Source: Gemmatimonadota bacterium | Lineage (GTDB): Bacteria; Gemmatimonadota; Gemmatimonadetes; Longimicrobiales; Gaopeijiaceae | Length of the DNA stretch: 48,927 bases | Direction of reading: 5' to 3' | NCBI GenBank assembly: GCA_009840215.1 | Contig: VXOC01000151.1 | Span: 1-48,927, forward strand | In this document: piece by piece, positions 1 to 48,927 of the stretch | Layout: each line of letters opens with the position of its first letter | Numbering within the stretch: position 1 is the stretch's first letter | Position numbers and translations under genes: made by a program | Notes under the pieces: generated by a model | The model's input: only the letters and a program-made list of their open reading frames with translations | What the model was told of the DNA's origin: nothing | Databases searched by the model: none

Positions 1-2085
1 CCTCTCCAGCTCCGCCCTCACCTCCCCCGCACTCTCCTCGCTGATCGGATACAGATACACCGCATACAGCGCGACCGCCGACGCCACCAGCGGCACGAAC
101 GCATCATAGAACCGCAGCCAGAAGATCGTCCCTTCGGGCTGGTTCGCCCCCAGCGCCGGATCCAGCCCCGTCGAGAAGAGCAGGAACCCGCCGACCAGGA
201 TCGCACCGCTCTGGCCGAGCTTCACCATCCACCAGAAGACCGATCCGAACATTCCCTCGCGCCGCTCGCCGGTATGGAGTTCGTCCAGGTCGACCACGTC
301 CGCGATCATCGATCCCATCAGCGTGAACAGTCCGCCCAGGCCGAAGGCGAGGAACGGGGCGGGGAGCAGTGCCAGCATGGGCGCTTCGGGCGTGTAGCAG
401 AACCACTTCAGCGCGTAGCCCAGCATCGAGATGCTCGTCGAGACGAAGAAGGCGTTCTTCTTGCCGATCCGGGTCCCCAGCCAGGTCACGATGGCGATCA
501 CCAGGAAGCCGGTGACGGTGCCCAGCGTCCCGACCACGCCGGCCAGGCCCGCCCCTTCGGCCACGTTCCCCCCGGCGACGTAGAAGGCGAACAGCCAGAA
601 CTGGAAACTCGAGATCATCATGAAGCTGTTGAACATCAGGAAGGTCGCGATGCAGAGCAGCAGGAAGGGGCCGGTCTTCAGCGTTTGCCAGAGACCCCGC
701 AGGAACTCCATCACGCTCTCGCCGAAGGTGGGGCCGACCGCCGGCGCATCCGTCCCGCGTCCCCCGGAGCCTGGGCCGCGCGTACCCGCCTTCGCCCCCG
801 CGCCTCCCTTGAGCACGCGCTCGCGCAGGAAGATCGCGGGCAGCACGCCCAGCGCGATGGTCGTCACGCAGATCGCCAGCGCGAGGAACCGGGCCCCGTC
901 CATCTGGTTCCGGAACCACGCCGCGTTGGTCACGATCACGAGGAACCAGGGCCCGATCACGAACACGGTGTTCGACACGAAGTTCTGCACGCCCATCAGC
1001 CGCGTGCGCTCGTTGTAGTCGGGGGTGAGTTCGTAGCCGAGCGCCACCCACGGCGTCGCGAAGACGGTGTAGGCGAGGAAGAAGACGAACGAGCCGATCA
1101 GGAAGTACCAGAAGTACGCGCTCTGGCTCCAGCCTTCGCCGGTGGGCTCCGGGGTCCAGACGTCCAGGTGGAGGTGCGTCATCCCGCGGGCGTCGACGGG
1201 TGTCTCGCCGAAATCGATCGCGGCGAAGCGGAGGCCGGTGTAGTGCTTGACTTCGTCCCCGCCGGCCTCGGCGTCCCCCACCTCGGCCTCATCCCATTCG
1301 GTGGACCAGAACTGGACGGGGACGTCGTCGTAGGCGCCGCTGAAGAACGAGATCACGTCCTCGGGGGGGACGGTGGGCGTCGGCGCGGCGGCGGCGGGCG
1401 CGTCTACACCCTCGGCGTCCCGTCCGGAAGGCTCCGCCCGGGTCGCGTCGTCGCTGCGGTAGAGATAGACGTTGTCGACGTAGACCTCGGTCAGGTCACC
1501 CGAAATGAGGATCTGCGCCAGGTGTTCCCGGGCGGAAAGCCCCTCGAAATCGTCGAGCGGCACGTCCACGCTCGCCCAGCCGCCGGTGAACAGCGCCGGG
1601 GGAAGGATGACGACTTCGTCCTCGACGTCGTCGATCGCGTCGACCGTCACGATCCCCTTCAGCGATTCCCCCAAACCCTCCACGAACCCGGCCTGCTCGC
1701 CGGTCTCCTCGCCGCTGTAGACGCCGTCGGCCCCGTAGTCGACCAGCTTGACCCGCAGCTGCGTCGGCGCCGGCATCTGCCAGAGCAGCGCGAAGACGAT
1801 CCCCGCCGCGATCGCGCCCACGAAGAGGAACGGCCGCCGCCGTCCCCACCGCGACTTCGTCTTGTCCGACACGAAGCCGACGAGCGGATCGGTCAGCGCG
1901 TCGAAGAAGCGCGGCAGGCTTCCCAGCAGGCCCACGGCGCGGAAGTCCATGCCCAGCGCCAGCGTCAGCACGGCCATCATGTTGCCGATGCCCTGCGCGA
2001 GCAGGTTGTTCACGAAGCCGCCGATCCCGTAGACGACCTTGTGCGGGAACGGGATGCGGTCTTCGGGAGCGGTCCGGTGGCTCAC
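1..2085 (-). CDS. GPH-type MFS sugar:cation symporter with inserted permuted binding module (3' end off window)
   Basis: The reading frame is open from a GTG at 2085 to the left edge (695 codons, no stop), so the C-terminus is missing. Residues 1-105 and from about 317 onward form a glycoside-pentoside-hexuronide (MelB-like) symporter. Visible signatures are FDALTDPLVG and SDKTKSRWGRRRP after TM2, then YELTPDYNERTRLMG, and later DELHTGERREGMFGS. Such carriers import glycosides with Na+ or H+ across the inner membrane. Residues about 107-316 are foreign to the family and match the repeated module of the two upstream lipoproteins, with its halves in reversed order (separate entry). By MFS topology the insertion lies in the periplasmic loop between TM3 and TM4. 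The start is 3 bp after the GH16 stop, so it is the last visible gene of the operon. Glucan oligosaccharide as substrate is inferred from GH16. Confidence is high for the family, moderate for the substrate. Confidence 0.9.
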   Translation of the reverse strand, partial: MSHRTAPEDRIPFPHKVVYGIGGFVNNLLAQGIGNMMAVLTLALGMDFRAVGLLGSLPRFFDALTDPLVGFVSDKTKSRWGRRRPFLFVGAIAAGIVFALLWQMPAPTQLRVKLVDYGADGVYSGEETGEQAGFVEGLGESLKGIVTVDAIDDVEDEVVILPPALFTGGWASVDVPLDDFEGLSAREHLAQILISGDLTEVYVDNVYLYRSDDATRAEPSGRDAEGVDAPAAAAPTPTVPPEDVISFFSGAYDDVPVQFWSTEWDEAEVGDAEAGGDEVKHYTGLRFAAIDFGETPVDARGMTHLHLDVWTPEPTGEGWSQSAYFWYFLIGSFVFFLAYTVFATPWVALGYELTPDYNERTRLMGVQNFVSNTVFVIGPWFLVIVTNAAWFRNQMDGARFLALAICVTTIALGVLPAIFLRERVLKGGAGAKAGTRGPGSGGRGTDAPAVGPTFGESVMEFLRGLWQTLKTGPFLLLCIATFLMFNSFMMISSFQFWLFAFYVAGGNVAEGAGLAGVVGTLGTVTGFLVIAIVTWLGTRIGKKNAFFVSTSISMLGYALKWFCYTPEAPMLALLPAPFLAFGLGGLFTLMGSMIADVVDLDELHTGERREGMFGSVFWWMVKLGQSGAILVGGFLLFSTGLDPALGANQPEGTIFWLRFYDAFVPLVASAVALYAVYLYPISEESAGEVRAELER
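1138..1767 (-). other. Circularly permuted glycan-binding-like module inside the MFS gene
   Basis: This segment encodes residues about 107-316 of the symporter. It begins in the middle of the module at RVKLVDYGADG, continues through AREHLAQILISGD and VYVDNVYLY (the normal C-terminal half), crosses a linker with APTPT, and ends with DVISFFSGAYDDVPV, STEWDEAEV and MTHLHLDVWTPEPT (the normal N-terminal half). In the neighbouring lipoproteins the order is DVIS...WTPD followed directly by FRVKLVDFG...VYVDNVYLR, and the inter-repeat linker also contains APTPT. The permutation point is therefore the WTPD/FRVKLVD junction. Flanking symporter sequence (WQMP before, EGWSQSAYFWYF after) would join into an ordinary TM3-TM4 loop if the segment were removed. 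The C-terminal half is about 15-20 residues longer than the canonical copies and is acidic. Confidence 0.85.
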
Positions 2086-2088
2086 GGA

Positions 2089-2904
2089 TCAGTCGGCCCG
2101 GTAGACGCGCACCCAGTCGACGAGCATGGCCTGCGGGAAGGTCGTGGACTCGTTGGGCGGTCCGACGAAGGTGCCGCCCACGGCGACGTTGAGGAGGATG
2201 AAGAAGGGGTGGTCGAAGACCCACTCGCCGCTCGGTTCGCCGCGGCCCACCCGGTGGTAGAGCTGCCCGTCCACGAACCACTCGATGCCCGCTTCGGTCC
2301 ACTCGACGGCGAAGACGTGGAAGTCGGTGTCGAAGCGGCCGCCCGACAGGAAGTAGCGGGCGGTGATTCCACCGCCCCCGTGGTAGCCCGGCCCATGCAC
2401 GGTGCCGTGTACGGTCGACGGCTCCTGGCCGCGGTATTCCATGACGTCGATCTCGCCGCACTGGGGCCACCCGACAGACTCGAAGTCGGCGCCGAGCATC
2501 CAGAAGGCGGGCCAGATCCCCTGTCCGGTGGGCAGCCTGATGCGCGCCTCGAAGCGCCCGTACGCCTGGTCGAAGAGACCCTGGGTCTTGATCCGCCCCG
2601 AGGTGTAGGCGCTTCCCATGTAGGATTCCCGGCGCGCGGTGATCGCCAAGTTGCCGTTGCCGTCGAGTGACACGTTCTCGGGGCGGTCGGTGTCGTACTC
2701 GAGTTGCCGGTTTCCCCAGCCGGTGCCGATGTCGAAGGTCCAGTTGGCCGCGCTGGGTAGCTGTCCGGCGGGGCCGTCGAAATCGTCGCTCCAGGTGAGG
2801 GTCCATGTGCCCTCCGTGTCTCCGTCGCAACTGCACAGGATGGTGGGGACGAGGAGCAGGGGTGCGAGGATGGGGATGGGGGAAGCGCGCCGGGTGACGT
2901 TCAC
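2089..2904 (-). CDS. GH16 family endo-beta-glucanase (laminarinase-like), secreted lipoprotein
   Basis: The 271-residue product has a signal peptide with Cys24/Cys26 (ILCSC), suggesting lipidation, followed by a single GH16 jelly-roll domain. The catalytic signature GEIDVMEY is intact, with E151 as nucleophile, D153, and E156 as acid/base. WPAFWML, GRFEARI and the C-terminal MLVDWVRVY strand are also typical. GH16 enzymes of this sort hydrolyse beta-1,3 or mixed beta-1,3/1,4-glucans by a retaining mechanism; laminarin is the likely substrate in a marine setting, but agarase or lichenase specificity cannot be excluded. The start ATG overlaps the stop of the ROK gene by 4 bp, and the symporter starts 3 bp downstream, so the three are translationally coupled. 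No extra binding module is attached; the separate lipoproteins probably serve that role. Confidence 0.93.
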   Translation of the reverse strand: MNVTRRASPIPILAPLLLVPTILCSCDGDTEGTWTLTWSDDFDGPAGQLPSAANWTFDIGTGWGNRQLEYDTDRPENVSLDGNGNLAITARRESYMGSAYTSGRIKTQGLFDQAYGRFEARIRLPTGQGIWPAFWMLGADFESVGWPQCGEIDVMEYRGQEPSTVHGTVHGPGYHGGGGITARYFLSGGRFDTDFHVFAVEWTEAGIEWFVDGQLYHRVGRGEPSGEWVFDHPFFILLNVAVGGTFVGPPNESTTFPQAMLVDWVRVYRAD

Positions 2905-4136
2905 GATGCACTCACGCCCGGGAAGAGGCGTGGATCGGCCAGGGCGGCGGCGAGCACGTGCGTGGCGGCCCCCAGTGCGGTGGCCCGCGGCCCGAGCTCG
3001 CTGGTGCGGATTCTGGAGGCGGCCGCCGAAGCGACCAGCGTCCGGCTGGCCACAGCCTCGCTGAGCGGAACGAGCAGTCGGTCGCCGAGCCGGGCCAGAC
3101 TCCCGCCCACGATGACCGATCCCGGGTTCATGAGGTTCAGGACTCCCGCGATCACGATGCCCAGGTTGCGCGCGGCCTCGTCCACGACCTTGAGCGCGAG
3201 GGGATCGTCGGCGAGCGCGGCGTCCTCGAGGGCGCGGATGTCGGCGGCCGCGCCGTTAAGGACGCTCTGTGGGAATTGGGGAAGCAGGGCCCGAATGCGC
3301 GACAACAGCGGCGCGGTTCCCACGAAGGTCGCCAGGCAGCCGCGGTTGCCGCACACGCACTCGGGTCCCCTCGGGTCGATGGCCACGTGGCCGATCTCGC
3401 CGGCCACGCCGGTGGCGCCGCGGTAGATCTCCCCGCCGATCATCAGCCCGGCCCCGATCCCGGTCGCCACCTTGAGGTACGCGAAGTCGTCGATCCCCAC
3501 CGCCTTGCCCCAGTGGTGCTCCGCGAGCGCGCCCAAGTTGGCGTCGTTGTCGACGAAGACGGGTACCTGGAAGTGGTCGCGAAGCTCCCCCAGCAAGTCG
3601 AAGGCGTGCCACGCGGGCAGGATGCGTTCCAGAATCCGGTACGGCGACCCGGGATCGACCGGACTCGGGACCGCCACGCCGATCCCCATGGGCGTAGGCA
3701 CGCCGTTGCCGCGCGCCGCGAGACACGCTTCACCCAGCCTCACCGCGAGGTCGGCGGTGCCCTGCGGGTCGCTGCGGACCGGATGGTCCTCCTCGCGCCA
3801 CTCGAGGATGCGGCCGCGCAGGTCGGTCAGCGCCACCGAAACGTGCGCCGCACCGATGTCCACCCCGAGGATCACGCTCGCGCGATCCCTGAACCCGATG
3901 AGGATGGGCCGCCGTCCCCCCCGGCTCTCCCCGCTCCCCACCTCCTCGATCAGCCCGGTGGGCAACAGCCGCCCCACAACCTCGGAGATCGTCGACCGGG
4001 AGCGCCCCGTGTGACGCGCGATCTCGGCCCGCGACACGGCTTTTCGCCGCCACACGAACCCGAGGACCTCTGTAGCCAGACCTCCCTCGCGCCCCACGCC
4101 CGGCCGGGACGACTTCGCGCGCCGAACGGTGGTCAT
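2901..4136 (-). CDS. ROK family transcriptional repressor
   Basis: This 411-residue protein has an N-terminal winged helix (residues about 30-70, SRAEIARHTGRSRSTISEVV) followed by a ROK sugar-kinase fold. FVDNDANLGALAEHHWG carries the conserved Asp of the sugar site. GEIGHVAIDP and the cysteine motif CVCGNRGC give the structural zinc site of ROK proteins. The Glu that normally follows that motif (GCLE) is Ala here (GCLATF), which fits a regulator rather than an active kinase. Like XylR, NagC and Mlc, it should bind a palindromic operator and release it on sugar binding. It sits inside the glucan operon, 16 bp after the preceding gene and overlapping GH16, so autoregulation through the palindrome at 8443-8471 is likely. 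The ligand, perhaps glucose or a laminari-oligosaccharide, is inferred. Confidence 0.9.
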   Translation of the reverse strand: MTTVRRAKSSRPGVGREGGLATEVLGFVWRRKAVSRAEIARHTGRSRSTISEVVGRLLPTGLIEEVGSGESRGGRRPILIGFRDRASVILGVDIGAAHVSVALTDLRGRILEWREEDHPVRSDPQGTADLAVRLGEACLAARGNGVPTPMGIGVAVPSPVDPGSPYRILERILPAWHAFDLLGELRDHFQVPVFVDNDANLGALAEHHWGKAVGIDDFAYLKVATGIGAGLMIGGEIYRGATGVAGEIGHVAIDPRGPECVCGNRGCLATFVGTAPLLSRIRALLPQFPQSVLNGAAADIRALEDAALADDPLALKVVDEAARNLGIVIAGVLNLMNPGSVIVGGSLARLGDRLLVPLSEAVASRTLVASAAASRIRTSELGPRATALGAATHVLAAALADPRLFPGVSAS

Positions 4137-4152
4137 CGCGCTTTCGCCCCCG

Positions 4153-6354
4153 CTACTTGCGCAGGTACACGTTGTCCAGGAACACCGTGTTCGGATCGCC
4201 CGAAATGATCAGCTGCGCCAGGTGCTCCCTCGCCGCGAGGTTCGTGAAGTCCGAGAGCGCGATGTCGAAGCTCACCCATGCACCCGTGGCGAGCGCCGGA
4301 TCCGAGGCCGCCGTCAGCGTGATCTCGTGTTCGGTGTCGTCGCCTCCCCCGAAGGCCCCGTCGCCCCCGAAGTCCACCAGCTTGACGCGGAACGCCGCCG
4401 GATCGGCGGTGTTGTCCGGGGTCCAGAAGTCGAGGCGGAGGTGGGTCATCTCCGTGGCGTCCACCGTCGCCGAGGTGAACTCGATGCCGGCGTAGACCAG
4501 GTTGGTGTACTTCTTGGTGGCGTTCCCCGAGATATCCACGTCCTCCACGTCGGCCTGGTCCCAGTCGGCGGACCAGGTGTCGACCGTCACGTCGGTGTAG
4601 GCGTCGCTGAAGAACGAGATGACGCTGTCGGCCGGGTCCGTCGGAGTCGGCGCCGGTTCGCTCGGCTCGGTGAGTTCCTCGAAGAAGTAGATGTTGTCCA
4701 GGAAGACCGTGTTGGGGTCGCCGGATATGATCAACTGGGCGAGGTGTTCCCGCGCCGCGAGGTTCGCGAAGTCTGCCAGCGCCAGGTCGTAGCTGACCCA
4801 CCGGGCCGTGGCCAGGGCCGGATCCGAGTTGGCGGTCAACGCGACCTCGTGCTCCGTGTCGTCGCCCCCGCCGAAGGCGCCGTCGGCACCGAAGTCCACC
4901 AGCTTGACCTTGAACGCCGCCGGATCCGCCGTGGGATCGGGGGTCCACAGGTCGAAGTGGAAGTGCGTGGCGGCGGTGGCGTCGATGGGCGCCGAGGTGA
5001 ACTCGATCCCCGCGTAGGACAGGCCAGTGTACTTCTTCACCGCGTCTCCGGCGATCTCCACGTCGTCCACATTCGCGACATCCCAATCCGCCGACCAGGT
5101 GTCCACCGTTACATCGTCGTAGGCGTCGCTGAAGAGCGAGATCACCTTGCTCGCCGAGTCGGTGGGCGTCGGCGCCGGCTCGGTCGGTGCGTCGGGCCGC
5201 TCGCCCTCCCGCAGGTACACGTTGTCCACGTACACCGTGTTCGGATCGCCGGAGATGATCAGCTGCGCGAGGTGTTCGCGCGCCGTGAGATTGGTGAAGT
5301 CCGTCAGTTCGAGGTCCAGCTGCACCCAGGCCTCCGAGGCCAGCCCCTCGGCGGCCGTGATCGCGACCTCGTGCTCGCTGTCGTCGTCGCCGCCGAAGGC
5401 GCCGTCCGCGCCGAAGTCAACGAGCTTGACCCTGAACGCCGTCGCCGTCGTCTCGTCGGGCGTCCAGATGTCCATCCGCAGGTGCGTCATGTTCGCCGCG
5501 TCCACGGTCGCCGAGGTGAACTCGATCCCCGCGAAGACCAGGTTGGTGTACTTCTTGGCCGAGTCGCCCGCGATGTCCACGTCCTCCACATCGGCCTGGT
5601 CCCAATCGGCCGACCAGGTGTCGACCGTCACGTCGTCGTAGGCGCCGCTGAAGAACGAGATGACGTCATCGGCCGCGTGGGTTGGCGTCGGTGGTCCCTC
5701 GGTGGGCGCGGGCTGGGCCATGACCGTCACGGCTGCGCTCGCGCTGTGGCCGCCCGCTGTCGCGGTGACCGAAGTCGAACCGTTGGCCACCGCCGTGACG
5801 AGCCCGGCCGCGTCCACCGTCGCGACCGCCTCGTCCCCCGAGGACCAGCTCACCGTGGCGTTCGCGATCACGTTCCCGTTCGCGTCCGTCACCTCCGCCG
5901 TGAGCTGCGCCGTCTCGCCGAGTTCGGTCAGGGGCACCGAGTCGGGCGCGACCGTGATGGCGGCAGCCGCCTGCTCCACCGTGACCGTCGCGGTTCCGCT
6001 CGCGTTGCCGGACGTTGCGGTGATCGTCGCCGTGCCGTTGCCCGTCGCGGTGACGAGCCCCGTCGCGTTGACCGTCACGACCGACGCGTCCCCCGAGGAC
6101 CAGGCGACGGACGCACCCGACATGACGTTGCCGTTCTGGTCGCTGACGGTGGCAGTCAGCTGGACGGTCTCGCCCAGGGCCGAGAGCGTGGAAGCCGCGG
6201 GCGTCACCTCGACCGTCGTGGGCACGGGGACCGGTTCCGGAGGTATGGGGTCGTCACCGCACGCCAGCAACGCACACGTAACGAGTGCGGCGGACACGGT
6301 GGACCAGGATCCCGGCGACCGCCGGAGCAGTGAGCGATGGCTTCGCGAATGCAT
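4153..6354 (-). CDS. Secreted lipoprotein: two Ig-like (Big) domains and three glycan-binding-like modules
   Basis: The 733-residue product has a lipoprotein signal ending in LLAC (Cys32) and a Pro-rich tether. Two bacterial Ig-like domains follow (about 45-127 and 132-212, both with VSDQNGNV/VTDANGNV and TGLVTA/AGLVTA-type strands). Three tandem ~160-residue modules follow at about 229-382, 403-558 and 574-733. Each module runs from DVISFFSxAYDDVTVDTWSADWD through AGIEFTS, WTPD and FRVKLVDFGADGAFGG to AREHLAQLIISGDPNTVxxDNVY, and linkers contain APTPTD. The modules look like beta-sandwich carbohydrate-binding domains and resemble, from memory, modules attached to marine Bacteroidota GH16 enzymes; binding is inferred, not shown. 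The very high similarity between copies suggests recent duplication. It lies 20 bp after the next upstream lipoprotein in the same operon and probably acts as a surface or periplasmic glucan-binding protein. Confidence 0.85.
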   Translation of the reverse strand: MHSRSHRSLLRRSPGSWSTVSAALVTCALLACGDDPIPPEPVPVPTTVEVTPAASTLSALGETVQLTATVSDQNGNVMSGASVAWSSGDASVVTVNATGLVTATGNGTATITATSGNASGTATVTVEQAAAAITVAPDSVPLTELGETAQLTAEVTDANGNVIANATVSWSSGDEAVATVDAAGLVTAVANGSTSVTATAGGHSASAAVTVMAQPAPTEGPPTPTHAADDVISFFSGAYDDVTVDTWSADWDQADVEDVDIAGDSAKKYTNLVFAGIEFTSATVDAANMTHLRMDIWTPDETTATAFRVKLVDFGADGAFGGDDDSEHEVAITAAEGLASEAWVQLDLELTDFTNLTAREHLAQLIISGDPNTVYVDNVYLREGERPDAPTEPAPTPTDSASKVISLFSDAYDDVTVDTWSADWDVANVDDVEIAGDAVKKYTGLSYAGIEFTSAPIDATAATHFHFDLWTPDPTADPAAFKVKLVDFGADGAFGGGDDTEHEVALTANSDPALATARWVSYDLALADFANLAAREHLAQLIISGDPNTVFLDNIYFFEELTEPSEPAPTPTDPADSVISFFSDAYTDVTVDTWSADWDQADVEDVDISGNATKKYTNLVYAGIEFTSATVDATEMTHLRLDFWTPDNTADPAAFRVKLVDFGGDGAFGGGDDTEHEITLTAASDPALATGAWVSFDIALSDFTNLAAREHLAQLIISGDPNTVFLDNVYLRK

Positions 6355-6373
6355 GGATTGTTCTCCGATTGGA

Positions 6374-8374
6374 TTACTGGTTGTTGGAGTCGGTGTTCTG
6401 CATGGACGGGGCCGCGGACGCGGGCCGTCGGAAGTAGATGTTGTCCACGTACACGGTGCTCAGATCCCCCGAAATGATCAGCTGCGCGATGTGCTCGGTC
6501 GCGGCGAGTCCGGTGAAGTCGGCCAGCGGCAGGTCCAGCCGCACCCACTCTCCCGTAGCCAGCCCCTCGCCGGCCGTGATCGTGACCTCGTGCTCGCTGT
6601 CGTCCCCGCCGCCGTCCCACACGCCGTTCGCGCCGAAGTCCACCAGCTTTACCTTGAACGCCGCCGCCGTCTCGTCCGGCGTCCAGATGTCCATCCGGAA
6701 GTGCGTCATGGCGGTGGCGTCGAGGGTCTGTGACGTGAACTCGATGCCTGCGAAGACCAGGTTCTCGTACAGCTTCACAGCGTCCCCCGCGACCTCCTCA
6801 TCGGCCACGTCGGCCACATCCCACTCCGCCGACCACGTGTCCACCACCACGTCCGCGTACGCGTCGCTGAAGAGGGAGATCACATCCGCCGCCGCGTCGG
6901 TCGGGGTCGGTGCGGGGTCGGTGGGCCCGGTCGGATCGATGATGTCGCCCCTGAAGAAGAAGATGTTGTCCAGGTAGACGATCGCGCTGCTGCCCGAGAT
7001 GATCAGCTGCGCCAGGTGGCCGCGATTCGCCAGGCTGCGGAAGGCGTCCAGCGGAATGTCCAGGACGTTCCATTCTCCCGGCCTGAGGGACGGCGTCGAA
7101 ATCGGACTGAGGGTGACCTCGTGCTCGCTGTCGTCACCGCCGCCGAAGACCCCGTTCCCGCCGAAGTCCACCAGCTTGATGCGGAAGGCGTCGACGTCGT
7201 TGCTCCACAGGTCGACGTGGAGGTGCGTCATCGAGGTGACGTCGATCGTCGGGGAGGTGAACTCGATACCCGCGAAGGCCAGGTTGCTGTACTTCTTGAC
7301 CGGGTTTTCCGCAATGATCACGTCCGCCACATCGGCCTGGTCCCACTCCGCCGACCAAGTGTCGACGGGCACGTCGTCGTAGGCGTCGCTGAAGAGGGAG
7401 GTCACGTCCTCGGCGGGCACCGCCGGCACCGGAGGCGCGTCCGAAGGGGGCCGCTCGACGATGATGGTGAGCGATCCCGACGCGGGGGTCGATCCCAGCA
7501 TGGCCGTGATCGTGGCGGTGCCCGGCTGGAGCAGGGTGATCGTCCCGTCCGGTCCCACTGTCACGACATCGGGGTCCGACGTGGCGAAGGTGAAGTACGC
7601 CGGTGCGGCGAAGACCGTCACGTCGGTCCCGTTCACGTCGAAGGTCACCCGTGTCCCTTGAACCGTCAGCGTGCCGCCCGTCTCGCCGCTCACCGTCCGC
7701 GTCGGGATCTCCGGGCGGGGGTTGATGATCGTCCCGAGCCGCTCGAACTGCACATCGTCGAAGTAGACTTCATAGCCGACCTCGTATTCCGACGCTTCCG
7801 CGACCAGGAAGAGCCCGGGCTCCCGGGTCAGCACCGAGGGGAGGGGCAGAGGGATCGCGTACTTCGTCCAGCGGGTCGAGAGGGGCAGGCTGTGAAGCTC
7901 GGCAGGGAAGCGCGAGGTGCCGGTGTTGTCGTTGCCGATGCCGACCGTGTTCAGGGTGGCGGCGGTACTGGCCCTGGCCCAGAAGGTGAGCGCGTCGAAC
8001 CCGCTGAGGTCGCGCGGGACCGTTGCGTGGAACGCCCCTCCGGCGAAGCCGCCCGAGGGATCCGTCGGCGCGGGGATGTCGAATCTCAGGGCCGCGGTGC
8101 CGCGGTAGACCTCTTCGTACTCGATGTCGAGCGCATCCACCTTGGACCCGGCGAAGGCCGAGTACCGGACGGACGGCCCGAAGTCGTCATGGAAGACCTC
8201 CGGCTCGGCGGGGTAGGGTGCGGGCTCGAGCATGTCGAGGTCGCGTCCGCAGGCGGCGCCGAGGAGGAGCATTGCGGCTGCTGCTGCCTTTTCCCCGCGC
8301 AAGCGTCCGACCGACCCCTGTTCCCTGCGGCCTCGTTGCACGCGCGGACCCCTGTCTGACCTGCTCGCTGTCAT
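6374..8374 (-). CDS. Secreted lipoprotein: N-terminal jelly-roll-like domain, Ig-like domain and two glycan-binding-like modules
   Basis: This is the first gene of the glucan operon. I place the start at ATG 8374 (666 residues) because an in-frame start at 8446 would lie inside the promoter palindrome; GTG 8341 is another option. The hydrophobic segment AAAAAMLLLGAAC gives a lipobox Cys about 42. It is followed by a galactose-binding-like domain (EVFHDDF to EVYFDDVQF), a Big-type Ig domain (VTVGPDGTITLLQPGTATI), and two copies of the DVISLFSDAYxDV...DNIYF module. The first copy is more divergent (LWSNDVDAFRIKLVDFGGNG) and the second is close to the copies in the next gene. The architecture recalls SusE/SusF-like surface glycan-binding proteins, but no SusC/SusD pair is in view. 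A role in glucan capture is inferred from context. Confidence 0.82.
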   Translation of the reverse strand: MTASRSDRGPRVQRGRREQGSVGRLRGEKAAAAAMLLLGAACGRDLDMLEPAPYPAEPEVFHDDFGPSVRYSAFAGSKVDALDIEYEEVYRGTAALRFDIPAPTDPSGGFAGGAFHATVPRDLSGFDALTFWARASTAATLNTVGIGNDNTGTSRFPAELHSLPLSTRWTKYAIPLPLPSVLTREPGLFLVAEASEYEVGYEVYFDDVQFERLGTIINPRPEIPTRTVSGETGGTLTVQGTRVTFDVNGTDVTVFAAPAYFTFATSDPDVVTVGPDGTITLLQPGTATITAMLGSTPASGSLTIIVERPPSDAPPVPAVPAEDVTSLFSDAYDDVPVDTWSAEWDQADVADVIIAENPVKKYSNLAFAGIEFTSPTIDVTSMTHLHVDLWSNDVDAFRIKLVDFGGNGVFGGGDDSEHEVTLSPISTPSLRPGEWNVLDIPLDAFRSLANRGHLAQLIISGSSAIVYLDNIFFFRGDIIDPTGPTDPAPTPTDAAADVISLFSDAYADVVVDTWSAEWDVADVADEEVAGDAVKLYENLVFAGIEFTSQTLDATAMTHFRMDIWTPDETAAAFKVKLVDFGANGVWDGGGDDSEHEVTITAGEGLATGEWVRLDLPLADFTGLAATEHIAQLIISGDLSTVYVDNIYFRRPASAAPSMQNTDSNNQ

Positions 8375-8442
8375 CCTTGCATCCCGGCTTGGTCGGATTC
8401 CCCCGGAGCCCGGCAACCTGCGGAGCCACGGAACACCACGCC

Positions 8443-8494
8443 CCACTTTGTTCGGCTACCGAACAAAGTGGAATGGCCGACCGCACGCTGTCAA
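8443..8494 (-). promoter_or_regulatory. Operon promoter with palindromic operator (probable ROK site)
   Basis: CCACTTTGTTCGG (8443-8455) and CCGAACAAAGTGG (8459-8471) are perfect 13-bp inverted arms around a 3-nt centre. On the minus strand a consensus -35 TTGACA lies at 8494-8489, and the palindrome begins 17 nt after it, exactly where the -10 should be (weak CACTTT). A repressor bound here would block RNA polymerase. The core TTTGTT/AACAAA resembles the operators of XylR-type ROK repressors, and the operon encodes a ROK repressor. The site lies 69 bp before the proposed first start codon. Assignment to this ROK protein is inference. Confidence 0.7.
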
Positions 8495-8517
8495 GCAAAC
8501 GGCCTGGATGAATGCCG

Positions 8518-10068
8518 CTACTCCAGCGGCCCCCCCGAAATCGACCTGGCCCAGTCCGGCACCACCGACGGATCGATGTCGAAGACCGCCAGTCCCACCG
8601 TAAAGACCACCGTTGCGATCACCAACACCCCGATCAGGTTCAGGAAGATCCCCGTGCGCGCCATCTGCCCCACCGTGATCCGGTCGCTCCCGAAGACAAT
8701 CGCGTTGGGCGGCGTGGCCACCGGCATCATGAAGGCGCACGAAGCGGAAAGCGTCGCCGGGATCATGAGCACGAGCGGATGCGTCCCGGTCACCACCGCC
8801 ACCGACGCCAGGATCGGCAGGATCATCTCGGTGGTGGCGGTGTTGCTCGTGAACTCGGTCAGGAAGGTCAGCGCCGCGCACACCAGCAGGATCATCACGA
8901 AGGTGGGCAGGTTGGCGAGCGCCTCGAACTGGCTGCCGATGATGTGCGCCAGCCCCGTCTCCTGGAAGCCGGCGGCCAGCGCGAAGCCTCCCCCGAAGAG
9001 CAGCACGATGTTCCACGGAAGCCGGGGGATCACATCCGGTCCCATGACGCGCGTGTAGCCCTGCTCACGGTTGCGCGTGGGGATGAAGAAGAGAAGCGAC
9101 GCGAGGGTGATGGCCACCGTGCCGTCGTCGATGAGGCCCGGCTCGGGCAGGAGGCGGGACCACCCGGGCAGGGTGAGGAAGCCCAGCTGAAGGTCGACGC
9201 GGAAGACCCACAGCAGCGCCGTGGCGATGAACACTCCCAGTACCGCCCGCTCCTCGAACGACACGGTCCCCAGACGTGCGCGTTCCGTAGCCACCACCTC
9301 CTGGTCGACGGCGAGCTCGTCCGGCACGCGGTGGAATACCCGGGTGATGAGAAGCCACGCCACCACCAGCATGACCGCGCCGACGGGGAACGCCATCACG
9401 AGCCACTGCCCGAAGGCGATCGACGGCGCCTCGGGGAAGAGGATCTCGAAGATGCGGACGAAGGAGAGGTTGGGCGGCGTGCCCACCAGGGTCGTGAGCC
9501 CGCCGACCGTGCAACCGTAGGCGATTCCGAGCATCAGCCCCACCGAGAAGTGGCGCGAGGCCTCCTTCCCGGCCGCGTCCTCGATCTGCAGGATGATGGC
9601 CAGCCCGATCGGGACCATCATCAGCGTGGTTGCCGTGTTCGCGATCCACATCGACAGGAAGGCGGCCGCGATCATGAACCCGAGCACGATCCGCGCCGGT
9701 CCGCCCCCCACCGCGTGGATGATGTTCAGCGCGATGCGGCGGTGCAGGTTCCACTTCTCCATGGTCAGCGCGATCATGAACCCGCCGAGGAAGAGCACGA
9801 TCGTGCTGTTGAAGTAGATCGGCGCGGTTTCGCGCCCCGCCATGATGCCCAGAAGCGGGTAGAGGACGAGCGGGAGCAGCGCGGTGGCGAAGAGGGGAAT
9901 CGCGTCGGTGACCCACCAGACCGCCATGAGGAGCGCGACCGCGGCGAGGTGGCTGGCCGCCGGGTTCCCCGGGTCGACCGGGAAGATCATCAGCAGGAGG
10001 AAAGCGGTCAGCCCCAGCCAGATTCCGATGGTGCGGCCCCGCGAAGTGGAGTGGCGCTCAACGGCCAC
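8518..10068 (-). CDS. SLC13/DASS family Na+:dicarboxylate or anion symporter
   Basis: This 516-residue polytopic membrane protein carries both duplicated substrate/sodium motifs of the DASS family: SMWIANTATTLMM in the first half and TEFTSNTATTEMI in the second, each with the Ser-Asn-Thr signature. VGTPPN and MPVATPPNAIVFGS are also typical. Family members import succinate, malate, citrate or sulfate with Na+. It is the last gene of a three-gene operon, overlapping the phospholipase-D gene by 11 bp. It ends just upstream of the glucan-operon promoter and is not part of that operon. The exact substrate cannot be read from sequence; a dicarboxylate is most likely. Confidence 0.9.
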   Translation of the reverse strand: MAVERHSTSRGRTIGIWLGLTAFLLLMIFPVDPGNPAASHLAAVALLMAVWWVTDAIPLFATALLPLVLYPLLGIMAGRETAPIYFNSTIVLFLGGFMIALTMEKWNLHRRIALNIIHAVGGGPARIVLGFMIAAAFLSMWIANTATTLMMVPIGLAIILQIEDAAGKEASRHFSVGLMLGIAYGCTVGGLTTLVGTPPNLSFVRIFEILFPEAPSIAFGQWLVMAFPVGAVMLVVAWLLITRVFHRVPDELAVDQEVVATERARLGTVSFEERAVLGVFIATALLWVFRVDLQLGFLTLPGWSRLLPEPGLIDDGTVAITLASLLFFIPTRNREQGYTRVMGPDVIPRLPWNIVLLFGGGFALAAGFQETGLAHIIGSQFEALANLPTFVMILLVCAALTFLTEFTSNTATTEMILPILASVAVVTGTHPLVLMIPATLSASCAFMMPVATPPNAIVFGSDRITVGQMARTGIFLNLIGVLVIATVVFTVGLAVFDIDPSVVPDWARSISGGPLE

Positions 10069-11284
10069 GCGGTTCTCGCTTCACAGGTGGGTTGAGTGCC
10101 CGGGCGAGCAGATTGGCCGCGCCCATCGCGGTCGTGCTCCATAGTCGTGCCAGCGGACCGGAGCCGCGCACGTCACCCGCGCGGAAGGGCCTCGACCCCG
10201 CAAGCAGCGGTTCCAGCACCTGCCGGTGGAAGTGGTCGATCACCGCCCGCGACCGGATGACCGCCACGATCTCCGCCAGGAAGCCGTGATAGCTGAGCAG
10301 ATCGAAGTTCGACGACCCGGTGACGAGCACACTGTCGTCGATCAGCATGCACTTCATGTGGATCATGCGGTCCGGGTAGAGGTGCAACTCGAAGCCGAAG
10401 CGCGCCGCTTCCGCGAAAAGGTACGCCTGAAGGTAGCCCAGGTTGTTGTCCAGCGGATTGATCACTTGAACCTTGACACCTCGGGCCACCGCCGTCGCGA
10501 GGTGGCGGGTAAAGGGCGGTCCCATGTAGGGACTGATCACCTGGACGGAGCGTTCGGCACCCTTGATGCGGGACACGAGTCCGGCGAAGGCTTCGCGGTT
10601 TCCCCTGCCCGGCAGCGCGTGAAGATCCAGCCCGAGTTCGGGGAACCGCCGCGAGGACCTCTCGGACCGACCCTCCCACGAACACAGGAAGTCCTCCCTG
10701 AGGAATCGGACGACCTCGGAATCTTCAATGCGCAACATGAAGTCATGCCACTCGAAGTTGTGCTCGGAGAAGTTGATTCCGCCCAGGTACGCCACGCGGT
10801 CGTCGAAGAGCATGAGCTTCTTGTGGTCCCGACGGAGAATCCTGCGCGCCATGAAACCGAAGGGGCGGCCGTAGCGGACGCCGACGCCTTCGGAGCGGAG
10901 GACAGCGATGAGACGCCGGGTGTTCCGCGCCTCTTCGCGCAATTCGCGGTCGAAGAGATAACCGGGTGCCGGGATCCAGCGGTCGCTCTGGTTGGCGCGG
11001 GTGTAGGAGTCGATGAGCAGCCTGCGGTCTCCGACCTTGGCGGCGAGCAGCTCCTCCGTGAGGGCCGTGCCCACCGAGTCGCCGTCGAAGGAGTACGTCT
11101 GGAAGTAAGCGTACTCGCGCGCCTCGGCCAGATCGGCCCGCAGAGCTTTCCAGAAGGGCGCCGAATCGACGAGGAGCGTGATCCGCGCTGCGCCGCCGGG
11201 ATGCGTCAGCCCGAGGTCGGGGGCGGTGTCGGCCCCCTCTGCCACCGCTGCCGCCCCGGATCCGGTTCGGCCGACCCTGCTCAC
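10058..11284 (-). CDS. Phospholipase D-like protein, probable cardiolipin synthase
   Basis: The 408-residue product has two HKD motifs (HxKxxxxD): HKKLMLFDDRVAYLGGINFS in the first half and HMKCMLIDDSVLVTGSSNFD in the second. The pair forms the catalytic site of the PLD superfamily. Length, lack of an N-terminal membrane anchor and the GGIN/GSSN context match ClsB/ClsC-type cardiolipin synthases, which join two phospholipids or a phospholipid and a polyol. The start ATG overlaps the upstream VTT-like gene by 4 bp, and the 3' end overlaps the DASS transporter gene by 11 bp, so it is the middle gene of a tight operon. Other PLD activities are possible. Confidence 0.87.
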   Translation of the reverse strand: MSRVGRTGSGAAAVAEGADTAPDLGLTHPGGAARITLLVDSAPFWKALRADLAEAREYAYFQTYSFDGDSVGTALTEELLAAKVGDRRLLIDSYTRANQSDRWIPAPGYLFDRELREEARNTRRLIAVLRSEGVGVRYGRPFGFMARRILRRDHKKLMLFDDRVAYLGGINFSEHNFEWHDFMLRIEDSEVVRFLREDFLCSWEGRSERSSRRFPELGLDLHALPGRGNREAFAGLVSRIKGAERSVQVISPYMGPPFTRHLATAVARGVKVQVINPLDNNLGYLQAYLFAEAARFGFELHLYPDRMIHMKCMLIDDSVLVTGSSNFDLLSYHGFLAEIVAVIRSRAVIDHFHRQVLEPLLAGSRPFRAGDVRGSGPLARLWSTTAMGAANLLARALNPPVKREPRGR

Positions 11285-11742
11285 AGCGTGCCCTGGATGG
11301 CGTCGCCCGCCGCCACCGCCCCATAGGCGATGATGGCGAACCGGATCACCCGGCCCACCGTGCCCGTCACGATGAAGCCCGTGAGGTTCAGTTTCATCGC
11401 GCCGGCCGCCAGCGAGATCAGGTAGAAGGGAGGGAGTCCCACGATGGCGCTGACCAGCACGAGCGTGAGTCCGGCCTGCTCCAGCTTCTTCACCCTCTCG
11501 GAAGCGCGTTCCAGGCGCTCAGTGGCCTTCCTGGGCAGGCGTTCGGGAAGCCAGCGCATTCCCGCGTAGAGCGCCACCTTGGCAATCATCTGCCCGATCG
11601 AGCACACGGCGATCACCGGAATCATGTACCCGGGCGGCGCGGCCACGGCTGCCCCCGCGACCACCACCTCGGCGTTCACAAAGGGTATGAACCCGCTCAC
11701 CACCGAGGCCACGAAGGCCGATGATAGCAGCGCGATTTCCAC
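11281..11742 (-). CDS. Small VTT/DedA-like membrane protein
   Basis: The 153-residue integral membrane protein starts at GTG 11742, preceded by GGAGG about 10 nt upstream. It shows a hydrophobic N-terminus with FIPFVNAEVVV, a segment around GYMIPVIAVCSIGQMIAKVALY, and a C-terminal hydrophobic pair with GLPPFYLISLAAGAMKLN. The Pro/Gly-rich helix-hairpin pattern and PPFYLIS...GAM resemble the VTT (SNARE-associated, DedA/YqaA) group of membrane proteins linked to lipid scrambling or membrane homeostasis. It is shorter than typical DedA proteins (about 200 residues). As the first gene before a cardiolipin synthase it plausibly acts in membrane lipid handling. Family assignment is moderately sure. 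Confidence 0.7.
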   Translation of the reverse strand: MEIALLSSAFVASVVSGFIPFVNAEVVVAGAAVAAPPGYMIPVIAVCSIGQMIAKVALYAGMRWLPERLPRKATERLERASERVKKLEQAGLTLVLVSAIVGLPPFYLISLAAGAMKLNLTGFIVTGTVGRVIRFAIIAYGAVAAGDAIQGTL

Positions 11743-11889
11743 CTGGGCTAGTCCTCCCCGTTGTCTCCCGGCGTGGTCGGTTCAGGCTGAAATGATCCCG
11801 TCCGGCGAGCCCGTCCCCGGCTCGAGCCGCCATCGACGCTCGGGCGGGTTGATCCGCGGACCGCGGAAACCCCCCGGCTGTCATGCGCA

Positions 11890-11930
11890 CCGAAGCCGGT
11901 CGTCTCGCAATCGATGGCGACCGGCTTCGG
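11890..11930. repeat. 13-bp perfect inverted repeat (intergenic stem-loop)
   Basis: CCGAAGCCGGTCG (11890-11902) and CGACCGGCTTCGG (11918-11930) are exact reverse complements around a 15-nt loop. The stem is GC-rich, and neither side is followed by a T-run, so it is not a classical intrinsic terminator. It lies in the 233-bp gap between the stop of the copper-protein gene (11976) and the start of the VTT-like gene (11742), both on the minus strand. It could end transcription of the first, protect its 3' end, or regulate the second. I see no other feature in this gap. Confidence 0.6.
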
Positions 11931-11975
11931 ATGTTCTTCGAGCCTGCGGTACAGTACCGGCACCCGCTCCTGAAT

Positions 11976-13352
11976 CTACCGCTTTCCCTCCTCCTTTGTT
12001 TCCTGCTCCTGGGCCATGGCCTCGCGCCTGGCCACTTCCGCCTCGTACTGCTCCTCGGTCAGGTAGGTGACATCGACCCACGCGTGGGCCATCTCGTCGA
12101 CCGTCCGGTCCCCCCATCCGACCCACTGCGTATGGTCGGGATTGTTGGGGTTCTCGGGCGTGTTGTCGTGCCAGGCCGTGAAGGCGAGCGTCGTGCCCGC
12201 CGGCAGCAGCGGCGCGGCGTGGTCGGCGTAGATGTAGTTGACGTGCCATTGCCACTGGAAGTTGTTGACCTGGCTGAGGATCTCCTTGCGGCCGTCCGGA
12301 TAGAAGGCCGTCATGGACATTGCCTTGCCCCGCATGTGCATGTGCGGCTGGAAGTTCTCGAGGCGCGCCGGCCATCGGAGGGTGTAGAAGTCCTGGGTGA
12401 CCGCGATCTTGCCCGGCGCGATGTCCAGGTCGTCGCCGGTCGCGTTGAACATCCGCAGGCGCGTGCGGTTCTGGGGCACTTCACCCTTCGGGTAGAACCA
12501 GAGGCCGAGTTCGACGTAGCTGTCCTCGACCTCTCGCCCGATCGCGTGATAGTGCACCTCCCAGCTGATCCTGGACCCCGGAAGCATCAGCTTGCCGGCG
12601 CCGTCGGGAAAGATCTCGCCGACCTTGCCGACGGCCCACTCCATGAAGAGCCCCGGGCCGCCCATGGAACGGCTGCTGGTCGCGAGAGCGGCCGTCTCTT
12701 CGCTCATCTCGTCCGGATCCTCCTGCTGGACCAGGAAGGCGAGGGTATGGTGCACGACGCGCCGCCCGTCCGGCCAGGAAGGACGGATCTCGATGGCCTT
12801 GACCCACCGCTCCTCGGTCAGTCCGGTCTCCGTCAGGGGACGGAACCACTTGTCCTGGGTCTGTGCGGCCAGCGTGTAGGGATCGGATCGCACGACAAGG
12901 TCCGGCTCCCTGCCGAAAGTCTCCTTGAACTGCCATTCGCTGCCGTCCGGGAACTCGGGCGCGGGCGGAAGGTCCGCCTCGTCGCCGAAAGGCATGTCGC
13001 CGTCGAGCCAGGCGACCAGCGTTTCCAGCTCCTCGTCGGTCAGGCCCCGGTCGTTCTTGAACTCCTGGATCCCCACCGACCGGTCGATGTGCCACGGGGG
13101 CATGATCCGCTGCGACACCTTTTCCCGAATCCTGGGCGCGTAGCGCTTCACGGCATCGAATGTCATGAGCGACATGGGCGCGATCGAGCCGGGCTGGTGA
13201 CAGACCTGACAGTTCTGCTGCAGGATCGGCGCCACGTCCCTGGCGTAGGTCAGCTCCTCCTGGGCTCCGGCCGGGACCGGGCGAGCCATGATCGCGGCCG
13301 CGAGCACGAGAGACATGGTTGCCGGTCCGCGAATGAATCTCTTGCTGCGCAT
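11976..13352 (-). CDS. Cytochrome c domain fused to PHM-like copper type II monooxygenase domain, secreted
   Basis: The start at ATG 13352 is set by a strong AGGAGG five bases upstream; an upstream in-frame extension to 13415 is unlikely because it would overlap the preceding gene. The 458-residue product has a signal peptide cleaved near AGAQ. It then has a cytochrome c-like domain with one heme site CQVCH and a possible distal Met in RIMPPWH. The C-terminal half resembles copper type II ascorbate-dependent monooxygenases (PHM/DBH): VVHHTLAFL supplies a His pair, EVHYHAIG another His set, and HMHMRG further ligands. The protein is probably periplasmic. Heme plus copper suggests an intramolecular electron path. 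The substrate is unknown. It follows a secreted hypothetical protein by 17 bp, so the two are likely an operon. Confidence 0.85.
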   Translation of the reverse strand: MRSKRFIRGPATMSLVLAAAIMARPVPAGAQEELTYARDVAPILQQNCQVCHQPGSIAPMSLMTFDAVKRYAPRIREKVSQRIMPPWHIDRSVGIQEFKNDRGLTDEELETLVAWLDGDMPFGDEADLPPAPEFPDGSEWQFKETFGREPDLVVRSDPYTLAAQTQDKWFRPLTETGLTEERWVKAIEIRPSWPDGRRVVHHTLAFLVQQEDPDEMSEETAALATSSRSMGGPGLFMEWAVGKVGEIFPDGAGKLMLPGSRISWEVHYHAIGREVEDSYVELGLWFYPKGEVPQNRTRLRMFNATGDDLDIAPGKIAVTQDFYTLRWPARLENFQPHMHMRGKAMSMTAFYPDGRKEILSQVNNFQWQWHVNYIYADHAAPLLPAGTTLAFTAWHDNTPENPNNPDHTQWVGWGDRTVDEMAHAWVDVTYLTEEQYEAEVARREAMAQEQETKEEGKR

Positions 13353-13369
13353 GCGATTCCTCCTATCCG

Positions 13370-14206
13370 TCAGTGAATGACGTTGACTCTCAAAAATCCG
13401 TTGGTCCAGCAGCATTGGGCGTGTCCCCCGCTCGAGACGCCGGACGAGTCGTTCGCGCGAACGCGAACCACGTACTCACCCGGCACTTCAAAGGTGGCCA
13501 TGGTCGTCATGGCGCCACCGTCGACCGGCACCTCGCCGCTTGCCTCGCTGAAGGTGACGTCGCCGGGCCCCAGATGCTTGAACCACCTCAAGGCTACCGA
13601 CGATTGCGGGCGCCGCCCGATGCGGACCCGCCCGTCGTCGCTTCCCCAGACGGTCAGCTCCACGGGCATCCCCGCCCTGGCTTCGATCGGCCCACCCCAG
13701 GTCCCGGCTGGACCGGCACCCTCCGTCGCACCGTGATCGAAGGACAGAACCGGCGGCGTGTTGCCCGCCGACGCCTCGCCTTCGAGCGCGTCGATCTGCC
13801 AGTCGATGTGGAGCGTGCCCGGAATCGCGTAGCGCTCGCCGCGAAAGTCGATGGTCCACACGACCGCCTGGTCACCGAAATCGGCCGGGACCCTGACCGC
13901 GAAGACGCCCCAGTGCCGACGCGGGTGGAAGCGCGTGGGCTGGGTGCCGTTGAAGTCCGCGGGCTCAAGGTGGTTGGCGGCACCGTGCGGCAGTTCGACG
14001 ATTTCCTCGAAGTTGCGGTTGTAGTAGCCGAAGGAGAGGCTGAAGGTGCCGTCGGCGTTCTTGTACCAGCCTTCGTAGACCGGCGTGACCGTGAGGCCGC
14101 TGGCGGTGCGGATGCCGAGGGGGACCTGGGAGGCGGCGGGAGCCGGGACCGTCACTCCGAGCGCGATGGCGGCGGTCGCGCAAGTGAGGAAGCTGTGTCT
14201 TGACAT
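13370..14206 (-). CDS. Secreted hypothetical protein paired with the cytochrome/copper protein
   Basis: I place the start at ATG 14206 (278 residues), giving a clean signal peptide ending AAASQ; an in-frame extension to 14263 adds only an atypical N-terminus. No catalytic motif is recognised. The mature part looks all-beta: GLTVTPVYEGWYKNADGTF, FGYYNRN, HWGVFAVRVPADFG and a C-terminal Ig-like region with AGMPVELTVWGSDDGR and PGEYVVRVRANDSSG, ending CCWTNGFLRV. The Cys-Cys pair near the end is notable beside a copper enzyme. It is co-transcribed with the cytochrome c/PHM-like gene 17 bp downstream. From memory this pair recurs in Gemmatimonadota and Acidobacteriota, but the function is unknown. 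Confidence 0.75.
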   Translation of the reverse strand: MSRHSFLTCATAAIALGVTVPAPAASQVPLGIRTASGLTVTPVYEGWYKNADGTFSLSFGYYNRNFEEIVELPHGAANHLEPADFNGTQPTRFHPRRHWGVFAVRVPADFGDQAVVWTIDFRGERYAIPGTLHIDWQIDALEGEASAGNTPPVLSFDHGATEGAGPAGTWGGPIEARAGMPVELTVWGSDDGRVRIGRRPQSSVALRWFKHLGPGDVTFSEASGEVPVDGGAMTTMATFEVPGEYVVRVRANDSSGVSSGGHAQCCWTNGFLRVNVIH

Positions 14207-14337
14207 GGCATGCGCAGGGGGGATGGGACAACTGACACTAAGCGCCGGGGCGCGCTGGCGCAAAGCTGCGACGTGGGGCAGTCGACGCCCCGACGCCGTA
14301 AGAGGTCCTGCTCGTCTGCCGGAAGGAGGAAGGCCCC

Positions 14338-15723
14338 CTACCTCACCAGATGCAACTCCGTCTGCCGCCTGAGCATCCAGCGAATCTCACCATCCGCCGT
14401 GATCTCGGCCTCCTCCTCCTGGGCCATGCGCACGGGCTGTCCGTCCCACTCGGGCACAGGAGTCGTCACCTGCAATTCCGTCGAGAACCACATACTGGGA
14501 ATCACGAACGGGTCTCCCCGTCCCGGCACACCCGTCTGGTAGTCCCAGAGGCCGATCAGGGGACCGGCGCCGTGGCCATGGTCGCCGATCGGATGGGTGT
14601 ACATCGTCCCGTTCAGCCCCTCGGCCCTCATCCTCTCCAGCACGATGGCAAGGATCTCGTTGCCGCTCCGGCCCACCTTCGTCTCCTCCAGCAGGATGTC
14701 CTGCAGGCGGTTAGAGTTGGCAAGGGCCTGGCGCAATCCCGCGGGGGCCTCCATCTCCCCCTCGCGCAGCACGTAGGCCATGTGCTGCGTGTCGGTCGTG
14801 AGGCCCAGCGCGACGAGCCCGAAGTCGCAGTGCAGCACGTCGCCCCGCTCGATCACCGGCGCGGCCACACCCGCCATTGACTCGCCCCGGCGCTGCACGG
14901 ACACCGACGGCTGGAACCACGAGCCAAGACCCATGTCGTGCACCCGCTGGCGCATCCACCACACCACGTCGGCGGTCGTCGTCCGCCCCGGCTCGATGAC
15001 CACGTCCGAGAACGCCGTCGCGATGATCTCGTGCACGATCGCCTGCATCTTCCGGTAGACCGGGGTCATGGCGGGAACGCGCATGGCCAGGTATTCGATC
15101 GCGAGCAGCGGCTCACGCACCACGCGCCTCACCAGATCGGGGCCGAGTGCCTCCTCCATCTGTTCCCACTCACCCGCGCTCAGCCCGTCGGCGAAGTTGT
15201 GGTCGTGGGAGATGTTGACCGCGATCCGCCCGGGGTCGCGCTCGCGCACCATGTCCGCGAAGAGGTTCCACTGGTCCTTGCCCCAGAGTTCCGCCGCGCG
15301 GCCGTCGGGGGCCTGCACGGTGGCGCGCACGGCCTCGTAGACGCCCCCTTGCGAGGAGCCGCCCAGCGCGAGCCGCTCCACCCCCTCGTCCGGGCCGCGG
15401 TCGTGGAAGATGTAGATCGTGCGGCGGCGCGCGGCGAAGGTGGTGGGCGAGACCAGGGCGCGGAAGACGGGGTCCTCGTTGTATTCGCGCATGGTGACGA
15501 TCCACATGTCCACGTTGTGCTTGCGCATCAGCATGGGGAGGTTCTTCTCGAGTCGTTCCTGCAGCCATGCCTGCTGCGTGCGGGCCTGTTCGCGCAGGGT
15601 GCCGAAGGGGCGTTCGGGGCGGTAGTCGCGCGCCTGGGCGTCGAGGGTGGTAGGGAGCACGAGCAGGGCCCCCATCAACAGGCGGGCGGCCCAGCGGACG
15701 CGAGGTCGGATCGAATCGGTCAT
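14338..15723 (-). CDS. Secreted M24 family metallopeptidase (Xaa-Pro aminopeptidase-like)
   Basis: The chosen ATG at 15723 gives 461 residues with a signal peptide (ARLLMGALLVLPTTLDAQA); ATG 15750 in the same frame would overlap the upstream gene by 17 bp. The C-terminal pita-bread domain keeps all five metal ligands of M24 enzymes: Asp in HCDFG, Asp in TTDTQHM, His in THPIGDHGHGAG, Glu in FSTEL and Glu in EEEAEIT. The N-terminal part is a creatinase-like domain. Such enzymes remove an N-terminal residue next to proline using two metal ions. Export implies use of extracellular or periplasmic peptides. Exact specificity is not determinable from sequence. Confidence 0.88.
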   Translation of the reverse strand: MTDSIRPRVRWAARLLMGALLVLPTTLDAQARDYRPERPFGTLREQARTQQAWLQERLEKNLPMLMRKHNVDMWIVTMREYNEDPVFRALVSPTTFAARRRTIYIFHDRGPDEGVERLALGGSSQGGVYEAVRATVQAPDGRAAELWGKDQWNLFADMVRERDPGRIAVNISHDHNFADGLSAGEWEQMEEALGPDLVRRVVREPLLAIEYLAMRVPAMTPVYRKMQAIVHEIIATAFSDVVIEPGRTTTADVVWWMRQRVHDMGLGSWFQPSVSVQRRGESMAGVAAPVIERGDVLHCDFGLVALGLTTDTQHMAYVLREGEMEAPAGLRQALANSNRLQDILLEETKVGRSGNEILAIVLERMRAEGLNGTMYTHPIGDHGHGAGPLIGLWDYQTGVPGRGDPFVIPSMWFSTELQVTTPVPEWDGQPVRMAQEEEAEITADGEIRWMLRRQTELHLVR

Positions 15724-15733
15724 GGTTATCTCA

Positions 15734-16267
15734 CTAGTCTGACTGGTCATTCGTGGCTGAGCGGAGGAGTTCGAGGACCTCGGCGAGGATCGCCTGGCCC
15801 TTGTCGCGTGCGTAGAAGCGGCGGGTTTCGGCGTAACGGGGGCCGGGTTCCATCTTCATCCCTTCCTCCATCACCCATTTCTGGAGCCGGCTGGGCCGTG
15901 GACCCCACCAGCCGCGTTCCCGGAAGTCCTCGTCGTAGAGGATGACTACGGGGATCGAACGGCTGCGGCCGCCGGTCAGGTGCGCGTCCATGATGTCCAG
16001 GTTCTCGTCGCGGGAAAGGATCCGCAGGTCGACGCTGGGGAGGGCTTCGGCCAAGCGGGCGACCACCGGAAGGATGTTCACGGCGTCGCCGCACCAGTCC
16101 TCGCTGAGGGCGAGAAGGTGCCAGGTTCCGGGGAGTGCGCGGGCCTGGGCGGCGAAGGTTTCCGGGACTCGGGCGCGGCGATACACGCCTCGCCAGAGCG
16201 ACTCGTTCTTGCGGACGGTCTCGAGGTACTCCGGGAAGGGGAGGGCGGACTCGAAGCGGTCACGCAT
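15734..16267 (-). CDS. Thioredoxin-like fold protein with single active-site cysteine
   Basis: Starting from ATG 16267 the product is 177 residues (ATG 16279 is equally possible). It matches the thioredoxin-like group with LLALSEDWCGDAVNILPVVARL, followed by SVDLRILSRDENLDIMDAHL and the cis-Pro strand RSIPVVILYD. The canonical CxxC is CGDA, so the resolving cysteine is missing; this is usual for the group and argues against classical disulfide exchange. There is no signal peptide, so it is probably cytoplasmic. The stop lies just inside the possible longer start of the M24 peptidase gene downstream, suggesting co-transcription. The cellular role is unknown. Confidence 0.8.
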   Translation of the reverse strand: MRDRFESALPFPEYLETVRKNESLWRGVYRRARVPETFAAQARALPGTWHLLALSEDWCGDAVNILPVVARLAEALPSVDLRILSRDENLDIMDAHLTGGRSRSIPVVILYDEDFRERGWWGPRPSRLQKWVMEEGMKMEPGPRYAETRRFYARDKGQAILAEVLELLRSATNDQSD

Positions 16268-16417
16268 GGGCAGGTGCATGCCTGGTTGGAATGTTGGGGG
16301 ATGGGAGATGCGAAGCCGTCGCAAGTCTGGCGGCCGTTCCGGAGGGGGATGGTCGCGACGGTGGTGCCAGAGGACACCGCACCCAACTCGTCGCGATCCC
16401 GGCTGCCACCCGAAAGG

Positions 16418-17302
16418 TCACCGGGCCTTGCGACGGGGCCTGATGCCCGTGCGGAGCAACCCTTCCTGCGCCGCGGACGCGACCAGCTGCCCGTCCCGGG
16501 TATGGAAAGTTCCCCTCCCGAAGCCCCTGGCGCCATGGGTGACGGGGCTGTCGATCGAGTAGAGGAGCCAGTCGTCGGCGCGGAAGGGCCGGTGGAACCA
16601 CATGGAGTGGTCGAGCGAAGCGGCCATCAGGTCCTCGTCGCGCACGGTGCGTCCGTGCGGCTGCAGCGCGGTCGAGAGGATCCCGTAGTCCGACGCGTAT
16701 GCGAGCGCGGCCTGGTGGTGGACCAGGTTGTCGTCGAGCGCCCCCGAACTGCGCACCCAGATGTGGCGGAAGGGGGGGCGGGTGGTGCGGTCGAGAAAGG
16801 TGAACGGCTCGACGGGTCGGGAGTCGAGCGGCCGGTCCTGCGTGAGGATATCCCGCAGATGCTCCGGGATCAGGTGGGCGTGCTCCCTCAGCATGTCGAG
16901 CTCGGAGGCGAGATCCTCCGGCGGCGGAACGTCCGGCATGGGGCTCTGGTGGGACACCCCGGTCTCCGTGCGGTGAAACGACGCCGACAGGGTGAAGATG
17001 GCTTTCCCGTGCTGGATCGCGGTGACCCGGCGGGTGGTGAAGCTCCGTCCGTCGCGCGTGCGGTCCACGAAGTAGACGACCGGGATGTCCAGGTCGCCCT
17101 CCAGGATGAAGTAGCCGTGCAGCGAGTGCGCGTCGCGGTCGGGATCGTCGATCGTGCGTTGGGCCGCGACCAGCGCCTGGGCCAGCACCTGTCCGCCGAA
17201 GATCCGCCCCGAGCCGATGTCGCGATTCTGGCCGCGATAGATGTTCCGCTCGATCGGTTCGAGATCGAGAAGGGCGATCAGGGTGTCGGTGGAGTGGAGC
17301 AT
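16418..17302 (-). CDS. tesB: Acyl-CoA thioesterase II (TesB-like)
   Basis: The start ATG 17302 (MLHSTDTLIALLDLEPIERN) fits the family; the open frame extends upstream to 17431 but that part is unlike TesB. The 294-residue protein has the double hotdog fold: FGGQVLAQALVAAQRT and HSLHGYFILEGD in the N-terminal domain, then ALAYASDYGIL, SLDHSMWFHRPFRADDW and RGTFHTRDGQLVASAAQEGLLR in the C-terminal domain. The Asp of AYASDYG and the Gln of AAQEGL are the usual catalytic residues. The enzyme hydrolyses medium- to long-chain acyl-CoA to free acid and CoA in the cytoplasm. It is transcribed divergently from the amidase gene. Confidence 0.92.
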   Translation of the reverse strand: MLHSTDTLIALLDLEPIERNIYRGQNRDIGSGRIFGGQVLAQALVAAQRTIDDPDRDAHSLHGYFILEGDLDIPVVYFVDRTRDGRSFTTRRVTAIQHGKAIFTLSASFHRTETGVSHQSPMPDVPPPEDLASELDMLREHAHLIPEHLRDILTQDRPLDSRPVEPFTFLDRTTRPPFRHIWVRSSGALDDNLVHHQAALAYASDYGILSTALQPHGRTVRDEDLMAASLDHSMWFHRPFRADDWLLYSIDSPVTHGARGFGRGTFHTRDGQLVASAAQEGLLRTGIRPRRKAR

Positions 17303-17488
17303 GGGGATGAGGATAGTGCCTTCGGGGGTGGGGCGGTACGGGGGGTGGACCCCTATTGCGGGACCTGCCCATCCCCGCGGACTCTCCGGATCGGGGTACC
17401 CTGAGGGACGATGCCACGGTAATCTGAACACCCTCCTTCATTCTCCTCGCATCCTCCTATCCCCGACCCCTTGAGCAAACCCAAGTCC

Positions 17489-19177
17489 ATGTTGAGGCTG
17501 GCCGGTCCCTCCGCTCTCCTCCTCGCCATCGCGATCTTTGCGCAGACGGCCTCCCATCCCGGTCCGGTGGCCTCCATCACCGCACCCGGCCGTGCCGAAA
17601 CGACAGCGCTCGGGGCCCGATCGACGTTCTCTCGCGCGTCCACCCCCCACCGTGACACCCTCGACGTCCTCGAACTCACCGCCACCCAGGTCCACGACGA
17701 CCTCCTCGCGGGCCACTACACCATCACCGAACTCGTCCAGGCCTTCCTCGACCGCATCGCCCGCTACGAAGACCACTACAACGCCTTCATCTCGATGAAC
17801 CCCGAGGCGCTGGCCATCGCGGCCGCCCTCGACGACGAGCTCCGCGCGACCGGTCCCCGCAGCCCCCTGCACGGCGTCCCGGTCGTCATCAAGGACAACC
17901 TCGACTACGCGGGGCTGGTCACCACCGCGGGATTCGATGGGTTCAGCGCGGCGACCGGGGGCGTCGACATGATCCCCGGAGACGACGCTGCCGCCGTGGA
18001 GCGCCTGAGGGCTGCCGGCGCGGTCATCCTGGGAAAGACCAACATGCCGGACTTCGCAGGGCACGGCACGCGCACCCGCAGCTCGGTCGCGGGCGAGACC
18101 CTGAATCCGTATGCGGTCGACCGGGTGCCGGGCGGATCGAGCGGCGGCACGGCGACGGCGGTGAACGCCAGCTTCGCGGTGTTGGGGCTCGGCACCGAGA
18201 CCGGCGGCTCGATCCAGAATCCCGCCGCGGCCCAGGCGCTGGTGGGCTTCAAGCCGACCTTCGGGCTGGTTCCGCTGGAGGGCGTCCTCCCCATGGATGC
18301 CACCTACCGGGACGTGGTCGGCCCGCTGGCCCGCACCGTTCGCGACGCGGCGCTCGTCCTCGACGTCATCGCGGGTCCTACGCCCGAGGACCTGGCCACC
18401 TACGCCGCGACCGGGCACATCCCGGAAGGGGGCTACGCGGCCGGGCTGACCACCACTGCGCTCGAGGGCAGGCGCTTCGGGCTCGTGGGTGCGGGATGGC
18501 GCGATTCCTTCCTGCCGCTGGCGGCGGAAACCGAGGCGCTGTACGGGGATGCCATCGCGACGCTCGAGGCCGAGGGGGCCGAGGTGGTGGAGGATCCGTT
18601 CGCCGGAAGCGGGTGGGTTGAACTGTACGGGGAACGCCCCGGCGTGCGTTCGGTGGGGACGCACGACCTGCTGGTCTACCTGCGCGGACTCGGCCCGGAG
18701 GCGGCCTTCCACACCATCGAGGAGTGGGAGGAGCTGTCCGGGAGGGCGTTTCGCGGCGGACGGGGTCCACGCAATCCGGCGGCGCCCACTGCGACCGAGG
18801 AGGGGGACGCCTTCCAGGCATGGCGCATGGAGATGCGCGCCCTCTTCCGCGATGTCCTGGCGGCCCACGAACTCGACGGACTCTTCTTTCCCCAGGCCGG
18901 CGAACCGATCCGGCCGCTGGTGGAGGACCCTGAGCGCCCCGAGTACCGGCCCAACAATCATGCCGAACTGCCGAGCAACATCATCAACGACATCGGCTTG
19001 CCGACCGTCACGGTTCCTTTCGCCTACTACGGCGACGGCACCCCCTTCGTGCTTGCCTTCATCGGCGACCTCTGGAGCGACGCGGATCTGCTCGCCTGGG
19101 CCTACGACCTGGAGCAGGCGACGATGGCCCGGGTGGCGCCGGTGCTCACCGAGCAGCATGGCTCTGGTGATTGGTGA
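17489..19177 (+). CDS. Amidase signature family protein, exported
   Basis: The ATG at 17489 gives 562 residues with an N-terminal hydrophobic segment (PSALLLAIAIFAQTA); TTG 17471 is an in-frame alternative. The amidase signature domain is complete. The catalytic Lys lies in VVIKDNLD, and the Ser-cisSer pair lies in GGSSGGTATAVNASFAVLGLG, followed by ETGGSIQNPAA. Members hydrolyse amide bonds or act in transamidation. The signal segment and absence of gatB/gatC neighbours argue for a periplasmic or secreted amidohydrolase rather than GatA. The substrate is unknown. The intergenic 19178-19424 downstream shows no recognisable element. Confidence 0.9.
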   Translation: MLRLAGPSALLLAIAIFAQTASHPGPVASITAPGRAETTALGARSTFSRASTPHRDTLDVLELTATQVHDDLLAGHYTITELVQAFLDRIARYEDHYNAFISMNPEALAIAAALDDELRATGPRSPLHGVPVVIKDNLDYAGLVTTAGFDGFSAATGGVDMIPGDDAAAVERLRAAGAVILGKTNMPDFAGHGTRTRSSVAGETLNPYAVDRVPGGSSGGTATAVNASFAVLGLGTETGGSIQNPAAAQALVGFKPTFGLVPLEGVLPMDATYRDVVGPLARTVRDAALVLDVIAGPTPEDLATYAATGHIPEGGYAAGLTTTALEGRRFGLVGAGWRDSFLPLAAETEALYGDAIATLEAEGAEVVEDPFAGSGWVELYGERPGVRSVGTHDLLVYLRGLGPEAAFHTIEEWEELSGRAFRGGRGPRNPAAPTATEEGDAFQAWRMEMRALFRDVLAAHELDGLFFPQAGEPIRPLVEDPERPEYRPNNHAELPSNIINDIGLPTVTVPFAYYGDGTPFVLAFIGDLWSDADLLAWAYDLEQATMARVAPVLTEQHGSGDW

Positions 19178-19424
19178 AATCAACCGGTTAGCTTCAGGCA
19201 GGTCTGGAACGCCAAAGGCTCCCAGGTTGCAGTTTGGCCGGAATCGACATTCCAGCGCCCAATCTTCGGGGCGTTAATGAATGCTCGGCTCCGGGAAAGT
19301 CCCGGATTCGGGGCAACCGGTCCTGCACGCGGGAGCGCCAGGGCCACAGGCAGGAGTGGACGATGATGCGGACGGAAAGGCACGACGATCGGTTGGGGGT
19401 TGCACGGTCCAGGGTTTCACGGCC

Positions 19425-20072
19425 GTGAGCGCGGAACTCATCGCGGTTCTGGGCGTCGGGGTAGCCCTGGCGGGGTTGAACTGGCGGATGAGCAGTGTGC
19501 TGCGCCGGGAGATGGGAACGTTGCGAGCGGACACGCGACATGACCTTGCGGGTTTGCGCGAGGAGATGCGGATCGGGATTGCCGCGGTGCGCGCCGAGAT
19601 CGGAGGTTTGCGCGAGGAGATGCGCTCCGAGATTGCTGCGGTGCGCTCGGAGATCGCAGGTCTTCGAGATGAGATGCGGACCGAGATCGGGGGTTTGCGC
19701 GAGGAGATGCGGACCGAGATCGGGGGTTTGCGAGATGAGATGCGGACCGAGATCGGGGGTCTTCGCGAGGAGATGCGCTCCGAGATCGCAGGGCTTCGGG
19801 ACGAAATCGCGTCTTTGCGAGGGGACTTCGGTGCGGAATTCACTGTCCTTCGCAGCGAAATCGCCGGATTGCGCACAGAGTTCAAGGGCGAGTTGGTCTC
19901 ACTTCGCGGCGAGTTCCGGGAGGACATGGCGGAGTTTCGGGCCGAGACGCGGACCAGCATTGCGGGTGTGAGGACCGATATGAAAGAGGGGTTCCGCCAG
20001 ATGGACGTGCGCCTTCGATTCCTGGAGGAGCACTTCTTCCTGGACCAGTCAGCGAAGCAGGCGTCGGCCTGA
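19425..20072 (+). CDS. Membrane-anchored hendecad coiled-coil protein
   Basis: The GTG at 19425 (VSAELIAVLGVGVALAGLNW) is chosen because the open frame upstream to 19281 is compositionally odd. The product has 215 residues. A short N-terminal hydrophobic segment of about 18 residues is followed by Arg/Glu-rich 11-residue repeats such as GLREEMRTEIG and GLRDEMRTEIG, mixed with 7-residue steps (AVRSEIA). It ends with a non-repetitive amphipathic tail VRLRFLEEHFFLDQ. The 11-residue period predicts a right-handed or nearly straight coiled coil. It resembles DUF1640/CCDC90-like or Bdr-like repeat proteins only in architecture. No enzymatic motif is present; a structural or membrane-tethered oligomer role is a guess. 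Confidence 0.75.
   Translation: MSAELIAVLGVGVALAGLNWRMSSVLRREMGTLRADTRHDLAGLREEMRIGIAAVRAEIGGLREEMRSEIAAVRSEIAGLRDEMRTEIGGLREEMRTEIGGLRDEMRTEIGGLREEMRSEIAGLRDEIASLRGDFGAEFTVLRSEIAGLRTEFKGELVSLRGEFREDMAEFRAETRTSIAGVRTDMKEGFRQMDVRLRFLEEHFFLDQSAKQASA
19671..19802 (+). repeat. Four tandem 33-bp coding repeats
   Basis: Units start at 19671, 19704, 19737 and 19770, each beginning GAGATGCG. The first three share GAGATGCGGACCGAGATCGG and differ by a few bases at the end; the fourth has several changes. Each encodes one 11-residue hendecad of the coiled-coil protein. More degenerate units extend upstream to about 19545. The near identity indicates recent expansion and possible length variation between strains. 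Confidence 0.85.
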
Positions 20073-20090
20073 CATTGCATCCGGGCCGGC

Positions 20091-20124
20091 GACCGTGACC
20101 GGCTCGCAGTCACGACGGTCTTTT
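20091..20124 (+). terminator. Probable intrinsic terminator
   Basis: GACCGTGAC (20091-20099) can pair with GTCACGACGGTC (20109-20120), forming GACCG/CGGTC plus TGAC/GTCA with a 3-nt CGA bulge. TTTT follows at once (20121-20124). It lies 18 nt after the stop of the coiled-coil gene. The bulge and short T-run make it imperfect. Confidence 0.5.
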
Positions 20125-20273
20125 CTGCGGCTGCGCTGCCACCGGCTGCGCCCTTGCGCTGAACCATCACCGCTCGCAGTCTCCCGCGTGCAATCCCCGG
20201 CCGTTCCGCTGACGCGCCAGGAGCGGCCCCCAGCAACCTGCAGCGCCGGCAATCCCGGGTAAGGCACCCTGCA

Positions 20274-22838
20274 ATGTCTCCACGCATGTCCGCTCAGTTC
20301 CGTCGAGCCACGCCATCGCTCCTCCTCTCCCTGGCCTCAGCCTTCCTTGCCACCCTCGTCCCCATGGCCGCTCCCATCGCGACTGCTCAGGAGCCGCTCT
20401 CCACCATCACCGAGAAAACCCGGGGCACGACCGCCATGGAGGGCTTCTTCAACCTCTACTGGCACGACGGCGACGGCGTCCTCTACTGGGAACTGGACCT
20501 CACCGCCGGCGAATTCCTCTACCAGATTTCGATGGGATCGGGACTGGGTTCGAATCCGGTCGGCATCGATCGCGGCCAGCTTCGCGGCACCCACGTCCTC
20601 GAGGCGAAGCGGATCGGTCCGCGCGTCCTCCTCATGCAACCCAACTACCAGTTCCAGGCGCGCAGCGACAACCCGATCGAGGTGCAGGCTGTACGGGACG
20701 CCTTCGCCCCTTCGGTGTACTGGGGGTTCGACATCGTGGCGCTCACCGGGGACCGGGTGCTGGTCGACGCCACCCCCTTCTTCCTCCGCGACGCGCGCAA
20801 CGTGATCGGCCAGATCGCGCAGCGCGGCGAGGGCAACTTCCGCCTCGACGTGTCCCGTTCGGCCGTTCATCTGCCCGCGACGCAGTCATTCCCCGAAAAC
20901 ACCGAGGTGGAGGCGCTGCTGACCTTCACCAGCGACAATCCCGGCGGACTCGTGAGCGGGGTAGCCGCCAATCCGCGCGCGGTGTCGCTCCGCCAGCACC
21001 ACTCCTTCATCCAGCTGCCCGACGACGGCTACCGGACCCGAGTCGCCGACCCCCGCGTGGGAGTCAACGGACCGACGATCCATGACTACGCCACCCCCAT
21101 CGACAAGGACCTGCGCCTGCGCCTCGCCGCCCGCCACCGCCTCCAGAAGCGCAACCCCGGCCCGGATCCGTCCGAGCCCGTGGAACCGATCGTCTACTAC
21201 CTCGATCCCGGCACGCCGGAGCCGATCCGGAGCGCCCTGATCGAAGGGGCCGCGTGGTGGGAAGAAGCCTTCGAGGCCGCGGGGTTCATCGACGCGTACC
21301 GGGTCGAGGTGCTCCCCGAGGGCGTCGATCCGCAGGACATCCGCTACAACATGATCCACTGGACGCACCGGCGGACGCGCGGGTACTCATACGGCAACAC
21401 GGTCATCGATCCGCGCACCGGCGAGATCATCCGCGGTGTGGTGAACCTGGGGAGCCTGCGACTGCGGCAGGACTACCTGCTCGGCAAGGGCATGGTCTCG
21501 CCCTTCGCGGGCACGGTGGGCGAAGATGGCGACGCCTCCGCCGACCCGATGTTCTGCGCGCTCTCGGCCGCCCCCGGCTTCGAATACCTGGCCCAGGTCG
21601 CCGGCAACTCGGACGCGGTCGAGATGGCGCTCGCCCGGGTACGCCAGCTTTCGGCCCACGAGGTCGGCCACACCATCGGCTTCCCCCACAACTACCTGGC
21701 CAGCACTTACGGCCGCGAGAGCGTGATGGACTATCCGGCCCCATACGTCGAGATCGACGCCGACGGGAACCTGGACCTCTCGAACGCGTACGTCCAGCGG
21801 ATCGGCGAGTACGACAAACTCTCGGTCAACTGGCTCTACCGCGAGTTCCCCGAGGGGACCGACGAGCCCGCGGCGCTCGAGGAGATTGTCCAGCAGGGCA
21901 TGCGCGACGGCTTGATCTTCATGGCGCACACCAACAACAACTTCATCGGCGCGGGACACCCCTACGCCGGCGTGTGGGACAACGGCGAGAACCTCGTCGA
22001 CCACCTCAAGCACGAGATCCGCGTCCGCAACATCGGGATGGAGGGCTTCGGCGACCACATGATCCGCGCCGGCCGCCCCCTCTCCGACCTGGAGTACGTG
22101 CTGCTGCCGCTCTACATGCACCACCGCTTCCAGCTGCGCGCCGCCGCGCAGAGCCTGGGCGGGGCCGACTACAGCTACGCGGTAAGGGGCGACGGCCAGG
22201 TTCCGGTCGCAATCGTGCCGGGTGAGGAGCAGCGCGACGCCCTGGAGACGATCCTGTCGGCGCTCACCGTGGAGTTCCTGGCGCTGCCCGAGGAAGTGAT
22301 CGCGATGATCCCGCCGGGGGCGTTCCGCCACCAGGAAGGCGAGGTCTTCCCGGGCCACACCGAGCTGCTCTTCGACCCGCTGGGTGCCGCGGAAGCGGCG
22401 GCCGACTTCACAGTAGGCGAGATCCTGCACCCTGCGCGCATGGCGCGTCTGGTCGTGTACGGCAGCATGGACGACAACCCGGATCTCGAAGAAGTGGTCG
22501 ACCGTCTCATCGGGGCCACCTGGGGGACCGCCACCGAACGCGACGAATACCGGACACGCGTGCAGCACGTCATCCAGCGCGCGGTGGTGGACCGCATGAT
22601 GCGCCACGCGGGCAGCGCGGGCACGATGACCGAGGCGCGGGCGGTGCTGTCGGACCGGCTGGATCGCCTGGCGGGTCAGCTTGAGGCGCTCATGGCGGCG
22701 TCGCCGCACCAGCGGCTGGTAGCGGCCGACATTCGCCGCTGGCAGCAGCGGATCGAGAACACGACGCCGGCGCCTTCGCTGCAATTGCCCGCCGGGGACC
22801 CGATCGGGGGGAACGGGGGGAGGGGTCGGTCGAGATAG
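20274..22838 (+). CDS. Secreted zinc metalloprotease (DUF5117/DUF4953, metzincin-like)
   Basis: This 854-residue protein has a signal peptide ending near ATAQEP. The N-terminal region (GFFNLYWHDGDGVLYWELD and onward) matches DUF5117. The central region has WTHRRTRGYSYGN and the zinc site HEVGHTIGFPHN (HExxHxxGxxH), followed by the Met-turn-like SVMDYPAPY. The C-terminus matches the DUF4953-type tail. Zinc hydrolases with this layout are abundant in Gemmatimonadota and Bacteroidota and are exported; natural substrates are not known. An alternative ATG lies at 20286. It is probably monocistronic: upstream 20125-20273 has no gene, and the convergent regulator ends 50 bp downstream. Confidence 0.9.
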   Translation: MSPRMSAQFRRATPSLLLSLASAFLATLVPMAAPIATAQEPLSTITEKTRGTTAMEGFFNLYWHDGDGVLYWELDLTAGEFLYQISMGSGLGSNPVGIDRGQLRGTHVLEAKRIGPRVLLMQPNYQFQARSDNPIEVQAVRDAFAPSVYWGFDIVALTGDRVLVDATPFFLRDARNVIGQIAQRGEGNFRLDVSRSAVHLPATQSFPENTEVEALLTFTSDNPGGLVSGVAANPRAVSLRQHHSFIQLPDDGYRTRVADPRVGVNGPTIHDYATPIDKDLRLRLAARHRLQKRNPGPDPSEPVEPIVYYLDPGTPEPIRSALIEGAAWWEEAFEAAGFIDAYRVEVLPEGVDPQDIRYNMIHWTHRRTRGYSYGNTVIDPRTGEIIRGVVNLGSLRLRQDYLLGKGMVSPFAGTVGEDGDASADPMFCALSAAPGFEYLAQVAGNSDAVEMALARVRQLSAHEVGHTIGFPHNYLASTYGRESVMDYPAPYVEIDADGNLDLSNAYVQRIGEYDKLSVNWLYREFPEGTDEPAALEEIVQQGMRDGLIFMAHTNNNFIGAGHPYAGVWDNGENLVDHLKHEIRVRNIGMEGFGDHMIRAGRPLSDLEYVLLPLYMHHRFQLRAAAQSLGGADYSYAVRGDGQVPVAIVPGEEQRDALETILSALTVEFLALPEEVIAMIPPGAFRHQEGEVFPGHTELLFDPLGAAEAAADFTVGEILHPARMARLVVYGSMDDNPDLEEVVDRLIGATWGTATERDEYRTRVQHVIQRAVVDRMMRHAGSAGTMTEARAVLSDRLDRLAGQLEALMAASPHQRLVAADIRRWQQRIENTTPAPSLQLPAGDPIGGNGGRGRSR

Positions 22839-22888
22839 GGAGCCCTTTGAGGGAGTTGGTGCCAGCAGACTGTGCTAGCAAATCCCGC

Positions 22889-23617
22889 TCAGCCGACGGG
22901 ATGCTGAAACCGGTACCCGAACCCCCGCACGGTCTCGATCCACTCTCCCGCAGCGCCGAGCTTCCCCCTGAGCCGCCGAACGTGCATGTCGACGGTGCGG
23001 GTCTGCACACGGCTGGCCGCCATGGAATCCACATCCCAGGCCTCGGTGAGCAGCTGGCGCCGGCTCTGGGTGCGGCCGCGCCGCTCCATCAGCGTCTGCA
23101 GGAGGCGGAATTCGGTCGGCGTGAGCTGTACCTCCTCACCGTCGAACGCAACGACATGGGCGCCGACGTCCATCCGGAGCGGTCCGGCCCGCAGGATGCG
23201 CCCACCCCCGGTGGTGGCCCGGAGCTCCCCCTTTGCACGCCTCAGGATCGCGTCCACGCGAAGGACGAGTTCACGGGGGCTGAAGGGCTTGGTGAGATAG
23301 TCGTCGGCACCCAGCTCGAGTCCCTGGATACGGTCGGCCCGGTCCTTTTTTGCGGTGAGGATCAGAACGGGCACGGCCTGGGTGGCGGGGTCTTCCCGGA
23401 GCGCCTTGAGTACGTCGTCCCCCGAGATCTCCGGCAACATCCTGTCAAGCACGAGAAGGTCGGGCAGGTCCCGGTGCAGGGCATCCAGCGCCGCCGCGCC
23501 GGTGAGTGCCGTCTCGACCCGATAGCCTTCGCGGGTGAGCTGGTAGGCGATGAGCGCCGCGATCTCGGCTTCATCCTCGACGACCAGCACGCGGGGAGGC
23601 GTCTTGGTTTCACTCAT
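22889..23617 (-). CDS. OmpR/PhoB-type response regulator
   Basis: The 242-residue protein has a receiver domain (residues about 8-122) with the acidic pair in VVEDEAE, the phospho-acceptor Asp in LLVLDRMLP, the Thr of LILTAKKD and the Lys of TKPFS. A winged-helix DNA-binding domain follows (about 145-240), with LTPTEFRLLQTLMERRG, RTVDMHVRRLRGKLG and the wing ETVRGFGYRF. No histidine kinase gene is adjacent, so it is an orphan in this window. The PhoB-like sequence hints at phosphate or envelope control, but targets are not visible. Confidence 0.93.
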   Translation of the reverse strand: MSETKTPPRVLVVEDEAEIAALIAYQLTREGYRVETALTGAAALDALHRDLPDLLVLDRMLPEISGDDVLKALREDPATQAVPVLILTAKKDRADRIQGLELGADDYLTKPFSPRELVLRVDAILRRAKGELRATTGGGRILRAGPLRMDVGAHVVAFDGEEVQLTPTEFRLLQTLMERRGRTQSRRQLLTEAWDVDSMAASRVQTRTVDMHVRRLRGKLGAAGEWIETVRGFGYRFQHPVG

Positions 23618-23940
23618 GTGGGCCCGTGGGTTGGCCGCGCTCGTGGCGACCCTGAGTTCGCCGTTCCTCTCCAGAACATCCTTGAACAGCTGAATCCTGT
23701 AAAGCCTTCCTCACGGTCACACGCTTGCCACCCGCGGTTCCCGGTGTATGATCTCCGGTGTCCACACGCAGATAATGCCCAAAGAGCGTCGGCGGCGTCG
23801 GCGCAGATACCCGGCAACCCCATGAAACGACTCCGGTGCGGTTCCGGTTCCCTGACGGGATTCGGCGCTGCAGGCTGGCCCGACCCAGCCAGTGGAACTC
23901 CTTGCGCCAGTCTATCCGTGCCGGCGGGGGCGTGTTCAGG
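23618..23940. other. Divergent intergenic region, 323 bp
   Basis: This gap separates the minus-strand response regulator from the plus-strand kinase-like gene. Apart from the promoter candidate at 23725-23752 I see no gene, repeat or RNA structure. A plus-strand open frame enters it (from 23836) but is just the upstream extension of the next gene. Confidence 0.6.
23725..23752 (+). promoter_or_regulatory. Candidate sigma-70-like promoter
   Basis: TTGCCA (23725-23730) and TATGAT (23747-23752) are separated by 16 bp and point toward the kinase-like gene, whose proposed GTG is about 190 nt downstream. In this GC-rich sequence the TATGAT hexamer stands out. The long leader is a weakness. Confidence 0.4.
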
Positions 23941-24573
23941 GTGAGTCCCCGTCACACGAAGGACGCCGGAGGGGACGGTTTTTCGCGGGCGGTCCGCAGG
24001 ACCGAGGGCGTGCAGCCCTGGCGCCGCGTGTTTCACATGCTCGGCGGGGTGGCGATGGCGGCCGCCGTGCACCTGGTCGGGCCGGGCTCCGTGGTGCCCG
24101 TGGCGGCGCTGGCCGGCGCGCTGGCCGCGGCCCTGGCGCTGGACTGGATCCGGCTGCGGTCGCGGGCGGCCAACAGGAGATTCTTCCGCTTTTTCTCGGC
24201 GCTGGCGTCTCCGCGCGAGGCGCGCAAGCTGGCATCGTCAACGTGGTTCCTGTTGGGGGCACTGACCGTGCTCGTCGTGACGCCGGGCAGCGTGTTCGTC
24301 CCGGCGATGCTGGTCCTGGCCCTGGCCGACCCGTCCGCGAGTGTGGTCGGGCGGTTGTGGGGCCGTCACAAGCTGGGCAAGGGGAGCTGGGAGGGCACGG
24401 CGGCCTTCTTCGTGGTTGCGACCGCCGTACTGGTGCCTTTCGCCGGCCTGCAGGCGGCGCTGATTGCGGCCGTGGCGGTCGCGGTTCTCGAAGTGATGCC
24501 CATCGGCATCGACGACAACCTGACTGTGCCGTTGGCTACCGCCCTTGTGCTCTGGCTGTTGGGAGCCGCCTGA
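23941..24573 (+). CDS. Dolichol/phytol kinase-like integral membrane protein (CTP-dependent)
   Basis: The GTG at 23941 gives 210 residues; the frame is open further upstream but that extension is Arg-rich and lacks family features. Several hydrophobic helices surround the signature LVLALADPSASVVGRLWGRHKLGKGSWEGTAAFF, which matches the SEC59/VTE5 and phosphatidate cytidylyltransferase-like group (ADPSAxxVGR...KSxEGs). Members phosphorylate lipid alcohols or transfer CMP in the membrane. PIGIDDNLTVPLATAL near the C-terminus is also typical. Bacterial members are poorly characterised; polyprenol or phytol phosphorylation is possible. The convergent yigZ gene ends 25 bp downstream. Confidence 0.8.
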   Translation: MSPRHTKDAGGDGFSRAVRRTEGVQPWRRVFHMLGGVAMAAAVHLVGPGSVVPVAALAGALAAALALDWIRLRSRAANRRFFRFFSALASPREARKLASSTWFLLGALTVLVVTPGSVFVPAMLVLALADPSASVVGRLWGRHKLGKGSWEGTAAFFVVATAVLVPFAGLQAALIAAVAVAVLEVMPIGIDDNLTVPLATALVLWLLGAA

Positions 24574-24597
24574 GTACCCTCCGACTGTCCGGTGCGG

Positions 24598-25218
24598 TCA
24601 AACGGTCGTGTTGTCCTCGGCCACGCGTCCGCGTCCCCCGGTAGCTTCGGCGATCGCCGGAGCAAGGTCTTCCAGGCGATGGCTGGGACAGAGGATCCGG
24701 TATTGGACATCCGCACCGAAGGTCCGCTCGTTGACGGTGGCACCGAAGTCCTTGAGAAGGCGGTCCACCCGGCGCACCGCTTCATAGGCGACCGTGACCA
24801 CGACCGCCCTCCGCTCCACCTTCTCCACGGTCGGACACACCTCCAGGACGTGTTTCGCGCCTGCGGCATAAGCGCGAGCCAGCCCCCCCGTCCCCAGCTT
24901 CACCCCGCCGTAATAGCGCGCGCACACCACCACCACCTCACCCACCCCCGAGTGCAGCAGCGTGTGCAGCATGGGCCTGCCCGCCGTACCGTGCGGCTCC
25001 CCCGCGTCACTCATGCCGACCTGCGCCGTAGAGCCCGGTTCGCCCGCGTTGTACGCCCAGCAGTAGTGGGTCGCGCCGGGAACCCGTTCGCGCGTCTCCC
25101 GCACGAACCGCACGGCCTCCTCTCTGCTGGTCGCCCTGCCCGCGCGGGTCACGAAGCGGCTCCGCCGGACCACGTCCTCGACTTCGGCGACGGCCGCGGG
25201 GATTCGGTAGGCATCCAT
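24598..25218 (-). CDS. yigZ: YigZ/IMPACT family protein
   Basis: Starting from ATG 25218 the protein has 206 residues, the normal length for the family. Characteristic sequences are FVRETRERVPGATHYCWAYN, SDAGEPHGTAGRPML and VVVCARYYGGVKLGTGGLARAYAAGAK. The C-terminal ferredoxin-like domain is YEAVRRVDRLLKDFGATV. IMPACT/YigZ proteins are conserved and have been linked to translation control in eukaryotes; the bacterial function is unsettled. It is transcribed away from feoA. The open frame beyond 25218 is a spurious extension antisense to feoA. Confidence 0.9.
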   Translation of the reverse strand: MDAYRIPAAVAEVEDVVRRSRFVTRAGRATSREEAVRFVRETRERVPGATHYCWAYNAGEPGSTAQVGMSDAGEPHGTAGRPMLHTLLHSGVGEVVVVCARYYGGVKLGTGGLARAYAAGAKHVLEVCPTVEKVERRAVVVTVAYEAVRRVDRLLKDFGATVNERTFGADVQYRILCPSHRLEDLAPAIAEATGGRGRVAEDNTTV

Positions 25219-25232
25219 GGGAGGCACATGTG

Positions 25233-25263
25233 AGGTGGACTTTCCAATTCCAAAACACCACCT
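25233..25263. promoter_or_regulatory. Inverted repeat between yigZ and feoA
   Basis: AGGTGG (25233-25238) and CCACCT (25258-25263) flank an AT-richer core containing CCAATTCC in the 112-bp divergent spacer. This is the only compositionally distinct part of the spacer and could be a metal-responsive operator for feoA. The short arms and lack of a match to a known Fur or IdeR box keep this tentative. Confidence 0.25.
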
Positions 25264-25330
25264 TACTCTACTACCGCGTGACGCGGATCGGAAAACGCGG
25301 CCCCCAATCGAACTCTTACCAGGAGAAAGT

Positions 25331-25648
25331 GTGAAGAGGACAGGCGACTCCGCCTCTCGGCCCACCGGCGATTCGCAGAGGAAAGTGCCCCTGCGCGTCC
25401 TGGCCGATGTCCCCCTGGAGGAGGAAGTCATACTGGTGCGTATCGACGTTGCCGGGGATGACGTGGTGCCGCTGCTGGAGCAGGGCATCGTGCCGGGTTG
25501 CAAGCTGTGTCCGGTCCGGCATGCTCCCGCGGGGGGGCCGACCGTCTATCGCGTGGACGGCGCCCTCGTCGCGCTCCGGAGAGAGACCGCGTCCTGTCTC
25601 TGCGTGCGCAGTGCACTGGAAGCCGCGGGGGTTCTCGACTCGAATTGA
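25331..25648 (+). CDS. feoA: FeoA-like ferrous iron transport protein
   Basis: The GTG at 25331 is preceded by AGGAGAA. The 105-residue product contains an SH3-like FeoA domain: EEEVILVRIDVAGDDVVPLLEQGIVPG, then GPTVYRVDGALVALRRETA. It also has an N-terminal extension of about 15 residues. FeoA assists FeoB in Fe2+ uptake at the inner membrane. Its TGA overlaps the proposed TTG of feoB by 3 bases (TTGA), so the two are coupled. Regulation by iron is expected, but no clear Fur box is visible. Confidence 0.85.
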   Translation: MKRTGDSASRPTGDSQRKVPLRVLADVPLEEEVILVRIDVAGDDVVPLLEQGIVPGCKLCPVRHAPAGGPTVYRVDGALVALRRETASCLCVRSALEAAGVLDSN

Positions 25649-27588
25649 ACGCGGGCAGCGCGTCCGCCACGCTGTCGGCGGAAGCGGCCGAGGTAACCGC
25701 GGCGAACACCGACCACCCGCTGGTCGCGCTGGTAGGTCCCCCCAATTCTGGGAAGTCCACCCTCTTCAACAACCTCACGGGTCTGCGCCAGAAGGTTGCG
25801 AACTACCCCGGGGTGACGGTCGAGCGCCGGTCCGGCGTGGCCGATTCGGATGCCGGTCCGGTCGAGTTGATCGATCTGCCGGGCGTGCACGGCCTCTCTC
25901 CCCGCAGCGTGGATCAGATGATCACGCACAACGCGCTGCTCGGCGAACTGGAGGGTGACCGAAAGCCCGATGCGGTCGTGCTCGTGCTCGACGCCACCCG
26001 TCTCCGTTCCCACCTGATGGTCGCGGAGCCGGTGCTGGGGCTCGGGCTGCCGGCGCTGGTCGTCCTCACCATGGCCGACGAACTGGACCGCCGCGCCGGC
26101 GAGCTCAGGAGTGCCCGTCTGTCACGGGATCTGGGCGTCGAGGTGGCGCTGGTCAACGCGCGGGATGCCGGAACGCTGGAACCCGTGCGCCGCTTCCTAA
26201 CCGCCCTCCACACGGGAGGCGAGGAGGTGCGCGCCTGTCCGATCGTCGTCGCGGCCGACCACCTCGAGGGGCACCCGTCCGGCCGCCCTCTCCCCGTGAT
26301 CGACGTCTTCGCGGCACGGCGCGAGCGCGCCCGGGAACTGGGCCGCTCGGCCGGGTTCAAGGCACCGCGGCCGTCGCGCTTCACGAACCGGCTCGACGGT
26401 CTCGTGCTGCACCGGCTGTGGGGACCGGTGATCTTCGCCGTGGTGGTGGGGCTCGTCTTCCAGGCCATCTTCACGTGGGCGGTCCCCCTGATGGACGGCA
26501 CCGAAGCGCTGATCGGCGCCTCGGGCGCGTACCTCTCGGGGGCGCTGCCCGATACCTGGTTCCGCGCCCTACTGATCGACGGGGTGTGGGCGGGGGTGGG
26601 GTCGGTGCTGGTCTTCCTGCCCCAGATCCTCATCCTCTTCCTCTTCATCGCGATCATGGAGGACTCCGGGTACATGGCCCGCGCGGCGGTGATCGCCGAC
26701 CGCGTCATGCACCGGGTGGGACTCCAGGGCAAGTCCTTCCTGCCCCTGCTCTCCGCCTACGCCTGCGCGATCCCCGCGATCATGTCCGCGCGCACCGTCG
26801 AGGACGAACGGGACCGGATCGCCACGGTCTTCATCGCGCCCTTCATGACCTGTTCCGCCCGGCTCCCCGTTTATGCGCTCCTGATCGCGGCCTTCATCCC
26901 CGCCGAGCCGCTGCTGGGACCGTTCCTGGGACGCCGCACCGCGGTCCTCATCGGCCTCTACGCCCTGGGGCTGCTGGCGGCGGTCGGCACCGCGGCGCTC
27001 CTGAAGAGCACGCTGCTGCGCGGCCGGTCCATGCCGTTCGTCATGGAACTGCCGCCCTACCGCTGGCCCAGCGCCCGGTCGATCGGAACGCGCCTTCTGG
27101 ACCGCACGAAGATCTTTCTGCGGCGCGCTGGCAAAGTCATCCTGGCCGTGACCATCGCGCTGTGGATCCTGGCCCAGTTCCCGAGGACGCCGGCCGGGGC
27201 GCCACCCGAGATCGGCGACAGCGCGCTGGGCCAGATGGGACAGGTCATCGAGCCGGTGATCGAGCCGCTCGGTTTTGATTGGCGGATCGGGATCGGCCTG
27301 GTCACGTCGCTGGCGGCCCGAGAGGTGATTGTGGGCACCCTGGGCACGATCTACGGGGTGGAGGCGGAGGACGGCCAGGACCTCGAACTGCGCGCCGCCC
27401 TGCAGCGGGACCTGGATTTCGGGGCCGCGGTGGCGCTGCTGATCTTCTTCGTCTTCGCGCTCCAGTGCATGTCCACGGTGGCCGTGATGCGCCGGGAGAC
27501 TGGGGGGTGGCGATGGCCGATTCTGCAGTTCTGCTACATGCTGACCCTGGCGTACGTGGGCGCATGGGCGGCGAACGCGCTGCTGTGA
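25645..27588 (+). CDS. feoB: FeoB ferrous iron transporter GTPase
   Basis: The TTG at 25645 overlaps the feoA stop and gives 647 residues; other starts further upstream would lie inside feoA. The N-terminal G domain has G1 GPPNSGKST, G2 around PGVTVE and G3 DLPG. The G4 position reads TMAD instead of the usual NxxD, losing the Asn that reads guanine. The membrane domain shows both gate regions, MSARTVEDERDRIATVFIAPFMTCSARLPVYALL and VTSLAAREVIVGTLGTIYG. It imports Fe2+ across the inner membrane. The protein is shorter than E. coli FeoB (about 773). It forms an operon with feoA and the downstream binding lipoprotein. Confidence 0.93.
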   Translation: MNAGSASATLSAEAAEVTAANTDHPLVALVGPPNSGKSTLFNNLTGLRQKVANYPGVTVERRSGVADSDAGPVELIDLPGVHGLSPRSVDQMITHNALLGELEGDRKPDAVVLVLDATRLRSHLMVAEPVLGLGLPALVVLTMADELDRRAGELRSARLSRDLGVEVALVNARDAGTLEPVRRFLTALHTGGEEVRACPIVVAADHLEGHPSGRPLPVIDVFAARRERARELGRSAGFKAPRPSRFTNRLDGLVLHRLWGPVIFAVVVGLVFQAIFTWAVPLMDGTEALIGASGAYLSGALPDTWFRALLIDGVWAGVGSVLVFLPQILILFLFIAIMEDSGYMARAAVIADRVMHRVGLQGKSFLPLLSAYACAIPAIMSARTVEDERDRIATVFIAPFMTCSARLPVYALLIAAFIPAEPLLGPFLGRRTAVLIGLYALGLLAAVGTAALLKSTLLRGRSMPFVMELPPYRWPSARSIGTRLLDRTKIFLRRAGKVILAVTIALWILAQFPRTPAGAPPEIGDSALGQMGQVIEPVIEPLGFDWRIGIGLVTSLAAREVIVGTLGTIYGVEAEDGQDLELRAALQRDLDFGAAVALLIFFVFALQCMSTVAVMRRETGGWRWPILQFCYMLTLAYVGAWAANALL

Positions 27589-28532
27589 CGGGTCGGGTCG
27601 GCGCAGTGCGAATCCGCGGGATGCCGGCAGTCCTCGCACTCCTCGCCGGGCTGTCGGCCTGCAACCCCGATCAACCGGCTCCGCGGGGCACCGGCGCCGT
27701 GGTGGACGACCGGGGCCGCGCGCACGACCCGTCCGTCCCCCTCACCCGCATCGTCTCGCTGATCCCGGCGGTGACCGAGACGCTGGTGGCGATCGGCGGT
27801 GCGGACCTCCTGGTCGCCCGCACCCGCTACGACGAGGACCCCGCGCTGGCGGACCTGCCGTCGGTGGGCGGCGGGATCGACCCGAGCCTCGAGTTCCTGG
27901 CGCAACTCAACCCCGACCTTGTCGTCCTGTGGGCCTCCGGCGCGAACGGGGTGTTGCTCGAGGACCGCCTTGACGAGATCGGCCTGAACTGGTACGCCGC
28001 CTCCATCCAGACGGTGGACGACTTCCGCCGGCACGCGCGCAACCTCGGCCGCCTGGTCGGCAAGTCCGCCGCTGCCGACTCCGTGATCGCCCGGGTGGAG
28101 GGGGACTTTGCGGCCGCGACGCAGTCGTGGTCGGGACGGGACCCGGCAGAGGTCGTCTACGTCGTGCAAATGGAGCCTCCCATGACCGTCGGGCCCGGCA
28201 CCTTTCTGGACGCGCTGCTCGGCACGGCGGGGGCCTTCAACGCCTTCGGCGACATCGTGGGATCCTGGCCGCTCGTGAGCATGGAAGAGGTGGTGAAGCG
28301 GGACCCCGACTACGTGATCATGCCGGTTCAGGGCTACGGGACGCCGGAGGCGCGCTCGGACTACAGCGACCCCTCGATCGAGCGTCTGCGGGCGCAGCCG
28401 GGGTGGTCGGCGGTCCCGGCGGTGGTGGCGGGCCGCGTCATTTCGGTGGACGGATCGCTCTTCGGCCGGCCGGGCCCGCGCATGGGCGAAGCCGCGCTGT
28501 ATCTGGCCACGCGACTGCACGGCTCCCGCTGA
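27585..28532 (+). CDS. Periplasmic binding lipoprotein, BtuF/FepB-like fold
   Basis: The GTG at 27585 overlaps the feoB stop (GTGA) and gives 315 residues with a lipobox LSAC. The mature part matches helical-backbone metal-receptor proteins: TRIVSLIPAVTETLVAIGGADLLVARTRYDEDPA, LEFLAQLNPDLVVLWAS, and a C-terminal lobe with GPGTFLDALLGTAGAFNAFGD and KRDPDYVIMP. Relatives bind cobalamin, heme or Fe-siderophores for ABC importers. No ABC permease or ATPase is nearby. Strict coupling to feoAB suggests delivery or sensing of an iron ligand, but cobalamin binding cannot be excluded. Confidence 0.88.
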   Translation: MTGRVGAVRIRGMPAVLALLAGLSACNPDQPAPRGTGAVVDDRGRAHDPSVPLTRIVSLIPAVTETLVAIGGADLLVARTRYDEDPALADLPSVGGGIDPSLEFLAQLNPDLVVLWASGANGVLLEDRLDEIGLNWYAASIQTVDDFRRHARNLGRLVGKSAAADSVIARVEGDFAAATQSWSGRDPAEVVYVVQMEPPMTVGPGTFLDALLGTAGAFNAFGDIVGSWPLVSMEEVVKRDPDYVIMPVQGYGTPEARSDYSDPSIERLRAQPGWSAVPAVVAGRVISVDGSLFGRPGPRMGEAALYLATRLHGSR

Positions 28533-28611
28533 CGCCCGGACGCTACCTGGCGGCCCGCGCCGACGCATCACTCGCCTGTCGACCCCCTTGCACGGCCTCC
28601 ATCGAGGCCAG

Positions 28612-30981
28612 CTACGGGATCAGCACCCTCGGGGACCGCTTCACGAAGAACACGCCCTCCTTGCCCGAGGTCACCACGATGATCCCGCTCTCGAAGTACG
28701 GGTAGTTGCTCCACGACCCGTCGAAGCCGGGCGCGTCCTCGCCCCACGGCACCGTGTCGAAGAAGCCGATCTCCACCGGATTCTCGCGGTCGGAGATATC
28801 CAGCACGCGAAGGCCGCTCACGTAGTTGGACTGGTACATGAAGTCGCCGCGGATGTACAGGTTGTGGTCCGAAGAGGTGTTTTCCGAGAAGTGCTCCTTG
28901 ACCAGGATCGGGTCATCCAGGTCCTTCACGTCCCACACCAGCGTGCGGGTGTTCGAGACCATGCCTTCCAGCTCGTCGAGCTCGTCGTTCATGTAGAAGT
29001 ACTCATGGGCCTCGTCGATCCAGCCCTGGTGGGAGTAGACCACGTTGGGGTACGTGCTCATCGCCAGTGCGACAGGGACCCTCTTGTCGGTGACATCGGC
29101 GATGCTCAGCGCGTTCTCGTTGGACCCGAAGCAGATCTCCTTGCCGCGGTGCTCGGTGTCCGGCCCCTCGTAGATGATGCACATGGCGTCGTGGCTGTAA
29201 CCGGTGCTGGCCCGCCCGGTGGCGGCGTCGGCGAAGCAGCCCGCGAAGACCGGATTCCGTGGATCGCGGATGTCGATCATGTGGAGACCGCCGCCGCAGG
29301 TGTCGCCGCCGCCGCTGGATCCCACCGAGTACGCGAAGCCGGTGGCCTCGTTGATGACGATGTTGTGGGCGCTGTGGATCCCGTCGTAGTGCGCGGTTTC
29401 CTCGAAGGTGACGGGTTCCCCGGTGGCGTCGCGCAGCTCGGTGAGGTCGAAGATCTGCATGCCGTGGCGGCCCGAGTTGTCGGAGACGATGAAGGCGTGG
29501 TCGGCGTAGACCTTGATGTCGCGCCATGTGCTCGGGATTGCCCCCTCGGTCAGCAGCAGATTGCCGGCGTTTCTGGGGTGCGCGGGGTCGCTGAGGTCGA
29601 CGAAGGAGGTACCGTCGTAGCGGCCCACGATCGCCCACTCCGTCCCCGTGACCGGGTCGGTCCACCCCCACACGTCGTTGACCTCGGCGCCGCGCCCGCC
29701 GCCCAGCTGCTGCACCGGCAGGAACGACACGATGTCGACGTTGGCGCAGGTGAAGACATCGGCGGCCCCGTCCTGGCAGGCGACCTCGTCACCGGTGATC
29801 GGGTCGAGGCCGGCGACTTCGCTGGCCACGCGGACCCCCCGGGTCCAGCCGTTTCCTTCGCGCTCGATGATCGCTGCGGTGCCCAGTCCGTAGTCGTCCC
29901 CTTCCAGACCCACCACCCCCACGCCCGAACCCATCGCGAGGACCGACCCCATCTGGTCACCCGGGGACAGCCCATCCACGGAGAACTTCGTCATCGCACC
30001 CCAGCCGCCGCCTCCGGGCTCCGGCGACATCACGTAGTAGCGTCCCTCGAAACCTCCGGCTCCCGGCGCCGCGATCCAGATGTCGTCTCCGCTGATCGCA
30101 ACGGCGCTCCCGAACCGGGTCCCGCTACCTCCGTCGAAGGGTCGGTAGGTCTCTGCCGGGCTCCAGTCACCCGAAGACTCGTCGAGGACGTAGCGATGAA
30201 CCGCCCCGACCAACCGGTCCTGCCATGGTGCTCCGATCAGGGCCGTGCCGTCCCGCATCGCCAGCGCCGACCCGAAGCTGACCCGATCCGTGCCCTCCGG
30301 TTCCAGCTTGGCGGTCTCGGACCAGCTTCCGTCCGTCCCGCGGCGAAATGCGTAGACGGCGCCCCGGCCCTGGTTCTTCCGTACAGTCCCTATCAACGCG
30401 TAATCTCCGTCAACCGCCAGCGCTTGCCCGAACCAGTCCTGCGGCTCGGCGTCGCTCGCCATCAGCTTGGCTGTTTCGCTCCACCGGCCGGAATCGTCGC
30501 GCGTCAGCACGTACACCGCACCGCGACCTTCGTCGTGGCCCCAGGCGGCGACCAGCGCCACGCCGTCCCCCACCGCCATGGCACGCCCGAAAGCCTCGCC
30601 GTCGACCACGTCGCTGGCGGAGATCTTGGCGCTCTCGGTCCAGTCCCCCGCCTGGTTGCGCCGGAAGACGTAGACCGCACCCCGGGTGTCGTCGATGACC
30701 GTCGATCCGACCAGGAGGTCGTCCCCCACCAGCCCAAGCGCCCGCCCGAAGTGGTCCCCGTCTGCCGCGTCCGAGGCGGAAAGACGCTGCACTTCGGCCC
30801 AGCCGCCTCCGGTCCTGCGGTAGACGTACACGTATCCCGGGGCGCGTTCGTTGAGTGATTCGCCGATCAGGACATCGCTCCCGCTCAGGGCGGCGGAGCT
30901 TCCGTAGCCCTGCGCCGAGACCTGCGTCGGCTGGAAGACGAAGACCACCGACGCGAACAGGGGAAGAATGGACAGTCTCAC
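28612..30981 (-). CDS. Secreted FG-GAP/LVIVD propeller protein (choice-of-anchor B type), copy 1
   Basis: The proposed start is GTG 30981, with GAGGTG just upstream (GTG 30990 also fits), giving 789 residues and a signal peptide ending VSAQG. The N-terminal half contains about six FG-GAP-like repeats, recognisable by FGxALAxxGDxALIG and GAVYVFRR/GAVYAFRR. The C-terminal half is the choice-of-anchor B region with LVIVD-like strands: WGWTDPVTGTEWAIVGRYDGTSFVDLSDPAHPRNAG, VYADHAFIVSDNSGRHGMQIFDL, HNIVINEATGFAYSVG and GLRVLDISDRENPVEIGFFDT. It is a close paralogue of the next gene upstream. It is probably surface-exposed or periplasmic and has no known enzymatic role. Confidence 0.87.
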   Translation of the reverse strand: MRLSILPLFASVVFVFQPTQVSAQGYGSSAALSGSDVLIGESLNERAPGYVYVYRRTGGGWAEVQRLSASDAADGDHFGRALGLVGDDLLVGSTVIDDTRGAVYVFRRNQAGDWTESAKISASDVVDGEAFGRAMAVGDGVALVAAWGHDEGRGAVYVLTRDDSGRWSETAKLMASDAEPQDWFGQALAVDGDYALIGTVRKNQGRGAVYAFRRGTDGSWSETAKLEPEGTDRVSFGSALAMRDGTALIGAPWQDRLVGAVHRYVLDESSGDWSPAETYRPFDGGSGTRFGSAVAISGDDIWIAAPGAGGFEGRYYVMSPEPGGGGWGAMTKFSVDGLSPGDQMGSVLAMGSGVGVVGLEGDDYGLGTAAIIEREGNGWTRGVRVASEVAGLDPITGDEVACQDGAADVFTCANVDIVSFLPVQQLGGGRGAEVNDVWGWTDPVTGTEWAIVGRYDGTSFVDLSDPAHPRNAGNLLLTEGAIPSTWRDIKVYADHAFIVSDNSGRHGMQIFDLTELRDATGEPVTFEETAHYDGIHSAHNIVINEATGFAYSVGSSGGGDTCGGGLHMIDIRDPRNPVFAGCFADAATGRASTGYSHDAMCIIYEGPDTEHRGKEICFGSNENALSIADVTDKRVPVALAMSTYPNVVYSHQGWIDEAHEYFYMNDELDELEGMVSNTRTLVWDVKDLDDPILVKEHFSENTSSDHNLYIRGDFMYQSNYVSGLRVLDISDRENPVEIGFFDTVPWGEDAPGFDGSWSNYPYFESGIIVVTSGKEGVFFVKRSPRVLIP

Positions 30982-31076
30982 GATTATCACCTCATTCCTT
31001 TGGGGTTGCCCGGCCCCCTGGTGGCGGGGTATCCGGACCTGCATGACGGGCGGCCGAAATGCCGCCCCCAATTCTA

Positions 31077-33527
31077 CTACGAAACCGCCGGCGGCCGCTT
31101 CTTCAGCACGAAGAGCCCTTCCTTGATGCTCGACACGATGATCACGCCGCTCTCGAAGTACGGGTAGACGCTCCACGCCCCCGCGAACCCCGGCTTGTCC
31201 TCACCGAAGGGCACGGTGTCGAAGAACCCGACCTCGCGCGGCTCCTCCGGGTTCGAGATGTCCAGGATCCGCAGCCCGCTCAGGTAGTTGGCCTGGTACA
31301 TAAAGTCGCCGAGCACATACAGATTGTGGTCCGATGCACCGGTTGTCCCGAAGTGCTCCCTGACCAGCACCGGGTCCTCCAGCTCGCTGATGTCCCACAC
31401 CAGGGTCCGCGTGCGGGACACGCTTCCGGCGAGTTCGTCGGTCTCGTCGTTCATGTAGAAGTAGCGGTGGTCATCCGACAGCCATCCCTGGTGCAGGTAT
31501 CCGGCGCTGGGGTAGGTGACGCTGGAGACCGCCACCGGGGCCACCTTGTCGGTCACGTCCGAGATCGAGAGCGAGTTCTCGTTGGCTCCAAGGCAGATTT
31601 CGCGGTCCCGGTACTCTTCGTCGGGGCCCTGATAGCGGACGCACTGCGCGTCGTGACTGTAGCCGGTGCCCATGTTCCCCGTCGCAGCGTCCGCGAAGCA
31701 CCCCGCGAAGGTGGGACTGCGCGGGTCCCGGATGTCGACCATGTGAAGACCTCCGCCACATGTCTCACCGCCGCCCGAAGCGCCCACGACGTACGCGAAG
31801 CCCGTCTCCTCGTTGATCACGATGTTGTGGGCCGAGTGGATCCCGTCGTAGCGGGCGGTTGCCTCGAATGTCGCCGGGGGGTTGCTCACATCGCGCAGCC
31901 GGGTGAGGTCGAAGACCTGGACCCCGTGCGCCCCGGCATTGTCCGCCACCACGAAGGCGTGATCACGGTAGACCTTGATGTCGCGCCACATGTTGGGCGT
32001 CGCCCCTTCGGTGAGGGGCAGCTCGCCCAGGTAGACCGGGTTGGCGGGATCGGTCAGGTCGACGAAGGTCGTCGCGTCCGCACGCCCCATGATGGCGTAT
32101 TCGCGCCCCGTTTCCGAGTCGGTCCATCCCCACAGGTCGTTGGCGATCGCGCCGCGCTGGCCGCCCAGCGCATGGGTGGGCACGAAGGCGACCAGGTCGA
32201 CATCGCCGCATGCGAATCCGCCCGCCTCACCCCCCTCGCACCCGATCTCGCCGCCGACGAGCGCCTCGAGTTCGCCTCCCTCGTCCACGATCCTGCCCTC
32301 GGACCGCCACCCGTCCGGGGTCCTGCCGAAGAGGAACCCGACCCCCTCGAAGAAGTCGGCGCCCGGCGCGCCCACCACCGCCACATCCCCGCCCAGCGCA
32401 ACGGCGAGACCGTAGAAGTTGAACGGACCCCCGGGGCCGAACTCGGCAACCTGGTCCCACTCCCCGGACTCGCCGCGGCGGAACGCGAATCCACCGCCGA
32501 CACCCCCGCCCGCCAGCGGCGTCCCTGTAACGAGGTCGTCCCCGGAGACGGCGACGGCCATGCCGAACCCGGAAGCCTGAACCGGCGTGCCCGGCTGGAT
32601 CGTGTGTGCATGCGTCCACTCCGCGCCCGTGCCTCCCCCGGGCCGGGTGAAGTGATAGACGGCACCGCTCAGCTGGCCGCCGAGGGGCGCCCCCGCGAAC
32701 ACCTCGCCCTGCGACACGACCACGCTGGCTCCCATGGAGGCCGGGACGAGTTCCGGTGGTTCGAGGCGTATGATCGGTGTCCACGTCACCGTCGCCCCGC
32801 TGAACAGATACACCGACCCCTGTTGGAGATCGGGAACGCCTGTGCCCGGGATCAGCGAGATCGCCCCGCCGGGCGCCCCGACCGCCAGCAAGTCTCCCTC
32901 CACGTCGAGCGAGGTGCCGTATTGCGCGCCGTCGCCCAGGTCGGCGGGCTGGAGAACCCCGCTCAGCGCGTACCCGGCTGCTCCGGCCCGGAAGACGAAC
33001 ACTGCGCCCCTTCCTTCGTCGGCCCCGGGTGCACCGACCAGGATGTCGGTCCCGTTCGTGGCCACCGCGGCCCCGAAGCTGGCGCCCTCCGTCGCATCGT
33101 CCCAGGCGAGGCGTTCGCTCAGCGACCACCCGCCGCCCGCCCGGCCGTACACGTATACGGCACCCGTCCCTTCACCGGGTGCCCCGACCACCAGCACGTC
33201 ACCGCTCACGTCCAGCCCTTCTCCGAAGCCCGTGGCGGCCTCGGTCACGGGCGTCGGCAACGTCGCCGTCTCCGTCCATCCGTCCCCCGTGCGTGTGAAG
33301 ATGTGTACCCCCGCGGCGCGGTTCCCGGGCATGGGGAAGATCGCGAGACCGCCGGGCCTCCCGACGAAGATCTCGTCGCCCTGCACCACGACGCTGGCCG
33401 AAAACGCGGTCGCGGCGGCCGGAGTCGGGATGGCCCCGGCGCTCGTCTGCCCTGCGGCCGCCGGGGCAGTGCAGACGAGAAGTGCCACGGCGATGCTGGC
33501 GTGATGTCCGGCGAGGCGGATATGCAT
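31077..33527 (-). CDS. Secreted FG-GAP/LVIVD propeller protein (choice-of-anchor B type), copy 2
   Basis: The ATG at 33527 gives 816 residues with a clean signal peptide (HHASIAVALLVCTAPAAAGQ); the frame upstream to 33854 is antisense to the next gene. Layout is as in copy 1: FG-GAP-like repeats (FGEGLDVSGDVLVVGAPGEG, GAVYVYGRA) and then the LVIVD region (WGWTDSETGREYAIMGRADATTFVDLTDPANPVYLGELPLTEGA, HAFVVADNAGAHGVQVFDLTRLRDV). The C-terminal halves of the two copies are much more alike than the FG-GAP halves. A 95-bp gap separates the copies, both on the minus strand, so co-transcription is possible. The divergent spacer to 33706 shows no clear promoter. Confidence 0.87.
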   Translation of the reverse strand: MHIRLAGHHASIAVALLVCTAPAAAGQTSAGAIPTPAAATAFSASVVVQGDEIFVGRPGGLAIFPMPGNRAAGVHIFTRTGDGWTETATLPTPVTEAATGFGEGLDVSGDVLVVGAPGEGTGAVYVYGRAGGGWSLSERLAWDDATEGASFGAAVATNGTDILVGAPGADEGRGAVFVFRAGAAGYALSGVLQPADLGDGAQYGTSLDVEGDLLAVGAPGGAISLIPGTGVPDLQQGSVYLFSGATVTWTPIIRLEPPELVPASMGASVVVSQGEVFAGAPLGGQLSGAVYHFTRPGGGTGAEWTHAHTIQPGTPVQASGFGMAVAVSGDDLVTGTPLAGGGVGGGFAFRRGESGEWDQVAEFGPGGPFNFYGLAVALGGDVAVVGAPGADFFEGVGFLFGRTPDGWRSEGRIVDEGGELEALVGGEIGCEGGEAGGFACGDVDLVAFVPTHALGGQRGAIANDLWGWTDSETGREYAIMGRADATTFVDLTDPANPVYLGELPLTEGATPNMWRDIKVYRDHAFVVADNAGAHGVQVFDLTRLRDVSNPPATFEATARYDGIHSAHNIVINEETGFAYVVGASGGGETCGGGLHMVDIRDPRSPTFAGCFADAATGNMGTGYSHDAQCVRYQGPDEEYRDREICLGANENSLSISDVTDKVAPVAVSSVTYPSAGYLHQGWLSDDHRYFYMNDETDELAGSVSRTRTLVWDISELEDPVLVREHFGTTGASDHNLYVLGDFMYQANYLSGLRILDISNPEEPREVGFFDTVPFGEDKPGFAGAWSVYPYFESGVIIVSSIKEGLFVLKKRPPAVS

Positions 33528-33705
33528 GGTGATTCGATTCCCGGGAATGGGGGCGTGCGTGTGGCCGGTGGCCCGGCCGCGGCTTCGATGTTCCGGCACA
33601 ATAACCAAACCGGGCACGCCAGCCCACCGGGTCATCGCGTTCCGGTCGGCGGCGCGGTATCGTGTCGTGACCGGAAGCGCGCATTCCCGCGACACCTGAG
33701 GGGCC

Positions 33706-35481
33706 ATGACCACACGGCGCGTTCGTTCACTCGCTCTCGGCGCACTGGCCGTCGCCGCCGCATTCCCGGCGTGCGGCCCGGGCCCCGAGCCCATCCACCT
33801 CGCGACCGCCCACCAGATGGGCCCGGTTGCATACCGTGACCCCGCCGGCGGCATCTCACCCGATGGGCGCCTCCTCGCCTACACCCAGGGCCGCGAACTG
33901 CTGGTGCGGGATCTCGCCGGGGAGGAGGTCCGCAGCCTTGGCCTCGCTCCCAGCCAACTCCGCTACGTCACTTGGCACCCGGACAGCGACCGGTTGCTCG
34001 TGCACGAGCGTTCCTTCGACAGGCGCCGGCAGGCGTGGTTCGAGTACGACCTCGAGAGCGGTGCCAAGCAGACGATGTGGGGTGCGGGGTACTCATCCGG
34101 TCTGCCGACTCCGTCCACCCTGCTCGAGCTGAGCTGGGCCCCCGACGGCGGATCGCTGGTCGGTGTCGCCAGGAGCGCGCGGGTTTCCCTGGTCTGGCGC
34201 ATTAGCGCCGACGGCAGCGTCGGCGCGATCGTAGGCGAGAGCCTCCGTCTTTCCTACCCGGTGGTTTCGCCCACGGGCGAGGTGGCGTGCATCGAGCGGT
34301 ATGGAGGCCGGCAGCACCTCCGTTACCCGTGCGCGGACCCCCGTGTACACTGGCTGGACGGACACGAGCCGTACGGTCACGTCGCGTTCTCCGCCGATGG
34401 CGCCACCATACACTACGCCGCACCGAATGACGACGGCGTCCTCGAACTCTGGTCCAGGCCCGTGGGAGGCGGTGAGGCCCGGCAACTGGCATCCGCCGAA
34501 CGCGACGCCTACGGACCCGCCGTCACCTCCGACGGAGATGTCGTCTACCGCAGCCAGCACTACATGGTTTCCCTGTCTGCGGTCCCCGCCGACGGTGGAC
34601 CGGTCCGCCGCATCACCACCTTCCAGTCCGAGACCCCCACCTGGAGTCCCGACGGCAGCAAAATCTCGTTCACCTTCGGCCGCTGGCGCGTCGCCACCGA
34701 CGATGTGCGGTACCCCGACATCGACCAGCACATCGGCACCGTGGACGCGACCTCCCCATCACCGAAGAGCGCCCCCGACCGCATCATCCGCAGCTCCTAC
34801 TCCGAGGACCAGGGCATGCACTGGTCGCCGAACGGCCGCTGGATCACCTACCACAGCCACATCGGCGGCACCGACGACATCTTCCTCATCCCCGCCGACG
34901 ATCCCTCCAACCCCCGCATCATTTCGGAGGAGGGCCACGAGACCGGCTGGCCGCGCTGGTCGCCCGACGGCCGCTGGATCGTCTTTCCCAGCTACACGCG
35001 AGACGCGGCGGGGGCGCGCAAGAGCTTCCTGTACGTGATTCCGATCGACGAGGAGAGCGGCGAAACGCTGCCGCAGCGGGCGGTGGAGCTGGGGGACTTC
35101 CGGCACGACGCGCTCCAGGCCGAGTGGACGCCGGACTCCGGGGGACTGGTCTTCGAAGCGGCGGAGGGGGCGGGGAGGAAGGCGCTATACAGGGTCCCGC
35201 GCGATGGCGGCACCCCCGAGCGCTTTCACGAGTGGACCTCCGACCAGGTGCATTCGGGGATCGCGGTGTCGGCGGACGGTGCGTGGGTCGCGTACATCGG
35301 TCCGGACAGCGCCGGGTTCTTCCAGGTGTACCGGGTGCCGCTGGGCGGGGGAGAGGCGGAGCAGATGACGGTGGATCCGGTGCGGAAGACCCAGCCGGCG
35401 TACGATCCGACAGGGAACTGGCTTGCGTACACGGAGTTCAGCTACGAGGCGCGCTTCTGGCGACTGCAGAATGTCAGGTAG
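33706..35481 (+). CDS. TolB/WD40-like beta-propeller lipoprotein
   Basis: The 591-residue protein has a signal peptide with lipobox-like FPAC (Cys about 24). It contains successive PD40/WD40-like blades: GGISPDGRLLAYTQGRELLVRDL, LSWAPDGGSLVGVAR, PTWSPDGSKISFTFGRW, MHWSPNGRWITYHSHIGGTDDIFLIPADDP and PRWSPDGRWIVFPSYTRD. TolB-like propellers mediate protein or ligand contacts. There is no C-terminal peptidase domain as in DPP-type proteins. It is transcribed divergently from the FG-GAP/LVIVD genes, which may share its extracellular setting. Function is unknown beyond this. Confidence 0.87.
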   Translation: MTTRRVRSLALGALAVAAAFPACGPGPEPIHLATAHQMGPVAYRDPAGGISPDGRLLAYTQGRELLVRDLAGEEVRSLGLAPSQLRYVTWHPDSDRLLVHERSFDRRRQAWFEYDLESGAKQTMWGAGYSSGLPTPSTLLELSWAPDGGSLVGVARSARVSLVWRISADGSVGAIVGESLRLSYPVVSPTGEVACIERYGGRQHLRYPCADPRVHWLDGHEPYGHVAFSADGATIHYAAPNDDGVLELWSRPVGGGEARQLASAERDAYGPAVTSDGDVVYRSQHYMVSLSAVPADGGPVRRITTFQSETPTWSPDGSKISFTFGRWRVATDDVRYPDIDQHIGTVDATSPSPKSAPDRIIRSSYSEDQGMHWSPNGRWITYHSHIGGTDDIFLIPADDPSNPRIISEEGHETGWPRWSPDGRWIVFPSYTRDAAGARKSFLYVIPIDEESGETLPQRAVELGDFRHDALQAEWTPDSGGLVFEAAEGAGRKALYRVPRDGGTPERFHEWTSDQVHSGIAVSADGAWVAYIGPDSAGFFQVYRVPLGGGEAEQMTVDPVRKTQPAYDPTGNWLAYTEFSYEARFWRLQNVR

Positions 35482-35482
35482 A

Positions 35483-35499
35483 GTTTACAAATTGTAAAC
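35483..35499. repeat. 17-bp AT-rich palindrome between convergent gene ends
   Basis: GTTTACAA (35483-35490), a central A, and TTGTAAAC (35492-35499) form a perfect palindrome two bases past the propeller-gene stop and 18 bp before the end of the convergent small ORF. It is strikingly AT-rich for this sequence. It may serve as a bidirectional termination aid or a protein-binding site; there is no T-run. Confidence 0.55.
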
Positions 35500-35516
35500 C
35501 GGAGTTCACTCCATCC

Positions 35517-35732
35517 CTACCACCGCCGCATCCTCCCCGTCACCTCCACGTCGACCTTCACGCCGTCCACCGACCGGGGCACCTTCGCCCGCAACCGCGG
35601 GTCATCGCGCTCCAGGTACACCTTCACGCACGTCTTCCCGCCCTTCAGCCCGATCGCAGTCCCGGTCACTCCCTCGATCCCGATCACCTTGCGGGTGACC
35701 TTCTTGCAGGCGTCCTCGAACCGGTCCCGCAC
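35517..35732 (-). CDS. Small protein homologous to the N-terminal domain of the adjacent protease
   Basis: The 71-residue ORF starts at GTG 35732, 4 bp after the stop of the serine protease gene, so it is likely coupled. Its sequence KVIGIEGVTGTAIGL...CVKVYLERD...VPRSVDGVKVDVEVTG aligns with DLLGIPGVAGTAVGI...VVKVYLAHA...LPASLDGHALVTEVTG in the protease N-terminal region. It thus appears to be a free-standing copy of the protease propeptide-like domain. It has no signal peptide, so as written it would stay in the cytoplasm. An inhibitor or folding-helper role is inference. Confidence 0.7.
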   Translation of the reverse strand: MRDRFEDACKKVTRKVIGIEGVTGTAIGLKGGKTCVKVYLERDDPRLRAKVPRSVDGVKVDVEVTGRMRRW

Positions 35733-35736
35733 GGCG

Positions 35737-36798
35737 TCAATTCCCGTCGATCGTCACATCGAAGCGCTTCAGCACGGCGTCGATCGGGTTGGCCAGCGTA
35801 CTGTTCTGGCTTCCCGCGAAGAGCAGTCCCACCGGCTGGCGCGCGCTCCCGCCGCTGCCACCCGACACGATCAGCGACCCCGAGTCCCCCGGCGCCGAGA
35901 AACCGCCCCCCGTGACCATGATCTGGCCGACGAAGCGCGCGGTGCCGTCGCGGAAGCCGACGTTCATGGTGGCGTTGATGCCGGTGATCTTGCCGGTCGT
36001 ATGGCCGGTGGTGCGGCCGTACTTCTGGACCGCCATGCCGAGGCGTGCGGTCGCCGTCTCGCTCTGCGGCGTGCCGTATCCGTTGGGTGGCGTGCTGTTG
36101 CCGAGCTGCTCGGCGGTCGTGGCCGCGATGGCCGCGTCGATGCGGTTGTCGGGGCAGGTGGGGAAGGGGGCGCAGAAGCGGATGGGCTCGAAGTCGTGCA
36201 GCTTGCCGATCGCGTCGTCGGGGTTGACGCCCCCGTCCACGGTGCCTGGCTGCAGGATGTGATCGCCGATGTTGGCCGCGTTTCGGTTCGCGTAGACGTG
36301 GTTGTTGCTCAGCGCGAAGACATCGTCGCCGGAGACCACCCGGGCGGCGATGGTGCCCGCCGTGACATCGACCTGGCCGGTGGAAACGCCGATCGGTACG
36401 GGCCGCGGGAATGAGCGCCTGGGGTCGGCCTCGTCGCCGGCGTCGGCGGGCAACGGCATGTCGCCGAGGGCGCGGAACTCGCCGGTGACTTCGGTCACGA
36501 GGGCATGGCCGTCAAGGCTCGCCGGAAGACCCAGGACGCCTGCGTGGGCCAGGTAGACCTTCACGACCGGGAGGCCGTTGATTCCGATCCCCACGGCCGT
36601 TCCCGCGACTCCGGGAATGCCGAGGAGGTCCTGGTTGTGCCGCTCCTGAACCGCCATGGCGGCCGCGAAGTCGCCTTGAGCGAAAGTGAGAAACTCGGTT
36701 GGGACCGCGGCCGGATCGCCGGCCGGACGAAAGAAAAGGACGTCCAGCACGACGGCGGCGGCCAGCGTCGCAACGCGAACACAATTCCTGCTGCTCAT
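35737..36798 (-). CDS. Exported trypsin-like serine protease
   Basis: The ATG at 36798 is supported by AGGAGG about 7 nt upstream and gives 353 residues with a hydrophobic N-terminus (VATLAAAVVLDVLFF). A propeptide-like domain follows (about 35-105, LGIPGVAGTAVGI...KVYLAH...EVTGEF). The chymotrypsin-fold domain then has the triad in FALSNNHVYA (His), NRIDAAIAA (Asp) and GFSAPGDSGSLIV (Ser). The family resembles bacterial Nal1-like or S1-type proteases with a buried His context. It is probably periplasmic or secreted. The next gene encodes an isolated copy of the propeptide-like domain. Confidence 0.87.
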   Translation of the reverse strand: MSSRNCVRVATLAAAVVLDVLFFRPAGDPAAVPTEFLTFAQGDFAAAMAVQERHNQDLLGIPGVAGTAVGIGINGLPVVKVYLAHAGVLGLPASLDGHALVTEVTGEFRALGDMPLPADAGDEADPRRSFPRPVPIGVSTGQVDVTAGTIAARVVSGDDVFALSNNHVYANRNAANIGDHILQPGTVDGGVNPDDAIGKLHDFEPIRFCAPFPTCPDNRIDAAIAATTAEQLGNSTPPNGYGTPQSETATARLGMAVQKYGRTTGHTTGKITGINATMNVGFRDGTARFVGQIMVTGGGFSAPGDSGSLIVSGGSGGSARQPVGLLFAGSQNSTLANPIDAVLKRFDVTIDGN

Positions 36799-36995
36799 GT
36801 CCGATCCCTCCTTATACACGCGCGTACGGTTGTCTATCGATACTCCGCCGGCCACTGGAAGGTTTCGTTCCAGAGCCGGTTTACGCCAGTCCCGGGTGGC
36901 TCCGGGTGCGTCAGCGGGCCTGCGTGGCGGGGTTCCCCTCGGGGCGACTCCGGTCGTGCGGCGCGGGGTCTTCCGCCGCGCATCTGCAAGCCACA

Positions 36996-38243
36996 TCACC
37001 GGTCCTCCGGGAAGAGTTCACCCTGATGTTCCCCCACATCCGGGGGATGACGGCGCAGGGCCGCACGCCGCCCGTCCCACCGAACCGGGAGCGGGATGTC
37101 GACGTAGTCTTCAATGGTGGGGTGATCACAACGGCGCAGCATTCCGGTGGCCACCGTCTGCGGATCTTCCAGCGCCGAGGCCACGGTGTGGATGGGGGCG
37201 GCGGGCACCTGGTGGCGCCGAAGAATCGCCAGCAGCGTCTCCGTGGAGTGCCGCCGCGTGTGCTCCGCCAGAATCCCCGCCAACCTCTCGCTGTTCGCCA
37301 CCCGCAGTGCATTCGACCCGAAGTCGGGGTCCTCCGCCAGGTCGAGTTCCAGCGCGTCGCAGAGCCGCCGGAAGATCACGTCGTTTCCGGCCGCGATCAT
37401 CACGCTCCCGTCGGTGCAGGGGAACCCCTGGTACGGCGCGATCATCGCGAGCCCGGTCCCCATCCGCTGCGGCAGCGCCCCCGTGCCGAGATAGCTCGTC
37501 ATGTGGTACGACATCCACGCGAGCGCGGTGTCCAGCAGGGAGGCGGTCACATGGCAGCCGCGTCCGGTCCGCCCCCGCTCCGTCAGCGCCCCCATCACCG
37601 CGATTGCCGTCCACATCCCCGTACCCATATCGACGATCGACGTGCCCACGCGGGCCGGATCCCCGTCCGGGTCGCCCGTCACCGACATCAGCCCCGAGCG
37701 CGCCTGCATGAGCGGGTCGTATCCCGGGTCGTCGGCGAGGGGGCCCTCGGGTCCGTGCGAAGTGACCGAGACGTAGATGACCCCGGGGTTGGCCGCGCGC
37801 ACGGCTTCGTATCCGATCCCCAGCCGCTCCGCCACCCGCCGCCGCAAAGCCTGCAGCACCACATCCGACCCCGCCGCGAGTTCCAGCGCCCGCGCCCGTC
37901 CGCCTTCCGTCTTCAGGTCCAGGATCACCCCGCGCTTGTTGCGGTTCACGACCTGAAAGAGGTGGCTGTTCCCCCCGACGAACGGAGGTCCCCACCTCCG
38001 TGCCGGATCGCCCCCGGGCGGCTCCACCTTGATCACGTCGGCGCCCAGGTCGCCCAGAATCTGCGTGGCGAACGGCCCCGCCAGGTTCTGCGTGAAGTCG
38101 AGAACGCGCAGCCCCGCAAGGGGGGAGATGGCGCCGTCGCCGCGCAACTCGGTGGACGTGTCGCCGGGGGGGCGCGCAGCCTGCGAACGTTGGCCGCGGG
38201 GCGTTGCAGCCCCCTTCGCTGGGGCGCCGCCTGGCGGCGTCAT
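36996..38243 (-). CDS. CaiB/BaiF family CoA transferase (class III)
   Basis: From ATG 38243 the protein is 415 residues, normal for the family. Hallmarks are LAGLRVLDFTQNLAGPFATQILGDLGADVIKVEPPGGD at the N-terminus, NRNKRGVILDLKTEGGR, and the catalytic Asp in TSIVDMGTGMW. The C-terminal part has HTRRHSTETLLAILRRHQVPAAPI. Class III enzymes move CoA between carboxylic acids through an aspartyl-CoA mixed anhydride. Candidate substrates include formate/oxalate, carnitine, succinate/mesaconate or 2-methylacyl groups; neighbours do not help decide. The 197-bp gap to the protease gene holds only its leader. Confidence 0.92.
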   Translation of the reverse strand: MTPPGGAPAKGAATPRGQRSQAARPPGDTSTELRGDGAISPLAGLRVLDFTQNLAGPFATQILGDLGADVIKVEPPGGDPARRWGPPFVGGNSHLFQVVNRNKRGVILDLKTEGGRARALELAAGSDVVLQALRRRVAERLGIGYEAVRAANPGVIYVSVTSHGPEGPLADDPGYDPLMQARSGLMSVTGDPDGDPARVGTSIVDMGTGMWTAIAVMGALTERGRTGRGCHVTASLLDTALAWMSYHMTSYLGTGALPQRMGTGLAMIAPYQGFPCTDGSVMIAAGNDVIFRRLCDALELDLAEDPDFGSNALRVANSERLAGILAEHTRRHSTETLLAILRRHQVPAAPIHTVASALEDPQTVATGMLRRCDHPTIEDYVDIPLPVRWDGRRAALRRHPPDVGEHQGELFPEDR

Positions 38244-38393
38244 CCCTGGTTCATGGTGGAACACACGGATCGCTGTCCCTTGCTGGGGTATGAAGGGTGA
38301 CGCTTCTTTAGAGGTACGGCGACGCGACAAACGGTTGGCCCGCCCTCCGCTCTGGAGTGGAAACCAACCCCCGGCCGGCGCCGTGATAGAAAT

Positions 38394-39314
38394 ATGGAGA
38401 CGATTCGAATTCCGAACAGCGCGACGTACTCACCCGTCTCGCTCACCGACCTGATGTTCGTGGCGCCCCTGGCGACCCGCGTCCTCATCGGGGCCACGCT
38501 GCCCGGCCGACTCGTTCAGGCCGCGGCCGCGGGCGCCTACGCGGGGTGCGTGCTCAGCGACTGGGCCAGCCGCCGCGGCGTGCGCAAGATCGACTTCCTG
38601 GGCACCTACGGTTCCGACGTCAAGCACATGGACGAGATGCCGGTGGCACGGCGCGAGGAGGATGTCCAGCGCTACAGCGAAGAGCTGATGCGGATCCATG
38701 AACCGATCGTCCGGAGCCGCGACGTGCTCGCCGCCGACATCAACGAGCGGCTCACCACGTACATCGCCGGCATCACCGGACAGCGCGTCGAGACCAGCAG
38801 CTCGGTGCGCGAAATGACGCTGGCCCGCCTCATCATGCCCTTCGCATCGGGCAGCTGCGACGTCCTTTCGGGGGACATCGCCGTCTTCCGCAGCACAGGG
38901 ATCTTCGAGCCGCACATCCTGGCTCACGAGTTCTGCCACCGGAAGGGCTACCTCAAGGAGCTGGAGGCGCAGGCGCTCGCCTACCTGGCGCTGTCACGCT
39001 CCCGCGACCCGCAACTGCGCCAGTCCGCGCTGGCCGAGCGGGTCTACCGCAACCTCCGCGTCCTCGACGGCGACGATCCCGTCCTCTACAACGAACTGCT
39101 CGAAGGCACGCCCCTCGACGGCCCGGTCCTCGAGGATTTCCGCCGTCTGCGCCCACCGGACCAGCGCACGGGCACCTTCGCGAACACCATGCGGGAGCTG
39201 TACGACTCACGCATGAAGCTGACCGGCCAGAACGGGCTGTCGGACTACGACCGCGGCTTCACCAACTTCCTGTACACCTACGAGAAGGAAGTGAAGGCGG
39301 GCCGGGCGGCGTAG
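38394..39314 (+). CDS. DUF3810-like zinc-metalloprotease-fold membrane protein
   Basis: The 306-residue protein has a short hydrophobic segment (residues about 18-52) near the N-terminus. The zinc-type motif is ILAHEFCHRKGYLKELEAQALAYLAL, that is HExxH followed by a downstream Glu, as in DUF3810 and other gluzincin-like families. Members usually have more transmembrane helices, so this is an atypical or distant relative. Asn/Tyr-rich GFTNFLYTYEKEVKAG ends the protein. It is probably membrane-anchored. It is convergent with the barrel gene, whose stop lies 16 bp away. Confidence 0.7.
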   Translation: METIRIPNSATYSPVSLTDLMFVAPLATRVLIGATLPGRLVQAAAAGAYAGCVLSDWASRRGVRKIDFLGTYGSDVKHMDEMPVARREEDVQRYSEELMRIHEPIVRSRDVLAADINERLTTYIAGITGQRVETSSSVREMTLARLIMPFASGSCDVLSGDIAVFRSTGIFEPHILAHEFCHRKGYLKELEAQALAYLALSRSRDPQLRQSALAERVYRNLRVLDGDDPVLYNELLEGTPLDGPVLEDFRRLRPPDQRTGTFANTMRELYDSRMKLTGQNGLSDYDRGFTNFLYTYEKEVKAGRAA

Positions 39315-39330
39315 CCCCCGGCAACAGGCC

Positions 39331-41367
39331 TCACAGGTACGGCCGCAGCCTCTGGTCCACCGAGAGGACCAGTTCGAAGGAGCCGTCCCCCAGTCCCCAC
39401 ACGCCGTCGATCCGCAGGATGTTGTGCACGGTCGACAGCCCGGCGCCCACGTAGCCGCGCAAGCCGCCGGTGGGTGCCGCATCCCATTCGTCGGCGAGTT
39501 CCCCCGGAGTAGCGCCGACCGCCCCCGCGCCGGCCAGCAGCCGTACGGTCAGCCACGTGGGCACCAAGGTCAGCAGGGCCTCGCCGCGGGCCAGCAGGAA
39601 CCGGCGCCCTCCGTATGCACGGTAGGGGTGGCCGGGAAGGGTCCCCCGTCCCCCGAGGAAGAAGTTCAGCTGCTGGGGCAGGTTGCCGCCGGACGCGCCC
39701 GCCTCGACGGCCACGCGTGCCTGTCGGGTGATGTCCTGGGTGGCCATCCGCGCTTCCACCCGCGCGCCGATCGAGGTGTTGCCGCCTCCGCCCCAGCGCC
39801 CCACGGTTCCGGTCAGGCCGGTCTCAACACTCCACGTGGCGACCGAGGCCCAGCGCATCGTGAACCCGCCGCTGCCGCTCACGAAGGCACCCTCTCCCAC
39901 GGGGCGCAGCGGTCGCTGCCGCTCATCCGATCCCAGTCCGGCGGACCAGGACTCGTCGATCCCGTCGAAGTGCTCCCACGCCGCGCCGAGGTGGAGGCTC
40001 ACCGCGCCGCCCCCCGGCTGGTGCCGGACCGCGAAACGTGCGCCGGTAGCGAAGTACGGGTCGCTGTAGTCGCGGTTGAGCAGCACCGTCGAAAGGGTGT
40101 TCAGCGCCCCCGACGCCCCGGACCGGGGACCGAGGTCCCGCATCTGGTAGCCGAACAACTCCACCGTGGTGGCCGTCCCTCCGCCCCCCGACCAGCGTCC
40201 CCGCAACGTCGCCGAAGGCTTCCCGCTCGCGAACCCGTAGCCCGCCAGCCCCTGGAGCTTCAGATCCGGCCGGGGCGCGAATGACGTTCCCATCCCCACG
40301 TGCACCCCTTCGCCCCGGTTCGCGCGCAGCACCGACGAGAACCGGTCCGCGTACAACCGCATCTTCGGCAGCCCGCTCACCAGCTGCTCGCGGGCGATCT
40401 GCCGCGCCTCGGCCTCGAGGCGGGCCATGCTCACCGGCGAGAGCCCCTCCTCCGCCATCCGGTCCAGGAGTCCTTCCCGGAACGCGGTGGAGTCGGCCGT
40501 GCCGTAGGGAACCATCGTCACCCGCGGTCCACTGAAGAAGTCCGGGCCGAACTCGGGCTGGAAGTGGTAGTCGGTCACCTCCAGTTGAGCGCGGATGATG
40601 GTTCCCACCGGCAGGTCGAGCTCGGGCATCTCGCGCCGCACCTCGACCTCCTGGCGGTAGGGCAGCCAGAACCGCTCCTCCCACAGTGCGTGCTCCAGCC
40701 GGACGTGTATCCGGTCGGTTCGCTCGTCGATGTACGAAGCGGGGGTGAAGCCGAATGCCATCCGGACCAGCGCACCCGTCTCGCCCTCCAGGTAGACGCT
40801 GCCCACGAATGCGGGCACGTCGTCGCGCCGGGGCCGCACCTCAACCTCGTAGACCGTGATGGGGGCGGGCAGGGAGTGGACGGTCAGACGCAGGGAGTCG
40901 ACGGTCCGGTAGTGGTACAGCGACCCGCCCTCGGTACTCAGCGGGTGCGGGACATCGCGCACATCACGCCCCTGTCCGATCGAGATCCGGTCGCCGAACC
41001 CGTTCTGGACCGCCGTCAGCCGGTCGATGTAGTAGCGGAAATCCTTGACCGGCAGAAGCTCTTGCCGGCGCAGCCCACGCAGAATCTGACGGGTGCGTCC
41101 GTCGCTGCTCCGGTAGAGATCCACCGCCACCTGGTCCACCCGCATCGGAACCGGTTCACCGCCGTCGTCCCGTTCCAGGTAGAAGTAGATGTGCCCTTCG
41201 GCGCGGGCCTGGTAGGCGACCGGGTGGGAGTACGAGGCCCCGGAAGCTCTGAGCTCGCGGGCGAGCAGCACCAGGGACTTCGTGGCGTCGTTGTCGAACT
41301 CGGCCTCCTGGCCGGAAACCGACTCCGAACCCGCCAGTAGGGCGCAGGGGAGTAGAAGCCCGGCCAG
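39331..41367 (-). CDS. DUF5686-like outer-membrane beta-barrel protein (start unresolved)
   Basis: The open frame runs from 41676, but its upstream part is antisense-like overlap with rpmB. After the rpmB stop at 41448 there is no ATG, GTG or TTG in frame before the signal-like segment LAGLLLPCALLAGSESVSGQ. I give a CTG at 41367 as a placeholder. The mature protein (about 660 residues) has a soluble N-terminal part (QILRGLRRQELLPVKDFRYYIDRL, VGSVYLEGETGALVRMAFGFTPASYIDE) and a C-terminal barrel with alternating strands ending in VDQRLRPYL, an aromatic/hydrophobic barrel end. This resembles DUF5686/surface-antigen proteins. A non-canonical start, leaderless translation from the rpmB mRNA or a base error are all possible. 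Confidence 0.75.
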   Translation of the reverse strand: MAGLLLPCALLAGSESVSGQEAEFDNDATKSLVLLARELRASGASYSHPVAYQARAEGHIYFYLERDDGGEPVPMRVDQVAVDLYRSSDGRTRQILRGLRRQELLPVKDFRYYIDRLTAVQNGFGDRISIGQGRDVRDVPHPLSTEGGSLYHYRTVDSLRLTVHSLPAPITVYEVEVRPRRDDVPAFVGSVYLEGETGALVRMAFGFTPASYIDERTDRIHVRLEHALWEERFWLPYRQEVEVRREMPELDLPVGTIIRAQLEVTDYHFQPEFGPDFFSGPRVTMVPYGTADSTAFREGLLDRMAEEGLSPVSMARLEAEARQIAREQLVSGLPKMRLYADRFSSVLRANRGEGVHVGMGTSFAPRPDLKLQGLAGYGFASGKPSATLRGRWSGGGGTATTVELFGYQMRDLGPRSGASGALNTLSTVLLNRDYSDPYFATGARFAVRHQPGGGAVSLHLGAAWEHFDGIDESWSAGLGSDERQRPLRPVGEGAFVSGSGGFTMRWASVATWSVETGLTGTVGRWGGGGNTSIGARVEARMATQDITRQARVAVEAGASGGNLPQQLNFFLGGRGTLPGHPYRAYGGRRFLLARGEALLTLVPTWLTVRLLAGAGAVGATPGELADEWDAAPTGGLRGYVGAGLSTVHNILRIDGVWGLGDGSFELVLSVDQRLRPYL

Positions 41368-41447
41368 CCGGGAACTCGCCCGCGGCCCGGCCTGCCTGCC
41401 CCGCGCCTCGCAAACCGCGGCGCGCGGCCCGCCCGGCCCACCGGCTG

Positions 41448-41687
41448 CTACGTAACGTCGCTCAGCGAGAGCCCGTTCTTCCGCAGGAATGCCGTCAACC
41501 CCATCTTGTCGATCGACCGCAAGGCGGAAGTGGAGACCTTGATCCGCACCCTCTTCCCCAGCTCGGGGACGAAGATCCGCTTCGTCTGCAGGTTCGGCAG
41601 CTGCCGCTTCTTGGTCTTGTTGTGAGCGTGGGAGACGTTGTTCCCGACCAGGGGCCGTTTCCCCGTGATGTCGCACTTGCGGGACAT
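41448..41687 (-). CDS. rpmB: Ribosomal protein bL28 (zinc-free form)
   Basis: The 79-residue protein MSRKCDITGKRPLVGNNVSH...KRIFVPELGKRVRIKVSTSALRSIDK is a clear bL28. It has a single Cys and lacks the two CxxC pairs of zinc-binding versions. It lies 49 bp downstream of rpmG on the same strand, as an rpmG-rpmB unit. It binds 23S rRNA in the large subunit. In zinc-starvation clusters this form replaces the zinc-binding paralogue. Confidence 0.95.
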   Translation of the reverse strand: MSRKCDITGKRPLVGNNVSHAHNKTKKRQLPNLQTKRIFVPELGKRVRIKVSTSALRSIDKMGLTAFLRKNGLSLSDVT

Positions 41688-41736
41688 CGTGATCCTCCGT
41701 TTGTACCCCAGAGTCCGTGGATGATTCCGCGCGAGC

Positions 41737-41907
41737 CTACTTTTCTTCCTTGAAGAGGACGTGGCGGCGCAGGACGGGGTCGTAGCGCCTGAGTTCCAGG
41801 CGCTGGGGGTGGTTTCTCTTGTTCTTCGTGGTGGTGAAGCGATGGGGGCTCTCGGTGCTCGACATCTTGATGGTCACCCGGGGGCCCTTGCCGGACTTCT
41901 TCGCCAT
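41737..41907 (-). CDS. rpmG: Ribosomal protein bL33 (zinc-free form)
   Basis: The start ATG 41907 gives 56 residues ([20 protein letters not shown]...[21 protein letters not shown]). It has no cysteine, so it is the zinc-free type. It is the first gene of the rpmG-rpmB pair, transcribed divergently from rpmE. AGGAGAGA lies just upstream of the start as ribosome-binding site. Confidence 0.95.
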
Positions 41908-41987
41908 GATTCTCTCCTTGGCCGACCCGTTGAATCTCACCGGCTTCCCTCGACCCGGCGCTCGCCGGGCCCGCCGCGGGCCGCCAG

Positions 41988-42032
41988 ATAAGATAGCCCG
42001 TTGACCGCATTCGTCCAGTCGGAATAAGATAG
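41988..42032. promoter_or_regulatory. Divergent promoter region rpmG / rpmE with 9-bp direct repeats
   Basis: ATAAGATAG occurs at 41988-41996 and again at 42024-42032, 36 bp apart. On the plus strand TTGACC (42001-42006) is followed after 18 bp by TAAGAT (42025-42030), a good promoter toward rpmE. On the minus strand both repeats read TATCTT, each a possible -10 toward rpmG; one has TTCAAC 17 bp upstream. Overlapping divergent promoters could be controlled together, for example by Zur, though I cannot identify a Zur box. Confidence 0.5.
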
Positions 42033-42113
42033 ATGCTGGCCATGTTTCGTTGAACAAGGACCCGACAACCGCGCGCCCGCGGCTCCCGCGGAGCGAAACC
42101 CGGAATACCCGAA

Positions 42114-42380
42114 GTGAAGAAAGACATCCATCCCGACTACCGGCCCGTCGTCTTCCAGGACGTCTCCACGGGCTACGCCTTCCTGACCCGCTCCACGGTA
42201 TCGACCAAGCGGAAGATCCAGTGGGAGGACGGGAACGAATACCCGCTCGTCACCCTCGAGATCTCGTCGTCGTCACACCCCTTCTACACGGGCACCCAGC
42301 GGCTGCTCGACACCGCGGGACGCGTGGAGCGCTTCCAGCGCCGGTACGGGATCCAGGAGGAGGAAGCAGGGGAGGAGTAG
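42114..42380 (+). CDS. rpmE2: Ribosomal protein bL31 type B (zinc-free)
   Basis: The 88-residue protein [29 protein letters not shown]...[32 protein letters not shown] is the YkgM-like type B form. It has no cysteine; type A bL31 carries a CxxC zinc site. Type B paralogues typically replace the zinc form during zinc limitation under Zur control. It is transcribed divergently from rpmG and convergently with folE2, whose stop lies 85 bp away. Confidence 0.95.
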
Positions 42381-42465
42381 CGGGCGAGGCCGTCCGCCCA
42401 CTGGTGGACCCATCCCCGTCGGGCACCGGAAGGAGTCTCCCGCTCCCGGTCGGGCAGAGAGCGCC

Positions 42466-43266
42466 CTACCCGCGTTTTGTCTCCTCCACCTCCGCGTACG
42501 CGTCGTGCTCGTGGATCGACTCGAAGTTGACCACGTGCACCCTGAACCACGTGACCGGCTCCATGGCGCGCAGCCCCAGCGTCACCTCGCGCACCAGGTC
42601 CTCCACGAAGCGCGGGTTGTCGTAGGCCCGCTCGGTCACCCACTTCTCGTCGGCGCGCTTGAGTACCGGGTAGAGGCCGCACGAGGCCGACTCGTCCACC
42701 AGCGCCACCAGGTCCTCGATCCACAGCTCGCCCTCGAAACGCGCCTGCACCGTCACCAGACTGCGCTGGTTGTGGGCGCCCCGCGCGCTGATCTCGCGTG
42801 AACAGGGGCACAGCGTGGTGACCGGGACCTTCACCGTCAGCACGAAGTCGTCGGCGACACCGCTCGACGCCTCGAAGGCGCAGTCGTAGGAGAGCAGGCC
42901 CGCCGCGCCCGTGACCGGCGCCCGCTTCTCCATGAAGTAGGGGAAGAAGACGCGCAGATGGGCCGTCTCGGCGTCGAGGCGGTCGCGCATGGTGCGGAGA
43001 ATGTCCGGCAGCGCGTCCACCGAAACGACGCCGTCGTAGGAGTTGAGGATCTCCATGAAGCGGCTCATGTGGGTGCCCTTGAAGTGGTGGGGCAGGTCCA
43101 CGGACATGTCGATCGTGGCCACTGTGTGTTGCGCGGCCTTCTCCCGGTCCTTCACCGCGATCGGGAAACGGATGTTCTGAACCCCCACCTTGGCGATGGG
43201 GACGCGGCGCCCGTCAGGGTTGGCCTGCACGTCGGCCAGGGTGGCGGTGTCGAAGGGGGCGTTCAT
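42466..43266 (-). CDS. folE2: GTP cyclohydrolase IB (FolE2)
   Basis: The 266-residue protein is a full-length FolE2: VGVQNIRFPIAVKDREK, IDMSVDLPHHFKGTHMSRF, the catalytic-site region TTLCPCSREIS with GAHNQRS, and EDLVALVDESASCGLYPVLKRADEK. It converts GTP to 7,8-dihydroneopterin triphosphate, the first step of folate or deazapurine synthesis. Unlike zinc-dependent FolE it works with other metals, and in many bacteria it is induced by zinc starvation. The start overlaps the MazG-like gene by 4 bp. Its placement among zinc-free ribosomal proteins supports a zinc-sparing role. Confidence 0.96.
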   Translation of the reverse strand: MNAPFDTATLADVQANPDGRRVPIAKVGVQNIRFPIAVKDREKAAQHTVATIDMSVDLPHHFKGTHMSRFMEILNSYDGVVSVDALPDILRTMRDRLDAETAHLRVFFPYFMEKRAPVTGAAGLLSYDCAFEASSGVADDFVLTVKVPVTTLCPCSREISARGAHNQRSLVTVQARFEGELWIEDLVALVDESASCGLYPVLKRADEKWVTERAYDNPRFVEDLVREVTLGLRAMEPVTWFRVHVVNFESIHEHDAYAEVEETKRG

Positions 43267-43634
43267 GATTCGTCGGGTTCGCCGGGGGCCTCCGGCTCGG
43301 CCCGTCGTCTGGTGTCGATATGGCGCATCTTCCGTTCGACGGCCGCCGCCAGGTCGATCCCGCGGCTGTTCGCGAAGTTCAGCAGCGCGATGCAGACGTC
43401 GGCTGCCTCATCCACGAAATCCGCCTCGTCCACCCGCCGGCCCTTCCAGACCTTCTTCTCCAGGTTGGCGAGCTCGCCGGTCTCGCCGGCGAGTTCCAGG
43501 GCGAAGAAACGGGGTGGACGGGTTGGGAAGGCGGCTTTCTGGTAGCGCCGGAACTCCGTCTGGAGCGCCCTGAGTCCCCGGTAGCTGGTGGGGAGGAGGG
43601 CGCTGGCGGAGTCCGCGGGGATGTCTCTATTCAT
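43263..43634 (-). CDS. MazG-like nucleotide pyrophosphohydrolase
   Basis: From ATG 43634 the product is 123 residues. It has the all-alpha NTP pyrophosphatase signature: FFALELAGETGELANLEKKVWKGR (ExxE) followed by DFVDEAADVCIALLNFANSRGIDL (DExxD). The family removes pyrophosphate from nucleoside or related triphosphates with Mg2+. Its stop overlaps the folE2 start (ATGA), so both are made from one mRNA. This pairing suggests a substrate related to the FolE2 product, dihydroneopterin triphosphate, but general nucleotide-pool cleaning is equally compatible. Confidence 0.87.
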   Translation of the reverse strand: MNRDIPADSASALLPTSYRGLRALQTEFRRYQKAAFPTRPPRFFALELAGETGELANLEKKVWKGRRVDEADFVDEAADVCIALLNFANSRGIDLAAAVERKMRHIDTRRRAEPEAPGEPDES

Positions 43635-43712
43635 GGCGGCGGCTCGCGAGGGTCGGGCGGCGGCTCCGCCCGTGCCGTGAAAAAATGCCACAAACGGGCC
43701 ATATTGTCGAAC

Positions 43713-44267
43713 ATGGGCGACAAGGACGGCAGTTCGGAAGTGAGACTCGTGCGCGTCGGCATCGTGACGGTGTCGGACCGTGCCTCCCGCGGCGAATACG
43801 AGGACCGGGGCGGGCCTGCGGTGCGCGAGTACCTGGCCGAGGTGCTGGTGACTCCGTGGGAAGCCGAGACCCGGATCATTCCGGATGAGGTGGACCTGAT
43901 CCGCGCGACCCTGGTGGAACTCGTGGACGACCTGGGGTGCTGCCTGGTGATCACCACCGGGGGGACCGGCCCCTCGCCCCGTGACGTCACCCCGGAGGCG
44001 ACCGCCGCCGTGATCGAGAAGGAGCTGGCCGGGTTCGGCGAGGCCATGCGAGCCGTGTCGCGTCCCCATGTGCCGACGGCGATCCTGTCGCGCCAGGTCG
44101 CGGGGGTGCGGGGCGGGGGGCTGATCATCAACCTGCCGGGCTCGCCGAAGGCCGTGCGGGAGTGTCTGGATGCTGTGTTCGCAGCGGTGCCGGACTGCGT
44201 GGACCTGATCGGGGGGCCGTACCTGGAGACGGACCGTGAGCGGGTGGAGGCGTACCGGCCGCATTGA
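43713..44267 (+). CDS. mogA: Molybdopterin adenylyltransferase MogA
   Basis: The ATG at 43713 gives 184 residues. Diagnostic sequences are VGIVTVSDRASRGEYEDRGGPAVREYL, RIIPDEVDLIRATLVELVD, VITTGGTGPSPRDVTPEAT and LPGSPKAVRECLDAVFAAVPDCVDLIGGPYLET. They follow E. coli MogA closely, including the extended region absent from MoaB. The enzyme adenylates molybdopterin before molybdate insertion. It is transcribed divergently from the mazG-like/folE2 pair. No other molybdenum cofactor gene is in the window. Confidence 0.92.
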   Translation: MGDKDGSSEVRLVRVGIVTVSDRASRGEYEDRGGPAVREYLAEVLVTPWEAETRIIPDEVDLIRATLVELVDDLGCCLVITTGGTGPSPRDVTPEATAAVIEKELAGFGEAMRAVSRPHVPTAILSRQVAGVRGGGLIINLPGSPKAVRECLDAVFAAVPDCVDLIGGPYLETDRERVEAYRPH

Positions 44268-44287
44268 GGGGGAGTGAATCTCAACCG

Positions 44288-44929
44288 ATGAGGATTCGAG
44301 TCGGTTCCTGGCTGCTCCTCGTTTTGGCGAACGGATGTCAGCCGGACAGCACACCGTCGACGCGGTTCGCCGGATCCGGGAACTCCGGGGAAGGATGCGA
44401 GTGGCTTTCGGCTCCCGAGGCAGACGCCGCAGACGTGCCGATCTGTGGCCTTGACTTCCGCGAGGTCGTGCGCCTGGAAGGAACCATCGACGCGACGATA
44501 CCCAACGCCCCTGTCCGGGTCCTGCGGGACGGCACTTTCATAACCGGTACCTACTCGCGCGGCAAGCTGGCGCTCTGGGGACGGGACGGTGCTCTCCTCG
44601 ATGTCCTCGGAATTCATGCCGACGGTGGCGGACTGATCTGGGTTTCGGCGCAAATGCCGGGTCCCGACGCCCCCCGGCAACCTCCTGAAGACCTTGATGC
44701 ACCGGTCGTTCCCTACGAGGAAGGCAAGGGTGAGACAGGCGACTACACGGACCACGTCATCGAGGCGTTGACGCCGGACGGGCGCCTGGTGGCATCCGTT
44801 CGGTTCGATTCCCCGGCGGATGTCCCGTACCCTGTCGCCGGGAACCTGTGGTATCGCCCGACTCCGGACAGGCTGTCCATTGTCGTTCTGGAAGTGCTTC
44901 TGACGGTGCGTGGATCGAATCAGCCTTGA
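44288..44929 (+). CDS. Hypothetical lipoprotein
   Basis: From ATG 44288 the product is 213 residues with a short signal ending in LANGC, a probable lipobox. The mature part contains PICGLDFREVVRLEG, a propeller-like GKLALWGRDGALLDVLG and VIEALTPDGRLVASVRFD. This resembles the 6-bladed propeller fragments of bacterial secreted proteins but is too short for a whole propeller. It starts 20 bp after mogA on the same strand and may be co-transcribed. I do not recognise a family. Confidence 0.65.
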   Translation: MRIRVGSWLLLVLANGCQPDSTPSTRFAGSGNSGEGCEWLSAPEADAADVPICGLDFREVVRLEGTIDATIPNAPVRVLRDGTFITGTYSRGKLALWGRDGALLDVLGIHADGGGLIWVSAQMPGPDAPRQPPEDLDAPVVPYEEGKGETGDYTDHVIEALTPDGRLVASVRFDSPADVPYPVAGNLWYRPTPDRLSIVVLEVLLTVRGSNQP

Positions 44930-45013
44930 TTTCTCCCCGCAATTCCGCGAAAATTAAAGGCTACGGTGCATGTCACCTCCCGACGTCACCCCCATCCTCC
45001 AGAGAATCACCGC

Positions 45014-45319
45014 ATGGCCAAGAAGGGCAAACTGCAGAAGAACGACCGCCGGGCGCAGCTGGTCGCCAGATACGCCGAGAAACGGGCGGAACTCGTGACC
45101 GTCATGAAGGACCCCGACGCTTCGCCCGAAGTGAAGCGGCAGGCCATGGCGTCGCTGCAGGCGCTGCCCCGCGACTCGGCTGCGGTGCGCTACCGCAACC
45201 GCTGCCAGATGACCGGGCGTCCCCGCGGCTTCATCGGCAAGTTCGGCATTTCCCGGATCGCGTTTCGCGAGATGTCCCTGCACGGGCTGATCCCGGGGGT
45301 CCGCAAGTCATCCTGGTAG
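45014..45319 (+). CDS. rpsN: Ribosomal protein uS14 (long, zinc-free form)
   Basis: The 101-residue protein ([33 protein letters not shown]...[41 protein letters not shown]) is the long uS14 type. It has one Cys only, so the zinc ribbon of the short form is absent. It is outside any spc-type ribosomal operon, suggesting a second copy used when zinc is scarce. Its last 12 bp overlap the end of the convergent downstream gene. Confidence 0.95.
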
Positions 45320-46144
45320 ACCTCGGCTGCCCGGTACCGTACCGCCCGCGGGCGGCTGTCCACCAAGCGGGGGAAGGCTGCGCTCCTCCTCCTGCTCGGC
45401 GCTGTATTCGGGCCGGGCGTAGTCCGCGATCCGGTCCAGCAGGCCGTCGAGTATGCGGCGGCGTCTCCCGCTGATCCATTTCATCAGACGGCGGGCCCCT
45501 AAGTAGAGTCCCCCGATCGCTGCGACCGGGAACAGCACGGTGAGAAGTGTGGACCCGAGGATCTTTCCGCCCACGATGATCCCGGCGCCCAGCCCGATCG
45601 CCAGGCCTCCCGCGCCGACCATGCCGCCGAAGAGGTTGTCGGCCACCGTATGCAGTTCCTCCGAGGCGTGAATGCGGGTTTCTCCCATCCGCGACGCCAC
45701 GGAGACGTGGATGGCCCGGCTTCCCCCCTCCGTCGACTTCCAGGTCAGCGTGCGGCCGGTCATGGAAACGCTCCCGGGTCCCAGGAAGGAATGCTTGGCA
45801 TCCATTTCCGCGGGGACCTGCCAGAAATCCTGGTTCGTGATCTCGCCCGGCACGACCCGGGCCGTGCGGATGGTCAAGGGTGTCCCGACCGCCCATTCCC
45901 ACCACACCCCCGGCTCCGATGTGTCGGAGTGGTCCATCCGGGCCGCGGCGCGCTGGACGTACACGGGATCGATCCCCGCCTCGGCGGCGGCCTCCTGGAT
46001 CTGGGTCAGCGTGAGCCCTTCGCCGTGTCTGCCGTGACCGCGCCCCTCCCGCTCCTCCTGAAGCTTCGTGGCCAGCTCCAGGAGGCGGCGCACGGCCTTG
46101 TCGCCGTACCGGCGGGAAGGGCTGGATCGGTCGTCGGAAGCCAT
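45308..46144 (-). CDS. Hypothetical membrane protein with N-terminal cytosolic domain
   Basis: The 278-residue protein has an N-terminal helical part with [27 protein letters not shown], a pattern common in a group of bacterial proteins with a small DNA- or protein-binding-like helix bundle. A beta-rich middle follows ([34 protein letters not shown]). A glycine-rich two-helix membrane hairpin follows ([46 protein letters not shown]) with a basic, Pro-rich tail. I do not recognise a named family. Its 3' end overlaps rpsN by 12 bp. Confidence 0.7.
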
Positions 46145-46200
46145 TGCGCGTCGGGGGCCCGGGGTTCAGGAATGGTTATGCCCGCGACTACCAACCTAAC

Positions 46201-47172
46201 ATGACCCCGACCGCTACCCCCCTCACCGAACACACCGGAATCGGGGTGCCGCTCATCTGCGGGGCGATGTACCCGTGCAGCAATCCCGAGCTGGTGGCGG
46301 CGGCATCGGAGGCGGGGGGAATCGGGATCGTGCAGCCGGTGAGCCTGACCTGGGTGCACGGGTACGATTTCCGCGCAGGACTGCGCCACATTCGCTCCCT
46401 GACCGACAGGCCGATCGGCATGAACGCGCTGATCGAGAAGGCCTCGAAGAGGTACCACGAGCGGATGACAGGGTGGATCGACATCGCGCTGGAGGAGGGG
46501 GTGCGCTTCTTCGTTACGTCGCTGGGCAAGCCGAGGTGGGTGGTGGACCGGGTCGCGCCGCACGGTGGCGTGGTCTACCACGACGTGACAGAGCGAAAGT
46601 GGGCGCTCAAGGGACTCGAGTCGGGGGTGCACGGGCTGATCGCGGTGAATCGCCGTGCGGGGGGGCACGCGGGTCCCCGGGGAGTGGAGGCGCTACTGGA
46701 CGAGGTGGGCGACCTCGGGGTGCCGGTCGTGTGCGCGGGTGGGGTGGGGACGCCATGGGAATTCGCGCGGGCGCTCGAGCTCGGCTACGCGGGCGTACAG
46801 CTCGGGACCCGGTTCATCGCCACCCACGAATGCACCGCCTCGGATGCCTACAAGCGCGCCATCCTGGAGGCGGGCGAGGACGACGTGGTGCTCTCGGAGA
46901 AGCTGACCGGAGTGCCCGTTGCACTGCTGCACACGCCGTACGTGCGACGGATGGGACTCAGGGCGGGCCCGCTCGCCAGACGGCTGCTGCGGGGCAATCG
47001 CACCAAGCACTGGATGCGGCTGGCCTACTCGGTGAAGTCCTTCTGGCAGCTCAAGCGGTCGCTGCGCGACGAGGAACGGGAGCTGTGGCAGGCGGGAAAG
47101 AGCGTGGCCGGGATCGAGGAGATCGAATCGGCGGGGGACGTGGTGCGGCGCTACGCCGCGGCGCTCCAATAA
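46201..47172 (+). CDS. Nitronate monooxygenase-like flavoprotein (NPD family)
   Basis: From ATG 46201 the product has 323 residues. The TIM-barrel FMN family is shown by GVPLICGAMYPCSNPELVAAASEAGGIGIVQP, NRRAGGHAGPRGVEAL, PVVCAGGVGTPWEFARALELGYAGVQLGTRFIATHEC and SDAYKRAILEA. The His in GGHAG is the usual catalytic residue. Relatives oxidise propionate 3-nitronate or act as enoyl reductases in lipid synthesis (FabK). The C-terminus (MRLAYSVKSFWQLKRSLRDEE) is unlike FabK, so nitronate monooxygenase-like is the safer call. It ends 4 bp before the convergent DUF4015 gene. Confidence 0.85.
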   Translation: MTPTATPLTEHTGIGVPLICGAMYPCSNPELVAAASEAGGIGIVQPVSLTWVHGYDFRAGLRHIRSLTDRPIGMNALIEKASKRYHERMTGWIDIALEEGVRFFVTSLGKPRWVVDRVAPHGGVVYHDVTERKWALKGLESGVHGLIAVNRRAGGHAGPRGVEALLDEVGDLGVPVVCAGGVGTPWEFARALELGYAGVQLGTRFIATHECTASDAYKRAILEAGEDDVVLSEKLTGVPVALLHTPYVRRMGLRAGPLARRLLRGNRTKHWMRLAYSVKSFWQLKRSLRDEERELWQAGKSVAGIEEIESAGDVVRRYAAALQ

Positions 47173-47176
47173 GGAC

Positions 47177-48685
47177 CTACCCGCGCCTTCGAACGCTCGT
47201 TGTGTCGGTCGAATCCGGCACACCCTGCGCGCTGTCGGCCGCCTCCCCCTCGTCCTCATCCACCACGACCGTCACCGTATCGAACAGCTCGAACCGCCTC
47301 GAAACCGGAATGATCTCGTTCGCGATCCGCACCATCGGCTCCTCCGTGAATCCCTCAGCCGGCTCCAGCGCAGCCTCGGTGTAGCGGCTGCCCGGGTTCC
47401 ACAGAATCCACTCCTGAATGCCCACGTCGTAGGTGGCCTGGATCTGCGCGCGCACCTCGGGGGCCTCGTAGCGGGGCGCGCCCAGGGTGAAGTCCTGCAG
47501 CCAGGGACGCGTGGCACCCGCGCCCTCCATTTCGGCCGACCGCTCGACCGCGTCCTCGAGCGCGCGGCGCACGATCTCGTAGGGGTACGAGTTGGGCTTC
47601 TGGTAGCCGAAGCTGCCCCTCCAGTAGTGGCTCGGATAGACCATCGGCAACGCCACGTCGATCACGTCGATGAACGATTCCCACACCTGGCCGATCCCGA
47701 CGTCGCGCGTGGCCGAAGTGGTTACTCCGAAGACATCGGCGGTGACGTCCACCCCAAGGTCGGAGAGCTCCGCGCGGCTGTACGCCAGGAACTCCCGGAT
47801 CGCCTCGGTGCGGGGCCGCCCTTCACGGCCCGGGAAGTGCGCGCGCCCGAGGGCCGACGCGGGCGCGTCCGGGAAGCGGACATAGTCCCACTGGATTTCG
47901 GGGAATCCCATCTCCGCCACCTCGCGCGCGAGGTCGACGTGATAGTCCCAGACCTCGCGGTTGAAGGGGTTCAGCCACACCGTCCCGTTGTTGTCCGCCC
48001 AGGTTCCGCCCGCGGTATCCTGCACCGCCAGTTCCGGGTGCGCCGCCGCCAGGATCGGATCCTTCACGATCACGATGCGGGCAATCGGGTAGATCCCCGC
48101 CTCCTCCAGCTGCGTGAGCAGCCACGTCATGCTGGGAATGCGGATCTCCCCGGTTGCGCCGATCTCGCGGGCCAGCGGCACCGCGGTGCGGTGACTCACG
48201 TAGCCGGTGGCGTCCTTGATGTCGATCACGAAGCTGTTGACCTCGGTGCGCCGGGCCAGGTCGGTCAGGGCAGCCATGCGCCGCCTCGACCCCGCGGACC
48301 ACGAATTCACGTAGAGCCCGCGCACATGTTCGGGGCGCTCGAAGAAGAAGAAGGTGCGTTCGTCGGGCGAGAGGGCGCCGTCGGTCCCTGCCACGGTGAG
48401 CGGATCGGGATCCGGGGCCGGCCTCTGCCTGGATGGCATGCCTCCAGCCGGGGTCCCCTCCGGCGTCGTGGTCCCGACCGTGTCTTCCTGGCCTGCAGCC
48501 TCGCCCGCAGTATTCTCCTGAACCGCTGTCTGGTCCACCGCCGGAAGCGAAGACGAGGCGTCCGGTGCGGGGTTGGCGCCCCCCGCCTCATCGGCGGATG
48601 CCGGGCCCTGGCGGGATGCCTCGTCTCCCGCGTTGCATGCCGTCAACACCGCTGCGATCAAGAGACCTGCCGCCAAATGTTTCAT
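47177..48685 (-). CDS. DUF4015 putative glycoside hydrolase lipoprotein
   Basis: From ATG 48685 the protein has 502 residues, with a lipobox LTAC and a Pro/Ala/Glu-rich low-complexity tether to about residue 100. The catalytic-like region is a (beta/alpha)8 barrel of the DUF4015/COG1306 group: VRGLYVNSWSAGS, VNSFVIDIKDATGYVSH, IARIVIVKDPILA, FPEIQWDYVRFPD and VDVTADVFGV. Acidic residues in IDIKD and WDYVRFPD are candidates for catalysis. Members are related to GH13-like barrels, but activity is mostly unproven. It is probably anchored in the envelope facing the periplasm. Confidence 0.87.
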   Translation of the reverse strand: MKHLAAGLLIAAVLTACNAGDEASRQGPASADEAGGANPAPDASSSLPAVDQTAVQENTAGEAAGQEDTVGTTTPEGTPAGGMPSRQRPAPDPDPLTVAGTDGALSPDERTFFFFERPEHVRGLYVNSWSAGSRRRMAALTDLARRTEVNSFVIDIKDATGYVSHRTAVPLAREIGATGEIRIPSMTWLLTQLEEAGIYPIARIVIVKDPILAAAHPELAVQDTAGGTWADNNGTVWLNPFNREVWDYHVDLAREVAEMGFPEIQWDYVRFPDAPASALGRAHFPGREGRPRTEAIREFLAYSRAELSDLGVDVTADVFGVTTSATRDVGIGQVWESFIDVIDVALPMVYPSHYWRGSFGYQKPNSYPYEIVRRALEDAVERSAEMEGAGATRPWLQDFTLGAPRYEAPEVRAQIQATYDVGIQEWILWNPGSRYTEAALEPAEGFTEEPMVRIANEIIPVSRRFELFDTVTVVVDEDEGEAADSAQGVPDSTDTTSVRRRG

Positions 48686-48854
48686 CGCCCAATATAACCG
48701 AAATCGTATCCGGGAGGTCCGGTGTCTGCCAGGGGGAAGTGACCGGTCCCCGCCTTGCGGCTCGCGCACCTGCGACATGTGAACGCCCCAGCGACGTTGG
48801 TGCCATGGCACCCCCACGCTATCTTCTCTCTGCTCCGGTCAAGGCCGGACCAAA

Positions 48855-48927
48855 GGGGCCATAGCTCAGCTGGGAGAGCGCTGGCTTTGCAAGCCAGAGG
48901 TCACCGGTTCGATCCCGGTTGGCTCCA
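48855..48927 (+). tRNA. tRNA-Ala (anticodon TGC)
   Basis: GGGGCCA at the 5' end pairs with TGGCTCC at the 3' end (one G-U). The D arm region is GCTC...GAGC. The anticodon stem CTGGC/GCCAG encloses TTTGCAA with anticodon TGC, and the T arm has GGTTCGATCCC. The visible sequence ends at the discriminator A at the window edge, so any encoded CCA is not seen. Confidence 0.95.

Follow-up and report, generated by a model that had tools for sequence, protein, structure and literature searches.

How does an MFS_2 symporter come to hold, between two of its membrane helices, a copy of a module that the neighbouring lipoproteins carry in tandem, and what would the module do there? The question is raised by the 48,927-nucleotide stretch analysed here (the window), the whole contig VXOC01000151.1 of a Gemmatimonadota MAG with 370 contigs. 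The list of open reading frames contains a tight five-gene cluster on the minus strand, running from 8446 down to the contig edge in the order two-module lipoprotein, three-module lipoprotein, ROK-type regulator, GH16 lipoprotein and MFS_2 symporter, with intergenic gaps of 19, 16, -4 and 3 bases in the same order. The features of the cluster are the following.

1..2085, minus strand: MFS_2/GPH-type symporter of 695 aa that begins with GTG and is cut off by the contig edge (PF13347 (MFS_2), 190.5 bits against a gathering score of 27; best structural matches MFSD2A and MelB; homologue L038 93% identical).
1768..2085, minus strand: TM1-TM3 of the transporter, residues 1-106, ending LLWQMPA (predicted helices 13-44, 48-75 and 83-102; alignment).
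1450..1767, minus strand: C-half of the module within the transporter, residues 107-212, module positions ~76-157, plus an extra loop at ~121-152 (HMM 75-99 and 95-157; alignment; predicted strands 110-116, 154-160, 171-176, 189-196 and 200-209).
1363..1449, minus strand: linker within the insert, residues 213-241, containing the APTPT also seen between the lipoprotein modules (alignment; omega 0.25-0.96 in 10 pairs).
1138..1362, minus strand: N-half of the module within the transporter, residues 242-316, module positions 1-75 (HMM 1-75, i-E 3.1e-27; predicted strands 244-248, 268-274, 277-283, 287-291 and 304-310).
1..1137, minus strand: TM4-TM12 of the transporter, residues 317-695 (predicted model; alignment).
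2089..2904, minus strand: GH16 beta-glucanase-type lipoprotein of the same cluster (PF00722, 95.1 bits; GEIDVMEY, found by eye, is presumably the catalytic motif).
2901..4136, minus strand: open reading frame that we take, from its sequence, to be a ROK-type regulator (by eye, a similar frame stands at the equivalent place in the insert-free relative L053).
4153..6354, minus strand: lipoprotein P0002, with Ig-like (Big_2) domains and three modules, residues 229-385, 402-560 and 576-733 (Pfam, alignment, module HMM).
6374..8446, minus strand: lipoprotein P0003, with two modules, residues 346-500 and 520-675 (alignment, module HMM).

Elsewhere in the window, a pair of long neighbouring genes (28612-33854, minus strand) resemble each other by eye and may be a tandem duplication with FG-GAP-like repeats, and an open reading frame at 19281-20072 has many short, almost identical repeats (GGLREEMRTEI...) and probably encodes a coiled coil.

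The carrier belongs to the MFS_2/GPH type, outside TIGR00792. It scores 136.2 bits against the 231.35 required by this NCBIfam model, and the insert-bearing L038 (153) and L057 (164) as well as the insert-free L053 (162.7) and L055 (162.3) also fall below that score, so the shortfall does not come from the insert alone. The reading frame at 1-2085 has no stop and leaves the contig at its start, with the last residues missing; the homologue L038 ends ~8 residues further. The model of the full transporter, of moderate confidence (24 sequences, mean pLDDT 74.5, pTM 0.73), has twelve long helices, which we read as the predicted membrane spans of a 12-helix MFS fold like that of MelB. Searched as a whole against the PDB, this model matches MFSD2A (8d2t, TMt 0.79) and MelB (7l16, TMt 0.71); the best 50 matches are all membrane transporters, which is uninformative on the insert. 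D62 and D66 are invariant in the 24 aligned sequences, and we assume that they match the Asp pair of the MelB cation site; cation-coupled sugar transport is a putative function of the carrier. The PF13347 match, the twelve helices and D62/D66 are features shared with the GPH:cation symporters (MelB-type, MFS_2, MFSD2A fold), whereas the ~210 residues between TM3 and TM4 are not. The preliminary description had taken this loop to be normally short, and so it is: in every one of the 16 insert-free loci where both flanks match, 0-9 residues separate them, as in L053 (LWQMP-EGRSESYYFW). Counted were the homologues in which each flank reaches E 1e-8; L032 was excluded by hand, and L031 and L033-L037 failed the threshold. 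Among the distant loci left out, those with an insert search gave no insert hit. The loop between TM2 and TM3 is Arg-rich, which suggests the cytoplasmic side for it and hence the periplasmic side for the TM3-TM4 loop; the argument follows the positive-inside rule and the topology of MelB.

The insert comprises transporter residues 107-316 (window 1138-1767, minus strand), which read PTQLRVKLVDYGADG...VYVDNVYLYRSD...APTPT...EDVISFFSGAYDDV...WTPEPTG. It had been described as lying between TM3 and TM4 and as consisting of the two halves, in swapped order, of a module repeated five times upstream, and all of this holds: the insert follows the predicted helix 83-102, and the module of ~157 aa is present in three copies in P0002 and two in P0003. 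Reordered to module order, the insert is 49-56% identical to each of the five lipoprotein modules over 152-155 aligned positions; these modules are 59-77% identical among themselves. Without reordering, blastp aligns the insert to P0002 in a single collinear alignment of 210 columns (45.7% identity, E 3.4e-52) that runs through a linker between modules of this lipoprotein. The insert is thus one whole repeat period in a permuted register, which agrees with the earlier proposal that it arose from an array segment cut across one linker. Both of its ends correspond to a cut at module position ~75, and along the insert the module HMM matches with positions 75-99 and 95-157 before it matches with 1-75; the part ending at 157 precedes the part starting at 1-2 in 22 of the 22 full-length insert-bearing frames (the window and 21 others), and the fragment L062 carries the first part only. 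The insert, therefore, is a circularly permuted copy of the lipoprotein module, with the C-half before the N-half and every predicted strand present. It exceeds a lipoprotein period by a longer linker and by an extra loop of ~23 residues in the C-half (~121-152, window about 1630-1725), which is absent from the five local lipoprotein modules and present, with a predicted helix at 134-145, in the aligned inserts, although shortened in L050. In the insertion-site DNA, inspection by eye for microhomology picks out short GC-rich matches, to which we give no weight.

Profile and sequence searches give little to name the module by. Pfam and NCBIfam searches of the insert yield zero matches, the lipoprotein modules of the window have no curated Pfam match, and 82 modules searched against Pfam produce weak matches only (the commonest, ChiC, in 6 of the 82; best E 0.022). 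A sequence search of the PDB returned nothing better than E 0.099, and the window's lipoproteins, the insert and the 82 modules all stay below the CBM_11 gathering score. The AlphaFold model of a lipoprotein module (mean pLDDT 95.9) has nine strands, and, with this module as the Foldseek query, CBM30 and CBM11 are the best matches (E 3e-6 to 6e-5, TM ~0.6-0.7 by query length; CBM30 1wmx E 3.4e-6, CBM11 1v0a E 6.4e-6). The next PDB matches are CBM8, CBM6, CBM28 and CBM29, and rank 23 is the laminarin-binding CBM X584; laminarin-binding CBMs are the subject of Zuhlke 2024, and PDB 8qx6 is presumably a structure from it. The leading matches have 10-16% identity and an rmsd >4 A, and proteins other than CBMs, such as microtubule-associated proteins and an epimerase, are listed as well. 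The lipoprotein module is accordingly predicted to adopt a CBM-type beta-sandwich fold, with glycan binding as a putative property. It resembles CBM30 and CBM11 in predicted fold and differs from them in scoring below the CBM_11 cut-off, whereas the copy in the transporter is, in addition, circularly permuted and embedded in a carrier. In the transporter model, the strands of the insert correspond one after another to module strands 5-9, followed by 1-4 (277-283 and 287-291 taken together). The ten-residue blocks that hold them have mean pLDDT values of 71-93, except for 58 in the block with 154-160; residues 121-154 are below 50, with block means of 32-37 in the extra loop. Two unrelated partial folds, the outcome against which the preliminary description had set its single domain, find no support in this model, which predicts all the strands of a single module, in permuted order.

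The contig of this MAG ends within the transporter gene, as could happen in an assembly chimera that joined lipoprotein and transporter sequence. Misassembly of this kind, a concern from the start, was looked for and is rejected; we give it practically no credence, because the insert is present in 20 other genomes, three of them single-contig genomes (G001, G021, G044), is just 49-56% identical to the local modules and forms a group of its own. Transporter matches occur in 36 of 98 relatives and the insert in 20 of the 98, the window's genome counted; among 395 Gemmatimonadota genomes searched, 50 match at E 1e-20, and the 21 that bear the insert span two family codes. The inserts of these homologous transporters might have been unrelated to the module and turned out to be the same one. 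In G005, the insert-bearing gene is split across two contigs, and in G007 (contig 183; also L051) an insert-bearing transporter is broken by a frameshift in the core. A pattern scan of contigs from 84,980 species, with one genome per species, which reaches close relatives only, found 15 loci, every one of them titled Gemmatimonadota, Gemmatimonadetes, Gemmatimonadales, Longimicrobiales or Palauibacter. The module was found in 53 of 394 genomes of the class, and these 53 include 47 of the 49 genomes with a transporter match, the remaining two possibly lying outside the module sample.

In the tree of the transporter core, built on 39 rows and 482 columns, all 22 rows with the insert form one side of one branch (support 99/100; the split recurs in 99% of 200 bootstrap trees), so that the distribution takes 1 change and zero losses. 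The frameshifted L051 and the fragments L062 and L063 (one gene over two contigs) were dropped from this tree, as were the duplicates L027-L029, L064 and L072-L074; L075 was kept though its core is the same as that of L043, and of L065 only the readable part was used. When 21 inserts and 82 lipoprotein modules are placed in a quick tree, the inserts again fall on one side of a branch (SH-aLRT 99); drawn midpoint-rooted, this tree shows L057 and L060 beside the modules, but, unrooted, the inserts still occupy one side. The single clade in the core tree together with the separate insert group in the module tree identifies one old insertion, with no sign of later copying between genes. Recent recombination with the local lipoproteins was considered as a source and rejected, given the identity of 49-56% and the separate grouping of the inserts. 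The tree alone fits both gain and loss; we infer a gain because the most distant row (L071) and a carrier from Emticicia both lack the insert. The carriers of Palauibacter and its kin (L043, L045, L049, L075), which have the other family code, nest within the clade of the window family, a sign that the cluster may have passed between these bacteria.

How a whole period could enter the loop in this register can be outlined. A repeat period of the CBM-like beta-sandwich module would have been cut at position ~75 in two successive repeats, and the resulting segment (C-half, linker, N-half) would have entered, in a single event, the short loop between TM3 and TM4 in the MFS_2 symporter of the same cluster. 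The cut falls between two successive strands, so the ends of the permuted domain would lie side by side and could join TM3 to TM4, and the domain is predicted to fold like a module. Alternatively, one repeat might have been excised as a circle through repeat-repeat recombination and integrated by a single crossover in the TM3-TM4 loop, a route that would automatically yield a whole, circularly permuted domain with adjacent ends. This is a conjecture: circle integration fits the whole permuted period, and direct insertion of a linear one-period fragment fits equally.

An insertion that folds could be kept merely for that reason, as a tolerated, nearly neutral passenger. The linker (omega 0.25-0.96) and the extra loop (0.12-0.64) are indeed relaxed, and most of the insert evolves faster than the core: across 10 pairs, omega is 0.04-0.23 in the membrane parts, against 0.07-0.75 in the C-half core and 0.13-0.51 in the N-half, and it is higher than in either membrane part in 7 of 10 pairs for the C-half core and in 9 of 10 for the N-half. 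However, 14 of the 20 half-module values fall within 0.1-0.3, close to the lipoprotein modules (0.14-0.25, 9 pairs), and the insert is kept in 21 genomes with two family codes and with zero losses on the 39-row tree, so that we consider a neutral passenger improbable. The halves of the insert are mostly under purifying selection.

Residue conservation gives a more differentiated picture. Among the 60 columns conserved in the module, 37 are retained in at least 90% of 21 inserts, and six (D17, T18, E50, T52, I138 and T145) are retained in none; S53 is retained in 1 of the 21 and W23 in 13. The lost D17, T18, E50 and T52, together with S53, map to the first long loop and to where the third strand ends. 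By strand alternation, W69, K82, E99, E101, W115, D119 and Q136 probably point out of the core, and each is retained in 19-21 of the 21 inserts. Because six columns are replaced in all 21 inserts, the ligand or the role may have shifted, with the site altered or lost. The insert is thus a maintained yet specialised relative of the lipoprotein modules. With no direct ligand, it could still act as a regulatory or structural lid over the outer mouth of the carrier, or as an oligomerisation domain: it directly precedes TM4, and the predicted helix of the extra loop (134-145) could touch the membrane or the bundle. This appears distinctly unlikely, if less so than neutrality, considering that the extra loop is modelled at block means of only 32-37 pLDDT and is shortened in L050, and that the seven probably exposed residues are retained.

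The company kept by the module outside the phylum bears on its substrate. On plasmid pEMTOL03 of Emticicia oligotrophica (L113 3328-11594), a GH16 protein carries two tandem modules, the best of which is 54% identical to a window module; its CBM_11 match (E 3e-5, 24.4 bits) is below the cut-off of 27. Encoded 4 kb from the GH16 gene is an MFS_2 carrier without the insert (475 aa; identity of 37% over TM4-TM12), and the two make up a compact cluster of beta-glucan type on the plasmid. In Persicobacter, a lipoprotein-like frame of similar build has three modules, by eye. The module on the Emticicia GH16, the nearby carrier and the co-occurrence of module and carrier tie both to the use of beta-glucan, a candidate ligand.

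The reading that we favour, with moderate confidence, is that a whole period was inserted once, folds as a module and most likely holds beta-glucan oligosaccharides freed by GH16 at the mouth of the carrier. The insert would retain, on the periplasmic side, what the neighbouring GH16 releases, and the oligosaccharides so held would raise the local substrate concentration; we infer that the predicted domain may serve as a substrate-capture antenna. The main rival is a docking domain with no sugar binding of its own, which would pair with the modules of the lipoproteins or with GH16 and cluster them at the carrier. Every partner is encoded in one tight gene cluster, the clade-specific changes in conserved columns suit a new partner surface, and there is a precedent in the extracellular domain of PepT1/PepT2, consisting of two tandem Ig-like folds and reported to bind trypsin (PMC4597091). 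Contacts between modules, on the other hand, would be hypothetical, and the carrier, the module lipoprotein and GH16 occur together without the insert in L053 and, among the matches listed, in L055. Docking is, in our estimate, rather unlikely, yet it deserves to be taken more seriously than a lid.

Among the closest known systems are members of other transporter families. The extracellular domain of the PepT proteins sits in another loop, TM9-10, and we know of no permutation and no local donor array in that case. These proteins (POT family, MFS) share with the present carrier an extracytoplasmic beta-sandwich, there a domain of Ig-like fold that is absent from the bacterial homologues (PMC4597091). 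ABC importers with fused substrate-binding proteins have the binding domain built into the importer (PMC8276074); they differ in fold, energy source and topology, whereas here a CBM-like domain sits in a secondary carrier. An MFS carrier with an extracytoplasmic Ig-like domain is, therefore, already known, and the new part is the CBM-like, permuted version. In the titles and abstract beginnings of the open-licence PMC papers listed, we found no MFS carrier with a carbohydrate-binding module or with such a permuted inserted domain, and PMC10469786, on Palauibacterales, contains none of six carbohydrate terms looked for in it.

For one natural circular permutation, the donor-type repeats, the relatives with an empty site and the single origin are all visible, so that the insertion of a domain into a loop of a membrane protein can be traced step by step, and the natural insert-free orthologues make the role of the insert directly testable. 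It is possible, and we put this forward tentatively, that a secondary carrier gained a substrate-capturing module in one step, via a circle, and imports beta-glucan oligosaccharides within one polypeptide in the manner of binding-protein-dependent importers. Should the insert bind sugar, it would show that an MFS symporter made of one polypeptide is able to bring along a binding module of its own, a job usually done by separate binding proteins.
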